Assembly (NCBI GenBank): GCA_919902665.1
Contig: CAKKRK010000020.1
Span: 1 to 64,000 of the forward strand
Source of the DNA: Nitrospiraceae bacterium
Lineage (GTDB): Bacteria; Nitrospirota; Nitrospiria; Nitrospirales; Nitrospiraceae
Length of the DNA stretch: 64,000 nt
Direction of reading: 5' to 3'
Numbering within the stretch: position 1 is the stretch's first letter; every line of letters begins with the position of its first letter. The translations under genes were made by a program, and so were the position numbers. The notes beneath the pieces are model-generated. The model saw nothing but the letters and a program-made list of their open reading frames with translations, was not told where the DNA came from and did no database searches. This document shows, piece after piece, positions 1-64,000 of the stretch.

Positions 1-353
1 GTACCTACAATTCGCCGGACAACCCAGTGTTGCGTCGACCGGTTGAATCCGCCCAATATGCTAGCCAACCTTTCCAGAGCAAGCTGAAGGCATACGGCAT
101 GAAGGGTTCCATGAGTCGCAAGGGGAACTGCTGGGATAACGCGCCAACCGAGAGTTGGTTTAACAGTTTCAAAAACGAGCGGGTCCATGGGCTGCGCTAT
201 GCCACACGCGCAGAGATGACGGCGGCGAGCTTCGAATACATTGAGGTGTTCTACAACCGGCGGCGACGGCACTCGACGCTGGGCTACAAGTCACCGATGC
301 AGTTTCTGGATGATTGGCGTCTGGCTCAACATGAGAAAAACCTGGTAGCATGA
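1..353 (+). pseudogene. IS3-family transposase (OrfB) C-terminal remnant
   Basis: The frame is open from the left edge and encodes the end of an IS3-family DDE integrase core. It shows the hallmark MSRKGNCWDNAPTESW segment containing the catalytic Glu, then EYIEVFYNRRRRHSTLGY and the usual short tail. The block holding the second catalytic Asp (normally HSDRGxQYAS) is disturbed: QYAS is read at 54-65, but the Asp-Arg pair lies in another frame at 37-42. This suggests a small indel near 43-50. The rest of the element is outside the window. It is probably inactive. Confidence 0.85.
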
Positions 354-435
354 AACCCGCCCGATGGAAGACGAAAAACAGAGGGAAGCTCAGACATACA
401 CTTCTATCACAAAAACTTGAGCGTAGGAGGAGTTT

Positions 436-1020
436 ATGGACAGTCACTATTTAGACTCGCCCGTTAGTACCAATAGCTTGTTGGACTTTGTGATCTCGGC
501 GGAGTTGGAAAGACTGCGAACAGTCTATTTGACGTCAGACGGGTTATCCGCTACTGCTCCCTCGCTACCTTATGATGACACCAAGGTGTTTACCTATGCA
601 CAAACATATTGTGGAGGCGGGAACGATTGCCCTGATGGTAACGGAGGTAGTTTTGAGTTAGATTGCACTCATTTTATTTGTCATTGCCTTGCTGCGACGG
701 GTGTCCGAGTGACTGATCCAACTGCAAAATGCAGCAAAGGACTCTGTATTCGGGTGAATGACCTGGCTGCGGCAATCAGTAATTCCGTTAAGAAGTATTC
801 CAATGTCAAGCAGTTGAAGCAACACAGTGACACCAAGAAAGGAGATTTGTGTTTCATCCCGTCCTGGTTTGGCCTCAGAAAGGAGCACGCTATGCTGCTG
901 GCCGATACTGCAACAGCACAAGGCGCCAAGGTTTACGCACATACCAATAATCGATGCGGTACGGATGTCGTGTTTGAAGGTGCAGAGTGCGTGTACTACA
1001 GAATTGAGAACGCCAAGTAG
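436..1020 (+). CDS. putative papain-fold amidase (Amidase_6/CHAP-like)
   Basis: A 194-residue protein without a signal peptide. A strong ribosome site (GGAGG, about 424-432) fixes the ATG at 436. Residues 74-85 read FELDCTHFICHC, matching the DCTNFVSQ-type nucleophile motif of putative amidase domains (Amidase_6), with Cys77 as the likely nucleophile. GDLCFI (136-141) followed by EHAML (His151) and VYAHTNNR (about 167-173) fit the His and polar positions of a papain/NlpC-like fold. Family members cleave amide bonds, often in peptidoglycan or peptide substrates; the target here is unknown. It sits between two transposase remnants and has eight or so Cys residues, unusual for a periplasmic enzyme. 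It may be an effector-type hydrolase, but this is only an inference. Confidence 0.6.
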   Translation: MDSHYLDSPVSTNSLLDFVISAELERLRTVYLTSDGLSATAPSLPYDDTKVFTYAQTYCGGGNDCPDGNGGSFELDCTHFICHCLAATGVRVTDPTAKCSKGLCIRVNDLAAAISNSVKKYSNVKQLKQHSDTKKGDLCFIPSWFGLRKEHAMLLADTATAQGAKVYAHTNNRCGTDVVFEGAECVYYRIENAK

Positions 1021-1356
1021 TTTGAAAAACTAGAACCCTTCTCGGAAATGAATTTTGATGGTGCTGAGTGCCTCGTCAAATTCCTTGAACCGATTCGGAA
1101 CACTTGAGTTTAGCGCCGTTGAATCGATGAGTAAGGGTTAGTTTTCAATTTCAAGAGTGTTCTGATTATCTATAACCACGATCCAAAGAGTTTTGGGTCC
1201 GTTGTCATATGCTGTGCACGAGGCGGTTCCTGGCTCCCTGCTTCAGGCCTATCTTCATCATGGAGACATCCGAGATAGGCCTTTGATCGAAGGGAATCGG
1301 CAGCTAAACATACCTAACTATTCTATCCGGAGACAATAGTTTGAAGGAGCGCAAGC
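1021..1356. other. intergenic stretch, nothing recognised
   Basis: This 336-bp AT-richer stretch holds no credible reading frame. A short inverted repeat, TAGTTT-GAA-AAACTA, overlaps the stop codon of the amidase gene (1018-1032) but lacks a T tract, so it is not called as a terminator. Confidence 0.4.
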
Positions 1357-1617
1357 ATGAACAAAAATCTGACTACCCTGACCACTGATTCTCAGAAACT
1401 CCTAATCGAGACTGTAAAACAGCTTGAAAAGATAATTAGTACAAATGAGAGTGGAAGCGAGAAGGGTGCCTCCAATAGAGAAGGGCCACTCTTCTTTCCG
1501 GGAGGTATTGGATACATTTCGATCACAGTGAAGCCGCAAGGACAAGGAGAGGTTACCTTTACGGTTTCTGGGCAGTATGCAACAAAGCAGGTTGGTATAA
1601 CACCCACAGACAAATGA
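1357..1617 (+). CDS. small unknown protein, 86 aa
   Basis: I do not recognise this protein. An AAGGAG ribosome site lies about 9 bases before ATG 1357. The N-terminal half is a polar helix (residues 10-30, QKLLIETVKQLEKII). The second half is beta-like with Gly-rich turns (FFPGGIGYISITVKPQGQGEVTFTVSG). It has no signal peptide or membrane segment. It is in the same direction as the amidase gene at 436, 336 bp downstream, and just before a decayed IS, so the pair may be cargo of the same mobile region. Confidence 0.5.
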   Translation: MNKNLTTLTTDSQKLLIETVKQLEKIISTNESGSEKGASNREGPLFFPGGIGYISITVKPQGQGEVTFTVSGQYATKQVGITPTDK

Positions 1618-1696
1618 TTCGTCAAGATAGTTGTGGGAGGTGGCTCCGCTTGTTTGGACAGAATCTTTCAATTCATAAGTGGTGTCTGGCGGATGC

Positions 1697-2260
1697 CTAC
1701 GCGGCGATGGGCCGTGCAGGCGGGTTGTCAGAGTGCACGCGATCGGGCGTGCGTCCGTGAAGCGCACGATGCGGCCTGAGCTGGTTATAGAAGGTCATGT
1801 AGCGCCTCCCCCCTCCTGGGCATCGTGAACGGTCTCGTAGGAATGGAGATAAACCTCTTCGTGGTTGAGACTTCGCCACAGCCGTTCCACAAACACATTG
1901 TCCCGCCACCGCCTGGTCCCATCCATGCTGGTCTGAATCCCTGGGTCTTTGAGAACCTCAGTGAATTCCTGGCTGGTGAACTGGCAGCCTTGATCCGTGT
2001 TGAAGATCTCTGGTTGACCATCGCTTCCCGTACCGCCTCCACGCAGAAGTCGGTAATCAATGTATTGGACAGCCGCCAGGCCAATACCCGGCGACTCGCC
2101 CAATCCAGGATCGTACACAGATACACAAAGCCGCGTCGTATGGGAATGTACGTGATATCAGCGGCCCACACGTGATTCGGCCGCATGATACTCAGCTGAC
2201 GCAGCAGATAGGGATAGATCCGATTAGCGGGATGCCGCTGGCCGACCAGCTTTTTTGAAA
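1697..2260 (-). pseudogene. IS3-family transposase OrfB, multiply frameshifted
   Basis: Three overlapping minus-strand frames together spell one IS3-type integrase core. The first (about 2186-2260 and on) gives YPYLLRQLSIMRPNHVWAAD-ITYIP with the first catalytic Asp and the DWASRRVLAW strand. The second gives FNTDQGCQFTS with the second Asp, and WRDNVFVERLWRSL with the Glu. The third gives MTFYNQLRPHRALHGRTPD at the C-terminus. At least two indels separate these frames, so no intact transposase can be made. It differs in subgroup from the remnant at position 1 (NTDQGCQFTS versus QYAS type), so the two are separate insertions. Confidence 0.9.
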
Positions 2261-2647
2261 CCTGTAAGGGGAGGAGGCCTTCGCGGTCGCTATCCTGTTA
2301 AGGCAAAAGAGCGCAGATTCCATCAGGGCCAAGGAGGCATGGCCTCCTCATCATAGGCCGGATATATGCGAGTAGTCGTGCTTTTCTAGGCCGTGACGGG
2401 CTAATGCCCTTGCAAAGAGGATGGGTCCATATATGCTCCCCTTGCAATTGAGACCACCTGTTTCCTGTTGGAAATTGCGACTTCGTTTCGTCGTGCTACT
2501 TAAGCAGGAAATGACGTTGGGTTGGGGTGGAAGTCTGGGTTACCGAGCGTTCGGCCAGCGGAACACTCACCGGAAGCCTCCGGCTCTCTCGCCGAGGGCT
2601 TCCGGTACCTAACGAAGTGAAGGCCCCATTTATTTCCCGGTTTTCGC
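2261..2647. other. gap with inverted repeats, no gene
   Basis: No convincing reading frame. It contains a perfect 7-bp inverted repeat AGGAGGC-ATG-GCCTCCT at 2332-2348 and the larger hairpin listed separately at 2570-2605. It probably contains the end of the decayed IS, but I could not identify terminal repeats. Confidence 0.4.
2570..2605 (-). terminator. strong hairpin downstream of the minus-strand operon
   Basis: CCGGAAGCC at 2570-2578 pairs perfectly with GGCTTCCGG at 2597-2605, and an inner CGGC/GCCG extends the stem. It lies about 40 bases past the stop codon of the last gene of the secretion operon. No T tract follows, so it may be an RNA-stabilising or rho-dependent end rather than a classical terminator. 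Confidence 0.45.
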
Positions 2648-3280
2648 TCACGCCCCAGCTAACGCCACGATCTTCATGATATCCGTCTCTGTGTGCGCAC
2701 AGCAGGGACAATAGATTGTCCGCTGTCTGATCTCGGGAAAGACAATCTCCACGCCGAGAATTCGTAGACATCGTCGGACCGAAAGCCGCACGTTCATCAC
2801 CGGTTTGCCTGGTGCTAAGCGCTTCGGCGATAACCATTCATAGGCATGGGGCAGAAGATCGCCGATTGTGTTCACTCCGCGTTGTTTCAGATCTTGCTGC
2901 GCGCGCGTGTTGAGAAGCAGACTCGCGATGGGTTGTGACGCAAAGCGCCGAACCGCGTCAGGAGGGATACGGCGTCCCGTCCTCCGGTCCAGCATCCGTT
3001 GCGTCATGAAGCAATAGGTGGCGTCGAGGACCACGAAAGTTCGTCCATTGAGGGCGGCGAAGATGTGCTCAATCAGACTCTCGTCGCAGCGACGCTGTTC
3101 TCGGATCGAGTGATCAAGGCGCGCTGCTCGTTCGATGATGGATACACCATCACTTGCGCTGTCCCACTCGGCCTGGGCCCAAGGACTGAGCCTCGAATGG
3201 ACCGAGTCGAGGGCTGCGCGCTTGGTTGGATGGTTGACCACAATGTCCATCGTGAGTGTCGCCAATCGATCTTTCCGCAT
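2648..3280 (-). CDS. unknown protein with RpoA alpha-CTD-like region and Cys knuckle
   Basis: A 210-residue protein. The start at 3280 is chosen because AAGGAAGG precedes that ATG by about 11 bases; the frame is open 19 codons further up. Residues about 120-178 (LLLNTRAQQDLKQRG-VNTIGDLL, later NVRLSVRRCLRILGV) have the spacing of the helix-hairpin-helix-bearing C-terminal domain of RNA polymerase alpha (SVRAxNCLKxxGIxTIGDLV). A CPCC cluster near the C-terminus could bind metal. The Leu/Arg-rich N-terminal half is unrecognised. It is the last gene downstream of the virB-type operon. A role in DNA binding or transcription control of the element is an inference from the alpha-CTD resemblance. 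Confidence 0.55.
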   Translation of the reverse strand: MRKDRLATLTMDIVVNHPTKRAALDSVHSRLSPWAQAEWDSASDGVSIIERAARLDHSIREQRRCDESLIEHIFAALNGRTFVVLDATYCFMTQRMLDRRTGRRIPPDAVRRFASQPIASLLLNTRAQQDLKQRGVNTIGDLLPHAYEWLSPKRLAPGKPVMNVRLSVRRCLRILGVEIVFPEIRQRTIYCPCCAHTETDIMKIVALAGA

Positions 3281-3659
3281 AGTGGTGCGTCCTTCCTTTC
3301 TCCGATACGTGGTGTTTCGGGAATCCTCATGCCACACGAGCGCCCCTCTTCGCCCTGTGGTTACCCAGACAGGAGACGCAAGAGGCGCGTGGCGCCGTGG
3401 TACTTATGAGGAAGGTCAGGTTTTGAGACTATTCCCTTGAGGTAGGAGAAGTTATTCGCAAGGGGGGAGAATAAGTGTGTGTAGTGCTAATGAGGTAGAA
3501 ATAATGCAATAGTGTTCACTAAGATTTACTTCATCAGTATCGACAACGTACAAAAGTGGGCATTGGGAGAGAAGCTTGTCATAGCTCAGGACTACTCCGC
3601 GGCATCATGACCGGAGGCGCGCCCTGTGATGATGATGTCTAAAAGTCCACTGCGACGGA
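3281..3659. other. intergenic stretch, possible promoter for the 3280 gene
   Basis: About 380 bp between the TrbM-like gene and the alpha-CTD-like gene. The half next to the TrbM-like gene is AT-rich compared with its surroundings. No convincing protein or RNA gene is visible. Its length suggests that the gene ending at 2648 may have its own promoter instead of relying on read-through. Confidence 0.35.
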
Positions 3660-3938
3660 CTATTGCTTGGGGCAGAGCTGGAGGAAGTTTCTTCGCATGA
3701 CCATGGTCTTGAACGGGTTCCCTGCCTGAATCATGTAGTACTTTGTGAGCGCGGCTTGGCATTCTTTGGGCGCCTGTGGGCCCACTGCTAAGCATAGCAG
3801 ACATTCACAGGCCAGCCTGGTGTCGCCTTCCAAGAAGGACGGTTTCGGCGCCGTTTGTGCCGCCGCAACCTGGGCCATGACGAGGAGGCCCACTCCCACA
3901 AGGACCACGATCCATTTGCGTCTCTTCCACCAATTCAT
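3660..3938 (-). CDS. trbM: TrbM-like conjugal transfer protein
   Basis: A 92-residue secreted protein. The start at 3938 is preferred because GGAGGTGA sits 4-5 bases upstream; the frame extends 31 codons further. An N-terminal signal sequence (WWKRRKW, then hydrophobic residues, ending VAAAQ) is followed by LACECLLCLAVG-PKECQAALTKYY and ending RRNFLQLCP. This Cys pattern matches TrbM of P-type conjugation systems (ACEAILCLSxG-PSECxPxLxxYF ... RRxFLxLCP). TrbM is a periplasmic accessory protein of unclear biochemical role. Its position among virB/D homologues supports the call. Confidence 0.75.
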   Translation of the reverse strand: MNWWKRRKWIVVLVGVGLLVMAQVAAAQTAPKPSFLEGDTRLACECLLCLAVGPQAPKECQAALTKYYMIQAGNPFKTMVMRRNFLQLCPKQ

Positions 3939-3984
3939 GGGCTCACCTCCGTACGGTCTGGGAACAAGTTCTTGATGCTCTGAG

Positions 3985-5088
3985 TCACCGGCCACTTCTG
4001 GTCCGCTCCAAGGCAGGGCTCCTGGTGACATTCGGCGCGCGATCGGTCCGCGCGGCTGTATGATCGAACCGTGGCACGAGCGGTTCCTGGGTGCTTGTAC
4101 GCGCCGCCTCTTTCAGCTGGCTCTGTTCACGGACACCAAGGGAGTCCAGCTTGATGACCTCCCAGCGATTGCGAGTCGCCGGTTGTGGAGCCCCGCCGAT
4201 TGATGCGCCGGACTCATCGCGTAGCGGACCCGTCACTGTCACGCGTTCATGTGCCTGTTGCACCAGCGCCACCGCATCACCCCGCTGCACCTTCCCCTGT
4301 TCACAGGCACGGCCCAAATCAACGCCCCAGATCTCTCGTTCACCCCGGTCTGTCGCCACCTTTACGAAATAGCTCTTGGTGTTCTGGATATCGTGGTTGT
4401 AATGGTCGATGCCGTAGTCCACGACGGTGCCCACCACGACTCGTTCACCCTGTAGACGCGCCTTCGCTTCATTAATAGCTGCGGCGATCATCGAGGGGGA
4501 ATCCCCCCGCGCCTTCAGAATGGCTTCAAGTGTGGCCACCGCCACCTGTTGGTTGGCACTCATGGTCTGTTCCGGTATTCTGACAGGATCATCTGTCGTT
4601 CGATTGTGTGACGCCTCGCGATCGACAGAATGCTGTGCCCTCTTGCTACGAACCGGGCGGTGATCCCTGCGGTCTTCTGCCCGCGCCAAGTCGATTCCAC
4701 GAGGGGTATAGCCCTCCACATCGAGTCCGGCGATCGTTGCTTGTACCCAGGCTTCCGTTTTGAACTCGGTGGTGCCGTTCACCCGCACGGTGGTCCAGCC
4801 CTTGGCTTTGGCCCGGAGCACCATCCCCTGAATGACGCTTGGGTCGTCATGTTCCGTGACCAGGCGCTTCCCATGATCAGTAAACGCGATCTTCGTCGGC
4901 TCACCAGGTGCCGTGCGGTAATAATATTGCTCTCCGGCTTCGATGAACCGCTTTCGCAAGGATTCGGCGGCATCACGACGCTGATTCAGTCGAGGTTGAT
5001 CTGCGCCCTCGTCCTGAGTTCCTTGAGCAGGCTTCGGCTCGTCGGTTCGTTTGGTCTCTTGCGCTTCGTCCACACCTATTTCATTCAT
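3985..5088 (-). CDS. LPD7-domain relaxase-accessory protein
   Basis: A 367-residue hydrophilic cytosolic protein. Residues about 45-140 (RFIEAGEQYYYR, FTDHGKRLVTEHDDPSVIQGM, KGWTTVRVNGTTEFKTEAWVQA, GYTPRGIDLARAE) match the LPD7 domain found in C-terminal regions of TraI-type relaxases and in free-standing plasmid proteins. A second region (about 215-290, VVVGTVVDYGIDHYNHD and following) resembles the KfrB-type module often linked to LPD7. No relaxase catalytic motif (three-His cluster with Tyr) is present. Its position downstream of virD4 suggests that it helps the relaxosome meet the coupling protein; the relaxase itself is not in the window. Confidence 0.7.
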   Translation of the reverse strand: MNEIGVDEAQETKRTDEPKPAQGTQDEGADQPRLNQRRDAAESLRKRFIEAGEQYYYRTAPGEPTKIAFTDHGKRLVTEHDDPSVIQGMVLRAKAKGWTTVRVNGTTEFKTEAWVQATIAGLDVEGYTPRGIDLARAEDRRDHRPVRSKRAQHSVDREASHNRTTDDPVRIPEQTMSANQQVAVATLEAILKARGDSPSMIAAAINEAKARLQGERVVVGTVVDYGIDHYNHDIQNTKSYFVKVATDRGEREIWGVDLGRACEQGKVQRGDAVALVQQAHERVTVTGPLRDESGASIGGAPQPATRNRWEVIKLDSLGVREQSQLKEAARTSTQEPLVPRFDHTAARTDRAPNVTRSPALERTRSGR

Positions 5089-5106
5089 GGTGTCCCTTTT
5101 ACTCTC

Positions 5107-6072
5107 CTATCCGTACCACTGCGGCCAGATGGACGCCGGATTGTGCTCCTTCACTTCAATCTCTACCCGTCGGTTCTTTGCCCGACCTTTCTTCGTCGCA
5201 TTGTCGGCCACATGTTGCCCGATCGGGACGATGGTGATCTCGATGTGGTTTGGGGCATAGCCTTGCGCGATGAGATAGGCGCGGGCCTTGTGCGCCCGTT
5301 GCTTGGCCGTCTCATGTTCGATCCAGAGATCCTTGTCTCCGTCCGTGTACCCACGCACGTGCAGGCAAGGACCGCGGCTCATGATCTGCTTCAGGTGGGA
5401 TTGCAGAGGCTTGCTGGGATGAAACTCAGACCGACCTGTCCGTTCCGACACACGGAAGATGATACTGTGTCGGTGCAGTTCGACCTGTTCCCGTTCACTC
5501 AACTCGATGACCCGCGGTCTCCATGAATTGGTCTGCCCTTCGAGTATCGAAGGTGGAGGGGAGGGGGATGGTGCTGCTGCTGGTCCAGCGCTGCAAGCAG
5601 GGCCTACCCTTGTCGATTGCTCCTCTTCACTTTGCGCCGTATCGTTCCGTGACAGGCTCTGATCAGACGCAGTCGGAGACGTATTACCATCGGGTGATGC
5701 AGTCGCGCTCGTCAATGGACCTTTCGATTCTGGTGAAACAGGGGGGATCGTGAGTGCTGTCTTCGTGGTCGTGGGGCCGGACCGAGTTTTGCCTTTCGCC
5801 AGTTCCTGTTGTTGGAGTTGCACGAGGGTCACCGCGCTACTCAACTCCTGGACCTGTTGAGTGAGGTTGTCCACCTGCCTGGTGAGGAGACTCCGCTCCT
5901 GCTTCTCACGCTGGTCGCTCTTTACCCGTTCACGGTACTGCTGGATCATCTCATCGCTATTGATAGGAACGCGAGCCGCACCGGATGGCACGACTGGTTT
6001 CTGCACACAAGCCAGCGTCGCGGCGCAGGCGATCAGAATCACAAGCGCTTGAAGTCGTGCCTGTCTTTTCAT
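5107..6072 (-). CDS. OmpA-domain lipoprotein of the type IV secretion operon
   Basis: About 321 residues. The ATG at 6072 has GAGGA 6-7 bases upstream; an ATG at 6084 overlaps the virD4 stop. A short basic N-terminus and hydrophobic stretch lead to LIAC/TLAC, a lipoprotein cleavage box. Next come a Gln-rich coiled coil (about residues 45-90), a Ser/Pro/Thr-rich linker and a C-terminal OmpA/MotB-like peptidoglycan-binding domain (HVRGYTDGDKD, KARAYLIAQGYAPNHIEI, KKGRAKNRRVEIEV). No separate VirB7 is visible, so it could anchor the secretion core to outer membrane and peptidoglycan. That role is inferred; the domains are clear. Confidence 0.75.
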   Translation of the reverse strand: MKRQARLQALVILIACAATLACVQKPVVPSGAARVPINSDEMIQQYRERVKSDQREKQERSLLTRQVDNLTQQVQELSSAVTLVQLQQQELAKGKTRSGPTTTKTALTIPPVSPESKGPLTSATASPDGNTSPTASDQSLSRNDTAQSEEEQSTRVGPACSAGPAAAPSPSPPPSILEGQTNSWRPRVIELSEREQVELHRHSIIFRVSERTGRSEFHPSKPLQSHLKQIMSRGPCLHVRGYTDGDKDLWIEHETAKQRAHKARAYLIAQGYAPNHIEITIVPIGQHVADNATKKGRAKNRRVEIEVKEHNPASIWPQWYG

Positions 6073-6080
6073 AGATGTCC

Positions 6081-8144
6081 TCATACGTCCCTCTCTTCTC
6101 TGTCTCGATCCATCAGGGATCGAGCAACGTGCTTCTCCGTTCTTTGGGCTTTTCCTTCTTCGCTCACAGGACTCATCTTCTCTGAGATGTCACCATCGAC
6201 CTTGTCGGTCCATTGCAGCTGGGCGACAAAGGCATCGACCAGATTGTTCACTTCTTCAGGCGTCGGTGTGTCGCGCGGCAGGACCGGCGGCAGGGTGGTC
6301 AGATCCATCGCCAGATTCGAGATGTCGATCGGCTCATCCGGTTGGACTGGACGCACCCGTCGTTCGACCAAGGCGCGATGGAGGCCAAGGTCGAGTCTAG
6401 GAATTTCCACGGACAGCTCCTGGCGCACGAACGCCGCTTCTTCGAGTTCAGCTTGGGTCGGCATGCTTTTCCCGACCGATGCGAGGAACGGACTGATGCG
6501 CTTCAACCGATCGATGAAGACCGGTTCGGCATAGAACCGGGCCTTGTCGCAGAGGATCGGCTTCGTATGCATCAGGCTAATGATCGCCCGCTCGTCTCCG
6601 AGTTCCTTCACTTCCTGTGGCAGCAGCAGAGGCCGCGCCTGTTCTGAGTGGGTGGCACTGGACGAAGCCTGTTTTCCGTTGCCCCAGGCGAGTGGTCGGC
6701 TCGTGCCGGTCGAGATCGCCTCGGCCGTATAGGTGCCGAGCATCTGGGAATAGTGCTGCGCGTCTCGTTGTTCGCGAGGCGCAAACAGGATCTGGCAAGC
6801 ATGGTTCGTGACGAAGGTGCGCGCATCCTTTTCACCATAAACCGATTCGAGCTGAGAGAGGCTCTGAATGATGGGGAGCAGACGCAGATTGTAGCCGGCC
6901 ATGAAGCCGACGGCCTTGGCGAGGATGTTGACCCGCCCAATGGCGGGGAACTCATCCAGGATCACGAGGCACTGGTGCTTCAAACGGGGATTCGTGGCGG
7001 GTAAGTCAACGGTGTTGTAATGAATCAGTTGTGAGAAGAACAGGTTGACGAGCAGTGCCGCATCGCTGAGCCGATTGGCCGGAATGCCGACATAGATCGA
7101 CATCCGCTGCGCGCGTACCTGTTTCAGGTCGAAGTCCGTCGCACTCGTCGCCGCATCGACAATCGGATTGCTGAAGATGGTGAGGGGAGCCGTTAGGGTC
7201 GCGAGAATGCTCGCCATCGTATTCTCGCTGGTGGCACAGAACCGGTGCAGGGCTGCCGTACAGTCGTCGTTCAATGGGGCGTCACTCTTAGCCCTGGTGC
7301 TGATGAGCTCCAGCAGATAGTCCTTGATGGGCTGACCCTTGCCGGAGGCCTGCCGGAGCACTTCCCCGAGACTGCAGGGTAAGGAGGGAGTCTCCATGAT
7401 AGAGAGGGTCAGGCCGAGGAAGAGGTTGCGGGCGGACTCGTTCCAAAAGGCATCTTTGATCTGTTCCGTCGGATAGAGCACCTGCCCGATGGCTTGGATC
7501 TCGCCCACGCGCCGATTTAGGTCGCGATCGACCGCATCCAATGGGTTCCAACGATGGGTTTGGCCGTCCGCGCTAAAGGGATTGAACAGGTAGACCTGAT
7601 GGCCGTGCGCCTGTCGGAACTTCGACGTGTAGGCGAAGTTCTCCATTTTGATGTCCAAGACCACAACCGACTCATCGTAGTGGAGCAGGTTCGGGAGCAC
7701 GATGCTCACGCCTTTGCCCGATCTGGTCGGCGCCGCCAGCAACACGAATTCCTGGCCCCCATAGACTAAGTATCGCCGTCCCACTTTTCCCACGATCACG
7801 CCACGCTCTCCATAGAGACCGGCCTGGTGAATTTCATCATGAGACGCGAATCGCGCCTCGCCATGGAGCGGTTTCTTCTGGTTGGTCAAGGACACCAGTA
7901 GTAGTACCGGGAGGCCGAATCCGACGAATCCTCCGACTGCGGCTGAGAATTGCAGCCGCTTCCGCTGAATCGGATCCTCCCGATAGGCTCGCCAGGAATC
8001 GGGCCAGCTGGTCAGGGAGAGGTCTGCGGGCATCTGTTTGTTGGCGAGCGTGAAGACGGCGCCGGCAAGGGCATCCGCTCCGCAGAGTCCAAGCGGAAGA
8101 TAGAGCAACAGGGCCATCGCGATCTGCAGACTCTTGCGCGACAT
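6081..8144 (-). CDS. virD4: type IV secretion coupling protein VirD4/TraG
   Basis: A 687-residue inner-membrane ATPase that hands the relaxase-DNA complex to the secretion channel. Two hydrophobic segments lie in the first 85 residues (IAMALLLYLPLGLCG and VGGFVGFGLPVLLLVSL). Then come the conserved GxxGERGVIVGK region, Walker A APTRSGKGVS (about 132-141) and Walker B LVILDEFPAIG (about 388-398). The all-alpha domain and the C-terminal region LLLPQEVKELGDERAII are typical of the family. The length is normal. The start lies 8 bases after the virB11 stop, so the genes are in one operon. Confidence 0.93.
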   Translation of the reverse strand: MSRKSLQIAMALLLYLPLGLCGADALAGAVFTLANKQMPADLSLTSWPDSWRAYREDPIQRKRLQFSAAVGGFVGFGLPVLLLVSLTNQKKPLHGEARFASHDEIHQAGLYGERGVIVGKVGRRYLVYGGQEFVLLAAPTRSGKGVSIVLPNLLHYDESVVVLDIKMENFAYTSKFRQAHGHQVYLFNPFSADGQTHRWNPLDAVDRDLNRRVGEIQAIGQVLYPTEQIKDAFWNESARNLFLGLTLSIMETPSLPCSLGEVLRQASGKGQPIKDYLLELISTRAKSDAPLNDDCTAALHRFCATSENTMASILATLTAPLTIFSNPIVDAATSATDFDLKQVRAQRMSIYVGIPANRLSDAALLVNLFFSQLIHYNTVDLPATNPRLKHQCLVILDEFPAIGRVNILAKAVGFMAGYNLRLLPIIQSLSQLESVYGEKDARTFVTNHACQILFAPREQRDAQHYSQMLGTYTAEAISTGTSRPLAWGNGKQASSSATHSEQARPLLLPQEVKELGDERAIISLMHTKPILCDKARFYAEPVFIDRLKRISPFLASVGKSMPTQAELEEAAFVRQELSVEIPRLDLGLHRALVERRVRPVQPDEPIDISNLAMDLTTLPPVLPRDTPTPEEVNNLVDAFVAQLQWTDKVDGDISEKMSPVSEEGKAQRTEKHVARSLMDRDREERDV

Positions 8145-8152
8145 CGGTTTCT

Positions 8153-9262
8153 CTACGCCCTCACCATGGTGGCTTCTCCGAATCGCGCCACGAGTTTCGC
8201 GATCGGGTCATAGTGGACTTCCGCCACGTAGCGGTCTTTTCTGATCGGCTGTCCGTCTTCGTCGTAGAGATTCTGCGCCACTACATGGAGGATCACGTCG
8301 ATGGTCAAGGCCACCAGGCGCTTCAAGGTCGGCACATCGTAGGTCGCCGCCTGTTCATGCTCTTTGCACATGAAGACATAGCGTTCTGCTGCGAGGGCAC
8401 AGGACTCTGCGTGATAGGAGGTAATCGATCCACTGTGGCCGGTGGTGAGGAGTTTGAGGAAGTCGAACGCTTCTCCACCGCGCAACTCGGCGAGGAGCAC
8501 TCGGTCCGGCTTCATGCGGAGCGTGGAGGCAATCAATTCCGACGGTGTGATGGTTGCCGCTCCCTGTCCTCCTTTGGCGTACAAGAGATGCACTCGGTTG
8601 CCGTGCTGGGGGAGCAACAATTCGCGCACGTCTTCGATCGTGATGAGCCGTTCCTGCTCCGGGACCGCCTGACAGATCGATTTCATGAGCGTGGTTTTGC
8701 CGGAGCCTGTGTCCCCCACGACGGCAATATTCTTTTTTGCCAGCACCGCTGCCCGAATGAACCGACCCAATTGACGATCGGTCAGATACTGCACGAGCTG
8801 TCGCTCGATGGAATCGAGCTCGGCAGCGCGATGGTCCAGCGTCGTCGACTTGGCCCAGACATAGCGGTTGAAGGCGCCTTCCGCGTCATACTCGGCAAGT
8901 GTCTTGATCCAGGCGTTCGGGCGGCGAATCGAGATCGAGAGAGTGCCCAGTTCCACCGCGGGCGGCAGCACGATTTGCACCCGTTCGCCGTTGGGCAACA
9001 TGGCGGAGAGAATGGGGTGGTGCGGTCCGATCTCTTGCTCGGTCGCCGTTGCGATGGCCGTGGCGAGCGCGGTGAGTCGATCCAGGGTCAGGTCCGGTGA
9101 GCGGTGATGCTGCCAGGCTGCGCCGACTTCGATGTAGAGTTCCTGTGGCCGATTGACGACGATCTCAGTCGCGCCGGGGAGCGCGAGGTACTGCAGCAAG
9201 GGCCGCAACAACTCGCGCACCATCGTGTCGTGTGCGAGCAGGTCAGTGGGGATGCAGTTCAT
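8153..9262 (-). CDS. virB11: VirB11-family secretion ATPase
   Basis: A cytoplasmic hexameric ATPase that energises pilus assembly and substrate transfer. The start at 9262 (MNCIPTDLLAHDT) overlaps the virB10 stop by 20 bases; an ATG at 9223 is an alternative. The frame is open further upstream but there lies in antisense phase to virB10. The N-terminal domain contains GATEIVVNRPQELYIE. The C-terminal RecA-like domain has Walker A GDTGSGKTTL (about 182-191), the Asp box TIEDVREL, LLAELRGGEAFDFL and the His box TTGHSGSITSYHA. About 369 residues, normal for the family. Confidence 0.92.
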   Translation of the reverse strand: MNCIPTDLLAHDTMVRELLRPLLQYLALPGATEIVVNRPQELYIEVGAAWQHHRSPDLTLDRLTALATAIATATEQEIGPHHPILSAMLPNGERVQIVLPPAVELGTLSISIRRPNAWIKTLAEYDAEGAFNRYVWAKSTTLDHRAAELDSIERQLVQYLTDRQLGRFIRAAVLAKKNIAVVGDTGSGKTTLMKSICQAVPEQERLITIEDVRELLLPQHGNRVHLLYAKGGQGAATITPSELIASTLRMKPDRVLLAELRGGEAFDFLKLLTTGHSGSITSYHAESCALAAERYVFMCKEHEQAATYDVPTLKRLVALTIDVILHVVAQNLYDEDGQPIRKDRYVAEVHYDPIAKLVARFGEATMVRA

Positions 9263-10613
9263 AGACGGTGCTGAAATCCAAATCCCGCGCAACGAAGATC
9301 GTCCCGCGGTCGCCCTGATTCTTGTAGAGCGTGGGTTTGATGTTGATGGTGGATTGAAGGATGAGTTCCGCCATGCGATTCCCCGTCGTGGCGGAATGTT
9401 GATAGATCCCCAGACTCTGCGCGCCCCCGCCGCCGGCCTGCGTGGCGGTGGCCAAACCGATCCCGTCCTGTACGAGGGAGAGGAGAAAGGCCGCGCCCAG
9501 CCGGTCCCACCAATGGTTATCCACGACCCCCACCAATCCGGAGGTGCCGAGTGCATCGGCGGCCGGTGAATTGAGATTGATCACGACGCCAGTCGGAGTC
9601 TTAACCCTAGTCCAGAGGAGAAAGAGACGGCGCTGGCCCTGAGCCATCGTCGCCGCATATTCGCCGACCGCTTCTGATCCTCTTTCCAACAACACAACGC
9701 GACCGTTGTCACTGTACACATCGCTGTTCAGCACGCAGGTTGCCATGCCGGCGACTTCATTGATCACCCTCACGGTCAAGGCACAGTCGATCGTTCTGCC
9801 TTTCGGCAGTATGAGATTGCGATCACCCAGGAGACCGGCCTGGACTTTGGGGGTGTCCGATGGCGTCAGGAGCCCACCGATCGGACCGGCTCCACTGGCC
9901 GGAGGACCGGGTGGTGCCGCGAGACCGACGCTCGTCACGCCAATCGACGCTGGTGTCGAACTCCCTATGTCTGTCGCTGTACTGACCGGCATCGCAGATC
10001 CGCCCAACAGGCTCCCGGACCCCGTGTCCGGCTGTCTCCCGCCGCTGAGGAGCTCGCGGACTAAGGAGATAGCGGCGTCTGGTCCGGTTGCTGCTGGTTG
10101 AGTCCGGGGAACGTCCGACGCAGGGGAGTTCGTCACAAGGACCTCTCCACCAAATCGACTGGAAGAACGTCTGCCAAGTGATGGGTTGCCTGGTGTTTGG
10201 TCAGGAGCGAGCGCTAGTGGTTGGCTTCCGTCATCGATTCCTCTGTCGAGGGACGACCGTATCGCATGGTTAGCGGACGCGACAGGCGACTGGCTGGTCG
10301 AGCGCACGAGTGCTGCCGTGTGTTGCGGTGGCAGGGGGTCGGTCTCGAAGATCCGCTTGAGTCCGACCTGGGCCGGTTTGTTCTCCACCTTCGCCGCACG
10401 TTCCTCGTTGGTGGCTTCCGCTTTCCGCTTCGCACTATAGGTGTTCGCCGCGAACACGAGTCCCACCACGAGCACGATGGCCATCACGACCAGAAACGCC
10501 ACGCGCGCCGCAGTCTCGTTCCTGCCACCGGCCTGGTGATTGACCGACACAATCCCATCGACGATGGGAGGTTTCTGCTCAGTTCGATTGTTTGATTCGT
10601 GTGGTTGTTCCAT
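9243..10613 (-). CDS. virB10: VirB10/TrbI core-complex protein
   Basis: A 456-residue protein that spans from the inner membrane to the outer-membrane cap. A short cytoplasmic N-terminus is followed by one membrane segment (about 37-56, VAFLVVMAIVLVVGLVFAA) and a long Pro/Ser/Gly-rich periplasmic linker. The C-terminal TrbI-type beta-barrel domain contains KGRTIDCALTVRVINEVAGMATC, LLERGSEAVGEY, RRLFLLWTRVKTPTGVVINL and NHWWDRLGAAFL. The motif order and length match VirB10. It is coupled tightly to virB9 upstream (9 bases) and overlaps virB11. Confidence 0.93.
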   Translation of the reverse strand: MEQPHESNNRTEQKPPIVDGIVSVNHQAGGRNETAARVAFLVVMAIVLVVGLVFAANTYSAKRKAEATNEERAAKVENKPAQVGLKRIFETDPLPPQHTAALVRSTSQSPVASANHAIRSSLDRGIDDGSQPLALAPDQTPGNPSLGRRSSSRFGGEVLVTNSPASDVPRTQPAATGPDAAISLVRELLSGGRQPDTGSGSLLGGSAMPVSTATDIGSSTPASIGVTSVGLAAPPGPPASGAGPIGGLLTPSDTPKVQAGLLGDRNLILPKGRTIDCALTVRVINEVAGMATCVLNSDVYSDNGRVVLLERGSEAVGEYAATMAQGQRRLFLLWTRVKTPTGVVINLNSPAADALGTSGLVGVVDNHWWDRLGAAFLLSLVQDGIGLATATQAGGGGAQSLGIYQHSATTGNRMAELILQSTINIKPTLYKNQGDRGTIFVARDLDFSTVYELHPH

Positions 10614-10622
10614 GTTCGTTTC

Positions 10623-11555
10623 TCAACGCAGCGTCCTGGTGATTCCGGAGACAGTCGTTCCCTCGATGGCAGGCACTCCGGTCTTGTCGTAGGCGTCATT
10701 CCAGATGCCGACCACGGCCTCGCCCAAGCGCAACACAAACCGCCGTCCCATCCGCTGCACCACGGCGAGGTTCTTCTCCATGTGGAAATTGATGCGGGTT
10801 TCTTCACCCAACGGCGAGAGGTAGAAGATAGCGGGGATCTCGCGAATGGGAGGGAAGAGAAAATAAGTGAAGCGGCCGTCATCGAACACAAGCGCTGGCG
10901 CGATATCGTCGCCTCCCGGCAGCACCTCCATTGAATAGGACCAATTGCTCGGTTCTGGAGTAAAGGAGTCCAGCCGCTCGTTGAGGAGGTCGGCCTTCTC
11001 GCGAGCGTGCTTGGCGCGATGGGCCGAGGCTTGGATCGCCGTCAGCGCGGCAGGGTGTGGCGGGATCAGCGGATGTCGGAAGATCACGCGGTACATCGGC
11101 TCATCTTTTCTGCCTGACCTCTGCTTGGTGTTCTGCTTCCGTCCGATGCGATCGTCTCCCACGACGGTGAACTCCAGACTGTAGTCCCGCTTGTCCGTGC
11201 GAATCTCCAGATTGTTGTGCGTCGCCTGGTCCTTGGGCTTCACCCAGACCTGATTGCTGCCGACATCGGCCCTGATGCACCATTCCGTTTCCGGCTTGGC
11301 ACAGTCCGCGAGAAAGCCGCTGCCGGCGATGACGATGCGTTCGTCGTCTCCCAGCACAATGCGTGTCACGACACCACGGCGGACTGTGACACTGGTCACT
11401 TCGTCCTTCTGATAGGTCACGTACCGGACTCGTTGATCTCCATCGCCCGGCGCCGGAATTTCTGCCGCGTCCGATGAGGCTCCTGCACAGAGGAGGACGA
11501 CGGTGAGCCATGCCGTGATCGACCCTCGGTGTTTCTTCATCGCGTGCATGACCAT
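10623..11555 (-). CDS. virB9: VirB9/TrbG/CagX outer-membrane core protein
   Basis: A 310-residue secreted protein. AGGAAAGG precedes ATG 11555. The signal peptide (ITAWLTVVLLCAGASSDAAE) ends near residue 32. The N-terminal beta domain (RVRYVTYQKDEVTSVTVRRGVVTRIVL, DDERIVIAG) and the C-terminal domain (WSYSMEVLPG, DIAPALVFDDGRFTYFLFP, IPAIFYL, VVQRMGRRFVLRLG, VVGIWN) match CagX/VirB9. With VirB10 and a lipoprotein it forms the outer-membrane part of the channel. Confidence 0.92.
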   Translation of the reverse strand: MVMHAMKKHRGSITAWLTVVLLCAGASSDAAEIPAPGDGDQRVRYVTYQKDEVTSVTVRRGVVTRIVLGDDERIVIAGSGFLADCAKPETEWCIRADVGSNQVWVKPKDQATHNNLEIRTDKRDYSLEFTVVGDDRIGRKQNTKQRSGRKDEPMYRVIFRHPLIPPHPAALTAIQASAHRAKHAREKADLLNERLDSFTPEPSNWSYSMEVLPGGDDIAPALVFDDGRFTYFLFPPIREIPAIFYLSPLGEETRINFHMEKNLAVVQRMGRRFVLRLGEAVVGIWNDAYDKTGVPAIEGTTVSGITRTLR

Positions 11556-11563
11556 GTCCTTTC

Positions 11564-12331
11564 CTATTTCTTCTCGACCATCGACAGGACCGATGTCGGT
11601 TGCGTGATCGTGCCGATTTCCGCATCCACCCGATAGCCCGTCACTTTGTAGCCGAGCGGGTTCTGAATCAGGTCCTTTTCCTGCCCCTTCATCGTGTGGC
11701 GGTACTCGTAGGAAACCGTCGCGATGAAATACTGTGGTGGTTCAAGGCTGTGCGCGTCAGTCCGCTTCACCTGCTTCTCGAACCGCACCGTGGCCTTCGG
11801 TCCGATCGCATCGCTGTGGACCGTGACGCTCAAGACGTTCACGCGCCATTCGATGCCGGTCCCCAACTGCTTATCGCGGGCATGCACTCCGTCAAAGAGG
11901 CTCGCGTAGTCGCGCCCGATCTCGTCGGTACTCATCGCCAAGACCTGGTCGTAGTCGGCTTGGAGTAGCCGGTACGAGTAGGACTCCCGCGCGATCACGT
12001 ATTTTTGCGTCCAATGTTTATCGAGCAATTCCTGATACCCCAGCACGGTCCGATCATCCGCCGCGCTGACGAGCTCCACGTTGCCGGTGGCCCGATCGAT
12101 GGCGAAGACGTAGGGCACGGTGGTCTTGAACGGAGCCAGACAGGCGAGTCCTATTCCTAAGATCAGGGCCAGCCCGCAGGCGATGCCCGCAACCCACCAG
12201 GCCTTTCGTTCCGACGCCTCCAATCGCAGCCGCCAATCGGTATCCCAGTCCCGGCCTTGATCGTAGAATTGCGGTTCTTCGCCCGCGCTTACGAGTGAGG
12301 GATCCGTCTGCTTCTCCGTCATCGGTTCCAT
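11564..12331 (-). CDS. virB8: VirB8 inner-membrane assembly factor
   Basis: A 255-residue bitopic protein. After a cytoplasmic N-terminus containing FYDQGRDWDTDWRLRLEASERKAW comes one membrane helix (about 48-66, VAGIACGLALILGIGLACL) and then the periplasmic NTF2-like fold. Typical elements are FKTTVPYVFAIDRATGNVELV, the HWTQKYVIARESYSYRLLQADYD helix and PLGYKVTGYRVDAEIG at the end. A good ribosome site (AGGACAGGA) precedes the start. VirB8 nucleates assembly of the secretion channel. Confidence 0.92.
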   Translation of the reverse strand: MEPMTEKQTDPSLVSAGEEPQFYDQGRDWDTDWRLRLEASERKAWWVAGIACGLALILGIGLACLAPFKTTVPYVFAIDRATGNVELVSAADDRTVLGYQELLDKHWTQKYVIARESYSYRLLQADYDQVLAMSTDEIGRDYASLFDGVHARDKQLGTGIEWRVNVLSVTVHSDAIGPKATVRFEKQVKRTDAHSLEPPQYFIATVSYEYRHTMKGQEKDLIQNPLGYKVTGYRVDAEIGTITQPTSVLSMVEKK

Positions 12332-12359
12332 GTTCCTGTCCTCTGTCTGATGCGCAAAA

Positions 12360-13085
12360 CTACGGCGTCCAGGGAGCCATGTGGTTGAATGTCCGAGCGG
12401 TACCGGGGGCCAACATCTTGAGGACCCGTTCCTGCTGTTCCTGTTGCGCCGCTTTTTCTTCCGCCTCGATCATCGATTTCATCGTCAGAATCCGATTCGT
12501 GTCGTTGCTCACCTGAGCCTGCTCCGCGGCGATCCGGCCATTGAGTTCCAGAATCCCTTTTTCGTCCTCGGTCTGATTGATGCGGGTAGTCAAGGCCCGA
12601 ATCTGCTGCATCCGGCCGAGTAGCATCTGATAGGTGTTCGCGTAGTAGGCCTGACTTTGCGGTGTCTGGTTCAACATGTTTTGACAGATCCGCAAGGCAT
12701 CGCCGGTTTTGCCCTCGCAGTTGTAGATCATGCGATTGTGACGGATGATCTGGGCCGCTGCGGTCATGCCCTGGACCCCGCCGGACCGAATGGCGTGGTA
12801 GACGGCATTGACGTCGGAGGGGACGACCCCGGCGAGTGTCAGGTTGTTCATGAGACTGCCCATGTTACGTGAGCCCACGATCGCATTGATTTGTTGCTCT
12901 GCTTGGAGGATCTGCTGCTGCATCTGTTGGAATTGTTGGATCCAGGCCAGAGCCTGCACGATGGATTGCACGAGATTGGCCGTGTCGATGACGGGAATGC
13001 CTCCGGCTAGGAGTTTCGACATTGGACTCACGACGGTCATCACGATGATTGCCATCGCGATCAACGCGCGTTTTATGTGTGACAT
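12360..13085 (-). CDS. virB5: VirB5/TrbJ-like pilus-tip protein
   Basis: A 241-residue secreted, mostly alpha-helical protein. GGAG lies 6 bases before ATG 13085. The N-terminal signal sequence (IKRALIAMAIIVMTVVSPMSKLLAGG) is followed by the conserved GIPVIDTANLVQSI start of the mature VirB5/TrbJ family. Long Gln/Glu-rich coiled-coil helices then occupy about residues 45-70 and 150-225. VirB5 is a minor pilin placed at the pilus tip. Its gene follows virB6 here, the reverse of the Agrobacterium order. Confidence 0.85.
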   Translation of the reverse strand: MSHIKRALIAMAIIVMTVVSPMSKLLAGGIPVIDTANLVQSIVQALAWIQQFQQMQQQILQAEQQINAIVGSRNMGSLMNNLTLAGVVPSDVNAVYHAIRSGGVQGMTAAAQIIRHNRMIYNCEGKTGDALRICQNMLNQTPQSQAYYANTYQMLLGRMQQIRALTTRINQTEDEKGILELNGRIAAEQAQVSNDTNRILTMKSMIEAEEKAAQQEQQERVLKMLAPGTARTFNHMAPWTP

Positions 13086-13088
13086 GCT

Positions 13089-14135
13089 TTACTCCTTTCG
13101 CGAGACGCTATTGCGTAACCTCTCCATTGAGGTCCGTTGATAGAGGTCGCTCCCTGGCTGGGGATTCCCGGCAGGCAGCGCGCTCACCAGGGCACGGGCC
13201 GCCCCGGTTCGTGGTCCACTCAGGGATCCGCCGGTGGAGGCCAGGGCCAATGGGACAAACCGACTCAGACCGGACGTGACGCTGTGCAGGAGCAACATTC
13301 CACTCCTGGTGGCATCTCCGCCGGGGTTCCCCAACGAAAGGCCTCCGGCCAAACTCGCCCCCAGCGACGCGACATGGAGCAAGACATAGGCAGCGGTGAT
13401 GGAGAGAAACAGCAGGCCGACGACATCTGCCAGGATCGAGGTGGTTGAATAGGCACTCAGCACATGCAGACAGGCGTTCCGAAGGAGGCTCGCGAGAAAC
13501 GTGATGACCGCCATGATGAGGACATTGGTGAAGACGGCGACCAGCGCGCTGGACAGCCAATTCTCAGCGTACCGCTGCGTCACGGGAAACATCGCGCAGA
13601 AGATGAAGGCGGGTCCGACTGCGAGCAGCAGGGCGAGACTCACTTTCGCCACGAGAAAGAGGCCCATGGCGACAAAGGCCATCACAATGGAGGCTGTGGC
13701 GCAGATTGCGCCTGCAATGAACAGTGAGAATTGCGGGACCAATCCAGAACTCGCTTCGGTGAACAGCGTTTCCATCAACGTCGTGAAGGGGTCCGCCATC
13801 TGGTCGATGGTGCCTCCCATCGAGAGGACTCCACCGAAGGCTGAAGCAAAGGCCTCTTGAATCCCGTCCAACCCTTCCTTCACAAGACTCCGATATTGTG
13901 GCCCGTTCAATGTCAGCCCGGTGATGAGCGCCACGCGAAACCAGCGCCAGACGAGGGCGGTGATCGGTTCCTGCACGTCGCCGCGCATGACTTGGAAGCC
14001 GGTCCACATGACATAGAGCGTCATGGCCGTCACGGCAACCGGCGTGAGCACTCCGATAACGGCATCACTGGAGGTCACGACATAGTGGTCCAACGCGTTG
14101 TTGACCGACTGTTCGATGTAGGTTGCCATGCCCAT
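13089..14135 (-). CDS. virB6: VirB6/TrbL polytopic channel protein
   Basis: A 348-residue multi-spanning protein. Hydrophobic segments lie at about 26-47, 62-80, 133-158, 160-183, 195-220 and 230-262. The N-terminal pattern (Tyr-Ile-Glu-Gln, LTPVAVTAMTLYVMWTGFQVMRGDVQEP) and WRWFRVALITGLTLN are typical of TrbL/VirB6. The C-terminal tail is Gly/Ser-rich and ends in a polar segment. VirB6 forms part of the inner-membrane pore. It sits 9 bases after virB4 and 3 bases before virB5, so all are translationally linked. Confidence 0.88.
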   Translation of the reverse strand: MGMATYIEQSVNNALDHYVVTSSDAVIGVLTPVAVTAMTLYVMWTGFQVMRGDVQEPITALVWRWFRVALITGLTLNGPQYRSLVKEGLDGIQEAFASAFGGVLSMGGTIDQMADPFTTLMETLFTEASSGLVPQFSLFIAGAICATASIVMAFVAMGLFLVAKVSLALLLAVGPAFIFCAMFPVTQRYAENWLSSALVAVFTNVLIMAVITFLASLLRNACLHVLSAYSTTSILADVVGLLFLSITAAYVLLHVASLGASLAGGLSLGNPGGDATRSGMLLLHSVTSGLSRFVPLALASTGGSLSGPRTGAARALVSALPAGNPQPGSDLYQRTSMERLRNSVSRKE

Positions 14136-14144
14136 AGGGTTGCT

Positions 14145-16628
14145 CTACGCTCCTCTTCCGTTCTCCTGCCGGAGACGTTTCCGTGCCGCGATGCGTGCAT
14201 GGAACAGGGGCAGCCAGTCTGTGGGATCGTCACCCACGTCCGCTCGGATCTGATCCAGCAACGCCACGTTGTCCGTCGTGCCGGAGAGCACATTCAACAG
14301 ATCCGTCATGCCCCCCAGGTCGAATTGCACGATCGCCGAACTGTGGCCCTGCTTCACGAGAAACAGGCGGCTCGCTTCCCCCAGATTCTTGATGATGTGA
14401 AACTCCGCCTCCGTAACTTTGAATCCCTGCACATAGTCGTCATGGTCGGCGCGAGGATTGGGCAAGAAGATCTGCGTCACGCTCTGTTCGACCATCGTTT
14501 TGCCGATCGGGTGCCGCAGCACGTCGGAGGGCGATTGCGTCACAAAGACGCCGAGGCCGGATTGCTTGCGGATGGTCTTTTGTTTGTTGAAGGCGAAGTC
14601 CGCGAACAGCGGGTCTTGGAGCGGTTTCCAGAATTCCTCCATGACATAGATGAAGGGCTCGCCCGTGATCAGCCGTTCAGTCAGATGGAGCAGATAGGTC
14701 ATGATCGGGGTGCGCACTTCGGGATCATCCAGAAAGTCCGTATAGTCGTAGCCGAATAATCGTGCGTCGCTGATCTCGTGGGTATCTGTTGGGTTATCGA
14801 ACGCCCAGCCCAGCGCGTGACCACGGGTCCACCGCTTCAACCTCGCCCTTACACTCTGGTCGCCGGTAGCCGGCAGGTTCTGGCGGAGGAGGGACAAAGA
14901 ACGCAGGTCCGGTGAGACCGATTCACTCATCACCGTCCGCACGGCATGGCTGATCTCGCTCTGCTCTTTCGCGGTGAGCCGTGGAGTCTCATCACCAGGC
15001 AGTTTCACGAGCTGAGCCACGAGCTGTTCGCCGAATTGCCAGTTGTTGGGATTCGGTTCGAGCTGCAAGGGATTAAAGCCGGTCGGCATGCCGCGTTTCA
15101 GTGACTGATACGTCCCGCCCATGGCCCGGATGCCGATCTCCGCGCCGCGATCCTTGTCGAAGACCACACAGCGAAGGCCTTGATACTTGGTGGCGAAGGC
15201 CAGGAGAGATAATTCGAGTGCAGTCTTGCCCACGCCGGTGCTGCCGCAGATAAAGGTGTTGCCGGGGTACTTCTCGTCGCGCGAATCCCGGTCCTCCGGG
15301 GATACATGAAAATTGAAATAGTAGGGTTGTCCGCTCGGCGTCTTGAACAGGGCCAGGGCTTCGCCCCAGGGATTGCCCGCTCGTTTGCCGCGCGCAAAGT
15401 TGTGAAAGGGACTGAGGCAGACAAAGTTCCGGCTGGTGATGACGGCTTCGCGCGGCCGTAGACTCCAGTTGCCCGGGATCTGCGCGAACCAGGCACATTC
15501 GGGAATCACGTCGACACGCGCCATCTTGAACCCCGGTCCATCTTGAAAGACGGCCCTCGCCTCGGCGAGGGCGGTGCTGACCGATTCCATCGTGTGGCCG
15601 AAGATGGCCAGACTGTAGTGGTACTGGCCCAGGTCGATGAGCCCACTCTGCAGATCGTCCGCGGCCTGGTCCATCTGTTCGATCTCACGCGTCGCCGCGT
15701 CTTCCGAGGCGATCAAATGCCCTTTCTGGGTGGCGAGGGATTTGAGAGCCGCGCGTTTGTTGAGGCACGAAAAGCTCTGGGTCTCGATGTACTCGGCGTC
15801 GCTATAGAGGAGACCGTTATTCATGCCCGGCTCGGAGAACGGCGGGTATTCCTGCATGTCGAGGAACCCGGCGAATTTCTTCTCGCGCGGGTGCCAGATT
15901 TCCAGCATGCCCGTCCGGTCGCCGAAGTGCAGGCGAGAGGAGGGGAGGTATGAGGCCAGCGGCGCCCGCCGCAGCGGGATCTCCTCCCAAACGCCGTTGA
16001 TGAGGTAGCTCAGAAAGGCCAGCTGGTCGGAGTAGACGAAGTCCTGTTTCGTAGAAGTACCCAGACGTGTGGGTCCATAGCGACTCAAACTGGCTTCGAG
16101 CTGTTTGCCCATGTCTTCCAGAATGGTCAGCTGTCCGGCCTCGTGCTCTCGTCGTTGGACCAAGGTGCGCGTGGACATGCGAGTGAAGAAGCTCGCCACT
16201 TTGGACGGAAACGGTCGGTAGAGCAGGGACAGGTACAACTCCGTCGCCATTTGGCGGTGCTGGGTGAAGGACTGATAGTAGCGATCGCTCAAGGTTTGGC
16301 AGAACGGATTGGGCGAGGTACCGTGCAAGCGCTCGGTGACGACGCGCCGAATCTTGTGTGACCAGAGGGCGAAGGACCCGCCGCCCAACGATCGGAGAAA
16401 CTGGTGCAGCGCTTCTTTGCGCAGCAGGACTTCGGAACGGTCCGCTGTTTCGAACGTGATCCCGTCCAGTTTCCAGCAGGCCAGGTACTCGCCACCGGTC
16501 AAGGTGATGACGGTGGGCGTGATCGCCGTGCCCAGCGGGATATAGTCACTCGCGGGAATCTGCGCGGATGCGGCTTTTGTCAGAGCGGCTCTGGTTCTCA
16601 TCCTTTGTCTCTGTTCAGCCTGCTGCAT
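14145..16628 (-). CDS. virB4: VirB4 secretion ATPase
   Basis: About 827 residues; the frame is open further upstream but there it overlaps virB3 in antisense phase. The start at 16628 (MQQAEQRQRMRT) has GAGGTG about 12 bases upstream. The N-terminal domain contains SFALWSHKIRRVV and FFTRMSTRTL. The ATPase domain carries Walker A FICGSTGVGKTALE (about 458-470), LRCVVFDKDRGAEI, Walker B FIYVMEEFW (about 658-666) and a late VTQSPSDVL motif. VirB4 drives pilin extraction and substrate transfer. The length matches the family without fusion. Confidence 0.92.
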   Translation of the reverse strand: MQQAEQRQRMRTRAALTKAASAQIPASDYIPLGTAITPTVITLTGGEYLACWKLDGITFETADRSEVLLRKEALHQFLRSLGGGSFALWSHKIRRVVTERLHGTSPNPFCQTLSDRYYQSFTQHRQMATELYLSLLYRPFPSKVASFFTRMSTRTLVQRREHEAGQLTILEDMGKQLEASLSRYGPTRLGTSTKQDFVYSDQLAFLSYLINGVWEEIPLRRAPLASYLPSSRLHFGDRTGMLEIWHPREKKFAGFLDMQEYPPFSEPGMNNGLLYSDAEYIETQSFSCLNKRAALKSLATQKGHLIASEDAATREIEQMDQAADDLQSGLIDLGQYHYSLAIFGHTMESVSTALAEARAVFQDGPGFKMARVDVIPECAWFAQIPGNWSLRPREAVITSRNFVCLSPFHNFARGKRAGNPWGEALALFKTPSGQPYYFNFHVSPEDRDSRDEKYPGNTFICGSTGVGKTALELSLLAFATKYQGLRCVVFDKDRGAEIGIRAMGGTYQSLKRGMPTGFNPLQLEPNPNNWQFGEQLVAQLVKLPGDETPRLTAKEQSEISHAVRTVMSESVSPDLRSLSLLRQNLPATGDQSVRARLKRWTRGHALGWAFDNPTDTHEISDARLFGYDYTDFLDDPEVRTPIMTYLLHLTERLITGEPFIYVMEEFWKPLQDPLFADFAFNKQKTIRKQSGLGVFVTQSPSDVLRHPIGKTMVEQSVTQIFLPNPRADHDDYVQGFKVTEAEFHIIKNLGEASRLFLVKQGHSSAIVQFDLGGMTDLLNVLSGTTDNVALLDQIRADVGDDPTDWLPLFHARIAARKRLRQENGRGA

Positions 16629-16657
16629 CGAGAACACTAAGCACCTCAGCTCTTTCA

Positions 16658-16987
16658 CTATGAACGTCGTGTCTTCCAAGACAGGGGGCCATAGGAAATG
16701 GCGCCCCATGTCGCGCGACTCGGTCCATGCCGGAGTCGCATCCGCGCCCGCATCATCACTTGGCGCAAGCGCTGATCGTCCGTCTTCGTCGTCTGACGCA
16801 TCCAGAGCACGAGGGGAATCGCGATCAGGATAATCCCAAGAGAGACGTAGCCACTCACGAGGTAGTACAGCCAGACCGACACCAACAGCGTCAGGCCACC
16901 GATCAGAATCAGCGGCACGATCGGTACGCCGCCCAACATCGCGGGCCTCGTGCAACCGGTGAAGATGGGGTCGCGAAAGCCGTCCAT
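16658..16987 (-). CDS. virB3: VirB3 inner-membrane protein
   Basis: A 109-residue protein starting 1 base after the reconstructed virB2 stop. The opening GFRDPIFTGCTRPAMLGGVP is the conserved VirB3/TrbD start (DPLFxGxTRPxMxxGVP). A long hydrophobic hairpin follows (about 22-60). The last 25 residues are polar and Arg-rich. VirB3 assists VirB4 in pilus biogenesis. The gene order virB2-virB3-virB4 is standard. Confidence 0.9.
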   Translation of the reverse strand: MDGFRDPIFTGCTRPAMLGGVPIVPLILIGGLTLLVSVWLYYLVSGYVSLGIILIAIPLVLWMRQTTKTDDQRLRQVMMRARMRLRHGPSRATWGAISYGPLSWKTRRS

Positions 16988-16988
16988 G

Positions 16989-17349
16989 TTAGTTGATCAA
17001 CCAGGCCGCGATGCCCGCCGCGCCGCCCACCAAGATGCCGCCGATCACGACGTTACTCACGTCGGACCATTGGGCATGGCTAAAAGGCCATCTTGAACCC
17101 CGCCCACATGATGGCGACGGTAAAGAGTGTCACCGCCACACTCGTCAGGACCGTTTGTACGTTTTGCATCACCGTATTCACCTTGGTGATCTGGGCCCAG
17201 GCCGGGTCCGATTCCAACAGGACCGCCACCCCGAGTAGCCAAGAGGCGGCAGCGATCAGACGCCCATTCCCTCGGCCCACCCATCCCAAGGTCCCTGTCC
17301 CTGACACACGTTCTTTCCTCACATCCGCACCCGTCATCACGTCCTCCAT
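16989..17349 (-). CDS. virB2: VirB2-type pilin, one-base frameshift near the end
   Basis: As read, the gene stops at TAG (17080-17082) after 89 codons. The first part has the long charged leader, hydrophobic signal and AWA|Q cleavage site of VirB2 pilins, then a first membrane helix ending ...AIMWAGFKMAF. Directly downstream in the next frame lies SHAQWSDVSNVVIGGIL and VGGAAGIAAWLIN, exactly the missing loop and second helix, with a stop at 16989-16991. The shift occurs in a run of four T (minus strand, 17082-17085); three T would restore a protein of about 119 residues. ATG 17349 has AAGGAAGG upstream; 17337 is an alternative. The cause may be sequencing error, mutation or recoding. Confidence 0.82.
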
Positions 17350-18112
17350 CTTTCCTTCCTTTCTGTGAAGTGGCTTCTGTGGCGAGTTTGCAGCGTCTTC
17401 TGCTCGCACTCATCGCCAAACGGGGTGACATGTAGTGAGGTTCAGTTTTTGATGCAAGCCTGTTGGAAGTACGTAGCAGCGGCGATCACGTGAGTGAATT
17501 GTGCCAGCGGAAACGAAGGGGCGTGCGTCTACCGTGAAGGCAGAGAGCGTTATTCGCCATCGAACGGTCAGCTCGCAAGTTCTTATGAGGATGAATGAGG
17601 CAGCGGACAATGCGCATCAAGGTTCTGCAGACCAAAGAATAGTTAATCGCAACGTGCGAGGCAGCACCCTTGCTGTCTGAAGAGAAGGTTGCGATCCGCA
17701 TGGGAACGTGACGGTGCCATAAGCCGCTCAGCGCTTCTCGTGCTCAGGCAGCAATCCCCGCACTACTTCCCATCACTCGATTTATGCTTGGTTCCACATC
17801 ACTGATCTTTTCTTCTGATCACTTCGCTCTGCCACTTGCGGTACTCCGTTCATTTGCCATCGCTCTGAAACAGGCGAGGTCATCTGTCATCGTCGGTTGG
17901 TTTGAGTTGTTCCGCCATAGAAGGTTGGTGGCCTGCCGCGCACGGATCGCCTGACGCAGCGTCCTTGCCAGCACAGAGCTGTCACGGTCGCCGCTGAGTG
18001 CTCATCCGCCCGTGCTTCTTCGGCAGTCCTCGACCTGTCACCTCCGTTGTCCTGCCTGGCGCTTCGGTTTCTGCGAAAGCGCCAGTTTGTTCAACATGAA
18101 GGAGGTGCCACC
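17350..18112. other. long intergenic region upstream of the secretion operon
   Basis: About 760 bp between the divergent virB2 and radC-like genes. It must hold the promoters for the secretion operon and, on the other side, for the RadC-like gene. Short minus-strand frames here look random. A DNA-transfer origin would fit this position, but I found no convincing nick-site motif or strong inverted repeat. Confidence 0.4.
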
Positions 18113-18589
18113 ATGGCCAAACAATCCGTCAACCGACTTCCCGTTCCACAGTTCATTCCACGCTACCGAGTCACGCTTGTCTCTGAGGGCGGTCACACCG
18201 CTCCATACGGCGTTCTTCGCGATTCCGCTGCGGCAGCTGCGGCGCTGCGCCCATGCTTTGCTGGTCTCGATCGCGAGCAGTTCCTGGTCTGTTGTCTCGA
18301 TGCCAAGAACGTCAGCATCGGCGTGAACATCGTCTCGATCGGCTCCCTTACGCTCAGCATTGTCCATGTCCGCGAAGTGTTCAAGCCTGCCCTCCTCCTC
18401 AACGCTGCGGCGATCATTGCAGCCCACAATCATCCCTCCGGAGATCCCACGCCGAGCCCGGAGGATCGGACGCTCACCACACGGTTGCGGGAGGCTGGAG
18501 ACTTACTGGGCATCAGGCTGCTCGACCATCTCATTCTCGGTGACGACAATCGCCTCTATAGTTTTGCCGATCAAGGCTGGCCGGTGTGA
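18113..18589 (+). CDS. RadC-family JAB/MPN domain protein
   Basis: A 158-residue protein. ATG 18113 has AAGGAGGTG 6 bases upstream, which decides against the earlier in-frame starts. The JAMM metal site is complete: EQFLVCCLDAKN supplies the Glu, HNHPSGDPTPSPED the His-x-His...Ser...Asp set, and the end LLDHLILGDDNRLYSFADQGW matches RadC. The N-terminal helix-hairpin-helix of chromosomal RadC is absent. Such short RadC-like proteins are frequent on plasmids and integrative elements; their biochemical role is not settled. Confidence 0.88.
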   Translation: MAKQSVNRLPVPQFIPRYRVTLVSEGGHTAPYGVLRDSAAAAAALRPCFAGLDREQFLVCCLDAKNVSIGVNIVSIGSLTLSIVHVREVFKPALLLNAAAIIAAHNHPSGDPTPSPEDRTLTTRLREAGDLLGIRLLDHLILGDDNRLYSFADQGWPV

Positions 18590-18950
18590 GGCGACCGCAA
18601 AAGTCCTGTCGCATTTCCCGTCGATTATCCTTCTGAGGAGAGGACGCCTCCCTACACGTTCGATATAATCCATGATCCACCACGAGTGGTGGTCTGCTTG
18701 TGACACAGTAGACGCCTAAAAAAGAGGCAACATGCTGAACAGCTGATACTCCGCGGCGACGCTTGCGCATCACTCGACTTGCTCACAAAGTTATCCTCAG
18801 AAGATGTGGACGAAAGTTTGGACTTTCACGATTGTGAGTGTGGTGGAAGGACAGTGTTTGCGGAGGGGGCTGGGTGGCGACTTCAAAGGAGTTTCTGTGG
18901 CCGGACTCTCCCGGTACTTGTATAGGATCTTGGTTGGAGGATTGGCGTGC
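18590..18950. other. intergenic, no feature recognised
   Basis: About 360 bp between two convergent genes. It contains a weak GCCT-N7-AGGC inverted repeat around 18714-18730 but no T tract, and no credible coding frame. Confidence 0.35.
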
Positions 18951-20354
18951 TTAGAAACTGAGCCGAAAGGTCGCCCCTCCGGTGTGCACTATTGTCTCAT
19001 AGGTGCCGTCGACAGTGGGATTGAGATTACCGGTTACCGTACGGGTGTCAAAAACAATGCCTTGATAAAAGATATCCAATCCGATTGAAGATGTTGCCAA
19101 GAATCGCCCCGCATCGCCCCCACAAGCAAAGAGTCCCAACAATTTACCGTTGGAATGGCACACAAAGCCCAGACCCACCGATGCCACATGAATATCTGAT
19201 TCGGGAAAGGCAGGATCGAAGCTGAGATCTTTCACGGCGTGGTGTGAGCGACTATAGCCGGTGCGGAAGGCCACATCCCACCCACGGTTATCCCTGAGCC
19301 CCAACCATTTAAACTCGGTACCAACGTTGAGGGTGATCGCGTTCCGCCATTGTTGTGGACCCGGGAAGACACCACCGTTGGAGAGATGGACTGAAGCATC
19401 GCGAATGGCCTGCCACCGGAGATAATCAACATCCACTTCTATTTTCCATTCCCGCTCTCGATTGCGCACCGGCCAGTATGCAATGCCACCTGTCCAGACT
19501 TCCGGCAATCGCAACGAGGTGGAGGCCTGAGCAACGTGGGTGCCATTGGCCAGCAAGACACCATTCAGCGGCAGGACAGCTTGGCTGCGCCAGATGCCCG
19601 CGAGGGTAAGTCGCGGTTTGCCTGCTTCGTTACGCCATGGGGCATAGAGAAAGCTGACATTGAGCCCCGCCGTGGTGCCTTTCCCATTCAGTTCCAGTTC
19701 GGTCCCTGCCGGAAATCCAACGCCTGGTGGTGCCTGAAACCGTCGTTCCGCATGCCCTTCCCCGAGAAGACCCGTAAACGTGAGAATATCCGCGCCAAGC
19801 CCGACGGACAAGGACTCCGTCACTTTGTAGGCAACCGTCGGCTTGATCGCAATCAACGGAAGTTGGGCAAAGGTCATCGAGGTGGCAAAGGGGCCACTGA
19901 TGGGATATTTGGCCGCGAAACCGTATAGATTGAGCACACCCAGTCCGATACTCAGGTTGCCCATGGCCGACACCCCCAAGTCTTTCAGGTTCGCGGTGAT
20001 GAAAAACTGCCCAGGTGGTGGAAGTCCAACCGCCGGGCTGGTATTGGTGACCGTGGTACCGGCAGGACTAGTGAAAGTAGTGTTGATGTTCATCAATTGC
20101 ACCCCGACATCAAAATGGATGCCGTGGAGTTGTGTCATCCCCGCTGGGTTGTAGAAGATGGCGGAGGCATTGTCCGCCTGCGCGACAAAGGCGTTGCCTT
20201 GCGCAATGGCCGCGGCATCTTGGTAGGGATTGCGGAATCCCTCGGCCAGGACCGCTTGTGTTTGGAAACAGACCAATAGGAGAAGGGTGAGGCTTCCAAT
20301 GCAGAGACAGGTCGAGAACAGAGATAGCCGTAAACGGTCGTGTTGGTGATCCAT
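18951..20354 (-). CDS. FadL/OmpP1-type outer-membrane transport protein
   Basis: A 467-residue outer-membrane beta-barrel. The signal peptide spans about residues 9-37 (hydrophobic core SLTLLLLVCF, cleavage near VLA|EG). The mature start GFRNPYQDAAAIAQGNAFVAQADNASAIFYNPAGMTQL is the classic FadL hatch signature (GxAxAxADxASAxxxNPAG). The protein ends with Phe after alternating residues (ATFRLSF), the barrel assembly signal. FadL proteins carry long-chain fatty acids or other hydrophobic compounds across the outer membrane. It is divergent from the large regulator gene at 20511, which suggests local control. The substrate is unknown; a hydrocarbon or lipid is likely. Confidence 0.88.
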   Translation of the reverse strand: MDHQHDRLRLSLFSTCLCIGSLTLLLLVCFQTQAVLAEGFRNPYQDAAAIAQGNAFVAQADNASAIFYNPAGMTQLHGIHFDVGVQLMNINTTFTSPAGTTVTNTSPAVGLPPPGQFFITANLKDLGVSAMGNLSIGLGVLNLYGFAAKYPISGPFATSMTFAQLPLIAIKPTVAYKVTESLSVGLGADILTFTGLLGEGHAERRFQAPPGVGFPAGTELELNGKGTTAGLNVSFLYAPWRNEAGKPRLTLAGIWRSQAVLPLNGVLLANGTHVAQASTSLRLPEVWTGGIAYWPVRNREREWKIEVDVDYLRWQAIRDASVHLSNGGVFPGPQQWRNAITLNVGTEFKWLGLRDNRGWDVAFRTGYSRSHHAVKDLSFDPAFPESDIHVASVGLGFVCHSNGKLLGLFACGGDAGRFLATSSIGLDIFYQGIVFDTRTVTGNLNPTVDGTYETIVHTGGATFRLSF

Positions 20355-20510
20355 CTGGGATTGTGGGGGTTCTTATGCTTAGTGGGATTTGGTGTAAGAG
20401 TCGGAGGAATGTACTAAAGCCATCGCGAGAATTCAAGAGCCTGCGGGTTGTCTTCCCAGCACCCTCATGGCAAGATGCGCAGGCCGTACAGAGGGAGAAG
20501 GTTGGGCTTC

Positions 20511-23500
20511 ATGGCGAGACAGAAGTCGACGCAAGCACATCCTCGATTGGCGAAGCTCACGCCGCCGCGCCTGCCGGTCGTTCTGCATCGCGCGCGGTTG
20601 TTTCGCGAGCTGGACTGTGCCACAAAGGCGCCGCTCACGTGGTTGGCGGCGCCGCCGGGCGCGGGGAAAACGACGCTGCTCGCGTCCTATCTGCAGACCC
20701 GCTCGCGCACGATCCTCTGGTATCGCTTGGATGCCGGCGATGCCGACCCCTCCACGCTGTTTCACTATCTCGGTCTGGCGGTACGGGCCGCAGCCCCGCG
20801 CTTTCGAACCCGTTTGCCGCATCTCACGCCCGAGTACATGGCCGGCTTGCCCACCTTTACGCAGCGGTTCTTTGAACAACTCGGTTGCCGTTTTGCCCGT
20901 CCGACGACGATCGTCTTCGACAATTATCATGAAGTGCCGCTGGATTCCCTAATCCACCAGTTGTTGCCGGTCGGCATTCAACAGCTGCCCAACCAGATAC
21001 GGGTGATGGTGCTAAGTCGTGAACGTCCCCCGGCCAGTTATGCTCGACTCCAGGCAGAGCAACAGCTCGAGACCATCCAGGCCGCCGCGTTGGAACTGAC
21101 GCGCGAAGAAGCCCATCAGCTCTCGCGGCTGAGACGCACCGCCAGGCCCAAGGAAGATACGCGTAGCAACGTGGACCAGGTGTGGGAACAGACGAAAGGC
21201 TGGATGGCCGGATTTATTCTCCTGTGGCAGCACAACGAACGAGAGAAGACCGTTGTGAGTCTCGCGCCCCATCAAAGTTCACAAGCCATTTTTGATTATC
21301 TCTCCGGAGAGGTCCTGGAGCGGTTCAGACAGGACAGCCAGACCCTCCTCTTGGCGGTGAGTATCCTGTCCGACTTTACGCCGCAGATGGCCCAAGAGTT
21401 GTCGTCCGTGCCGCAGACGGCCGACATCCTCGAACAGTTACACCAAGCGCGTTATTTCGTGGAGCGGCGTGAAGACCGGATCGGCTGGTATCGCTTTCAT
21501 CCGCTCTTTCAGGAGTTCTTATTGCGACGGGCTGAACAGCTATGGGATCACACGGTGATGCATGAGTTGCGCCGTAAGGCTGCGGCGCTGTTGGTGGAGG
21601 CGCAACAAGCCGAACACGCGATCGCCCTGCTTCAGCAGGCCCAGGTGTGGGATGACTACCGAGCGCTTGTTCAGGCACAGGCCCCGCTGCTAGCGCAGCA
21701 GGGCCGGATACATACCCTAGAATCCTGGATTCGGCAACTTCCGGATGCAGAGCGCAACGCCGATCCCTGGATGGACTTCTGGCTAGCCAATAGCCGTCTC
21801 CTTGTTGCCCCACAGGAAGCCTCAGCCTTGTATGAATCGGCGATGACGCGGTTTCAGCAGCAGGGCGAGCGAGCGGGCATGCTCCTGGCCTGGGCTGGTG
21901 CCGTGCAGTCGATTCTCGTGGCCTGGGCCGGCATGAAGCACATTCATGAGTTAGTGCGTCTGTTCGAAGAGATGCATCCCGAAGGGACCGCCTACCCGTC
22001 AGTGGAAATCGAGGCCGTTGTCGCACAGGCCATGGCGGGAGCCTACATGCATATGTACACGGACCGGCCTCAAGCGCGGGAATGGTTGGATCGTTCCGTG
22101 GAGCTCTCGTATGCATTGCCGATGTCGATGCGGGCCTCGGAGATGGTGATGACCACGATCTACTATATCTGGTTGGCTGACGGGGATAAGGCGCAAACGC
22201 TGTTTGATCACCAACGGAAGGTGGGGGCGAACGAGACGTCGGTGTCCATGCGGGTCACGATGGCGATTGTTGAGTCGATGTTGTTCTGGAACAGGGGTCA
22301 GGTGGACCACTGCCGAAATGCGGTGGAGAAAGGCTTAGCCCTTGCAGAAGAACAAGGACTGCTGGTGTGGAATGGACTGCTCTATGCCCAAGCTGTCTAC
22401 AACGAACTGCTCTTCGGAAATACACAACAGGCTCGGGTCCAGCTCACCCTGATGCAACCATTTGCGAAGGGGGGCGGTAATTTCTTTATTCTCTTAATGC
22501 TTGCAGGGTGGGCAGATCTCCTTGACGGAAATACTGATGAGGCGCGCAACAAGTGCCGGCAAGCGCGGGTCATTCTTGAGACGGAGGGCTTTATATTGTG
22601 GCACACCGGAATGCTTCATCTCCTGGAAACGCAAGTCACGATGGCACAGGAGCAGCCTGCAGAGGCAGATCGATTGCTGAGGAAGGTAGAGGCGATCGCA
22701 CAAGTGTTACCGGGGTTTCATACTTTTGGGATCTGCTTTTTACGTGCGCAATGGGCGTTCCGGGATGGTGATGAGATAAGTGGAACGGTGTGGCTCCGGC
22801 GGCTACTAGAAGAACAAAGGAAGAAGAACCAGCAAATTCTCTTTATTGGCTGGGTTCCCCAGGAGGCCTCACGGTTATTTGCCAAGGCGCTGGAACTGGA
22901 CATTGAAGTACCTTACGTATTGGAGGCGATTCGGAAATGGCAGCTCAAGCCGCCCGCTGATGGCCCTATGCCGGAGAACTGGCCTTGGCGGGTCAAGATT
23001 CGGACATTCGGGAAATTGATGGTCGAAGTAGACAGCAAACCGCTGGAGAAACAGCGCAAGGCGCCCCATCGGCTTCTGGAACTCTTGGCCGCTATCATCA
23101 CATTCGGCGGCCAGGACGTGCCGGTGTCACGATTGATCGATGCGCTCTGGCCGGAGGTAGATGGCGACACAGGCCACGAAAATTTCAAGAAGTCGATCGC
23201 TCGTCTGCGCAAATTGCTCGCAGTGGAGGAAGTCATTCGCTGGGAAGATGGGAAAATCTTGCTCAATCCGGACCTCTGCTGGGTCGATGCACTCGTGTTC
23301 GAACGGCAAGCCAAACAACAGGACCGTCGAGCGATGGTCCTCTACACTGGACCCTTCTTGGGGGACGCGGAGATTCCGGCCTGGGCTGTATCACGCCGGG
23401 AACGGATGCACGCGACCTATATCAGTCTTGTGAAACAGCGCGAAGGTCAGAACAAAGGAATGAGTCAATCAGGAGACACGGGGTCTTCTATTGCCCGCAC

Positions 23501-23543
23501 CAGAGAAGCAGACTCTGGAGCCGACACCATCGCTCGATCCTGA
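20511..23543 (+). CDS. giant MalT-like ATPase regulator with SARP-type winged helix
   Basis: A 1010-residue regulator. The ATG at 20511 has AGAAGG about 8 bases upstream; earlier in-frame starts lack one. Residues 25-60 match the MalT/LAL start (LFRELD...LAAPPGAGKTTLLASY, Walker A 47-55). IVFDNYHEVP is the Walker B region. A long helical-repeat middle (about 370-820) resembles MalT TPR domains. Residues about 828-930 (IRTFGKLMVEVDSKPLE, RLLELLAAI, LIDALWPEVDGD, NFKKSIARLRKLL) form an OmpR/SARP-type winged helix instead of the LuxR helix-turn-helix of MalT. The BTAD helical domain that should follow is replaced by a short Ser/Gly tail, so the C-terminus is truncated relative to its neighbour. 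Confidence 0.82.
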   Translation: MARQKSTQAHPRLAKLTPPRLPVVLHRARLFRELDCATKAPLTWLAAPPGAGKTTLLASYLQTRSRTILWYRLDAGDADPSTLFHYLGLAVRAAAPRFRTRLPHLTPEYMAGLPTFTQRFFEQLGCRFARPTTIVFDNYHEVPLDSLIHQLLPVGIQQLPNQIRVMVLSRERPPASYARLQAEQQLETIQAAALELTREEAHQLSRLRRTARPKEDTRSNVDQVWEQTKGWMAGFILLWQHNEREKTVVSLAPHQSSQAIFDYLSGEVLERFRQDSQTLLLAVSILSDFTPQMAQELSSVPQTADILEQLHQARYFVERREDRIGWYRFHPLFQEFLLRRAEQLWDHTVMHELRRKAAALLVEAQQAEHAIALLQQAQVWDDYRALVQAQAPLLAQQGRIHTLESWIRQLPDAERNADPWMDFWLANSRLLVAPQEASALYESAMTRFQQQGERAGMLLAWAGAVQSILVAWAGMKHIHELVRLFEEMHPEGTAYPSVEIEAVVAQAMAGAYMHMYTDRPQAREWLDRSVELSYALPMSMRASEMVMTTIYYIWLADGDKAQTLFDHQRKVGANETSVSMRVTMAIVESMLFWNRGQVDHCRNAVEKGLALAEEQGLLVWNGLLYAQAVYNELLFGNTQQARVQLTLMQPFAKGGGNFFILLMLAGWADLLDGNTDEARNKCRQARVILETEGFILWHTGMLHLLETQVTMAQEQPAEADRLLRKVEAIAQVLPGFHTFGICFLRAQWAFRDGDEISGTVWLRRLLEEQRKKNQQILFIGWVPQEASRLFAKALELDIEVPYVLEAIRKWQLKPPADGPMPENWPWRVKIRTFGKLMVEVDSKPLEKQRKAPHRLLELLAAIITFGGQDVPVSRLIDALWPEVDGDTGHENFKKSIARLRKLLAVEEVIRWEDGKILLNPDLCWVDALVFERQAKQQDRRAMVLYTGPFLGDAEIPAWAVSRRERMHATYISLVKQREGQNKGMSQSGDTGSSIARTREADSGADTIARS

Positions 23544-23577
23544 ATGATGCATTCGCATCCAGACCCCACGAGGTCCA

Positions 23578-26500
23578 ATGGCTAAACCGAAGCAAATTTT
23601 AGCGAAGCTGACACCGCCTTCGATGCCGAGGGTGGTAGAACGCAGAAGGCTATTTCGTCGCCTGGATCGTACAATCAAGGCCCCGCTGACCTGGATTGCC
23701 GCACCACCGGGGGCGGGGAAGACGACGCTTCTGGCCTCGTACGCGCCACAGTCCCGCAAGTCCCTCTTGTGGTATCGGCTCGATGCGGGCGATGCCGACC
23801 CGGCCGCGTTTTTCCATTACCTGGGATTAGCCGTACAGGTCACGGCACCGAGGTTCCGCAAACAGCTCCCGCATTTCACGCCAGAATATTTTGCCGGACT
23901 GCCGGTCTTTACACAGCGGTTCTTTGAAGCACTGGGGGCACGTTGTCAGGGGCCAACACTCGTCGTGTTTGATAACTATCATGAGGTGCCGCCTGAGTCG
24001 TCTCTGCATCAATTGTTGCCTGTGGGGCTTCAGCGGTTTCCGCCGCATGTCCGCGTCGTCATTCTAAGTCGAGATCCCTACCCATCGAGCTACATGCGTC
24101 TGGCCGCAGAACAGCAACTGCAGACCATCCAGTCTGAGGAACTGGAGCTCACATTGGCTGAGGCTCGCCAGGTCTATGGGCTACAAGACAGACGCCGGAA
24201 ATCGTCTGTGCCACTCACGTCCATCGATCAGCTGTGGGAATCAGCCCGAGGGTGGATGGCCGGATTTATCTTGCTCTTGGAACGAGATGTTGGAAGAGCG
24301 GCACTGAGCCATGTGAGTGCACCGGTGAATCCGCTGGCCGTCTTTGAGTATTTGGCGGGCGAAGTGCTGTATCGGCTGCCTGTCGAGACGCAACAGGTGT
24401 TGATGACGATGAGCCTGATGCCGGACTTTACACCGGACATGGCCATCGCATTGACGGATCGTCCCGAAGCGGGACACATCTTGGAGCAATTCCATCAGTC
24501 GCGCTATTTCATTGAGCGGCGTGAAGATCGTCTCGGGTGATACCGCTTCCATCCGCTCTTTCGAGAATTCCTTCTGCGACGGGCAGAGCAGACGATGAAT
24601 GCGCAAGTCCTAGGAAACCTGCGCCGCAAGGCCGCGGCATTGTTGGCGGATGCCCGTCTTGAAGAGGATGCGCTCCATCTCCTGCAGCAGGCCCAGGCGT
24701 GGGAGGATTATCGTGCCCTTGTTCGAGCCCAGGCGCCGATCGTGGCACAGCAAGGGCGGATGCAGACCTTGGACGCATGGATTCGCCAGCTACCGGAGGC
24801 ACAACGAACAGTTGACCCTTGGATGGACTTCTGGCTGGCCAATAGCCGTCTTCTTGTGTCCCCGCAGGAGGCCTCAGCGTTGTATGAATCAGCGATGAGG
24901 CGTTTTCAGCAGCATGGAGAGCCAGCGGGCATGTTGCTCGCTTGGGCGGGGGCGGTGCAAGCGATTCTGGTGGCCTGGACTGGGATGAAGCACATTCATG
25001 AGCTCGTGCGCTTCTTCGAAGAGTGTCATCCAGAAGGAACTGCGTATCCCTCTATAGAAATCGAGGCCGTGGTCGCGCAAGCGATGGCCGGAGCCTACAT
25101 GCAGATGTACACGGATCGCCCTGAGGCACGCGCCTGGTTGAATCGGTCGGTGGAGCTCTCCCATGCCTTGCCCGTCTCCATGCGGGCGTCGGAGATGGTC
25201 AACACCACCATCTTTTATATGCAGTTGGGTGAAGGAGACACAGCACGGAGAGTGTTTGCTCAGCAACAACAAGCCTGGGGGCCTGAGGCTTCAGCCTCCA
25301 TGCGTGTCATGATGGCCTTCACAGAATCCCTACTGGCTTGGTGGTCGGGTGATGTGGATCGCTGCCGGAATGCGGTACAAAGGGCGCTTGACCTGGCTGA
25401 ACGGGAAGGCTTGGTGATATGGAACTGGCTGCTCTATTCACAAGCTGTCTTCAATGAACTGCTCTTTGGTAATACAGACATAGCTCGTGACTATTTACGC
25501 CTCATGGAGCCATTTGCAACGTTTTGTGCTTGTCGTCTCCATGTCTTAATCTTTGGAGGGTGGGCGGATCTCATCGATGGACAGATCGACCAAGTCTGGC
25601 AGAAATGTTGGCAAGGGCGGGACATTACAGAGAGCGAAGGGGCTCCAGTGTTTCATGGTGGGTTATTTAGTCTTCTAGAGGCACAAGTCTTGGCGGTGAA
25701 GGGCCAACGAAGCGAGGCCGAAGCAAGACTAGGGGAAGTCGAAGCTATTGCACAAACCATCCCATGGTTTTTTCTTTTCGGTGTGTTTTTCTTACGGGCA
25801 CAATGGGCGTTCCAGGACGGCGATGAAGAACGTGGCAGGCTGTGGATTCGACGGCTGCTGGATGAAGGAAAGAAGAACCAACAGATCAGCTTTGCAGGCT
25901 GGATTCCCCAAGAGGCGTCACGGTTATTCGCCAAGGCGTTGGAGCTGGGCATCGAGGTGCCGTACGTGCTGGAGTTCATTCGCAAATGGCAGCTGAAGCC
26001 ACCAACCGATAGTTCTGTGCCGGAGAATTGGCCCTGGCGAGTCAAGATTCGGACCTTCGGGAAATTTGTGGTAGAGGTGGATGGCAAGCCGTTGGAGAAT
26101 CATCGGAAGGCGCCCCATCGTCTCTTAGAATTGCTGGCCGCCATCATCACATTCGGCGGTCGTGAAGTGCCGGTCTCACGACTGATCGATGCGCTGTGGC
26201 CGGAGGTCGATGGTGACACGGGCCATGAAAACTTCAAGAAATCGATCGCCCGCCTGCGCAAGGTGCTTTCTGTGGACGAGGTCATTCGCTGGGAAGATGG
26301 AAAAATCTCGCTCAATCCTGATCTCTGCTGGGTTGATGTGCTGGCGTTTGAAAGGCAGGCTACACACCAAGACGGGCGGGCGGTATCCTTCTACACCGGG
26401 CCCTTCTTAGGGGACGATGCCGTTCCAGCGTGGGCGGAATCCAGGCGAGAGCAAGAACGAACCAGATTTGTTCGCTTCGTGAGCCGGAACTGTGACCAGG

Positions 26501-26733
26501 CGGTTGCTGCAGAACAAGTACAGGAAGCAATTCAGTCTTTGGAACAGGCCATCAAGATTGACCCTGTGACCAAGCCGTTGTATCAGCGGCTCATTCCGCT
26601 CCTGGTGGCGCATGGACGCCGAGCCGATGCTCTCGCCTATTACAGCCGGTACCGGTCGGAGTTGGCGCGCTGGTCGGATGGTACTCCTTCCTCGGAATTC
26701 CAGGAAATTGTTCGAATGCTGCAATCGCGTTAA
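23578..26733 (+). pseudogene. second MalT-like SARP regulator, interrupted by one UGA codon
   Basis: A close paralogue of the protein at 20511, starting 34 bases after it, with GAGGT before ATG 23578. One continuous frame of 1051 codons is broken only by TGA at 24538-24540. At that place the paralogue has Trp (DRIGWYRFHPLF against RLG-stop-YRFHPLF), so TGG became TGA. Walker A is at 42-50, the winged helix at about 822-925, and a full BTAD helical domain at about 930-1051 (LEQAIKIDPVTKPLYQRLIPLL). Without readthrough only the ATPase part (320 aa) is made; a restart at ATG 24595 could yield the DNA-binding half. It may be a recent pseudogene or a split or recoded regulator. Confidence 0.85.
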
Positions 26734-26810
26734 TACCCATCCGCGCAGGTCTTCCTCTTACTCGCGTTTATCGAGACAAAGACTCCCGCCCACTGCATGG
26801 GCGTCTGTTG

Positions 26811-26850
26811 AATTTGTCCCCCTATCTGTCCCCTTTCCCCATGGTATTGG
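26811..26850 (+). promoter_or_regulatory. tandem TTTGTCCCCC promoter element, copy 1
   Basis: TTTGTC at 26813 and TCTGTC at 26825 are spaced 12 bp apart, each followed by CCCC. TATTGG begins at 26845, 20 bp after the start of the second unit. The element lies 78 bp after the second regulator and about 50 bp before the ATG of the SBBP protein. Copies 2 and 3 at 30522 and 34497 have the same spacings. Confidence 0.7.
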
Positions 26851-26898
26851 CCATGCCGCTAGGAGTCAGGATCGGTATCCGACGGAGGAGGGAAAACC

Positions 26899-29800
26899 AT
26901 GACGATCGTGAAAAGGGTCGGGTCTGTGCTGCTGTGTGCCGCATTAGTGAGCGCCTGGGTAGGAACCACCGTGGCATCTGTTACTGTCCCGATTGCTCCG
27001 GCGCCCACAAGGGCGACTGTGACGGCCACGATGTTCGGGATGCCGATCCAGTTTGAAGCCAATCATGGTCAAGTAGATGAAGAGGTCAAGTTCCTCGCGA
27101 GAGGGAAGGGCTATACCCTCTTTCTGACGCCGACTGAATCGGTGATGGTCTTGTCACAATCGGAAGCGAACGTTCCGATTAATGATCGGGGCCCAGAGTT
27201 CCTCATGTCATTGACCTTTGCCCCATCCCAACATGACGCAAACACCCAAGTTGGTGATCGGACTGCAGTCGGTTCCCTTCTGAATACGGAATCGGTGCCG
27301 ATCAAACACTCGGTTGTGCGGATGAAACTCGAAGGAGCGAATCCCTCGCCAACCGTCAGCGGCATGCAGCAATTACCCGGTATTGTGAACTATTTTATCG
27401 GCGACAACCGGGCGAAGTGGCGCACCAAGATCCCCACCTATGCCAAAGTGCAGTATCAAGAGGTTTATCCCGGCATTGACTTGGCGTACTACGGGAACCA
27501 AGGCAAACTGGAATACGACTTCATTGTGGCAGCGGGCGCTGATCCGAACAAAATCAAGCTGACCTTCGAGGGAACCTCTGACATCACGGTGGTCGAGAGC
27601 GGCGATCTGCTCCTGGCCACGGCGCTGGGCGACGCGCGCCTTCAGAAGCCGATCGTCTATCAGCTCGAGCAGGACGGACGCAAGACCCTGGTGGCGGGGA
27701 CCTATGTCGTCGCCGCACCATCGGATGGCTCATCGATGGTCTTCCAGTCTTCCCCGACACGGACTGTCGGTATTCAACTCGCGGCCTATGATCGTAGCAA
27801 ACCGGTCGTGATCGATCCGGTCATCGTTTACAGCTCCTACCTGGGTGGCAGCGCCCAAGACATTGGCCGTGGCATTGCGGTGGATGGTGCCGGAGCAGCC
27901 TACGTCACGGGGGACGCAATCTCTGTGAATTTTCCACTGCTGTCTGCCAGCCAGGGGACATTTGGCGGAATTACTGATGCCTTTGTCACCAAGTTCGATG
28001 CCACAGGGGCGCGGGTCTACAGCACCTACCTGGGTGGCAGCGGTTCTGACGTTGGGTTTGGCATCGCGGTGGATGGTACCGGGGCGGCCTACGTCACGGG
28101 GCAGACAGCATCCTCGAACTTTCCGGTGCTGTCGGCGAGTCAAGGAGCATTTGCTGGATTTTTTGATGCCTTTGTCACCAAGCTCGATGCCACAGGGGCG
28201 CGGGTCTACAGCACTTACCTGGGTGGCAGCGATAATGATGGGGGTCGCGGCATTGCGGTGGATGGTGCCGGAGCGGTCTACGTCACGGGGCAGACCTTCT
28301 CGCTGAATTTCCCCGTGCTGTCAGCGAGCCAGGGAGCCTCGGCTGGATTTGTTGATGCCTTCATCACCAAATTCAATGCCACAGGGGCGCGGGTCTACAG
28401 CACCTACTTGGGCGGCAGCAGTTCCGACGTTGGACAAGGCATTGCGGTGGATGGTAACGGAGCGGCCTATGTCACGGGGTGGACCTCGTCGCTGAATTTC
28501 CCCGTGCTGTCGGCGAGTCAAGGGGTGGTCGGAGGAAATGAAGATGGCTTTGTCACCAAGCTCGATGCCTCAGGGGCGCGGGTCTACAGCACCTACCTGG
28601 GCGGCAGTAAAACTGATGAAGGTCGCGGCATCGCGGTAGATAGTGCCGGGGCGGCCTACGTCACGGGACGGACAGCATCCTCGAATTTTCCTGTGCTGGC
28701 GGCGAGTCAAGGGGTGTTCGCAGGCGCGGTAGGCGCGACCGATGCCTTTGTGACCAAGCTCGGTGCCACAGGGGCACAGGTCTACAGCACTTACCTGGGT
28801 GGCAGCGGTTTCGACAGTGGATCTGGCATTGCGGTGGATGGTGCCGGAGCCGCTTACGTCACGGGGCAGACGGGATCCTCGAATTTTCCCGTGCTGGCGG
28901 CGAGCCAAGGAGTGTACGCAGGATCGGGTGATGCCTTTATTACCAAGCTCATGGACCAACGAACGGCCCAGGCCGGCTCGGATCAATCTGTGCCCGAAGG
29001 CACGGAGGTGACGCTGGATGGCTCCGGCAGCGGGGTGACGAACCCCACTTACCAGTGGACACAAGTCGGCGGTACGCCTGTCTCCTTGGTCGATTTCGGG
29101 TCGGCGAACCCGAAGTTCACCGCCCCTCATGTATCAACGGCCGGGGAGGTGCTGACGTTTCAATTGATCGTGTGCGAAGGGACCAGTTCGACGAACTGCA
29201 GCAATCCCGATTCTGTGAACGTCCGTGTGAACAATGTCAATCAACCGCCGGTCTCCGATGCGGGACCAGATCAGACGGTGCAGGAAGGCAGTCCGGTCAT
29301 CCTGGACGGAAGTGGCAGCTTTGATCCAGACCTTGAAACACTGACCTATCACTGGACGCAGACCGGAGGGCCGGCTGTGGCGCTCAGTGACGCCCATACC
29401 GTGATATCGAGCTTTGTGGCGCCTAACGTAGGACCGGCCGGGGCAACGCTCGTCTTCAACCTGACCGTGACGGATCCCCATGTCCTCACTGGCTCAAAGT
29501 CCGTCTCGATTCACATCTCCAACCTGAACCAAATTCCGACGGCTGACGCCGGATCCGATCAGACGGTGAATGAGCAGACCGGTGTGACCTTGAATGGGTC
29601 GTTGAGTACCGATCCGGATCTCGACACCCTCCACTTTATGTGGACCCAAACCGGCGGTCCCTCGGTTTCCTTAACCGGAGCCACCACTGTGAGTCCGACG
29701 TTTACGGCTCCCGCCGTAGGGGTGGGCGGAGTCAACTTGATCTTCCAACTAGTCGTCTCCGACGGTCAGGCACTGAGCGCGGCCGATACTGTGATCGTGC

Positions 29801-30201
29801 ATATCCAGGATACGAACGATCCCCCGGTCTGTGCGTTGGCCCATCCCAGTGTAGAAAGTCTTTGGCCACCCAATCATACGATGGTGCCGGTTGGTATCAT
29901 GGGCATTACCGATCCGAACGATCAGGCCGTGACCATCACCTTCACGGGGGTCATACAAGATGAACCAGTGAACGGCGTGGGCGATGGCGATACCGGTCCA
30001 GATGCCGCCATATCCGGGAACCAGATCTTGTTGCGGGCCGAGCGGGCCGGCACGGGCAATGGCCGGGTCTACGTCGTGCGCTTTACTGCCACCGACGAGC
30101 ACGGCTCTGGCTGTAACGGCATGGTGAAGGTGAGTGTGCCGCGCGATAAGAAAGACGTTGCTGTCGAGGGCCCACAGCTCCACAACTCATTCGGACCGTA
30201 G
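26899..30201 (+). CDS. secreted SBBP-repeat and PKD/cadherin-like surface protein
   Basis: An 1100-residue exported protein. GGAGGAGGG precedes ATG 26899. The signal peptide covers about residues 1-27. Residues about 48-305 form the N-terminal domain usual in SBBP proteins (PIQFEANHGQVD, GKGYTLFLTPTESVMVL, NYFIGDNRAKWRTKIPTYAKV, YPGIDLAYYG). Six SBBP repeats follow (about 310-685, each beginning YSTYLGGSxxDxG). Then come three PKD/Ig-like repeats (DAGPDQTVQEG, LDGSGSFDPD) and a C-terminal module starting LWPPNHTMVPV and containing LRAERAGTGNGRVY. Such proteins are extracellular or surface attached and probably adhesive. There is no sorting motif after the last domain. Confidence 0.88.
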   Translation: MTIVKRVGSVLLCAALVSAWVGTTVASVTVPIAPAPTRATVTATMFGMPIQFEANHGQVDEEVKFLARGKGYTLFLTPTESVMVLSQSEANVPINDRGPEFLMSLTFAPSQHDANTQVGDRTAVGSLLNTESVPIKHSVVRMKLEGANPSPTVSGMQQLPGIVNYFIGDNRAKWRTKIPTYAKVQYQEVYPGIDLAYYGNQGKLEYDFIVAAGADPNKIKLTFEGTSDITVVESGDLLLATALGDARLQKPIVYQLEQDGRKTLVAGTYVVAAPSDGSSMVFQSSPTRTVGIQLAAYDRSKPVVIDPVIVYSSYLGGSAQDIGRGIAVDGAGAAYVTGDAISVNFPLLSASQGTFGGITDAFVTKFDATGARVYSTYLGGSGSDVGFGIAVDGTGAAYVTGQTASSNFPVLSASQGAFAGFFDAFVTKLDATGARVYSTYLGGSDNDGGRGIAVDGAGAVYVTGQTFSLNFPVLSASQGASAGFVDAFITKFNATGARVYSTYLGGSSSDVGQGIAVDGNGAAYVTGWTSSLNFPVLSASQGVVGGNEDGFVTKLDASGARVYSTYLGGSKTDEGRGIAVDSAGAAYVTGRTASSNFPVLAASQGVFAGAVGATDAFVTKLGATGAQVYSTYLGGSGFDSGSGIAVDGAGAAYVTGQTGSSNFPVLAASQGVYAGSGDAFITKLMDQRTAQAGSDQSVPEGTEVTLDGSGSGVTNPTYQWTQVGGTPVSLVDFGSANPKFTAPHVSTAGEVLTFQLIVCEGTSSTNCSNPDSVNVRVNNVNQPPVSDAGPDQTVQEGSPVILDGSGSFDPDLETLTYHWTQTGGPAVALSDAHTVISSFVAPNVGPAGATLVFNLTVTDPHVLTGSKSVSIHISNLNQIPTADAGSDQTVNEQTGVTLNGSLSTDPDLDTLHFMWTQTGGPSVSLTGATTVSPTFTAPAVGVGGVNLIFQLVVSDGQALSAADTVIVHIQDTNDPPVCALAHPSVESLWPPNHTMVPVGIMGITDPNDQAVTITFTGVIQDEPVNGVGDGDTGPDAAISGNQILLRAERAGTGNGRVYVVRFTATDEHGSGCNGMVKVSVPRDKKDVAVEGPQLHNSFGP
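27832..28960 (+). repeat. six tandem SBBP-coding repeats
   Basis: Six units of about 171-190 bp lie inside the surface-protein gene. They share near-identical stretches encoding ATGARVYSTYLGGS and GIAVDGAGAAYVTG. The strong DNA-level identity between units suggests recent duplication or recombination and makes copy-number change likely. Confidence 0.85.
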
Positions 30202-30213
30202 GGGTGCCCCACG

Positions 30214-30237
30214 GCGGCCACTCCTGTGAGTGGCCGC
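30214..30237 (+). terminator. rho-independent-like terminator after the SBBP gene
   Basis: GCGGCCACT (30214-30222), loop CCTGTG, AGTGGCCGC (30229-30237) form a perfect 9-bp GC-rich stem 13 bases after the stop codon. The stem is followed by the T-rich TGCTTCTTG. Confidence 0.75.
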
Positions 30238-30291
30238 TGCTTCTTGCCGAAATATGTTTCGTCCTCTTTGAATAGGATTGGGTGGTGTTGG

Positions 30292-30483
30292 GAAGTAAAC
30301 CTTGAACAGGCGCTTGCCGTCGATCCCCTTGCCGAACCGCTCTATAACCGATTGATCCCCCTCCTCCTGGCCTAAGAAGGCCGGAGGGCTGACGCTCAGC
30401 GTCACTACCAAGCTTGCCTGAGAGCCTACCAGCAGTGGAAGGATGGGGGACCGTCGGACGACATCCTTCGCCTTGGCCGGCCC
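30292..30483 (+). pseudogene. remnant of a third SARP/BTAD regulator C-terminus
   Basis: Read in one frame, this stretch gives LEQALAVDPLAEPLYNRLIP-LLLA, a TAA stop at 30373-30375, then EGRRADAQRHYQACLRAYQQW and DGGPSDDI. It matches the BTAD end of the regulator at 23578 (LEQAIKIDPVTKPLYQRLIP-LLVA-HGRRADALAYYSRYRSEL). Nothing of the upstream domains survives, since the SBBP gene and its terminator lie directly before it. It is a fossil of a third paralogue and, like the second, stands just before a copy of the promoter element. Confidence 0.8.
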
Positions 30484-30521
30484 CTCGCGCCGTAATCGTT
30501 TTCATCATCCCCAGCAGATCG

Positions 30522-30561
30522 AATTTGTCCCCCTATTTGTCCCCCATCGATGGACTATGGT
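30522..30561 (+). promoter_or_regulatory. tandem TTTGTCCCCC promoter element, copy 2
   Basis: Two perfect TTTGTCCCCC units start at 30524 and 30536 (12-bp period), and TATGG begins at 30556, 20 bp after the second unit. This is the best-preserved copy. It lies about 115 bp upstream of the desaturase start at 30677. Confidence 0.75.
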
Positions 30562-30676
30562 TCCCGTCCACCTGTCGGAGACCTATCCATGGCTGTTGTG
30601 AATGGGGGAACGGTGCCATGCCGCGATGCCAGGTTCCTGTCGGTCCAAGACATTTTAAGAAACTCCGGAGCGTGGC

Positions 30677-31660
30677 ATGCTGATCACGCATAAGGAGGCG
30701 CTCCCGGAAAAACCTCTAGGTGGTCAAGTTCCAACAGGAAAGACGCCCAGGGAGCGTGCCGTCTACCGAGCGTTTCAGGGTTTATACCGCTTGTATGTCA
30801 GACGGGCCGATAGCCGAAGATGGAATGCCGACTCCGATTTCGACTGGAAATCGATTCGTAAAGACCTCTCCCCTGAGGTGCAATGCATTCTCCGGGGCTT
30901 CTTCGCGGTGGAGCAATTCGTTCCTGACTACACGGGCTGCCTCGCCGACCTCTTCCGGCCGAACTACGGCAGATCGCAGTACCAGCTTCAGTGGGGCGTA
31001 GAAGAGGCCAGACATGCAGACGTATGGAGGAACGCGCTTCGATCATCGACTGCGATGTCCTTGTGCGAGATCGAAGACTATAGTATGGCCTTGAGGCAAC
31101 AGCGATGGTCTCCCCCGTGGGATGGCCCAATCGAAATGTTGTTTTACGCCGTCTTTCAAGAGCGAGCGACGCAACTTACCTACTTAGATATGGCAGGACT
31201 ATTCAAATCCTCCACGTATGGTACCGGGGATGGTGACCCGGTCTTGTACAAAGCTGCCATGGCGGTCGCGGTCGATGAAGCTGCGCACTACCGTTTCTTT
31301 TTGGAGGGAGCCAGACTCTATCTCTATTACTTCCCGGAAGAGTCATTAGAGGCTCTTCAGCACGTGATTAACTGTTTTGAAATGCCGGCCATGGAACTTA
31401 TTGACGATTATGCCTATTTTAAGGCGGCGTTGATTCGGAGGAAGCTGTACAGTCGGGCAAAATATTCGAAGCAGGTCATCGCGCACTCGCTCAGAAATCT
31501 CGGGATCGGACATGTCAGACTGCTTCGTGACTGGAAGGATTCCGGTGCAGGGGTGACGACAGTGGTTAGTGCCAACGAGCATCATGTGAGGTCGATCTTC
31601 GCGAAGATCAAACAGTATGAAAGCGATATGGGTTTTCCTGACCATCACAGTGAGTCATGA
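30677..31660 (+). CDS. acyl-ACP desaturase-family diiron protein
   Basis: A 327-residue ferritin-like protein. The diiron ligands of the acyl-ACP desaturase family are visible: Glu79 (FAVEQF), Glu110 and His113 (WGVEEARHADVW), Glu162 (FQERATQL), and Glu201 with His204 (AVDEAAHYRFF). The enzyme family inserts a double bond into an acyl chain bound to acyl carrier protein, using O2 and ferredoxin. The start at 30677 is ATG; the ribosome site is weak. It heads an operon with the next gene (ATGA overlap), a methyltransferase and a P450. The acyl substrate is unknown, and related diiron proteins can also do N-oxygenation. Confidence 0.82.
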   Translation: MLITHKEALPEKPLGGQVPTGKTPRERAVYRAFQGLYRLYVRRADSRRWNADSDFDWKSIRKDLSPEVQCILRGFFAVEQFVPDYTGCLADLFRPNYGRSQYQLQWGVEEARHADVWRNALRSSTAMSLCEIEDYSMALRQQRWSPPWDGPIEMLFYAVFQERATQLTYLDMAGLFKSSTYGTGDGDPVLYKAAMAVAVDEAAHYRFFLEGARLYLYYFPEESLEALQHVINCFEMPAMELIDDYAYFKAALIRRKLYSRAKYSKQVIAHSLRNLGIGHVRLLRDWKDSGAGVTTVVSANEHHVRSIFAKIKQYESDMGFPDHHSES

Positions 31661-32376
31661 CGATGACCGTAGAAATTATCCGCCGTACCAGCTTATCTCA
31701 ATGCTCTGAATTGCAGCATGCGTTGCTCGATATTGTACGGCCATACTATCTTGATCCTACTGCCGTTTTAGAACGGGAATTGCGACATTGTAACGTCGCC
31801 TACGTACACCGTGATACGCACGGGTCGATCGCGGCATTTGCTCTGTTTGCCTATGAGGAACTCTTCGTGCCGGGGGAAGAATATGTCCCTACCCTGTACG
31901 CCGGACTGTGCGCAGCTTCCCTTACGCTTCAAAAGAAAGGCATGGTGTTCAAGCTCTGGTCCTATGCATGTGAGGAGGCGATCCGATGGGAGAAGGAGCA
32001 TGGGAAAACGATTCTGGCATGGGCCACAACCGCGACGCCGGTGACCTATTACGGCGCTTCAATGTACCACCATCTTGAACCGAGGCTGGACGGCAGCTTC
32101 TCTCCGACGAGCATTCGATACGCTCGTGCGCTCAAGGCTAAACATGCCCTAGGTGTCGATCATGACCACCCGTTTGTCCTGAAGAGATATGCCATCAGTA
32201 CTCGGTATTCTCCGTTTGAGCGTTCTGCGATTCAGCAGTTTTGTGCGTCGAAGCAATTCAGGATCTTCGACCTGTTGGGAATCGATGAGTCTCAAGGAGA
32301 TAGACTCTTAATGATAGGACGATTCAAACAGCAATTCGGCGCAAGCGTGTTTCGGCACAAACAGGGCGATCTCTGA
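31657..32376 (+). CDS. unknown protein, possible GNAT-fold acyltransferase
   Basis: A 239-residue protein whose ATG overlaps the desaturase stop (ATGA), so translation is coupled. I do not recognise a family with certainty. The order of a beta strand with HRDTHGSIAAFALF, a helix with YAGLCAASLTLQKKGM and EEAIRWEKEHGKTIL, then TTATPVTYYGASMYHHLEPR resembles the core of an acyl-CoA N-acyltransferase (GNAT) fold, but the pyrophosphate-binding loop is not clear. No signal peptide or membrane segment. Position between an acyl desaturase and a methyltransferase suggests it transfers or binds the acyl product. This is an inference. Confidence 0.5.
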   Translation: MTMTVEIIRRTSLSQCSELQHALLDIVRPYYLDPTAVLERELRHCNVAYVHRDTHGSIAAFALFAYEELFVPGEEYVPTLYAGLCAASLTLQKKGMVFKLWSYACEEAIRWEKEHGKTILAWATTATPVTYYGASMYHHLEPRLDGSFSPTSIRYARALKAKHALGVDHDHPFVLKRYAISTRYSPFERSAIQQFCASKQFRIFDLLGIDESQGDRLLMIGRFKQQFGASVFRHKQGDL

Positions 32377-32435
32377 GACGGGGCAACCTAATGCAGTAAC
32401 AATACTGCGCGGGCTACGGCACTGAGAGGTATTCA

Positions 32436-33011
32436 ATGTATGTCATCACGCTCGTGTTGTTTGTATTGTGTTTTGGCAGTTTTGCATGGGCGATGTATGG
32501 AGGCTTCTTTCTGGTTTCTTCTCGAATGTCGGACTGGGCCATTATCCTAAGGCTCGTGAGTGGGGCCTGCGCCGTCTGTCACGTGGTTGCGCTCTTGACG
32601 GTAAACCATGTAGTTCATGAATGGCTCATGGCTGCCAGTCTCTTATACCTGATCTCGCTACTCTTGTTCTGGTCTGCATTAGTGACCAATAAACGGATCC
32701 CATTATTCCATTGCTTTACCGAGCTCGTTCCCGATCACATTGTCACGCACGGTCCGTATAAGCATATCCGTCATCCGTTCTATACGTCGTATACGTGTGC
32801 GTGGGTGGCGGGTGTCATTGCGACTCAGCAGCAGTGGCTTTGGGGCACTGTCTTCGCCATGTGTTTCCTCTATTGGAAGGCAGCTTCTCGTGAGGAAGCG
32901 GAATTTCTCAATAGCCCCCTTTCGGCTGCCTACCGCGCATATATGTTACAGACAGGCTTTATGTGGCCTCCAATATTTGGGCGGAAGCCTGAGACCCCGA
33001 CCAGAGTCTGA
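32436..33011 (+). CDS. isoprenylcysteine/phospholipid-type carboxyl methyltransferase (ICMT/PEMT fold)
   Basis: A 191-residue integral membrane protein with four or five hydrophobic helices (about 4-26, 36-58, 66-84, 118-148). The C-terminal half carries the family signature HGPYKHIRHPFYTSY (about 104-118) and EEAEFLNSPLSAAYRAYM (about 150-167), which bind S-adenosylmethionine in ICMT and PEMT enzymes. The substrate is probably a small hydrophobic or lipid acid. It ends with TGA, and the P450 gene continues in the same frame just three codons later, so the two products may be translated together. Confidence 0.8.
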   Translation: MYVITLVLFVLCFGSFAWAMYGGFFLVSSRMSDWAIILRLVSGACAVCHVVALLTVNHVVHEWLMAASLLYLISLLLFWSALVTNKRIPLFHCFTELVPDHIVTHGPYKHIRHPFYTSYTCAWVAGVIATQQQWLWGTVFAMCFLYWKAASREEAEFLNSPLSAAYRAYMLQTGFMWPPIFGRKPETPTRV

Positions 33012-33020
33012 CCACGTATC

Positions 33021-34328
33021 TTGCAACGGCAATTCCTCATAGGGCATCTCGGTAGTTTTAAGAAGAACCCTGTCGCCTTCCTCGCGGAAGCGGCGTTAGG
33101 TGGCGAGATCGTTCCCCTCTACCTTCCTAAACTCGTGTACCTGTTGAATAGTGAACATGCGATTCGACACGTCCTCGTCGACAATCATGCCAACTACAGA
33201 AAAGGAACCGTGAGTAGACGCCTCAAGGTATTCTTGGGGGAGGGGCTGCTGACGACCGAAGGGAATTACTGGAAGTATCAGCGTAGATTCATTCAACCAT
33301 TGTTCGTAGGCGCAAGGCTTGACGATCTGTTGGGCATCATTTGTAAAACCATCCATGATTTCTTGCCTCGGCTTGAACAGCAGGGCCTCAATGGCGGGAT
33401 TGAAATAACCTCAGAGCTCACACGACTCACAACATCCATAATAGGCAAAATAGTACTAGGCGTTGATCTGATGCGTGAAGCCGACCACATCGGACAAACG
33501 ATTGCCGAGGGCCTTGAGTTAGCTCAAAAACGGGAGTTTTCGTTGCTATCGCTGCCGCTGTGGGTGCCTACCGCGACCAATCGACAATCGGTCCGCATAA
33601 GGAACGCGGTATCCGCTCTCATCCTTCGAGAGATAGAATCCCATAAGCACAGCAGCGACTCGAAAAACGATATTTTATCTCACCTAATGGACGCGCGGGA
33701 TGAAGACGGTCGTGCAATGACGGTGGAGCAGCTCCGCGATCAGAGTATGACGCTATTGTTAGCAGGACATGTGACCACTGCAACCTCACTGTCTTGGCTG
33801 TTTTACTTGCTGGGGAAACATCAGGAGCATCAAGAATACATTGCCGAGGAGGTGGCATCAGTATTGGGTGACGCGATGCCCGGCCTGGCTGAAATCGACA
33901 AGCTAAAATATACTCGTGCGTGCGTCGAGGAGGGGCTGCGCTTGTATCCGCCATCGTGGCTGTTACATCGCGAGGCAATCAATGCCGATGTTGTGTCAGG
34001 AGTGAAGCTTGTACCAGGAATGAATGTATTAATCTCGCCGTATCTCATTCATCGAAATCCAAACTATTGGGATAATGTAGAAGGGTTTGAGCCTAACCGA
34101 TTTGCAACCCGCATGGACGATCATAAATTTGCATATATTCCTTTCGGGGCGGGGCCACGGTACTGTGTCGGCGCTAAACTGGCTGACGTTGAAGCCGTCA
34201 CCATCGTGGCAAGCATAATGAGGAAATACCGAATCACGTTGATGGACCGCGATGTACCGTTGATTCCTAAGGCCTCGGTCACGCTTCGCCCGTCGAGACC
34301 AATACACGTGTCGATTCAAAAAAGATAG
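33021..34328 (+). CDS. cytochrome P450
   Basis: About 435 residues, cytosolic type. The I-helix has LLAGHVTTATSLSW (about 245-258), the K-helix EEGLRLYPP (ExxR, about 303-311), the PERF-like FEPNRF, and the haem loop FGAGPRYCVGAKLA with the Cys ligand near residue 382. The best start is TTG 33021; there is no ATG near it, and an in-frame TGA only 9 bases upstream ends the methyltransferase gene. P450s hydroxylate or otherwise oxidise hydrophobic substrates. In this operon the substrate is probably the desaturated or methylated acyl product, though terpenoid substrates are possible. Confidence 0.9.
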   Translation: MQRQFLIGHLGSFKKNPVAFLAEAALGGEIVPLYLPKLVYLLNSEHAIRHVLVDNHANYRKGTVSRRLKVFLGEGLLTTEGNYWKYQRRFIQPLFVGARLDDLLGIICKTIHDFLPRLEQQGLNGGIEITSELTRLTTSIIGKIVLGVDLMREADHIGQTIAEGLELAQKREFSLLSLPLWVPTATNRQSVRIRNAVSALILREIESHKHSSDSKNDILSHLMDARDEDGRAMTVEQLRDQSMTLLLAGHVTTATSLSWLFYLLGKHQEHQEYIAEEVASVLGDAMPGLAEIDKLKYTRACVEEGLRLYPPSWLLHREAINADVVSGVKLVPGMNVLISPYLIHRNPNYWDNVEGFEPNRFATRMDDHKFAYIPFGAGPRYCVGAKLADVEAVTIVASIMRKYRITLMDRDVPLIPKASVTLRPSRPIHVSIQKR

Positions 34329-34496
34329 GTACCGACGAAAAGTGTGCTTGGAAGCTCCCCCGCCAGGGAGACCTTTCAAAGGATTGACCGTAGCCTCGTT
34401 TCGAGATCATTCCTAACCAGAGCAGCGGGCCTGCCGCAGACACCTCCGCCTGGGCCAGAGCCTCGTGGCTTAGTATTTCTAACCCATAATAATTTG

Positions 34497-34536
34497 AATT
34501 TGTCCCCCAATTTGTCCTCAAACAAGGGTGTATGTC
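34497..34536 (+). promoter_or_regulatory. tandem TTTGTCCCCC promoter element, copy 3
   Basis: TTTGTCCCCC at 34499 and TTTGTCCTCA at 34511 keep the 12-bp period; TATGTC starts at 34531, again exactly 20 bp after the second unit. The element is about 70 bp before the sigma-54 activator start at 34603. The 168 bp between the P450 stop and this site hold a GCTCCC-CCGCCA-GGGAG hairpin (about 34355-34372) and nothing else I can identify. Confidence 0.65.
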
Positions 34537-34602
34537 CCTTGTGTAGTATGAGACGAACTCCGAGCGGTTGTCACAACGAGGATGGTCGGTTGGAGGTTGA
34601 CC

Positions 34603-35553
34603 ATGGTCGGATCTAGCCAAAAGATGACCACGGTCCGCGAGTATCTCACCGAAGTGGCCGGATTTAATTCCCATGTGCTGATCACCGGAGAGACCGGAAC
34701 TGGGAAGGAACTGGCGGCGGCGATGGTGCATGAACGGAGTCCTCGTGCCACACACCCCTTTGTCTGTGTGAACTGCGCTGCAATTCCGGAAACGCTGTTC
34801 GAAAGCGAGGTGTTCGGGTATGAGAAAGGGGTGTTTACAGGGGCCAGTATGAAACGTGCCGGGCTGTTTGCCGAGGCGAGCGGCGGCACCCTGTTTCTCG
34901 ACGAGATTGGCGAGATGCCGCTGACCGCGCAATCCAAGATGCTTCGCGTGCTAGAAAGTCGAGAGATCCAACGCATTGGCTCTGCGCGATCACTCCCAAT
35001 CGATGTGCGCGTCGTGGCGGCAACGAATCAGCACCTCGAGGAACTGGTGGGACAGGGGAAATTCCGCAGCGACTTGTTCTATCGGCTCAATATCGCCAGG
35101 GTGCACCTGCCTCCACTTCGTGAACGAAAAGAAGATATTCCTGGGTTGATTGCTTACTTTCTCGGTATGTTAAACGCCCAGATGGGGAGACAGGTAGTTG
35201 GCTTGGAGCCAGAGGTGCACGATTGCCTGATGGAGTATGCCTGGCCGGGCAATGTGCGAGAACTCAAGAATCTGATGGAATCGACCCTACTCACCATCCG
35301 GTCTTCCCTGATCGGGTTCAAGGACCTTCCCGCGCACTATCAAACGACATTCTCACGGGTTCAGAGCAAGCCGTTCCAAGAACGAGAGCGGCTCGTGTCG
35401 GCACTTGCCGCGACCCATTGGAATATCAGCAAGACCGCGGAGCAACTCGACTGGGCCAGGATGACGGTGTACCGCAAGATCGCGCAATACGGGATCGCAC
35501 GCCCTTGTGCGGGAGCGATGTCACAGACGTCCAACCTTTTTGTGGAGATCTGA
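34603..35553 (+). CDS. sigma-54 activator without receiver domain
   Basis: About 316 residues: only a sigma-54 AAA+ domain and a Fis-type helix-turn-helix. ATG 34603 is chosen because GGAGG lies 6 bases upstream. Walker A is GETGTGKE (about 28-35), the sigma-54 contact loop reads GVFTGA instead of GAFTGA, Walker B is GGTLFLDEIGEM, and the sensor regions VRVVAATNQHLEEL and DLFYRLNIARVHLPPLRER are intact. WNISKTAEQLDWARMTVYRKI is the DNA-binding helix pair. It has no receiver or other sensory domain (PspF-like), so its activity must be set by its amount or by a partner. It is preceded by copy 3 of the TTTGTCCCCC element. Confidence 0.88.
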   Translation: MVGSSQKMTTVREYLTEVAGFNSHVLITGETGTGKELAAAMVHERSPRATHPFVCVNCAAIPETLFESEVFGYEKGVFTGASMKRAGLFAEASGGTLFLDEIGEMPLTAQSKMLRVLESREIQRIGSARSLPIDVRVVAATNQHLEELVGQGKFRSDLFYRLNIARVHLPPLRERKEDIPGLIAYFLGMLNAQMGRQVVGLEPEVHDCLMEYAWPGNVRELKNLMESTLLTIRSSLIGFKDLPAHYQTTFSRVQSKPFQERERLVSALAATHWNISKTAEQLDWARMTVYRKIAQYGIARPCAGAMSQTSNLFVEI

Positions 35554-35554
35554 T

Positions 35555-37438
35555 ATGAGCACTGCCGTACAGCGACTTTCGACCACGGCCCAACGAGAGC
35601 ACTTCGAGGCGCTTGCCCGTGAGGCTGAACGGGCGATGGCCGCGAGTCTTCCTTGGTATCGGGCGAAGATCGCCCTGCTGGCTGGGCTGGGGTATGTCGT
35701 AATTTTTGGAACGTTGGCGGTGTTGCTTCTGATCGGCGCACTCTGTGTCTGGGCGGTGCTCTCGGGGTATCTGTGGGTCTTGTTGGTGAAAGCCAAATTG
35801 CTCCTTGCCGTGCCGGCCATTGGATTCATTCTCATGCGTGCGTTATGGGTGCGGATTGATGCTCCCACAGGACGCCGCGTGACCAAACACGACTGTCCTC
35901 TCCTCTTTGAGCAACTTGCTGACTTGTGTCGTCGCATGAAGGCCCCACGGATTCATCGCGTCCTCATCGTGAATGATGCCAATGTGAGTATTGCCCAAAT
36001 CCCTCGTCTGGGAATCTTTGGATGGCACCGCAACTACTTGGTGGTGGGCCTTCCACTACTTTTGATGCTGTCACCGGAGCAGGTTCGTGCCGTGCTCGCC
36101 CATGAGATCGGTCATCTCTCCGGCAACCATAGTCGGTTCGGAGCCTGGATCTATCGTGTTCGCTTGTCCTGGTTTCGGATCGTGGCAGCGTTTCAGCAGG
36201 CGGATTCCTGGGCAAGCGGGCTCCTGGCTCGCTTCTTCTATTGGTATGCGCCCTACTTCAGTGCCGCGAGCTTTGCCCTGGCTCGAGCAAACGAATATGA
36301 GGCCGACGCCGCTGCGGCATCCCTGACCTCTCCACAGGCGGTCGGGTCTGCCCTGCTGGCAACTTCAACCGTGCCTCTGTTTGATGCCGAACGGTACTGG
36401 GAGCCTTTTTTTAAGCGGGCCGACCGCGAGCCACAGGTGCCACGTACACCCTGGTCAGACTATGCGAGCTATGCGGCACAACGCCGGATCGATCAATCTG
36501 ATGCTCGAGCGCTCGTCACCCAGTCTCTGAAACGGGAAACCAACTACGCCGATACTCACCCGTCCGTAGCTGACCGATTGAACGCATTGCACATCGGAGC
36601 AGAACTCGCCAGTACGTCACAGCCTCTGGCCGCTGAAGCGTGGCTGGCGCCGATCCTCCCCTCGCTTCTGACGGAATTCGATCATCAGTGGGTTCAGACC
36701 CATGAAGACATGTGGGAACAACGTTTCTCGCAGGCCCAGACGCTGAAGGCGACGTTGACGGAATTGGAGCACAAAGACCAGTCGAGCCTGTCACAGGATG
36801 AACGCTGGAATGTGATTGCGATGAAGGAGCACCTTGATCCCACGTATGATCCGTTGCCGGCCTATCGACAATATCACGCGGACTACCCAGAGGATCGCGC
36901 CGCCGATCTCGCAATCGGACGGCTGCTTCTTAGCAAACAAGACAGGGCAGGCCTTCAGTACCTCACCCGCGCGGCTGAAGAGTTTCGGTTGGTCGGTGCA
37001 GCCTGTCAGTTTGTTGGGTCTTACGCGATGCGGATAGGCGACAAATCGTTAGCAGAAGAGTGGACCCGACGCGCAGAGGGGCACTACGACACCCAGGTTG
37101 CCACTTATCGAGAACGGGCGACGCTTTCAGCCTCTGACACCCTCACTGCCACTCGTGTTCCTCCGAAGCAACCCGCTGATCTCCAAGATCAGCTCCGCAA
37201 GGTCGAGCAGGTCCACCATGCTTGGATCTGCGAGAAAGCGACAGCCGTCCCGACGGAACCCTGCTATGTGCTGGCGGTAGAACTTGAGGGGTTTACGGGC
37301 CCATCAGAGCAGCAGGACCTCATGCGTATACTGACGTCTCAAGTCCGGTATCCAGGCGAAACGTTCGTCATTCTCGCTACAGGTGATGGCAAGGCGATGG
37401 CTGAAAAGGTCAAGGGGATTGGGATGCAAGTCATCTGA
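35555..37438 (+). CDS. M48-family membrane metalloprotease
   Basis: A 627-residue protein starting 1 base after the activator stop, with TGGAG 6 bases before ATG 35555. Two long hydrophobic helices lie at about 39-64 and 68-97. The zinc site is HEIGH (183-187, in VLAHEIGHLSGNHSRFG), with the third ligand in ANEYEADAAAA (about 245-254). The C-terminal half (about 380-627) is helical with TPR-like features. M48 enzymes (HtpX/Oma1 group) degrade damaged membrane proteins. Co-transcription with a PspF-like activator suggests an envelope-stress role. Confidence 0.85.
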   Translation: MSTAVQRLSTTAQREHFEALAREAERAMAASLPWYRAKIALLAGLGYVVIFGTLAVLLLIGALCVWAVLSGYLWVLLVKAKLLLAVPAIGFILMRALWVRIDAPTGRRVTKHDCPLLFEQLADLCRRMKAPRIHRVLIVNDANVSIAQIPRLGIFGWHRNYLVVGLPLLLMLSPEQVRAVLAHEIGHLSGNHSRFGAWIYRVRLSWFRIVAAFQQADSWASGLLARFFYWYAPYFSAASFALARANEYEADAAAASLTSPQAVGSALLATSTVPLFDAERYWEPFFKRADREPQVPRTPWSDYASYAAQRRIDQSDARALVTQSLKRETNYADTHPSVADRLNALHIGAELASTSQPLAAEAWLAPILPSLLTEFDHQWVQTHEDMWEQRFSQAQTLKATLTELEHKDQSSLSQDERWNVIAMKEHLDPTYDPLPAYRQYHADYPEDRAADLAIGRLLLSKQDRAGLQYLTRAAEEFRLVGAACQFVGSYAMRIGDKSLAEEWTRRAEGHYDTQVATYRERATLSASDTLTATRVPPKQPADLQDQLRKVEQVHHAWICEKATAVPTEPCYVLAVELEGFTGPSEQQDLMRILTSQVRYPGETFVILATGDGKAMAEKVKGIGMQVI

Positions 37439-37514
37439 GTCCGATGCTTCATTCATGCCTTTGTGCCTCGGTTCCATGAATAGATCCAATTGTCTCAGAG
37501 AGAGGAAGACGGGA

Positions 37515-38519
37515 CTATTGCACCAGCCGATTAAGGCGGTCCCAGCGCGGAACTTTTGTGCCGGGATCTATCGACCAATAGATGAACATCGCTTTTCCTA
37601 GCACCAGCTCTTTGCTCACCGATCCCCAGAAACGGCTATCCAGACTGCTATCCCGGTTATCACCCATGACAAAATACGTGTTGGGGGGAACGACCACAGG
37701 GGCAAGATTGTCGCGAGGAACTTGAGGCAGGGTGATGACATTGGGATCAATGTGTTGAATGTACGATTCTATGCATCGTTCGCCGTTCACGTAAAGCTGT
37801 TTGTCACGAACTTCGATGCGATCTTGGGGCAGGCCGACCACTCGTTGAATGAAGATCTTCGTTTCATCTTTTGGATAGCGGAAGGCGATGATATCGCCTC
37901 GTTTCGGCTCCGCCTGCTGATAGGTCGTTTTCTTGATTGAGAAATGATCACCAGGTAGGAGCGTGGGGCTCATACCTGGGTTTGGGACTCTGAATGAACG
38001 CCAATGGGTTTGCACGGCATCTCGTAAGTGGTCCGCGATAAATTTATGCCGGAGTGCTTGGAGGACGGGTGAGGCATGGGTGCCCACATGGTCATAGTCT
38101 GCCGTGAGTGTCTGCGCTTCGGTAGAAGTCAACGAGGCTGCATACAATCGTACGAGTTGCGCCTTCATGAGTTTGGCCGTGCTCTCATCATTCAGCATGA
38201 TTTGGAGGGAGCGCACAAACGATTGTCGTAGGCTCTCCTTTTCAGACGAGGTTACCGGGCCTGCGAAGTCTGGTTTTTGTTCGAGGAGTTGAATAAACTC
38301 AGCCGCATCAACCTCGGACATCGTCGTGATGAGACGATTCGAGGACAATTCCAAGTCGGCCAGTCTCTGAAACACATCACCTGAGTCAGATACGTGAGAA
38401 GTGGCGGCTGTCGCCGCGGTGCTGAGTTCCGTCCACTGTCCAAGGGTGATCAGCAGGAGACACATCATCAGAGATTTGGAACTTCGAGCGTGGCTGAACA
38501 AGTGACGAAGATCATTCAC
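37515..38519 (-). CDS. signal-peptidase-I-like protein with DUF2059-like N-terminus and lost catalytic Lys
   Basis: A 334-residue protein. GTG 38519 has AAGGAGGTG 5-6 bases upstream, better than any earlier start. An N-terminal hydrophobic signal (MMCLLLITLGQW) is followed by a helical region (about 50-150, EVDAAEFIQLLEQKPDF, LMKAQLVRLYAASLTSTEAQTL) that resembles DUF2059. Then comes a peptidase S26 domain: NPGMSPTLLPGDHFSI with Ser near 184, RGDIIAFRYP, and the box E element GDNRDSSLDSRFWG. The box normally reading (I/V)KRxxGLPGD is IQRVVGLPQD, so the general-base Lys is Gln. It may be inactive or use another base. The usual N-terminal transmembrane hairpin is absent. Confidence 0.8.
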   Translation of the reverse strand: MNDLRHLFSHARSSKSLMMCLLLITLGQWTELSTAATAATSHVSDSGDVFQRLADLELSSNRLITTMSEVDAAEFIQLLEQKPDFAGPVTSSEKESLRQSFVRSLQIMLNDESTAKLMKAQLVRLYAASLTSTEAQTLTADYDHVGTHASPVLQALRHKFIADHLRDAVQTHWRSFRVPNPGMSPTLLPGDHFSIKKTTYQQAEPKRGDIIAFRYPKDETKIFIQRVVGLPQDRIEVRDKQLYVNGERCIESYIQHIDPNVITLPQVPRDNLAPVVVPPNTYFVMGDNRDSSLDSRFWGSVSKELVLGKAMFIYWSIDPGTKVPRWDRLNRLVQ

Positions 38520-39331
38520 AGAGCACCTCCTTGCCTGCCACCAGCATACTGCGGCGAGCCCTTCTTGAGAAGAAAATGACCGAATCACAAGCAGCAGCAG
38601 AGAGCGGCGGTAGGTGCGAGCAGGTGTCAACCATCTATTGGATGGATGCTGGACGCATCAGCGACAATGGAACAACCGGTGCCACAGGTCGCCACAAGAC
38701 ACTCCCAGATCTCCCAAAGGCTCGCTTAGAACAATGCGCCAGCCCTGGGCGCTCGCTCCCTTGATCGTCTGGCCACGGCAGTAGCATGATCACCCCTCAT
38801 TCTTCATCACTCTCATGAATATCCGTGCAGACACTGTTCCGCTCGTTCACATAAGCCTGTGGTTCCCTGCACCCATCGTACGCCATGTCGAAAAATGACG
38901 GGCGGTATATATCAGGGCTGAGGTTTCGAAGGACTTCTCGCGCAAAGCATTTATGAATGCTGAAAGATCTGAAAAACCAACATGAGCGCTGTCACATTGA
39001 CCTATGTATGTGACAGTGCTGTGACACTCATCGTGACAGCAGTGAATGACAGTCACGAGTTCCCGTATAGCCAGCATTTCCGTCATTTCACGAACGATAC
39101 ACCTACACTCTCATTCTTTGAACCACTGGATCTGTCACTTTCTCCTGTCACATCGCGTTCTCACCTCTATTTCTCACTCAGCATGTAGCTGGCAACGAAA
39201 GCGCTGTTCTTTCAGGCGGTTTCGTCGCCAGAACACGTTTCAAGAAGTTGGGCACGCATTCTGCTTTATGCACTGCCGTGAGAGCGCAACCTAGTCCTGA
39301 ATCAACGGTTCGTGGAATGGGATGAGGATTT
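38520..39331. other. long intergenic region between divergent genes
   Basis: About 810 bp with no credible gene. The only structure I see is the cluster of CTGTCAC/GTGACAG elements at 38989-39154, listed separately. The stretch is somewhat AT-richer than flanking genes. Confidence 0.4.
38989..39154. promoter_or_regulatory. cluster of CTGTCACAT/GTGACAG operator-like repeats
   Basis: CTGTCACAT (38989-38997) and ATGTGACAG (39008-39016) form a perfect 9-bp inverted repeat with a 10-bp spacer. CTGTGACAC (39019), CGTGACAGC (39032), ATGACAGTCAC (39046), CTGTCAC (39133) and a second exact CTGTCACAT (39146-39154) follow. Such a density of one heptamer suggests cooperative repressor binding upstream of the gene set starting at 39332. 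The binding protein is unknown. Confidence 0.5.
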
Positions 39332-39580
39332 ATGGATGCAGGGTTTCTAGATCGACCAGGCAACGAGGGAGCAGCGGCACGATATGCGAACTACTTTGAG
39401 ATCGGCCACAACGCCGCTGAGTTCATTCTGGACTTTGGACAAGCCTACTCCTCGTCGGAGGAGCGGCAGATGCACACCAGAATTGTCACAAGCCCTCTCT
39501 ATGCAAAGGCGTTGTTCCGGCTGTTGGAGAAATCTGTCGAGCGATATGAAGGAGTGTATGGAGAGATTTGTGAACGGTGA
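39332..39580 (+). CDS. DUF3467 family protein
   Basis: An 82-residue cytosolic protein. GAGG lies about 8 bases before ATG 39332. The pattern YANYFEIGHNAAEFILDFGQAY, then RIVTSPLYAKALFRLLEKSVERYEGVYGEI, matches DUF3467 (ANxxxVxxSxxEFxxDF...RIVxSPxxAKxLxxxLxxNxxxYExxxG). The function of the family is unknown. Here it opens a same-direction set with two unknown proteins, a subtilisin and an inhibitor-like protein. Confidence 0.78.
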   Translation: MDAGFLDRPGNEGAAARYANYFEIGHNAAEFILDFGQAYSSSEERQMHTRIVTSPLYAKALFRLLEKSVERYEGVYGEICER

Positions 39581-39689
39581 TGGCTACATACACATCTTTA
39601 ACCTCGGTTACCAGGATTTTACGGACACAGGCGCCAAGGTTGCAGCACCTGTGACCTCTCAAACGCAACCATAATAACGGAGGTGCTTT

Positions 39690-40145
39690 ATGGAGAAACT
39701 CTATCCACTTAAACCTACACAGCAGTTTTACCCAGCCCACATTTCAAAAGACAGGGAGTTTGGGGGAAATGGCCCTGAGGTTTACGCCACGGTGGATATA
39801 TTCCCAGTAGGCTCGAAGATTTATGCAACTTATACCGCTAGGTTTTTAGAGACAGGTGGAGGAGGCACTCTATTTGATGGCGCCGATACTGAGGAACTCA
39901 TCGATGTTAAAAAAGAGATCAAAAGCATCCGACTCGGTGCAGACGCGAGCTGGGAATCGATGCTGTCTGACGACATTTCTTTTACAGACAAAGACACTAG
40001 TGAAAACGTTGTTGTAGGTCGACGAGGAGGGCTGGTTAACCGAGCTAGAATCCAAGGGGATACAAATAGCGGGTTGTTTTCTGGGAACGATGATCCATTT
40101 ATTCAATTCTTTTTCAATCCTATAAGAATCCTAACGGTGGATTAA
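39690..40145 (+). CDS. unknown protein, 151 aa, beta-rich
   Basis: I do not recognise this protein. GGAGGTG sits 5 bases before ATG 39690. It has alternating hydrophobic strands (PEVYATVDIFPVGSKIYATYTARFLE), a Gly run (GGGGT) and a C-terminus PFIQFFFNPIRILTV, and no signal peptide or Cys. The pattern fits a beta-sandwich or lectin-like fold. It stands between DUF3467 and the 40359 gene, each with its own strong ribosome site, as expected for an operon of small accessory proteins around the protease at 41195. Confidence 0.55.
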   Translation: MEKLYPLKPTQQFYPAHISKDREFGGNGPEVYATVDIFPVGSKIYATYTARFLETGGGGTLFDGADTEELIDVKKEIKSIRLGADASWESMLSDDISFTDKDTSENVVVGRRGGLVNRARIQGDTNSGLFSGNDDPFIQFFFNPIRILTVD

Positions 40146-40358
40146 TGCATTCGGATTCGAGTAGGTCTGTGCTCGTTTCGTCAGCATTCATCAATGTAGC
40201 GGGAAATTGTAGATGCAGAACTTGAAATAAGAAGTACTGGATTCAAAGCGTAGACTCATGCGAATCCCATATGTCAGCTATTAGTTCCAGGTCAGACGCA
40301 GGAAGGCCGGTTAAGTTCTAAAACCGTAGTACATGTAATTTTATGGAGGATTTCGATC

Positions 40359-41021
40359 ATGAAACTTAAAGATGGCATCTTGGTCCAGGGCGATGGTGCC
40401 TTGGCGAACAAATCTAAAAGCGATCCTAAGCCAAGGCTGTATGTCGTTCAAGAAGGTCAACGACATCTAATCCGAACCCCCCACGCATTCCGGAAAGGTA
40501 AATATAATCGCTCAGCAGTACAAGTGATCCCAGATTCTGTACTTGAGAGGGTCCCTCTGGCAGCTGACGTTGAAGCGATGTCAGATGAGACTATTGGTCT
40601 GTACTTACATTCGTTTCTTGGTAATGGTCATTACATGACGACCAATGGAGCGCTAAGAAAGACTCCAGATGGCGGTCAGGTCGATGCCACCACTCGAACT
40701 TACACGATTACGATGTTTGGAGGGTTTCACGGCGGCGTCAATATGATCTATTCGGACGCTGATGGCATTGCCATTGGGATGAGCCACACTGAGCGATTTG
40801 GAGTTGATGGCACGTGGATCGGACGAAGTGACCGGACGGACTATTGGAGTGCAGAGCTGTCTGCGGACTTGGCTGCACGCACCACAGCCATCACGGTTGC
40901 GCACTTCTGGGCGCCGGACCAATTGGAGGACATTGTTCGTCGTGGCGTTGAAGTAGCCAAACCAATTGTTGAACTGATTACGGATATTTATGGTATTGGT
41001 GGGGACGCCAAGTCTTCATAG
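40359..41021 (+). CDS. unknown protein with wall-protein-like YVVQEGQRHLI module
   Basis: A 220-residue protein, no signal peptide; TGGAGG about 8 bases before ATG 40359. The N-terminal part (GILVQGDGALANK, LYVVQEGQRHLIRTPHAFR, VQVIPDSVLERVPLA) resembles the repeated module YLIENGKKRPIPS-VF-VVxVSDxxLxxxPxG known from bacterial cell-wall proteins. The middle (VDATTRTYTITMFGGFHGGVNMIYSD to YWSAELSADLAARTTAITVAHFWAPD) looks beta-rich. The end EVAKPIVELITDIYGIGG is a hydrophobic helix. Function unknown. A hairpin terminator at 41049 separates it from the protease. Confidence 0.5.
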   Translation: MKLKDGILVQGDGALANKSKSDPKPRLYVVQEGQRHLIRTPHAFRKGKYNRSAVQVIPDSVLERVPLAADVEAMSDETIGLYLHSFLGNGHYMTTNGALRKTPDGGQVDATTRTYTITMFGGFHGGVNMIYSDADGIAIGMSHTERFGVDGTWIGRSDRTDYWSAELSADLAARTTAITVAHFWAPDQLEDIVRRGVEVAKPIVELITDIYGIGGDAKSS

Positions 41022-41048
41022 CAGGTTGGCTCACCACATCTGGGGCAA

Positions 41049-41078
41049 CGACGGGCTCCCCCGAGTGGGAGACCGTCG
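41049..41078 (+). terminator. hairpin downstream of the 40359 gene
   Basis: CGACGG (41049-41054) pairs with CCGTCG (41073-41078), and inner GCTCCC pairs with GGGAG around CCGAG. The tail CCTCTAAT is only weakly T-rich. The inner part GCTCCCCCG-GGGAGACC recurs after the P450 gene at about 34355. Confidence 0.45.
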
Positions 41079-41194
41079 GCCTCTAATCACCCCGGCAGAT
41101 TAGCGGTGCCCATTGCGCAGAGGGTAGAAAAGCATGACAAGAAGGGCGCTCTTTTCGATAGCCAAGAATATTAGATGTTGCTACGGAGGCTACA

Positions 41195-42556
41195 GTGATA
41201 AGAAATTCTAAGGTTAAATCCAGCGCTGGGCCTAATTCAAAACTACAGGGTGGATCAGAAGGCCGAGGGGGCATCCCCCAAGGCTTAACTGGAAGGTATG
41301 TGATTACCTTTAAGGACGGTGCCACAGAGGCAGGCATTAAGTTACTTTCTCGATCGGCAGGACTACACGTGACAGCTCTAGGATTTAGTAGGGAAGGAAT
41401 GGATGTGACAGCCCTCACTAAGGGTGACGTTGTGTTTCCAAAACTAGGCATAGCGGTGGTATCTGGACAACCTGACCAGATCCAGTTAGTCGGCGTAGAG
41501 AGTGCCGATCCGGTACTGTCGATAGAAGCAGAACGAATCGTGTATGCAACGAATTACCCTCCGATATTGAATCCAGCGTATGAAGCAGAACGGCGTGTGG
41601 GACCAGAATATTTGCAGGGGTATCGCGATGCCGTCAATCATCTGGCCAATAGTTTCTTGGCTTCGGACGAGCACGGCGTTGCTGAAAGACGTGGTGCGGC
41701 CATAGACACACGACGGGAAACGTGGGGTTTGTATGCGACGCAGGTCTTCAAATCTTCCTACGGTGGACGAGGAATTAAGATGGCCGTGTTGGACACGGGA
41801 CTGGATTTGGACCACCCTGATTTTGCAGGTCGTCAGATTCACGCGGAATCATTTATTAGCGGAGAGACAGCCGATGACGGCAACGGTCACGGTACTCACA
41901 CCATTGGAACATCATGTGGGGCTAAGAAACCACATGCCGGCCCTCGGTATGGCGTGGCTTACGAAGCAGAGATTTACGCAGGAAAAGTCTTGAGCAATGG
42001 GGGAAGTGGCGACGATTCGGGTATTTTGGCCGGTATAGAGTGGGCTCTATCAAACAGGTGCCAGATAATTTCCATGTCACTGGGAGCTCCTGCAAATGTG
42101 GGTGATTCTTATTCGCAGGCCTATGAGCAAGCTGCACGGCGGGCATTGGCGGCTGGAACTCTCATCGTAGCAGCAGCAGGTAATGAAAGCCAGCGACCTG
42201 AACGTGTCGAACCGGTTGGTCATCCAGCCAATTGCCCTTCAATTATGGCAGTAGCGGCCCTTGATAGAACAAATAATATTGCGTACTTCTCGTGTGGGGG
42301 GCTGGCTTCGGATGGCGGGCAGGTCGATATAGCGGGGCCTGGAGTAGCAGTATATAGTAGTTGGCCATTATCTCGGCAGTACAAAGTTGAAAACGGCACG
42401 AGCATGGCAACACCGCATGTAGCAGGAGTTGCTGCGCTGTATGCCGAAGCACAGCGATTACGCGGATCTGATCTCTGGAATGCGCTCACCAGAACAGCGA
42501 AGAGATTGAGATTGTCTTCGCAGGACGTGGGTGCGGGCTTGGTACAAGCACCCTAA
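41195..42556 (+). CDS. subtilisin-family (S8) serine protease with own pro-region, no signal peptide
   Basis: A 453-residue protein. The start is GTG 41195, 5 bases after GGAGG. Residues about 30-112 (GLTGRYVITFKDGATEAGIKL and the strands to SIEAERIVYA) look like a divergent I9-type pro-domain. The catalytic triad is complete: Asp in MAVLDTGLDLDHPD (about 198), His in GNGHGTHTIGT (about 231), Ser in ENGTSMATPHVAG (about 402), with AAAGNE as the oxyanion site. No signal peptide is visible, so it may act in the cytosol or use an unusual route. It belongs to the 39332-42883 gene set and is followed by a stand-alone inhibitor-like protein. Confidence 0.9.
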   Translation: MIRNSKVKSSAGPNSKLQGGSEGRGGIPQGLTGRYVITFKDGATEAGIKLLSRSAGLHVTALGFSREGMDVTALTKGDVVFPKLGIAVVSGQPDQIQLVGVESADPVLSIEAERIVYATNYPPILNPAYEAERRVGPEYLQGYRDAVNHLANSFLASDEHGVAERRGAAIDTRRETWGLYATQVFKSSYGGRGIKMAVLDTGLDLDHPDFAGRQIHAESFISGETADDGNGHGTHTIGTSCGAKKPHAGPRYGVAYEAEIYAGKVLSNGGSGDDSGILAGIEWALSNRCQIISMSLGAPANVGDSYSQAYEQAARRALAAGTLIVAAAGNESQRPERVEPVGHPANCPSIMAVAALDRTNNIAYFSCGGLASDGGQVDIAGPGVAVYSSWPLSRQYKVENGTSMATPHVAGVAALYAEAQRLRGSDLWNALTRTAKRLRLSSQDVGAGLVQAP

Positions 42557-42652
42557 CCAGGGAAAAATCTATAACGTCCGGCTAGCTTGGATGTACACGT
42601 AGCGGAACCGAATGGCTCTAAATGAAGATCCTGCATAAGATGAGGGAAGAGT

Positions 42653-42883
42653 ATGCCTGTCGCCGATGAACCCGTGAAGGTAACTATAACGTTATCAGAA
42701 GCTCGAGACCCGGAGCACATCATGCTCGAATTGGAACAGGGTGGTCTTGGGCATTCTCGGTTAATGAAGATAACGGGTATCGTTACTGGCTCAATTACTC
42801 GGTCACAAATTTCGCGGCTTAGGCTCATCCCGGGAGTTAAGAGTGTGGAAGAGTCACGCCATGATGTCCAAGGGATCCAGTAG
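42653..42883 (+). CDS. small I9-like protein, possible protease inhibitor/chaperone
   Basis: A 76-residue protein, with GAGGGA about 8 bases before ATG 42653. VKVTITLSEARDPEHIML and the end GIVTGSITRSQISRLRLIPGVKSVEES follow the beta-alpha-beta pattern of I9/subtilisin pro-peptide domains (VxGxxxxxxxxxLxxxPxVxxVexD). It lies 97 bp after the subtilisin gene on the same strand. A free inhibitor or folding helper for that protease is a reasonable inference. Homology is weak at this length. Confidence 0.55.
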   Translation: MPVADEPVKVTITLSEARDPEHIMLELEQGGLGHSRLMKITGIVTGSITRSQISRLRLIPGVKSVEESRHDVQGIQ

Positions 42884-43106
42884 GAAACTCTCAAAAACCC
42901 GGCGGCGTGACCTTCGAACAGTCAACAAGACTGGCATGGGTGTGGGTCACGCTGTCAGCCATATCGTGGTGTTCGTTTCGCCCCGCATCCCCTGAGACTA
43001 GGCTGTCAGGCCGTGGTCCTTCATCGTACGTGGGTGAGGACCGGCCGGACGCGTGGGAGGGCCAATTTCTCTTTTCGGGACAGGACAAGATGGAAACAGG
43101 CAACGC

Positions 43107-43250
43107 TCACGTCTCTGCAGTCTGCAGCGCATTCCGGAGGGCTTGAATCGTCAAGGGTGCATTCCCTTCGCTGCAGTTATTGATCAAGGCGTACGCCTTT
43201 CGCTTCTCTCTCACCGCTTTCTTCACCAGCTCCGCGGTGTCTCGCCGCAT
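43107..43250 (-). pseudogene. DUF72 (YecE-like) C-terminal fragment, copy 1
   Basis: A 47-codon frame encodes RRDTAELVKKAVREKRKAYALINN and SEGNAPLTIQALRNALQ, the extreme C-terminus of a DUF72 protein. The DNA at 43137-43255 is about 90% identical to 45535-45653, the same part of the longer fragment at 45505. The N-terminal 80% of a DUF72 protein is missing. Confidence 0.75.
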
Positions 43251-43586
43251 CTCTGAAGGTCAAAAATGTTCTTTTGCCTGCTACTACTATTGAGCGCGGA
43301 AAGCACTTGTGTTTTTCCCATATGTGCAGAGATGGGGGTCATGCCGAGATAACCGAATATTCGATCTCATCACCCGACCATACTCTTTCCTCGCATCGAG
43401 TTTCATGTTGAGGCCGACACCTGTGCGACGGTTTTCCGGTGGGCCTGTTGAAAGGCCTCTCGGAACGTTAGTTCAGCAAGCCGTAGTCCCTGATCATGCC
43501 AGAAAAGATGCCTAGGAGAGGGGGATGAAGCGGGAAATTGGGGGTGGCGTTGGTGAACAGTCCCACGCCTGAAAGTCTGATCCTAG
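43251..43586. other. gap, no feature recognised
   Basis: About 335 bp between the DUF72 fragment and the 2OG-oxygenase gene. A plus-strand frame across it has no family resemblance or ribosome site. I see no hairpin or repeat worth naming. Confidence 0.35.
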
Positions 43587-44168
43587 CTATAGATCCGACT
43601 TAAACATGACATCGGTGCGCAGCACATATTTGTGCCCACTATGAACCATAGCCCCCTCGTGCCAGATGGAATGTAAGAATACGAGTGCCATCCCTTCCCT
43701 CGGTTGTACGCTAAGGTAGGGACGGTGCTGAACTACGTGCTCCATGTCCGCGAAGAATCGTGTTTCTCCACCCGTCATCCCATCGTTGAGATAGATCATA
43801 AACGTCACCTGACTTTGCTCGTAGCTGTTCATCCTCGTATAGGCCCCATCGCGATGAGGGTTGAATGTCTGCCCAGGACCATAACGGTAAAAGCGCCACC
43901 GTTCATTGAACCCCACAAGTGTATGACCTTGTATAGCAGGCAAGAATGGTTCGGCTCGCCGGAACAGCTCTGAGGCTAGCGCCACGTCATCGACCAAGAG
44001 ACGTTCGTTGTTTCGGACATGTTCGATGATCTCACCGGCGACAGTTCCCGGCTCATAGAGGAGACCTTCGCTACGCTGGATCAGCGCTGCGCACGCTTCG
44101 CCTGACAGGAAGTCGTGGATCAGTAACACCTTACCTGGATCCAAATCTTCCTTGATCATGGACAACAT
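43587..44168 (-). CDS. 2OG-Fe(II) oxygenase, prolyl-4-hydroxylase type
   Basis: A 193-residue cytosolic protein. ATG 44168 has AAGGAAAGGG about 9 bases upstream. The iron site is His-x-Asp in FNPHRDGAYTRM, with the distal His in SIWHEGAMVHSGHKYVLRTDVMF; the Arg of VLRTD would bind 2-oxoglutarate. The strand QVTFMIYLNDGMTGGETRFF is typical of prolyl-4-hydroxylase-like enzymes. It overlaps the preceding TPR-like gene by 13 bases, so the pair is probably co-translated and may modify or recognise a common protein partner. Confidence 0.85.
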   Translation of the reverse strand: MLSMIKEDLDPGKVLLIHDFLSGEACAALIQRSEGLLYEPGTVAGEIIEHVRNNERLLVDDVALASELFRRAEPFLPAIQGHTLVGFNERWRFYRYGPGQTFNPHRDGAYTRMNSYEQSQVTFMIYLNDGMTGGETRFFADMEHVVQHRPYLSVQPREGMALVFLHSIWHEGAMVHSGHKYVLRTDVMFKSDL

Positions 44169-44710
44169 GCTTGAGTCCCTTTCCTTTCCTCGCACGACCT
44201 GCTCGGAAATTGCTTCTGAGCCACGTTACCGCGCTCGGACTCCTCTGGGCTGGTGCCCTTCCGTTGGCATTGATCCACGAAGTTCATAATCATGATTCTA
44301 CATGCTTCATCATCAATATGAGACACCGCTCCCCTTGCCCCAACAAAATCCCCTTTGTTCATCAGAAATACTGGAATCATTAATAGGGGTAATGTTCCCG
44401 AAGACCCCATCGCTTTTGCTATCTCGATTGCCCCAGCAACATTACCTGCCCTGGCAAAGGCGAGAGGAAGGTCATGATATTCGTGACAAGCTAATAACGA
44501 TTTATCAGGGCATGAGGCGATCGTTTCCTTGACCCCCTCTACATCCCCGCGATCCTTTTGGATGCACAGAATCGCCCCCCAGACGTCTCTCAGATATCTC
44601 CTATCAACCATCCTTTCGATGGTCTGTCTCGCCCCGGTTACATTACCTGTAACAGCTTGCCTGATAGCACGGTCCTTGAGAGTTTCATCTGTGAGTGCCT
44701 GGTCAGACAT
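44156..44710 (-). CDS. helical-repeat (TPR/PPR-like) protein
   Basis: A 184-residue protein. The ATG at 44710 has GAGAGGAG about 8 bases upstream. It consists of four or five 33-37-residue helical pairs, each with a (G/A)N-V/D-xGA turn: AVTGNVTGARQTI, KDRGDVEGVKETI, ARAGNVAGAIEIA, MNKGDFVGARGAV. This is a protein-binding solenoid without enzymatic motifs. It probably serves as partner or scaffold for the overlapping 2OG oxygenase. Confidence 0.65.
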   Translation of the reverse strand: MSDQALTDETLKDRAIRQAVTGNVTGARQTIERMVDRRYLRDVWGAILCIQKDRGDVEGVKETIASCPDKSLLACHEYHDLPLAFARAGNVAGAIEIAKAMGSSGTLPLLMIPVFLMNKGDFVGARGAVSHIDDEACRIMIMNFVDQCQRKGTSPEESERGNVAQKQFPSRSCEERKGTQACCP

Positions 44711-44889
44711 TGTTTTTGGCTCCTCTCTGTGTCCGACTCGACCTAGAACCACCTACATGGATCAATGCGCAGAGTTATCCCAATCTATTTGGCGGATAAA
44801 TATAAAGTTATAGAAGAACAGATTAAATTCATCGGCATGTCATTCAAGCCTATCACAAGGCTTGGAACATGCTGGAGGGAATTACCTAT
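44711..44889. other. upstream region of the TPR/2OG pair
   Basis: Short AT-rich stretch that should contain the promoter of the leftward gene pair. No clear operator is visible. Confidence 0.3.
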
Positions 44890-45340
44890 GAGCCACATCT
44901 AACCGAAAAACCACATGAAGATTCCTGGGTCATGGGATCGAGCGTGTGGCGCATGCGGTCCACGTCAAAATGGTAGCGTTCATACGGTTAATGGGCTCGT
45001 GGAACAGCGGGGTCGTGAGCGCGAGCGTCGCCTCGTCAAGCACATATCCTTCGGCACGGAGTTCCTCAACCACTCGCCCGATGTGCAACGTGCTCCACGC
45101 GACCACCGCATGATGGAGCACGGATAAGCAACTGAAGGTATGGAGCTGATCGCCGAATTCGCGGGCCCGGAGATGTCCTTCCTTCCCCAAAACAGGGAAA
45201 TCGAAAGAGCGCATGGGACGCCTCGCCTTTATTCAAGTTCACGACCGATCCGGCGGCGATACTCCTCATCGTCCAACGTCTTGAGGATGTGCATCGTCTT
45301 GTGAACCCGGCCGATCTCAGGCCAACGCCTGATGGATACT
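44890..45340 (-). pseudogene. Tn3-family transposase C-terminal remnant, frameshifted
   Basis: Several minus-strand frames combine into the end of a Tn3 transposase. IGRVHKTMHILKTLDDEEYRRRIG is followed by NKGEASHALFRF, then HTFSCLSVLHHAVVAWSTLHIG and VEELRAEGYVLDEATLALTTPL. RYHFDVDRMRH is read only after another shift. Family members normally end in HINxYGRYxFD. At least three indels are needed, and the DDE catalytic region is absent, so it is dead. Confidence 0.85.
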
Positions 45341-45504
45341 GTTCTGCCGGTCACGGAGACCCAGTGGTTGGGAGAATGCGGGAGACTGAGACAATATATC
45401 GGTGTGGACCTCCACGCCGGTGCATAGATGCAATAGAGTCGTGGACCTCCGTCCTTGCCCAATTATCGCTTTTCCCACAACCAAGATTGGAGCATTCAAC
45501 GTCC

Positions 45505-45807
45505 TTATGACTCCGCGACCTGGAGTACAGTCCGTAGGGCTTGAATCGTCAAGGGCGCATTCCCTTCGCTGCGGTTATTGACCAAGACGTACGCATCTCG
45601 CTTCTCTCCCACCGCTTTCTTCACCAGCTCCACGGTATCTCGCCGCATTTCTGGGAGTTCTTCTACAATTTTCGCGTACGGCTCCGCTCGTTTCTTCGCG
45701 GCTTCATAGGACATCTTGGGCGGTGTCAGGAGTCGCAGGACCGTGAAGGGCGCCCCCCCTACCTTTTCGGTATGGTCAAAAAATCTGAACCCTCTCATAA
45801 GTTCCAC
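45505..45807 (-). pseudogene. DUF72 (YecE-like) protein, 5'-truncated, copy 2
   Basis: A 100-codon frame encodes only the C-terminal part of DUF72: GFRFFDHTEKVGGAPFTVLRLL, EPYAKIVEELPEMRRDTVELV and AYVLVNNRSEGNAPLTIQAL. Complete proteins are about 240-300 residues. The missing N-terminus is cut off where the plus-strand HTH fragment begins (about 45800), so a recombination joint lies there. The function of DUF72 is not established. Confidence 0.75.
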
Positions 45808-45949
45808 CGTGCCACACTACTGCATCGAAGGGAAGATCCTGGTGAAGCGAGAGGAGTTCGACCGTTGGCTGTTGGACTGGCACGCCGTGAAGTCGGCTGA
45901 CTTCCTGACAGCCATCACACTGAACCGCCCAGCATTGTCACGCTACTAA
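45800..45949 (+). pseudogene. excisionase-type HTH protein, N-terminally truncated
   Basis: The frame encodes VPHYCIEGKILVKREEFDRWLLDWH, the second half of an HTH_17/excisionase domain (usually IPHYKIGRRILFKREELDxWL). The first helix pair is missing, cut by the DUF72 fragment. A complete protein of the same class is encoded immediately downstream. Confidence 0.65.
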
Positions 45950-45969
45950 GGTGAAGGGGAAGCGAGATT

Positions 45970-46290
45970 ATGACACCACCGAGCCTTGATCAACTGATCC
46001 AGGACCCCGCAAAGGCGGCTATCCTACCACCGGAGATTGCGCAGGCACTGTTGATCGGACTCGCGTCGCTTCAGCCGTTGCTGGTTCAGCGGGCTCTAAT
46101 GGGCTCAGCAGACAGCGCGGGCGACGAGGATCTGCTCACAATCGGGCAAGTTGCCGCGAGACTGAAGCTCAGTCAATATCGCGCCTATGAATTGTGCCGT
46201 CACGGAGAGCTGAAGGCCATTCGATTGGGAAAATCGGTGCGGGTGAAACCGTCCGATTTGCACGCGTATATGGCGCAACATGGCGGTTGA
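45970..46290 (+). CDS. excisionase-family DNA-binding protein
   Basis: A 106-residue protein with an AAGGGGAAG-type ribosome site before ATG 45970. The C-terminal half is a MerR/excisionase HTH: LTIGQVAARLKLSQYRAYELC and GELKAIRLGKSVRVKPSDLHAYM. The N-terminal helical region (about 1-50) is Ala/Leu/Pro-rich. It lies 120 bp before the integrase and likely acts as recombination directionality factor, bending the attachment site for excision. Confidence 0.78.
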   Translation: MTPPSLDQLIQDPAKAAILPPEIAQALLIGLASLQPLLVQRALMGSADSAGDEDLLTIGQVAARLKLSQYRAYELCRHGELKAIRLGKSVRVKPSDLHAYMAQHGG

Positions 46291-46412
46291 AACTCGCAGG
46301 ATACGAATCGTATCCTGTCCTCGTGGCCCGATGGGAACGCAATGAATTGCCGCTTCGAGAAGCGATGCAACCTGTGATTCGAATACTGAAGTCCCGCAAT
46401 AACTGGTGACGT

Positions 46413-47693
46413 ATGGCTTGTGTGCGAAAACGGCGCGGCAAATATGTGGTGGACTGGCGCGATGGAGCGGGAGTGCGCCGCTGGAAGACCTTCGACAAGA
46501 AGACCGATGCGGATGCGCACCGTGATAAGGTCGGACCTGAAGCCCGGCAACGTTTGACATCGACTGTTCCCGCCAGCATCACGTTGAAGGACTATGCCGA
46601 GCACTGGAAACAATTGATCGGCCATAGTCTGAAGTCGCGGACCATGGCGAGATACAGTGAAATTCTCATGCAACATATCCTCCCGCGCTTTGAGAAGGTC
46701 GCAGTTCAAAAGCTGGAGCGAGGACCTATTAAGCTCTTACTCACTGACAAGCTCAACGAGGGACTTCAGAAGCGTACCGTTCGCAATATCCATGCTGTGT
46801 TGAGAACCATGCTGAATGCTGCGATTGACGATGGTCTTCTCAGCTCCAATCCAGCGGCAAAATTAGGCCGAACGCTCAAGTTAACCACATCCAAGGCGAC
46901 GAGGCAGGAAGAAATCAAAGCCTTCACCAAGGAGCAGCGGCACGTGTTCCTGGCCACGGCCTTGAAAGACACGCCCCGCTACTATCCGCTGTTCTTTGTC
47001 CTGGCCGGTACAGGTATGAGATTAGGGGAAGCCTTAGCGCTGCAAGTCGACGATGTGGATCTTCAGGCCAAGACGATCCGCATTGCCCGTGCTTTTTCAG
47101 AAGATGGAGCGCTTGATACGCCCAAGTCTGGCCATGGACGCTCGGTAGATATCTCGAACTCTCTCACCGAGATGCTGGGATCTCATATCCGGGCACGCAA
47201 GCAAGACACGCTCAAATATGGATGGACTGATCGTCCTTCGTGGTTATTCGTGAGCAAGGTGGGTACGCCACTCGATGCGGCGAATGTGCGGAAGGGCATG
47301 ACCCATGCGTTGAAGGCAGCGAAGTTGCCGACACATTTCACCCCCCATTGTTTGCGCCATACGTACGCCTCCATTCTCCTGGCTGATAGCGTCAGCCCTG
47401 TTTACGTACAGGAACAACTTGGCCACGCCACGATTGAATTGACTGTCTCCACCTATGGTCGATGGCTGAAGAAGAAAGCCCCTGGTGCGCTGGATCGTCT
47501 CGACGAAATACCGTCTCAATCAGAGCGGGCGGTAGCAAGTGGTAGCAAAGTGGTAGCAGACGGGGCCTACGCACACAATCCCCCGACCGGAGAGGTGGTG
47601 CAACTGCCTGAAATTCCTTGGGGAGGTGTGGAGCTGGCGAGAGGAATCGAACCTCCAACCTGCGGTTTACAAAACCGCTGCTCTGCCGATTGA
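46413..47693 (+). CDS. int: tyrosine recombinase / site-specific integrase
   Basis: A 426-residue phage-type integrase. The N-terminus has the arm-binding AP2-like strands (KRRGKYVVDWRDGAGVRRWKTF) and a SAM-like core domain (SRTMARYSEILMQHILPRF). The catalytic residues are visible: Arg in GTGMRLGEAL, His and Arg in HCLRHTYASI, GH in EQLGHATIE and Tyr in TVSTYGRW. The last 22 codons run antisense into a tRNA-Thr gene, the usual configuration when the element uses that tRNA 3' end as its attachment site. Confidence 0.93.
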   Translation: MACVRKRRGKYVVDWRDGAGVRRWKTFDKKTDADAHRDKVGPEARQRLTSTVPASITLKDYAEHWKQLIGHSLKSRTMARYSEILMQHILPRFEKVAVQKLERGPIKLLLTDKLNEGLQKRTVRNIHAVLRTMLNAAIDDGLLSSNPAAKLGRTLKLTTSKATRQEEIKAFTKEQRHVFLATALKDTPRYYPLFFVLAGTGMRLGEALALQVDDVDLQAKTIRIARAFSEDGALDTPKSGHGRSVDISNSLTEMLGSHIRARKQDTLKYGWTDRPSWLFVSKVGTPLDAANVRKGMTHALKAAKLPTHFTPHCLRHTYASILLADSVSPVYVQEQLGHATIELTVSTYGRWLKKKAPGALDRLDEIPSQSERAVASGSKVVADGAYAHNPPTGEVVQLPEIPWGGVELARGIEPPTCGLQNRCSAD

Positions 47694-47704
47694 GCTACGC
47701 CAGC
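47629..47704 (-). tRNA. tRNA-Thr (anticodon UGU)
   Basis: On the minus strand the acceptor arms GCTGGCG and CGCCAGC pair over 7 bp, the anticodon stem GCGGT/ACCGC encloses TTTGTAA, giving anticodon TGT, and the T arm has GAGG-TTCGATT-CCTC. CCA is encoded after a T discriminator. The integrase gene overlaps most of it in antisense, so this tRNA is the attachment site and the right border of the island. Confidence 0.92.
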
Positions 47705-47867
47705 CCGCTTGCGAGTCGAGTCCTCACGTCGCAGCGCACAGTACCAACAGGCCGGAGAATCTGTCAAGAAATCTCCCACCCATTAGATCGCAGCCAAGTA
47801 ACTGATATAACTTGCATTAGATACCACGGGTCATTATTCTAACCCCGCATCGCAGTTCGTATTCCAA

Positions 47868-49331
47868 ATGGTATCACGTATGAGTCAAGCCCACGTGCTC
47901 GTTGTCGATGACGATCCTGCCGTCCGGGATGTTCTGCAGGAAGTCCTGAGGCAGGAGGAGTATAGCGTCTCTACTGCCGAGGACGGTGCGGCAGCAATCC
48001 AGGCGGTGAAGGACTCGGTGATTCACATCGTGATCACTGATTTTCAGCTGCCCGATATCGATGGACTCGAGATCATCGATCGCCTGGCGAAGCTCGACGC
48101 GAAGATCATTCCCATCATGATGACCGGATTTGGTACGATTGAAACCGCAGTCCGGGCCATGAAGTCTGGCGCATTTGACTTCATTACCAAGCCGTTCGAC
48201 CTTGAAACCGTGGCCGTGGTGGTTCGGAAGGCGGCAGAGTTCCTTCGGCTTCGGCAAGAAAACCATCTCTTGCGGAAGGCCGTACGCGATCAATATCGAC
48301 TTGAACATCTGGTGGGCGCCAGCGAGCCGATCCAACACGTGATGGAGTTTGTCCACAAAGTCGCCGACAGCGATAGCACGGTCATGATTCAAGGCGAAAG
48401 CGGCACTGGCAAGGAGTTGGTGGCGCGGATGCTCCACTTCAATAGTCTTCGCAAGGATCGTCCGTTGGTCCCGGTGAACTGTGGTGCGATCCCTGAAAAT
48501 CTGTTGGAGTCGGAACTCTTCGGGCACGAAAAAGGTGCGTTCACTGGAGCCACGCACTCGCGAATGGGACGTTTTGAACTGGCAAACGGAGGGACCATCT
48601 TCCTCGATGAAATCGGCGAAATGAGCCTGCCATTACAAGTGAAAATTCTTCGAGTGTTACAAGAACGGGAATTTGAACGCGTCGGTGGAAATCGGACGAT
48701 TCATGTGGATGTGCGGATCATTGCCGCGACGAATCAGGATTTGGAAACGCTGGTTGAAGAAAAGCGATTTCGCAAAGATCTGTTCTATCGGCTCAATGTA
48801 ATCCCTATCGTGATTCCTCCTCTACGAGAACGCCGGAGCGATATTCCGCTCCTTATCGACCATTTCCTGACTCGCTTCAATCAGAGTAAGCACACTCAGG
48901 TGTCAGGCCTTGCTCCCGATGTGCTTCACATGTTGACCGAGTACGACTGGCCTGGCAACATTCGGGAGTTAGAGAACATGATCGAGCGATTGGTCGTGCT
49001 GAAGAAGCACGGCGTCCTTTCCGTTGGAGATTTACCTGAGAAAATCTGTCGGAGGCCGCCGGCTCCCGAGCTCAAGGAGCAGTTTATCCGGTTCAGTGAG
49101 GACGGCATCAATCTTTCCAGAGAGGTTGAACAGTACGAAAAACATCTCATCATGGAAGCCCTGCGGAAAGCTAACGGCGTCACCTCGCGGGCAGCGCAAT
49201 TGCTCCACTTGAACCGGACGACGTTGGTTGAAAAGCTGAAACGTAAGGGGGTGGATCCACGATCTCAATTGGAAACCCTCCCGCTCTGGCCACGCTCTTC
49301 CAGTCAAAAGATTGACGACCTATCGACCTAG
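47868..49331 (+). CDS. NtrC-family sigma-54 response regulator (flagellar master-type)
   Basis: A 487-residue regulator. The receiver domain (about 5-125) has the acidic cluster VVDDDP, the phospho-acceptor Asp in ITDFQLPDIDG, MMTGFGT and ITKPFD. The AAA+ domain has Walker A GESGTGKE, GAFTGA, GGTIFLDEIGEM and RRSDIP. The C-terminal Fis-type HTH is GVTSRAAQLLHLNRTTLVEKLKRKG, as in FleQ/FlrA-type flagellar activators. ATG 47868 or 47880 may be the start; neither has a good ribosome site. It is the first gene outside the island and probably activates the sigma-54 promoter at 49421. Confidence 0.88.
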   Translation: MVSRMSQAHVLVVDDDPAVRDVLQEVLRQEEYSVSTAEDGAAAIQAVKDSVIHIVITDFQLPDIDGLEIIDRLAKLDAKIIPIMMTGFGTIETAVRAMKSGAFDFITKPFDLETVAVVVRKAAEFLRLRQENHLLRKAVRDQYRLEHLVGASEPIQHVMEFVHKVADSDSTVMIQGESGTGKELVARMLHFNSLRKDRPLVPVNCGAIPENLLESELFGHEKGAFTGATHSRMGRFELANGGTIFLDEIGEMSLPLQVKILRVLQEREFERVGGNRTIHVDVRIIAATNQDLETLVEEKRFRKDLFYRLNVIPIVIPPLRERRSDIPLLIDHFLTRFNQSKHTQVSGLAPDVLHMLTEYDWPGNIRELENMIERLVVLKKHGVLSVGDLPEKICRRPPAPELKEQFIRFSEDGINLSREVEQYEKHLIMEALRKANGVTSRAAQLLHLNRTTLVEKLKRKGVDPRSQLETLPLWPRSSSQKIDDLST

Positions 49332-49420
49332 CCGATGCCAATCCTGACGCGATCTGTCCAAGTTCTCGAGTTGCCTCGATAACTCATCTGATTTCCTGAG
49401 AGTTTTCGACCTGTCTCCAG

Positions 49421-49436
49421 GGCATGAGCTTTGCTG
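49421..49436 (+). promoter_or_regulatory. candidate sigma-54 promoter of the TPR-kinase-regulator operon
   Basis: GGCATGAGCTTTGCT has the exact GG-N10-GC spacing (GG 49421-49422, GC 49433-49434) and the TTGC core of the -12 box. Transcription would begin near 49445, only a few bases before the GTG at 49450, so the true protein start may be further downstream. Confidence 0.55.
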
Positions 49437-49449
49437 ATGCCCTATCGCC

Positions 49450-51624
49450 GTGTATCGATACTATTTACGATATTGCCAACTCGTCTTCTCGATTGCTGCT
49501 TCGATGGCGTGCTCTTCGATGGCAATTGGGGCGGTTCCCTCGCAGCCTACTCCCTCAAGCGACGCGGTCACCGAACGAGCAACTTCGATACGGAACCCAG
49601 TACCGATTGAGGGACTCGTACGACTCTTGCCTGATGATGGGCCTCGTCCGGAAGGCCAATCGTCGGGCATTGATGGACTCGCCTGGCAAGAAGGCCGGTC
49701 TGCGTACCGGAAGAACGCATGGCTGGAGGCGCAGCGGTTCTTTGGGACTATCGTCAAGGAACATCCAGAAAGTCCACTCGTCCCATCTGCGAAAGCTTTC
49801 TTGGTTGAGCTCTTGTTGCAGGATGAGGTCACGGGGCAAACCCGATCCGAGGCGATTCAGGAGTACAAAAAACTCCTTCGGAACCATCCACAATCGTCAA
49901 ACGCTCGGAGAGCAGAATGGCGGGTCGCGGATCTATATTTCGAGCAAGGCGCGTTCCAAGAGGCACAGGCGTTTTACGAGAACGCCATGGCCCATTCCGT
50001 CAATCTTCCCTTTGACGGCAATCGAGCTTTGTTGGGGCTTGGCTATACATTCATGGCCATGGGGAAATGGAGCGACGCCGAGCATGCGTTTGCGAACGTG
50101 CGAAAGCGAAGTGAGGACGAGCAGTTGCTCCAAGGAGCGACGTTGGGATTGGCTCATGCGCTGTTCAGAGCGCAGCGATTTTCCGAAGCGCAGCCGATCT
50201 ACGATATCAGCTATCGACGATGGCCGCATCTCCTGAGGGGCGATCCGTTGTCGCTTCAGCAGTATGCCCTCACGCAAGTGAAACTGCATCATGAGGCTTC
50301 CGCGCGAGAACTCATGCTGCTCTTTTATAATCTCCATCCTCGCCATGAGTATGCGCCTACGGCTCTGCTGCACGTGGCTGAGAGTTTACGAGCTGGTGCT
50401 AAACAGCCGCTTGCCGAGTTCGTCTACGCGCTGATCCTTTCGCTCTATCCGGACAGCACGTCGGATGCGACGGCCAAACTGCGGCTGGCCGCACTCCGCG
50501 CAGAGAATATGTTACCGGCTGGAAGCAATGCGCTCGGGCTCACGGTCAGCGCCATGATCCACAACGTGCCGGTTCCGGACCAGACCGACGCCTCCTACCG
50601 ATCGATGCTGGAAGAGATTGCGACTCAAGAGGCGAGCAATTCAATGGGTAGTGAGGCCCTGTACTACCTTGGTAAGGGGTATGAAGGCGCAGGCGACACG
50701 AATCGCGCGCTTCAAACCTACAAGGAGATCACGCTTCGAGCTACCAATAAGAACGACCTATGGGCCATCAAATCCACAGAGCGCCTGTCTGCTCTGTTGA
50801 CACCCTGGATCGAAGCGGCGATCGCATCGCACGACGATCTGACAGTTGTCAGTCTATTTCACAGGCAGGGAGCAATGGCCGAACAGCATTATGCGCGTTC
50901 CCCTGTGTTGCTGAACATCGCGGAATCCCATCGGCGTCTCGGCTTTTCACCGGAAGCCGTGCGGCTGTATCAGCAGATTGTTAAATCGCACAACGATTCG
51001 GTGTTGCTCGAAGCGGCTTTGATCGGCCTTGGAGGGATCTACCTGGATCAGCGAGATCCTGAGGCCGCCAGAAAAATGCTGGAGCGATACCGGTTTCAGT
51101 TCCCTATCGGTAAATACAACGTGGAGGTGCTGCATCTTTTGATTGAGGCCATGAGGCAACAGCGGGATCTGCAAGAGCTTCTCCATCTGTGCCGGATGTG
51201 GTTGTTGCGCCACCCGGTTCATCCTGAACGACCAGCTATGTATGTGGAGTTAGCCAAGACGCTGGGAGAACTGGATAAGCTGGATGAGTCTGCCCTGGCC
51301 TACGAAGAGGCGTTCAAGGCTGGCGCGGTGCAAGCGTCCAATACACTTGTTTCCTATGCCGATACGTTATCTCGATTGAATCGACATGAGCGGGCTATTA
51401 CAGCCTACCAATTAGTGCTGGCTAAGAAACCGAACGTGTCTCACGCCGATTGGGCGCGGCTTCAAATAGCCAACCATTGGACGGCCTTGAAGCAATACGA
51501 TCGCGCCACCGTGGCGCTGGCCGAGCTTGAGGTCACGGACGATCCAATCCTCAATCGCCTTTCAGCGTCCCTTAAAACAAGTTTGCGAGCGGTCAGTCAT
51601 TCGAGGAAGCAGGAGGGGCTATGA
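49450..51624 (+). CDS. TPR-repeat protein of the flagellar regulatory operon
   Basis: Up to 724 residues. The GTG start at 49450 gives an N-terminal hydrophobic segment (YYLRYCQLVFSIAASMACSSMAIGAV) that can serve as signal peptide. From residue 75 on, it is built of 34-residue helical repeats (AYRKNAWLEAQRFFGTIVKEHPES, DLYFEQGAFQEAQAFYENA, ALGYTFMAMGKWSDAEHAF and more), twelve or so in all. Such proteins scaffold complexes; this one is probably periplasmic. Its stop overlaps the histidine kinase start by 4 bases (ATGA), linking it to signal transduction. Confidence 0.75.
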   Translation: MYRYYLRYCQLVFSIAASMACSSMAIGAVPSQPTPSSDAVTERATSIRNPVPIEGLVRLLPDDGPRPEGQSSGIDGLAWQEGRSAYRKNAWLEAQRFFGTIVKEHPESPLVPSAKAFLVELLLQDEVTGQTRSEAIQEYKKLLRNHPQSSNARRAEWRVADLYFEQGAFQEAQAFYENAMAHSVNLPFDGNRALLGLGYTFMAMGKWSDAEHAFANVRKRSEDEQLLQGATLGLAHALFRAQRFSEAQPIYDISYRRWPHLLRGDPLSLQQYALTQVKLHHEASARELMLLFYNLHPRHEYAPTALLHVAESLRAGAKQPLAEFVYALILSLYPDSTSDATAKLRLAALRAENMLPAGSNALGLTVSAMIHNVPVPDQTDASYRSMLEEIATQEASNSMGSEALYYLGKGYEGAGDTNRALQTYKEITLRATNKNDLWAIKSTERLSALLTPWIEAAIASHDDLTVVSLFHRQGAMAEQHYARSPVLLNIAESHRRLGFSPEAVRLYQQIVKSHNDSVLLEAALIGLGGIYLDQRDPEAARKMLERYRFQFPIGKYNVEVLHLLIEAMRQQRDLQELLHLCRMWLLRHPVHPERPAMYVELAKTLGELDKLDESALAYEEAFKAGAVQASNTLVSYADTLSRLNRHERAITAYQLVLAKKPNVSHADWARLQIANHWTALKQYDRATVALAELEVTDDPILNRLSASLKTSLRAVSHSRKQEGL

Positions 51625-52922
51625 CGAGTGCTATGACCAAACATCCGGAAGAACGGGAGCTGCTGCAAGCCGCCTTCAGAAGTTTTGATGAGGCGGCTCA
51701 CACGTTGCAGCAATCATACAGTGCGCTGACGACACGTGTGGAGCAGATGGATCTGGAGTTGGCACAGAGCAACGAGGCGCTCCGCCGGCAGCTGTGTGAC
51801 AACGAGGCCATGCGTGTCCATCTGGACGGGATTCTTGAGTCATTGTCTATGGGGGTGTTGGTGATGGACGACTGCGAACTGATCACTCGCAGCAATCGCG
51901 CCGCCGAGGCGCTACTTGGCGTCACAGATGACGAACTGCGGAACCGTCGTGCGTCTGAAATATTGGCGGGCGCTGGCCTTGGCGTGTGTGATCGGCCTCA
52001 ACGCATTGGTCAGGCCGTCGTCTCCATTAGCCAGGTTCCACTTCACAACGATTCCGGAGAGGATTCCGGACACCTCATTCTGTTTCAGGACATCACGCGT
52101 ATTTATCAACTGGAAGAACAGTTGCAGCGCAAGGAACGACTGGCGGCCATGGGAGAGCTGATCGGTCGGATAGCTCACGAGATCAGAAATCCATTGGGCA
52201 GCGTCGAGCTCTTCGCGTCCATGCTGCAGCGAGATCTCGGCGAGCAGTTGTCCGCCAAACGCTACGCGCAACAAATATCGCAAGCCGTCCAGTCGATGGA
52301 TCGCTTACTGACCAATCTTTTGCTGTATACGCGGCCGGTTCACTTGGCTCGTGGCTGGCACTTGGCCGAAGCGTTGATCGACGAATCGATCAAGTTGGCG
52401 GCCCATGCGATTACCAAGGTGCCGGTGGAAATCCGAGTGGACATCAGTCAAGAAATTCATTCGATGTGGTGTCACGACGGACAGTTGAAACAAGTGCTCG
52501 TGAATCTGGTCGTGAATGCAGTGCAGGCGATGCCGAATGGAGGGGTTCTGGCGATCAGTCTTTGCCAGGAACCGTCGCGGACACTTGGTCTACCCGCTGT
52601 TCGACTAACTGTCCGGGACTCCGGCATTGGCATCCCTCCGGCCCATCAGTCGCGCATATTCGATCCGTTTTTCTCGACGAAAGATGAGGGGACCGGCCTT
52701 GGTCTGGCGATTGTCTATTCGATAGTCGACGCGCACCAGGGACGGATCGATGTCGACAGTACAGTCGGGCAGGGCACCGCATGCTCCATTATTCTGCCTC
52801 ATCCAGCAATCGGTGGAGATCCCCATGCGGTGCAGACTCCAACGCGGAACGAGCTGGAATCGAGTCAATCCTACCCGAGTGAGCACACTATGGCGTTAGT
52901 GGAGGAGTGGTCTCATGAATGA
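51621..52922 (+). CDS. soluble PAS histidine kinase (FlrB/FleS-like)
   Basis: A 433-residue cytosolic kinase without membrane segments. A coiled coil at about 30-65 is followed by a PAS domain (ILESLSMGVLVMDDCELITRSNRAAEALLGV, about 70-165). The H box is RIAHEIRNPLGSVELFAS with His near 184. The N box VNLVVNAVQAMPNGG, G1 DSGIGIP, F box FDPFFSTK and G2 GTGLGLAI are complete. ATGA overlap with the TPR gene and overlap by 8 bases with the regulator gene show an operon. It likely phosphorylates the 52915 product, as FlrB does FlrC. Confidence 0.9.
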   Translation: MTSAMTKHPEERELLQAAFRSFDEAAHTLQQSYSALTTRVEQMDLELAQSNEALRRQLCDNEAMRVHLDGILESLSMGVLVMDDCELITRSNRAAEALLGVTDDELRNRRASEILAGAGLGVCDRPQRIGQAVVSISQVPLHNDSGEDSGHLILFQDITRIYQLEEQLQRKERLAAMGELIGRIAHEIRNPLGSVELFASMLQRDLGEQLSAKRYAQQISQAVQSMDRLLTNLLLYTRPVHLARGWHLAEALIDESIKLAAHAITKVPVEIRVDISQEIHSMWCHDGQLKQVLVNLVVNAVQAMPNGGVLAISLCQEPSRTLGLPAVRLTVRDSGIGIPPAHQSRIFDPFFSTKDEGTGLGLAIVYSIVDAHQGRIDVDSTVGQGTACSIILPHPAIGGDPHAVQTPTRNELESSQSYPSEHTMALVEEWSHE

Positions 52923-54330
52923 CCGCGAGAAGAGTAGCCCTCTTTCTGACCATGGTGACGAGAGCGAGCGCATTCTCATCGTCGATGACGACCCATCGAT
53001 GCGAACGGCACTGATGGAGACGGTCAAGCGACTCGGCTATTCCGTACAAGGGGCAGTCGATGGAATGGACGCCATTGAACGGATTCCCCATTTTCGTCCA
53101 TGGATGGTGCTGACCGATCTTAAGATGCCGCGTCTGAATGGGCTCGAATTGATTAAGGAAGTCAAGGCGCGCGCTCCTCATGCGACGATCGTTCTGATGA
53201 CGGCGTATGGGGCCATAGAGACCGCTGTCGAGGCCATGAAGTTGGGCGCCAGCGAGTATCTCTTGAAACCGTTTTCCATGGACTTGCTGGAGCGAGTCAT
53301 CGTGAATCTCAAGTCGGGACGAGAAGTAGGGGCCATCACGGGTCACCCGTCTCACCCAACGGAAAACCGGGCTCTGCTAAGCCAGGACCCAGGCATGATC
53401 AGGCTCTTAAGCACGATCGAAGGGGTAGCGTCCAGCCAGGCCACAGTTTTGATTCAAGGAGAGAGCGGCACCGGAAAAGAGCTGTTAGCCAGGTTTATCC
53501 ATAATCGGAGCCCGCGGGCGCATCGTCCGTTCATCGCGGTGAATTGTGCGGCATTACCGGATGGGCTCCTCGAGAGTGAGCTCTTTGGCCACGAGCGTGG
53601 TGCGTTCACTGGGGCGTTACTCAAAAAGATCGGCAAGTTTGAGATGGCGCATATGGGCACATTGCTCCTGGACGAAATCAGTGAAATGAACCTGAGTTTG
53701 CAGGCCAAGTTACTGCGCGTATTACAGGAGCGCGAAGTCGATCGGATCGGGGGGCGCGACCCTGTGTCAGTCAATATACGAGTGATCGCGACGACCAATC
53801 GAGCGCTCTATCGGGAAGTCGAGCAAGGACGTTTTCGAGAGGATCTGTACTATCGTCTGAACGTCTTTCCTGTCACCGTTCCACCGCTACGTGAACGCAC
53901 GATCGATATTCCATTGCTCGCGCGTCATTTTGTGAGCCAGTCGGCCACGAGGAACGGTCTCACGCCACCGACATTATCTGATAGCGCGTGTGCGCATCTG
54001 CAACGGTTGGCATGGAAGGGAAATGTCCGTGAATTAGAGAATGTCATGGAACGGGCGGTGTTGCTGGCGAGGTCTGGTCCTATCCTTCCCGAACACTGTC
54101 CGCCTGAACTGAACGGAGAACAGCGGGTCCAGTCTGCCCATCCGCAACAACCGGCCAATGGGTCGTTGTGGGAAATGGAACGAGAGTTAATTTTCAAGAC
54201 ATTGGCACGAGTGAAGGAAAATCGTACGCATGCGGCGAAAGAGTTGGGGATCAGTATTCGTACGTTACGAAATAAGCTGCGAGAGTATCGAGAAGGTGAG
54301 CGACCCTGTTCGATTACCGGAGGACCATAA
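52915..54330 (+). CDS. NtrC-family sigma-54 response regulator (FlrC/FleR-like)
   Basis: A 471-residue partner of the upstream kinase. The receiver domain (about 18-135) has IVDDDPSM, the Asp in VLTDLKMPRLNG, LMTAYG and LKPFS. The AAA+ domain has GESGTGKE, GAFTGA, GTLLLDEISEM (Ser for the usual Gly), and REDLYYRLNVFPVTVPPLRER. The Fis-type HTH is NRTHAAKELGISIRTLRNKLREY. In the FlrBC pathway this protein switches on hook-basal-body genes from sigma-54 promoters; such a promoter lies directly downstream at 54466. Confidence 0.9.
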   Translation: MNDREKSSPLSDHGDESERILIVDDDPSMRTALMETVKRLGYSVQGAVDGMDAIERIPHFRPWMVLTDLKMPRLNGLELIKEVKARAPHATIVLMTAYGAIETAVEAMKLGASEYLLKPFSMDLLERVIVNLKSGREVGAITGHPSHPTENRALLSQDPGMIRLLSTIEGVASSQATVLIQGESGTGKELLARFIHNRSPRAHRPFIAVNCAALPDGLLESELFGHERGAFTGALLKKIGKFEMAHMGTLLLDEISEMNLSLQAKLLRVLQEREVDRIGGRDPVSVNIRVIATTNRALYREVEQGRFREDLYYRLNVFPVTVPPLRERTIDIPLLARHFVSQSATRNGLTPPTLSDSACAHLQRLAWKGNVRELENVMERAVLLARSGPILPEHCPPELNGEQRVQSAHPQQPANGSLWEMERELIFKTLARVKENRTHAAKELGISIRTLRNKLREYREGERPCSITGGP

Positions 54331-54465
54331 GCGCGGCAAGAATTGCCGGCCGGCAAATTTGTTCGGTGGCGGCAAGGGTCAAACGGAGAGTTATAGGCGC
54401 GGGGAGCGAAAACCAATGGGCGTTGCAGAAGGCCGCGCTCATGGCCATCGCCTCAGCACTCAGGC

Positions 54466-54482
54466 AGGCATTATGGTTGCAA
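54466..54482 (+). promoter_or_regulatory. sigma-54 promoter upstream of flgB
   Basis: AGGCATTATGGTTGCAA matches the -24/-12 consensus: GG at 54467-54468, ten bases, GC at 54479-54480, with TTGCA. The predicted start point near 54492 leaves a 27-base leader with a ribosome site (AAAGGAGCC) before flgB. Confidence 0.75.
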
Positions 54483-54518
54483 TGACAACGAGCAGCCGAT
54501 GGAAAGGAGCCGAAGAGC

Positions 54519-54929
54519 ATGATGATCTTTGACAAAACCATGCGACTGTTACAGCGGAGTTTGGATCTTCGCGGTGCGCGACAGCGTGTGATCGCCTCGA
54601 ACCTGGCCAACGAAGAAACGCCGGGGTATCGCGCGTCCGAGTTGACCTTTATGGACCAATTGCAGTCGGCCCACAAGGGCCGGCTGCCCATCGTCCTGGC
54701 GGCGACTCAGTCTCGGCATTTCGGCATGCATGGGCCGCAGGGTGTACAGGCGGTGACGGGAAAACTCAGTGAAGTTCCAGCCGGCGATCTCCCGCTCGAT
54801 GCCAATTCCGTCAATCTCGAGCTCGAGATGGCCAAATTGTCCGAGAACGCCATGCAGTACAACACAGCGGCCACGATACTGGCCAAGAAGTTTCACGGAT
54901 TGCTGAATGTGATACGAGAAGGGAGATAA
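54519..54929 (+). CDS. flgB: flagellar basal-body rod protein FlgB
   Basis: A 136-residue rod protein. AAAGGAG precedes ATG 54519. The N-terminal FLG_bb_rod motif RQRVIASNLANEETPGYRASELTFMDQL and the C-terminal helix LELEMAKLSENAMQYNTAATILAKKFHGLL are diagnostic. FlgB is the most cell-proximal rod subunit, exported by the flagellar secretion system. It starts the basal-body operon. Confidence 0.95.
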   Translation: MMIFDKTMRLLQRSLDLRGARQRVIASNLANEETPGYRASELTFMDQLQSAHKGRLPIVLAATQSRHFGMHGPQGVQAVTGKLSEVPAGDLPLDANSVNLELEMAKLSENAMQYNTAATILAKKFHGLLNVIREGR

Positions 54930-54992
54930 CGCCTAGCCCGCTCGGATGGTCGACATCGGCAAGCGGTTGACGGTCGATAGAGGAGGTTCATC

Positions 54993-55442
54993 ATGGAAAT
55001 GTCCGACAGTATGGCTGTATCGGTATCCGGTTTGGACGCCCAACGGCGGCGACTCAATGTCATTGCGAGCAATCTTGCGAACGCCCAATCAACGAAAACA
55101 CCGACTGGCGGTCCGTACAAGCGGCGGGATGTCGTCTTTCGCTCAACGGCGGTTCCAAGCTCATTTCATGGGACTTTTCGACAAATCACCGTTGGGCCGT
55201 CGGCACATGCGCTCGAAGGGGTCTCCGTCGCTCGAGTGGTGGAAGATTCCAAGCCAGGCCAACTCATCTATGACCCTCATCATCCGGATGCCAATCCCAA
55301 AGGGTTTGTGCGTCTTCCCAATGTGAATGTCATGGAAGAAATGGTGAATATGATCGGTGCGTCGCGTGCGTACGAAGCGAACGTTCAAGCCATCAATGCA
55401 ACACGTGCCATGTGGAACAAGGCACTGGAAATTGGGAGGTGA
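54993..55442 (+). CDS. flgC: flagellar basal-body rod protein FlgC
   Basis: A 149-residue rod protein with AGGAGG before the ATG. The N-terminus SMAVSVSGLDAQRRRLNVIASNLAN (rod motif) and the C-terminus NVNVMEEMVNMIGASRAYEANVQAIN are characteristic. An insert with R-R-D-V-V-F-R is normal. The stop overlaps the first possible fliE start. Confidence 0.96.
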   Translation: MEMSDSMAVSVSGLDAQRRRLNVIASNLANAQSTKTPTGGPYKRRDVVFRSTAVPSSFHGTFRQITVGPSAHALEGVSVARVVEDSKPGQLIYDPHHPDANPKGFVRLPNVNVMEEMVNMIGASRAYEANVQAINATRAMWNKALEIGR

Positions 55443-55444
55443 TG

Positions 55445-55747
55445 ATGAATCAGATTTACGGTCCGACATCAGGTATCGCTCCGATTCGCGATGTGGCCCC
55501 AGGCGGGTCGGCCGGAACGTCAGGTGCCTCGGGGTTCATGGATTCGCTCAAATCTGCAATCGGAAAGGTCAACGACACGCAAGTGGAAGCCGGCCGAGCG
55601 GTAGGTGACCTCATGACAGGCGAGACGCAGGACCTTCACCGTACGATGGTTGCGCTGCAGCAAGCCGACGTGTCCTTCCAATTGATGATGCAAATCAGGA
55701 ACAAACTGGTCACGGCGTATGAAGAGATTCAACGGATGCAGATGTAA
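55445..55747 (+). CDS. fliE: flagellar hook-basal-body protein FliE
   Basis: About 100 residues. Two adjacent ATGs (55442, 55445) follow GGGAGGTG; the second has the better spacing. The C-terminus QADVSFQLMMQIRNKLVTAYEEIQRMQM is the FliE signature, and GFMDSLKSAIGKVNDTQ fits the first helix. FliE joins the MS ring to the rod. Confidence 0.95.
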   Translation: MNQIYGPTSGIAPIRDVAPGGSAGTSGASGFMDSLKSAIGKVNDTQVEAGRAVGDLMTGETQDLHRTMVALQQADVSFQLMMQIRNKLVTAYEEIQRMQM

Positions 55748-55779
55748 GCGGTCAGGCACGATGAAGGAGCGTGGGTAGC

Positions 55780-57345
55780 ATGTTTTCCAAGTTTTCCATC
55801 AATCAACGGATGATCATCCTTGTCGCTCTGGCTGGATCAGTGGCGGGCCTCATCGCGCTCACACTGTGGACGCAGCAGCCCGATATGCAGGTGTTGTTCA
55901 CCAATCTCGGCGGCGAAGACGCGGCTGCCATCATCGATAAGCTGAAAGAGACGAAGGTGCCGTATGAAACAACCGGTGGTGGAGCGACGGTGCTGGTTCC
56001 TAGCGCTCAAGTCCACGATCTCCGATTACAACTCGCGACTCAAGGGCTTCCCCATGGAGGTGGGGTCGGCTTCGAGATTTTCGATCGTACGTCGATCGGC
56101 ATGTCTGAATTCGTGCAGAAGCTCAACTATCGGCGCGCCTTACAGGGCGAGTTGGCGAGAACCATCGCGCAGTTGCCGGAAGTCGAACGAGTGAGGGTTC
56201 ATCTGGCGATTCCTGAACGACGACTCTTCGCCAACGAACAGGAGAAAGCGCGCGCGTCCGTGATCGTGTCACTTCGTAATGGCCAACAGCTGGCTCAGGC
56301 GCAGGTGCAAGGGGTCATCCATTTGGTGTCAAGCAGCGTGGAAGGCCTGCAGGCCCGCGATGTAACCGTGGTGGATGGGCACGGCCGTATGCTGTCGTCC
56401 ACTATGACGGATGAAACCGCCGGCTTGACCAATACCCAGCTCGAATATCAGCGGAGTATCGAAAAAGATGTGGAGACGCGTATCCAAACGATGCTGGAGC
56501 GCATTGTCGGATCCAACAAAGCCGTGGTGCGTGTGTCCAGCGTGGTGGACTTTCGCAAGGTGGAAACCACGGAAGAGCGCTACGATCCGAACAGCCAGGT
56601 CGTGAGGAGCGAACAACGCGGGCAGGAAAAGGCGAACGGCATCAACGGCGTCAGCGGCGGCGTCCCAGGTGTTCAGTCGAACGTCCCGCCCGGAACAGAT
56701 CAGGAGCTCCCGCAAACCAGTTCAAACAACAGTCAGACGAAAAATGAAACAGTCAACTACGAGATCAGTCGAACGGTCTCCAAAATCGTCGAGCCTGTAG
56801 GCGTCATCAAACAATTGTCCGTGGCCGTGCTGGTCGATGGGATCTATGAAACAGCCAAAACCGGTGATGGACAGTCGACGGAGACACCGGCTGCCGCACG
56901 CAAATACATCCCACGTTCGGAAGAAGACCTCAAGCGGATTGAGGACATCGTCAAGAAAGCGATGGGCTTTTCGCCTGAGCGGCAGGATCAGGTTCAAGTC
57001 GTGAATGTGCAATTCGGCGCGGAACCAGAAGAGCTGCAGAGTGCGACGGCAGAAGCCATGGCCGAGGGTCCGAAGCCATGGTTGCCGTATCTCCGCTATG
57101 GTGTCGGAATCCTACTGTTTACGGTGATTCTTCTGTTCGTGGTTCGCCCGTTGTTGACCATGTTGGGCTCAACGACCGAGCAACTGTCGGCCGAAGCGTC
57201 GATGTCTGCGCTGCCTGGCGCCATGGGAACGGCAGAGGCCTCATTGGCCGGCGGGCAGGACCGGGCGCAGATCATCGACATGGCGAGAAAGAATCCTGAC
57301 ACGACGGCCGTAGTCGTGAAACAGTGGCTCAAGAATCCTTCATAA
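55780..57345 (+). CDS. fliF: flagellar MS-ring protein FliF
   Basis: A 521-residue membrane protein. ATG 55780 has AAGGAG about 10 bases upstream; a GTG at 55771 is too close to it. It has an N-terminal membrane helix (MIILVALAGSVAGLIALTLW), ring-building motif domains with FTNLGGEDAAAIIDKLKETKVPYE and SASVIVSLRNGQQL-like strands, a Gly/Asn/Gln-rich loop (about 275-330) and a second membrane helix near 440-460. The C-terminal tail binds FliG. Confidence 0.95.
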   Translation: MFSKFSINQRMIILVALAGSVAGLIALTLWTQQPDMQVLFTNLGGEDAAAIIDKLKETKVPYETTGGGATVLVPSAQVHDLRLQLATQGLPHGGGVGFEIFDRTSIGMSEFVQKLNYRRALQGELARTIAQLPEVERVRVHLAIPERRLFANEQEKARASVIVSLRNGQQLAQAQVQGVIHLVSSSVEGLQARDVTVVDGHGRMLSSTMTDETAGLTNTQLEYQRSIEKDVETRIQTMLERIVGSNKAVVRVSSVVDFRKVETTEERYDPNSQVVRSEQRGQEKANGINGVSGGVPGVQSNVPPGTDQELPQTSSNNSQTKNETVNYEISRTVSKIVEPVGVIKQLSVAVLVDGIYETAKTGDGQSTETPAAARKYIPRSEEDLKRIEDIVKKAMGFSPERQDQVQVVNVQFGAEPEELQSATAEAMAEGPKPWLPYLRYGVGILLFTVILLFVVRPLLTMLGSTTEQLSAEASMSALPGAMGTAEASLAGGQDRAQIIDMARKNPDTTAVVVKQWLKNPS

Positions 57346-57348
57346 CAT

Positions 57349-58347
57349 GTGGCTATGGCAAAGAATCTGACGGGCGAACAAAAGGCAGCCATTCTTCTTC
57401 GTGCCATCGGAGAAGAATCAGCAGCCCAGGTCATGAAACAACTCGACCCCAAAGAAATTAAGCGGCTGGGAACATTCATGAACGGCACGGCTCAGATTTC
57501 GCGGGATGAGGAAGATGCCGTCATCTCGGATTTTCAGACTGCCAGTGCGTCCGGCGATGTTCAGTTTCAGGGAAAAGAGTTTATCAAGTCCGTCCTCATC
57601 AAGGCGTTGGGTCCAGATAAGGCGGCACGGATCATCGAATCGATGACTCGGAGAAGCTATCCGGGGCTGGACGCCATGAAATGGGTCGATGCAAAAACGG
57701 TTGTCCAAATGTTAAAGGTCGAGCATGCGCAAACCGTGGCGGTCGTGCTGGCGCATCTTGAGAGCGATCAAGCCGGGCAAGTGCTTGCAGGACTTCCTGA
57801 GGCGATGCGTGGAGACGTGGCGCTTCGGCTGGCCACCATGGAGGAGGTGCAGCCGGATGTCTTGGAAGAGCTCAGCCTGAGCATACAAGAGACACTCTTG
57901 GCGAGTGCGGGAATGGGGTCGCAGAGCCTCGGGGGGCCTGAGGTGATGGCCAACATCTTGACACGCATGGATAAGACCAATGAGGGCGGCATTATGGTCA
58001 AGATCGCGGAGAGGAGCCAGCCGTTGGCGGATGCGATCCGGGCGCTCATGTTTGTCTTCGACGACCTGGTGAAGATCGACGAGCGCGGCTTGCAGGAATT
58101 GATGAAAGAGATCAGCAAGGACGACCTTCCGTTGGCTCTTCGCGGCGCCAACCCAGAGGTGAAGGAGAAATTCTTCAAAAATATGTCGAGTCGTGCCGCG
58201 GAAATGTTGAAGGAAGATATGGAGGCGAAAGGGCCGGTAAAGGTGTCCGATGTCGAGAGAGCCCAGCAGAATATTTTGAAAGTCTGTCGCAAGCTGGAAG
58301 AAGAGGGCCGCATCATGATCGCAGGCGCAGGGGAGGAGATGCTGTAG
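57349..58347 (+). CDS. fliG: flagellar motor switch protein FliG
   Basis: A 332-residue switch protein. The start is GTG 57349 or ATG 57355; the ribosome site is weak, suggesting coupling to fliF 3 bases upstream. The N-terminal domain begins LTGEQKAAILLRAIGEESAAQVMKQL. The middle EHAQTVAVVLAHLESDQAGQVLAGLP (EHPQ variant with Ala) and the C-terminal torque helix (FVFDDLVKIDERGLQELMKEI, with charged residues that meet MotA) are present. Length is normal. Confidence 0.95.
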   Translation: MAMAKNLTGEQKAAILLRAIGEESAAQVMKQLDPKEIKRLGTFMNGTAQISRDEEDAVISDFQTASASGDVQFQGKEFIKSVLIKALGPDKAARIIESMTRRSYPGLDAMKWVDAKTVVQMLKVEHAQTVAVVLAHLESDQAGQVLAGLPEAMRGDVALRLATMEEVQPDVLEELSLSIQETLLASAGMGSQSLGGPEVMANILTRMDKTNEGGIMVKIAERSQPLADAIRALMFVFDDLVKIDERGLQELMKEISKDDLPLALRGANPEVKEKFFKNMSSRAAEMLKEDMEAKGPVKVSDVERAQQNILKVCRKLEEEGRIMIAGAGEEML

Positions 58348-59372
58348 TGACGGGGGGAACCATACCGGCAGTGGCCAGTTCCGATCGAAGCGTGTCACGC
58401 CTTCAAGGGACGGTTCTGGTCGTTGATGCCGACGAAGGGATCCGACATGCGCTTCACGAGCTCCTTCAGCCGGAACGAGTGTCGGTTCGACTCTCAGGCT
58501 CAGGACAGGAAGCGCTTGCGATGGTCAAACAGAAGGCTCCTGCGCTGCTGATCGTCGACGCCTCCCTGCCGGATCGAGATGGTATCGCGGTTCTGGAAGA
58601 TGCACAGCGGATCGACAGTCGCATGATTGGAGTCGTGATGACTGGAGCCGCCTCGGTCGAACTTGCCGCTCGTGCGATGAGAGCCGGCTCCAGCGATTTT
58701 TTGACGAAACCCTTTCAACAGGACATTGTCCTCAACACGGTTCGTCGGTTATTGGAGCTCCATCGTATTCGCGCCGACCATACGGTCCTCAAGCATGCCG
58801 CTGTACGGTCCGGCGCGATACGGCTCCAGAGCGTGCCGTTTCAGACATTCGGGGATGACAGCACGCTGAAAGGAGCCGATGGGCTGACGGAATATGAGCG
58901 TGGTCTCGAAGATGGCCGGCGATATTCGGACGCGCAGCGTCAACACGATCTTGCGGTGTTGACCGAGGCCGTCGGAAAGTTTGATACCGCTCGGTCCGCA
59001 CTTCAGCAGACGATCGACGACGAAGTCATCGCGCTTGCGCTTCAGATCGCGTCTAAAATACTGCATGAATCAGCCGAGTCCCGCCGCGAACAGATTGTGA
59101 TGCAGGTCAAGGCAGCGCTCGGCGCTGTTCAAGAGTCAGATGGTGTGGTGATCCAGGTGCATCCGGCCGACGCGGTCGTTCTTGAAGCCGTTCGGGCGGA
59201 GCTGGCAGGACGGCAACAGGTCGCGCTGAAGCTCACCATCGAGCCGGTGGCTTCTCTCCAGCGAGGAAGCTGTCTGTTGCACACCGCAACACGACTAGTC
59301 GATGCCTCCCTCGATACACAGTTATTTCGCTTGGGCGATGCCCTGAGGAACAGGGCTCATCATGAGTCTTAG
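58347..59372 (+). CDS. fliH: FliH with an N-terminal response-regulator receiver domain
   Basis: A 341-residue fusion. GTG 58347 shares a base with the fliG stop. Residues about 20-140 are a CheY-like receiver: VLVVDADEG, phospho-acceptor Asp71 in LIVDASLPDRDG, Thr99 in VVMTG, Lys121 in FLTKPF. One of the two usual metal-binding acidic residues is Ala28. Residues about 180-341 are FliH: EYERGLEDGRRYSD, a long helix, ALALQIASKILHESAESRREQI and VVIQVHPADAVVLEAV. FliH holds and restrains the export ATPase FliI, whose gene overlaps. Ordinary FliH has no receiver, so phosphorylation might control flagellar export here. That function is inferred. Confidence 0.88.
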   Translation: MTGGTIPAVASSDRSVSRLQGTVLVVDADEGIRHALHELLQPERVSVRLSGSGQEALAMVKQKAPALLIVDASLPDRDGIAVLEDAQRIDSRMIGVVMTGAASVELAARAMRAGSSDFLTKPFQQDIVLNTVRRLLELHRIRADHTVLKHAAVRSGAIRLQSVPFQTFGDDSTLKGADGLTEYERGLEDGRRYSDAQRQHDLAVLTEAVGKFDTARSALQQTIDDEVIALALQIASKILHESAESRREQIVMQVKAALGAVQESDGVVIQVHPADAVVLEAVRAELAGRQQVALKLTIEPVASLQRGSCLLHTATRLVDASLDTQLFRLGDALRNRAHHES

Positions 59373-60669
59373 TCGGTTGATTGAGCGCGTCGATCCTATC
59401 GAAGTGTCCGGAAGGGTGGCGCAAGCGGTTGGGATCGTCGTGGAAGGGTATGGGCCGATGACGACGGTCGGAGAGCTCTGCCGCATTACGAGGGAGGTAG
59501 CTGGAGGGCCGATCGCTGCGGAGGTCGTGGGATTTCGAGGGGATCGTGTCCTCCTGATGCCGCTGGGTGACATGCACGGGATCGGGCCGGGTAGTCGAAT
59601 TACCATGTCCGGCCAAGTGGCCAATCTTGCTGTCGGGCCAGGTTTGTTAGGAAGGGTGCTCGACGGCTGTGGTAATCCGATGGATGGCAAAGGGCCGCTG
59701 ACGGCTACGGAACGGTATCCACTCTATGCCGGCGCGCCGAACCCCTTACAACGAGCCCGTCTACGCATTCCGCTTGATCTCGGCGTTCGTGCCATCAATG
59801 GGTTTTTGACCTGTGGGCGTGGACAGAAGATGGGCATATTTTCAGGATCCGGGGTTGGAAAGAGTGTGCTGTTGGGGATGATCAGCCGGTATACGAAAGC
59901 GGATGTCAATGTCATTGCCCTCATCGGCGAGCGAGGCCGTGAAGTCAATGAATTCCTGGAACGCGATCTGGGAGCAGAGGCGCTCGGACGCTCGGTGGTG
60001 GTGGTGGCGACGTCCGATCAAGCTCCGCTGATACGGTTGCGCGCGGCGCTGGTGGCGACGACCATTGCTGAATACTTCCGTGATGCAGGGAAACAGGTGT
60101 TGCTGTTGATGGATTCACTGACGCGATTGGCCTATAGCCAGAGGGAGGTGGGGTTGGCGATCGGGGAGCCTCCGACGACCAAAGGCTATACCCCCTCCGT
60201 ATTTACGCTCTTGCCGAAGTTGCTGGAACGTGTCGGGACCGGACCAGGTCCAGGAACCATTACCGGATTGTATACCGTGCTGGTCGATGGCGATGATCTC
60301 AGTGATCCCATCGCTGATACGGTGCGCTCGATCTTGGACGGCCATATCGTCTTGTCGCGTACCTTGGCCGCCCGCAATCACTTTCCTGCGATCGATCTCC
60401 TCCAGAGTACCAGCCGTGTGATGCGGGATATCGTCGAGCGACCACATTACGAGGCTGCCAGGAAGGTCCTTGAGTTGGTGGCACGATATCGCCAATCCGA
60501 GGACCTTGTTGTGTTGGGAGCCTATAAGCCAGGAATGAACGCGGCTCTCGACCGTGCCGTTCAAGCGCAGGAGGCGATTAATGCGTATTTGCGGCAAGAC
60601 ATCGACCAGCCGACAGGCTTGCCGTTGTCGGTGCAGCAACTTGAGGCGCTGGCCCAGCAGGCAGCATGA
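59362..60669 (+). CDS. fliI: flagellar export ATPase FliI
   Basis: A 435-residue F1-beta-like ATPase overlapping fliH by 11 bases. Walker A is GSGVGKSVLLG (about 165-175), followed by LIGERGREVNEF and the Walker B strand VLLLMDSLTRLAYSQREVGLAIGEPP. The C-terminal domain is typical of FliI. It energises export of rod, hook and filament proteins, with FliH and FliJ. Confidence 0.96.
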   Translation: MSLSRLIERVDPIEVSGRVAQAVGIVVEGYGPMTTVGELCRITREVAGGPIAAEVVGFRGDRVLLMPLGDMHGIGPGSRITMSGQVANLAVGPGLLGRVLDGCGNPMDGKGPLTATERYPLYAGAPNPLQRARLRIPLDLGVRAINGFLTCGRGQKMGIFSGSGVGKSVLLGMISRYTKADVNVIALIGERGREVNEFLERDLGAEALGRSVVVVATSDQAPLIRLRAALVATTIAEYFRDAGKQVLLLMDSLTRLAYSQREVGLAIGEPPTTKGYTPSVFTLLPKLLERVGTGPGPGTITGLYTVLVDGDDLSDPIADTVRSILDGHIVLSRTLAARNHFPAIDLLQSTSRVMRDIVERPHYEAARKVLELVARYRQSEDLVVLGAYKPGMNAALDRAVQAQEAINAYLRQDIDQPTGLPLSVQQLEALAQQAA

Positions 60670-61106
60670 GCCTCGAGTCATTGCGGAAACTACGTGCGCA
60701 GACCGTCGAGGCGTTGATGATGGACTTGGCGCAGATCACTCGCACGCTGGCGCAGCGTGAGGAACGGTATCGGAACCTTGAAGCCAAAATTCAGCAGGAG
60801 GTCGTCACCCACGACCGACAATCTGTACAAGGGCTCACGATAGAAGCCTGGTTGGAATGGCAGGGACGTATGGATTCGCAACAGGCAGTGCTGCGCCGGG
60901 TGCGTCGAGAGGTCGAGCAAGCTGTGGAGGCATGGCAGCAGACCAAGGCGCTTCTCGTTGAAGCCAGCCTGGAGCGTAAGCTGCTTGATATTGTCGCCGA
61001 CAAACGCCGCGCCGCGCAATGTGCCGACGCGGCGCGCCAGGAGCAGCGGACCATGGATGAGGCTGCGAGCCGCAGGCATTCCACTCGGCGAGAGCGCTAC
61101 TCATGA
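60666..61106 (+). CDS. fliJ: flagellar export chaperone FliJ
   Basis: A 146-residue coiled-coil protein overlapping fliI by 4 bases (ATGA). SLRKLRAQTVEALMMDLAQITRTLAQREERYRNLE and the C-terminal KLLDIVADKRRAAQCADAARQEQRTMDEAA follow the two-helix FliJ pattern. FliJ acts as the stalk of the FliI ATPase ring. Confidence 0.85.
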   Translation: MSLESLRKLRAQTVEALMMDLAQITRTLAQREERYRNLEAKIQQEVVTHDRQSVQGLTIEAWLEWQGRMDSQQAVLRRVRREVEQAVEAWQQTKALLVEASLERKLLDIVADKRRAAQCADAARQEQRTMDEAASRRHSTRRERYS

Positions 61107-61861
61107 ACACACGATTCATCAGAGGTTGGATAGATCGGTTCGGTCTCGGCCGTCTTGGGCAGGTGGAGAAAGCGGTGCCACGAATGAATCGGCATTCCCA
61201 GTTGTGGACGATGGTTGGCGGCATCCTCGGTTCGACGATTCTCTTCTGGGTCATGGTGCAACTGGGACAAGCCTCTTCCGAACCCAAAGATAAAGCACAG
61301 GCGGCGACGACGAGCGGGCTGAAGCAGAATGTGCTACCACGAGCGCAGGAGGCAAAGAACTCGGGAGAGGAGTCTGATAACGATGCCAAGCTGTTGGCTC
61401 CACCCGCGGTCCAGGGGCCGGCGATCGATGTTCCTCGTGAATTGCTCGACATGCTGGATCAGAGAAAGCGTGATCTTGATCGGCGTGAGCAAGCGCTTCG
61501 CCAGAACGAAGAGCGACTCATGATTGTGAGGGGGCAGATCGAGGAGCTCTTGGACCAGAACGAAGCCTTGGAAAAGAAGATCCAGAGCGCGCAAGCCAAA
61601 GAAGACCGAGCTCCGTCACCACTAGCCAAGGCCCATGCGGAGAAGGAGCGTTCGGCACAGGAACAACGGACACAGCTCGCGAAGATCTACGAATCCATGC
61701 CGTCTGAGGACGCCGCCTTGCGTCTTGAACATATGCCGGATCGAAAAGCGATCGAAATCCTTAAGCTGGTGAAAGCAAAAACTGCCGGTGCGATCCTCGC
61801 GCAAGTCAAAGCCGATCGGGCTGCGAAACTCACGGAGCAGCTGCTGACACAGACGCCGTAG
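61103..61861 (+). CDS. MotE-like flagellar coiled-coil membrane protein
   Basis: A 252-residue protein overlapping fliJ by 4 bases. One membrane segment (about 36-55, MVGGILGSTILFWVMVQLGQ) is followed by a linker and a long charged coiled coil (about 110-190). The C-terminus SMPSEDAALRLEHMPDRKAIEILKLVKAKTAGAILAQV is the MgtE-N-like fold found in MotE and similar flagellar proteins, which help stator or export assembly. It keeps the operon orientation. Confidence 0.78.
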   Translation: MNTRFIRGWIDRFGLGRLGQVEKAVPRMNRHSQLWTMVGGILGSTILFWVMVQLGQASSEPKDKAQAATTSGLKQNVLPRAQEAKNSGEESDNDAKLLAPPAVQGPAIDVPRELLDMLDQRKRDLDRREQALRQNEERLMIVRGQIEELLDQNEALEKKIQSAQAKEDRAPSPLAKAHAEKERSAQEQRTQLAKIYESMPSEDAALRLEHMPDRKAIEILKLVKAKTAGAILAQVKADRAAKLTEQLLTQTP

Positions 61862-61932
61862 AACTATCCATAGATGGAAGGCTGGAGCCTGGTTCTGGAG
61901 CTTTTGCCTGTGAAACTCTTCAGACATTGTGT

Positions 61933-62640
61933 ATGGACCACCAATTTGCGAAAGCCATAATGCGTCAGCTGCACGTGATTCTTCTCATTGTCATGCTTAC
62001 GTCGATGAATGCCTGTATGATCGCAAACTACCAAGTAACTGCTCTGGAGTCTTCCGAGAAGAGACCTATTTGGACTTCGAGGTATGACGATGCTGTGCAA
62101 TTCGTGATCCCAAGGTATCACAGAGTTGAATCTCGTTGTCGCGGTGGGGGATGGCTCGCTCTGATTGATGTATTTGGAGGTTCTTGTAGGGAAGAACACG
62201 ATTTTATTGGAACTCAGGTGCATGATGGTCTGTTAATGGCCCTCGACGAGATGCCATTGGGAAAGCCTGCTGAGTTTATAGAGCACATTCGATCACAGGG
62301 ACTGGTGTGCGTCGTCACGGTGAATGTGCAAATCAACGACGATATTCCCTACAGTGAGCTTTTCAGTTTAGCGACCTTGTTCACAGTTCCTGCTTACACA
62401 ACGCACAAGTATATTCTTGGTTATTCTCTGCTTTTTGATTTTAAAACCGTCAAGGAATACGAGCATCACATTACAGAGAAAGCCATCTCTGGCTGGATCT
62501 CCTGGCTGCTGTTTCCAGTAATGTATTCATTTTGGGATGATATCAAGTTAAACCTGACTGAATATGGGCCACGCGCCAGTGTCATTAAGGAAACAACGAA
62601 GACATTTCTGCGTGAGGCTCACCGAGAGGGTATTTTGTAG
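61933..62640 (+). CDS. unknown lipoprotein
   Basis: About 235 residues. The start may be ATG 61933 or 61960; no clear ribosome site is seen. A hydrophobic signal (RQLHVILLIVMLTSMNAC) ends in a Cys suited for lipidation. The mature protein has strands with Cys residues (SRCRGGGWLALIDVFGGSC), then LFSLATLFTVPAYTTHKYILGYSLLFDFK, and a hydrophobic patch ISWLLFPVMYSFWDD near the end. It resembles small outer-membrane lipoproteins with GNA1162-like ends, without a firm family. Lower GC than the flagellar genes on both sides suggests later insertion. Confidence 0.6.
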   Translation: MDHQFAKAIMRQLHVILLIVMLTSMNACMIANYQVTALESSEKRPIWTSRYDDAVQFVIPRYHRVESRCRGGGWLALIDVFGGSCREEHDFIGTQVHDGLLMALDEMPLGKPAEFIEHIRSQGLVCVVTVNVQINDDIPYSELFSLATLFTVPAYTTHKYILGYSLLFDFKTVKEYEHHITEKAISGWISWLLFPVMYSFWDDIKLNLTEYGPRASVIKETTKTFLREAHREGIL

Positions 62641-62722
62641 CTCGCCGCCTCGATGTGAGAGTCAATCACATTCCGAGGAAAGACAAAGGGGGTCAGTAAG
62701 TTGGGGTCGCAGTAAGTTCTAA

Positions 62723-63022
62723 TCACGCGACTTCCAACTCCACATGCACACGCCGGCCAAGAGCCGTGGCGATATTCACCAGGGCATCCAGCGAAAACCG
62801 CGACACACGCCCGCGTAACAAGTCATTCATGCGAGGCTGGGTGACGCCGCAATGGGTTGCGGCATCGGCCTGCTTCCAGTTCTTGGCCTTGATGATAGCC
62901 GCGATCTGCCGCATCAGTTCGGCCTGCGCCTGGAGATTGGCTGCCTGCTCGGGGGTGTCGGCAATCGCATTCCACACGCTGCTGAAAGTTTTGGTTTCCC
63001 CAAGGAATCGTAGTCGCTTCAT
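62723..63022 (-). CDS. XRE-family HTH protein, orphan HigA-like antitoxin
   Basis: About 99 residues; ATG 63022 is the start that fits the family, although the frame is open 13 codons upstream. The HTH is IIKAKNWKQADAATHCGVTQPRMNDLLRGRVSRFSLDALVNIATALG, as in XRE/HTH_37 antitoxins that often follow RelE/HigB-like toxins. Directly upstream on its strand (63023-63230) no toxin frame exists. It is opposite in direction to the flagellar operon it interrupts. It may be a remnant of a toxin-antitoxin pair. Confidence 0.78.
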   Translation of the reverse strand: MKRLRFLGETKTFSSVWNAIADTPEQAANLQAQAELMRQIAAIIKAKNWKQADAATHCGVTQPRMNDLLRGRVSRFSLDALVNIATALGRRVHVELEVA

Positions 63023-63230
63023 GAGTTCAATATACTTGATTGGATATAGATCCGAAACCACTTCCGTGCGCGATACCCATAGTTCTGCTCCGGCGAGGGC
63101 TTTCCAAAAATCGGCTTCATTAGACTTCCTGGCGATTCAGCTCGAATTCGAGTTCAAATCATCTGAAGATTTCCCGAAACACTCTCCCGTGCGGTCTTGA
63201 AACCCCGCTGTCGCTCAAAAAAGTCTATTC

Positions 63231-64000
63231 ATGTCTCTGCTCGGTCAGTTTTGCCGAGCACGCTGTAAAGTTTTCCTCTCTCCGGACAACACCGTCAAGG
63301 CGTTCACAAAAACCAGCCTGATTATCCGCGATGTTGCACGCGGCTCACCTGGCATGGGGCTTGTATTACCCTTTGCTCGAATCACAAGAGGATTGGCATA
63401 CGTGGATTTCATCTTTGCTGACATAGTTCCCCATCCATCCGGATCCCCTGTAGACAAGGGAGTCAGACCGTCTCGAGCCTCGACGGCTTCCAGTTCCAGT
63501 GGCAGCCGGAGGAGTTTTCCCGCTGTGCTCCAAGGAGTTCGTGCGGACGAGCGGAGGATGGAGGCTCGTGAAGCAGCCGAGGCGCGATCAGCGAGCAAGG
63601 CTGAGCGTGGGACTCGATCGAGGGAGGCGAAAGAGCGGAGTGCTCCCTCAACTCCGGCTGAGCGTGCCGAGGTGCGATCAATGAGCAAGTCTGATCGTGG
63701 GGGCCGATCGAGAGAAACACAAGAGCCGAATCCTTCTGCAACTCCGGCCGAGCGTGCTGAGGCGCGATCAACGAACAAGTCTGAACGTGGAGCCCAATCG
63801 AGGGAAATACAAGCCCAGAATGCTTCTGCCACTCAGGCTGAGCGCCCAAGCGCATCACCGTCAGAGAAAACAATCCAAGATGGAAGCAGATCCGGCAACG
63901 ATGGAAAGAGGGCCGTTGATGATTCCAGGAATGCGCCGGAGGCTACGGCTCAACCAAGCTCGGTAGGGAACGACTCTCAAGCGCAAGCCTCAATGCCGTT
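63231..64000 (+). CDS. N-terminal part of a probable FliK hook-length protein (runs off window)
   Basis: A frame starting at ATG 63231 stays open for 256 codons to the right edge. The first 80 residues are moderately hydrophobic. From about residue 85 on the protein becomes Ser/Ala/Glu/Arg-rich and disordered, with three 30-residue repeats (AERAEARSxSKSERG). Low-complexity N-termini followed by a compact C-terminal domain are typical of FliK, and a fliK gene is expected after fliJ and a MotE-like gene. The diagnostic C-terminal domain is outside the window. ATG 63354 is an alternative start. No ribosome site is obvious at either. Confidence 0.5.
   Translation, partial: MSLLGQFCRARCKVFLSPDNTVKAFTKTSLIIRDVARGSPGMGLVLPFARITRGLAYVDFIFADIVPHPSGSPVDKGVRPSRASTASSSSGSRRSFPAVLQGVRADERRMEAREAAEARSASKAERGTRSREAKERSAPSTPAERAEVRSMSKSDRGGRSRETQEPNPSATPAERAEARSTNKSERGAQSREIQAQNASATQAERPSASPSEKTIQDGSRSGNDGKRAVDDSRNAPEATAQPSSVGNDSQAQASMP
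63579..63848 (+). repeat. three 90-bp tandem repeats in the fliK-like gene
   Basis: The string GAG-G(C/T)G-CGATCA starts at 63579, 63669 and 63759, exactly 90 bp apart, followed by related Ser/Lys/Arg codons; a fourth, degenerate start lies near 63849. Each unit codes for 30 residues. Copy-number change would lengthen the protein in 30-residue steps. Confidence 0.75.

What the first reader, a model, noticed from the sequence alone, without database searches (positions are those of the whole stretch)
37515..38519. Signal-peptidase-like protein with DUF2059-like domain and Lys-to-Gln active site
The S26 boxes are well kept (PGMSPTLL, GDNRDSSLDSR), but the general-base Lys in the (K)RVVGLP box is Gln, and a helical DUF2059-like domain replaces the membrane anchor. 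It may be a dead receptor-like enzyme, a different hydrolase, or use Lys four positions upstream (TKIFIQR).
Basis: partly seen in the sequence, partly recalled or inferred. Interest (0 to 1): 0.62.

Follow-up and report, generated by a model that had tools for sequence, protein, structure and literature searches.

The report
Secreted signal-peptidase look-alike lacking catalytic residues
This gene of an ammonia-oxidising Nitrospira-like bacterium makes an exported protein with the shape of signal peptidase, the enzyme that trims exported proteins, but both catalytic residues are gone; about half of its genus keeps a related copy under selection, so the fold has probably been reused to bind peptides rather than cut them.

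Summary
The ORF at 37515-38519 (minus) is a real S26 signal-peptidase homologue (Pfam 140 bits). The protein belongs to a distinct family, export signal + helical domain + S26, found in 43 of 79 genomes of its genus and 4 of 29 of a sister genus, and in no other of 169 genera sampled in the phylum. None of 45 aligned members has the Ser+Lys dyad: Ala/His 28, Ser/His 6, Ala/Lys 4, Thr/His 3, Ala/Gln 2, Ser/Leu 1, Gly/Gln 1 (window). On the tree Ser was lost first and Lys second. Structural boxes and the hydrophobic cleft are kept, and dN/dS is about 0.2. All 40 main-clade members carry a lipobox; the window and sister-genus copies do not. The Lys four residues upstream is also present in active LepB, so it is no migrated base. 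DUF2059 is not supported by HMMER. Best reading: an exported pseudo-signal-peptidase that binds peptides without cutting, convergent with Streptococcus SipA. The binding function is inferred. New variant of a known kind.

The parts
37515..38519 (-). Whole gene: exported S26 pseudo-signal-peptidase, 334 aa, GTG start
38388..38519 (-). N-terminal export signal (MNDLRHLFSHARSSKSLMMCLLLITLGQWTELSTAATA...); no lipobox Cys, unlike 40/40 main-clade relatives. Called by eye; no signal-peptide predictor was run
37998..38378 (-). Lineage-restricted helical domain (about 128 aa), found in 2 of 169 genera of the phylum; not DUF2059 by HMMER
37575..38006 (-). S26 (signal peptidase I) domain
37965..37991 (-). 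Box B, around NPGMSPTLL: nucleophile Ser90 equivalent is Gly, oxyanion Ser88 equivalent is Asn
37830..37856 (-). Box D, around FIQRVVGLP: general-base Lys145 equivalent is Gln (CAA)
37626..37670 (-). Box E, around VMGDNRDSSLDSRFW: fully kept
37442..38988 (.). Interval holding the gene that is only about 270 bp in syntenic relative G018 (gene absent there)

Best explanation
It is an exported pseudoenzyme derived from a duplicated signal peptidase I (LepB). The LepB membrane anchor has been replaced by a signal sequence and a helical domain. The S26 fold and hydrophobic peptide cleft are kept, but both catalytic residues are lost (Ser90 equivalent is Gly, Lys145 equivalent is Gln). Most likely mechanism: the S26 cleft binds an extended peptide or the N-terminal end of an exported protein in the periplasm without cutting it. 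The helical domain would supply partner or localisation specificity. The protein would thus act as a chaperone, adaptor or sensor, as proposed for Streptococcus SipA. Shown: fold, loss of both residues, family-wide absence of Ser+Lys, purifying selection in relatives. Inferred: export, peptide binding, role of the helical domain.
For: S26 by Pfam, NCBIfam and fold (SipA 4n31 TMt 0.74, Z 14.6; E. coli LepB Z about 14). Both dyad positions changed. None of 45 family members has Ser+Lys, while 13/13 LepB rows do. Family monophyletic 100/99; parsimony gives one Ser loss at the base (with one later regain) and one Lys loss. Cleft positions F84, I86, M91, L95, Y143 and I144 stay hydrophobic (I86 is Thr in 4 members); G272-D273-N274-R275, S278, D280, S281, R282 are invariant. 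dN/dS median 0.21 over 249 pairs, both domains constrained. The window copy keeps 45 of 52 columns invariant in the rest. Canonical LepB is present in the same genome. SipA precedent: dyad Asp/Gly, no peptidase activity, cleft conserved, replaced residues dispensable (PMC4049620).
Against: No ligand, partner or phenotype is known. The window copy is a singleton among sampled genomes on a long branch (0.53), so its own selection cannot be measured. Seven relatives have Ser, six of them with His, which could be catalytic. In SipA a cleft-blocking mutation did not abolish pilus assembly, so cleft binding may not be the function even there. The predicted model is moderate overall (mean pLDDT 61.8), though the S26 core reaches about 70-88.
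Confidence: 0.68

Rival explanations
1. The window copy itself is a decaying or idle paralogue: the main copy on contig C145 (Ala/His, lipoprotein) does the family's job, and the Gly/Gln copy is a relic or a recent transfer under relaxed selection.
For: Long branch 0.53; no orthologue in 79 genus genomes; the gene is missing from the same syntenic spot in G018; lipobox lost or never gained; 7 of 52 otherwise invariant columns changed.
Against: Intact 334-codon frame with a ribosome-binding site; 45 of 52 family-invariant columns kept despite only 44% overall identity; S26 structural boxes C and E kept.
Confidence: 0.17
2. It is a still-active hydrolase using a non-canonical residue set (the Ser two positions after the lost nucleophile in GMSPT, the retained Ser278 equivalent, or the upstream Lys).
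For: A Ser lies near the lost nucleophile in the window copy; S278 and D280 equivalents are retained.
Against: The GMS Ser is unique to this copy (V, E, L, A or I in relatives); the upstream Lys also exists in active LepB beside its catalytic Lys and is not conserved in the family; S278, D280 and R282 are ordinary LepB structural residues.
Confidence: 0.06
3. It regulates LepB: a decoy that competes for signal peptides or cleaved products, or that binds LepB and tunes secretion.
For: Same fold, cleft positions conserved, co-occurs with active LepB.
Against: Most relatives are lipoproteins with Ser, Gly or Ala after the Cys, which by the E. coli rule would go to the outer membrane, away from the translocon (rule from general knowledge). 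No gene linkage with lepB or sec genes.
Confidence: 0.09

Closest known systems
SipA of Streptococcus pyogenes (PDB 4n31, 4k8w; PMC4049620)
   Same: S26 fold, both catalytic residues replaced (Asp/Gly there, Gly/Gln here), cleft kept; among the best fold matches.
   Different: SipA has a transmembrane anchor, sits in a pilus gene cluster and is Gram-positive; here there is a signal or lipobox plus a helical domain, no pilus or sortase neighbours, and a Gram-negative lineage. The precise residues differ, so the loss is convergent.
SpsA of Staphylococcus aureus (inactive SPase I paralogue; PMC12445088)
   Same: Inactive paralogue beside an active SPase I, two conserved catalytic residues missing.
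   Different: No added domain is described there; the review read here gives SpsA no function and calls it dispensable.
LepB / bacterial signal peptidase I (MEROPS S26A), including this genome's own LepB on contig C58
   Same: Pfam PF10502, boxes C and E, fold, 41% identity to own LepB over the domain.
   Different: No Ser nucleophile, no Lys base, no LepB-type membrane anchor.
Ser-His signal peptidases (Bacillus SipW, eukaryotic SPC; from general knowledge)
   Same: His replaces the Lys base in 37 of 45 family members, and six of these have Ser.
   Different: The window copy has neither Ser nor His; most His-bearing relatives have Ala or Thr instead of Ser.

Membership tests
Signal peptidase I (S26A) as an active enzyme | S26 fold and Pfam/NCBIfam match | tested here: met
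   PF10502 140.5 bits, TIGR02227 145.7 bits; fold match Z 14-15.6
Signal peptidase I (S26A) as an active enzyme | Ser nucleophile (E. coli Ser90) in box B | tested here: not met
   Gly in the window copy; Ala, Thr or Ser in relatives
Signal peptidase I (S26A) as an active enzyme | Lys general base (E. coli Lys145) in box D | tested here: not met
   Gln (CAA) in the window copy
Signal peptidase I (S26A) as an active enzyme | N-terminal transmembrane anchor directly before the catalytic domain | tested here: not met
   A signal-like segment then about 128 aa of helical domain precede S26; topology not measured
SipA-type pseudo-signal-peptidase (pilus assembly) | S26 fold without Ser-Lys dyad, cleft kept | tested here: met
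   PMC4049620
SipA-type pseudo-signal-peptidase (pilus assembly) | Encoded in a pilin/sortase gene cluster | tested here: not met
   Neighbours: sigma-54 activator, M48 and S8 peptidases, P450; main copies beside HflX GTPase, dienelactone hydrolase, FAD reductase, SpoIIE/STAS regulators
DUF2059 (PF09832) | Match of the N-terminal domain over the Pfam cut-off | tested here: not met
   No HMMER match in any of 21 members; own-genome search finds another protein only
DUF2059 (PF09832) | Profile-profile or fold similarity | tested here: inconclusive
   hhalign local P 0.017, probability 2.7; N-domain model too poor to search
Ser-His signal peptidase (SipW/SPC type) | Ser nucleophile plus His base | tested here: not met
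   Window copy Gly/Gln; only 6 of 45 relatives have Ser+His

The most novel reading that the evidence does not exclude
A Nitrospira-specific secreted pseudo-protease family in which one subclade regained the nucleophile Ser next to an already substituted His, re-evolving a Ser-His peptidase on a lipoprotein scaffold, while the window copy diverged further as a soluble peptide receptor.
Probability: 0.12. Interest if true: 0.75.

Novelty: new variant of a known kind. Interest (0 to 1): 0.48.

Why it matters
The inactive signal peptidases I found described (SipA, SpsA) are Gram-positive. This is a conserved Gram-negative family with a different architecture (signal or lipobox + helical domain + S26), a readable order of loss (nucleophile first, base second) and an apparent regain of Ser in one subclade. 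It is a natural series for testing what the S26 cleft does without catalysis. It also warns annotators: profile models score this protein as 'signal peptidase I' although it cannot use the known mechanism.

Tried and rejected
Lys four residues upstream as a replacement base: rejected, it is present in all 12 compared LepB sequences too. Single sequencing error: rejected, two sites are affected and relatives also lack the dyad. DUF2059 membership: not supported. A solved-structure relative of the N-domain by sequence: none significant. N-domain modelled alone: pLDDT 43, not usable, so no fold search was made and no claim of a new fold is made. Genome-contig scan with the window protein: returned S26 proteins of other phyla (those aligned are ordinary signal peptidases), no family member. 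Ancestral reconstruction was not available on the machine, so I relied on the label-change counts of the tree tool. Repeats flanking the gene that would show a mobile unit: no direct repeats found. Literature on such a family in Nitrospira: nothing relevant found.

Full report
What is there. The minus-strand ORF 37515-38519 (334 aa, GTG start preceded by AAGGAGG) matches Peptidase_S26 (PF10502, 140.5 bits, residues 172-315) and TIGR02227. The window lies in a 3.56 Mb genome (contig C20) that carries an amoA C-terminal fragment (PF02461) followed by what I read as an amoB-like start. I therefore infer a complete-ammonia-oxidising Nitrospira-like organism; the genus name is my inference, since genomes here are unnamed. 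The genome has four S26 proteins: a canonical LepB (IPSGSMIPTL, FIKRIVGLPGD), a TraF-like protein, the window protein, and a 44%-identical full-length paralogue on contig C145.

The active site. Aligned to LepB, the window protein has Gly at the nucleophile Ser90 (E. coli numbering) and Gln at the general base Lys145. The oxyanion Ser88 is Asn. The Lys proposed as a substitute, four residues upstream, is Lys in all 12 compared LepB sequences, which have their true catalytic Lys as well, and is variable (K/T/Q) in the family; it is not a migrated base.

The family. Searches of the genus found a full-length relative in 41 of 79 genomes, plus two with a split or broken copy. A sister genus has it in 4 of 29 genomes. 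A profile of the N-terminal domain hits only these two of 169 genera sampled in the phylum. Of 45 aligned members the two catalytic positions read A/H 28, S/H 6, A/K 4, T/H 3, A/Q 2, S/L 1, G/Q 1 (window); all 13 LepB rows read S/K. The family is monophyletic (100/99). The sister genus (A/K) branches first, then the window protein (95/83), then the main clade. The fewest-change count needs two changes for Ser (one loss at the base of the family and one regain in the S/H subclade) and one for Lys (loss after the sister genus split off). So Ser was lost first and Lys second. The S/H subclade is nested inside A/H; independent retention with several losses is possible but less parsimonious.

Selection and structure. 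Pairwise dN/dS within the family has a median of 0.21 over 249 pairs, similar in both domains. The family keeps boxes C and E and mostly hydrophobic residues at the cleft positions F84, I86, M91, L95, Y143 and I144 (I86 is Thr in four members). The window copy keeps 45 of 52 columns invariant in all others. The AlphaFold model is moderate (mean pLDDT 61.8; S26 core about 70-88). Its best matches are SpsB, SipA and E. coli LepB. The N-terminal domain is predicted helical, but modelled alone it is unreliable.

Localisation. All 40 main-clade members carry a lipobox by a PROSITE-type pattern (typically GLWAGC-S); the window and sister-genus proteins do not, and look like plain signal-sequence proteins. 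This is by pattern and eye; no predictor was run.

Neighbourhood. The main-clade gene has conserved neighbours: HflX-type GTPase, dienelactone hydrolase, a geranylgeranyl-reductase-like FAD protein, and downstream an MHYT-PAS-SpoIIE-HATPase-STAS regulator and a STAS protein. The window copy sits elsewhere, convergent with a sigma-54 activator and an M48 peptidase. In relative G018 the same locus is conserved (87% identity over 2.8 kb on one side, 73% on the other) but the 1.55 kb interval with the gene is about 270 bp, so the gene is present or absent as a unit. Direction (gain or loss) is not settled.

How it works. Shown: an S26 fold without Ser and Lys, in a family where no member has both, under purifying selection in relatives. 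Inferred: it is exported and binds peptides without cutting. The best precedent is SipA, which has Asp/Gly at the dyad, no peptidase activity and a conserved cleft, and whose substituted dyad residues are dispensable for pilus assembly (PMC4049620); SpsA of S. aureus is another inactive paralogue (PMC12445088). A caution from SipA is that a cleft-blocking mutation did not abolish function. The window copy may also be an idle paralogue (17%), since it is a singleton on a long branch. Working like SipA is plausible; membership in SipA's system is rejected (no pilus genes, no transmembrane anchor of that type). DUF2059 is not supported by sequence search, with only a weak profile-profile match.

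Verdict. New variant of a known kind, interest 0.48.

Noticed in passing
L082 (G091:C2:217983-218459): A second, independent S26-like protein (464 aa, multi-spanning N-terminus) with Ala at the Ser site (SSAMDPTL), Arg at the Lys site (YFRRVVGLPG) and ADN in place of GDN: another dead signal-peptidase relative in the genus.
   Followed up: partly
L014, L015, L022, L046, L075, L076: Family subclade with Ser+His at the two catalytic positions, nested in Ala/His relatives; candidate regain of an active site. L070 in the same subclade has Ser+Leu.
   Followed up: partly
window 38985-39050: Repeated TGTGACA/TGTCACA motifs with an inverted repeat, conserved at the same place in G018; possible operator of the next gene.
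   Followed up: no
window 41195-42556 and 35507-37438: An S8 subtilase and an M48 peptidase with a long C-terminal extension lie within 4 kb of the S26-like gene; the M48 protein has an 88% identical orthologue only in G018 among 79 genomes.
   Followed up: partly
window 46413-47693: Phage-type integrase next to response-regulator/sigma-54 activator genes; possible mobile element boundary.
   Followed up: no
G012:C13:37907-38014: Only a short LepB fragment was found in an otherwise 99% complete genome (G012); probably an assembly edge, but a genome without intact canonical LepB would be notable.
   Followed up: no
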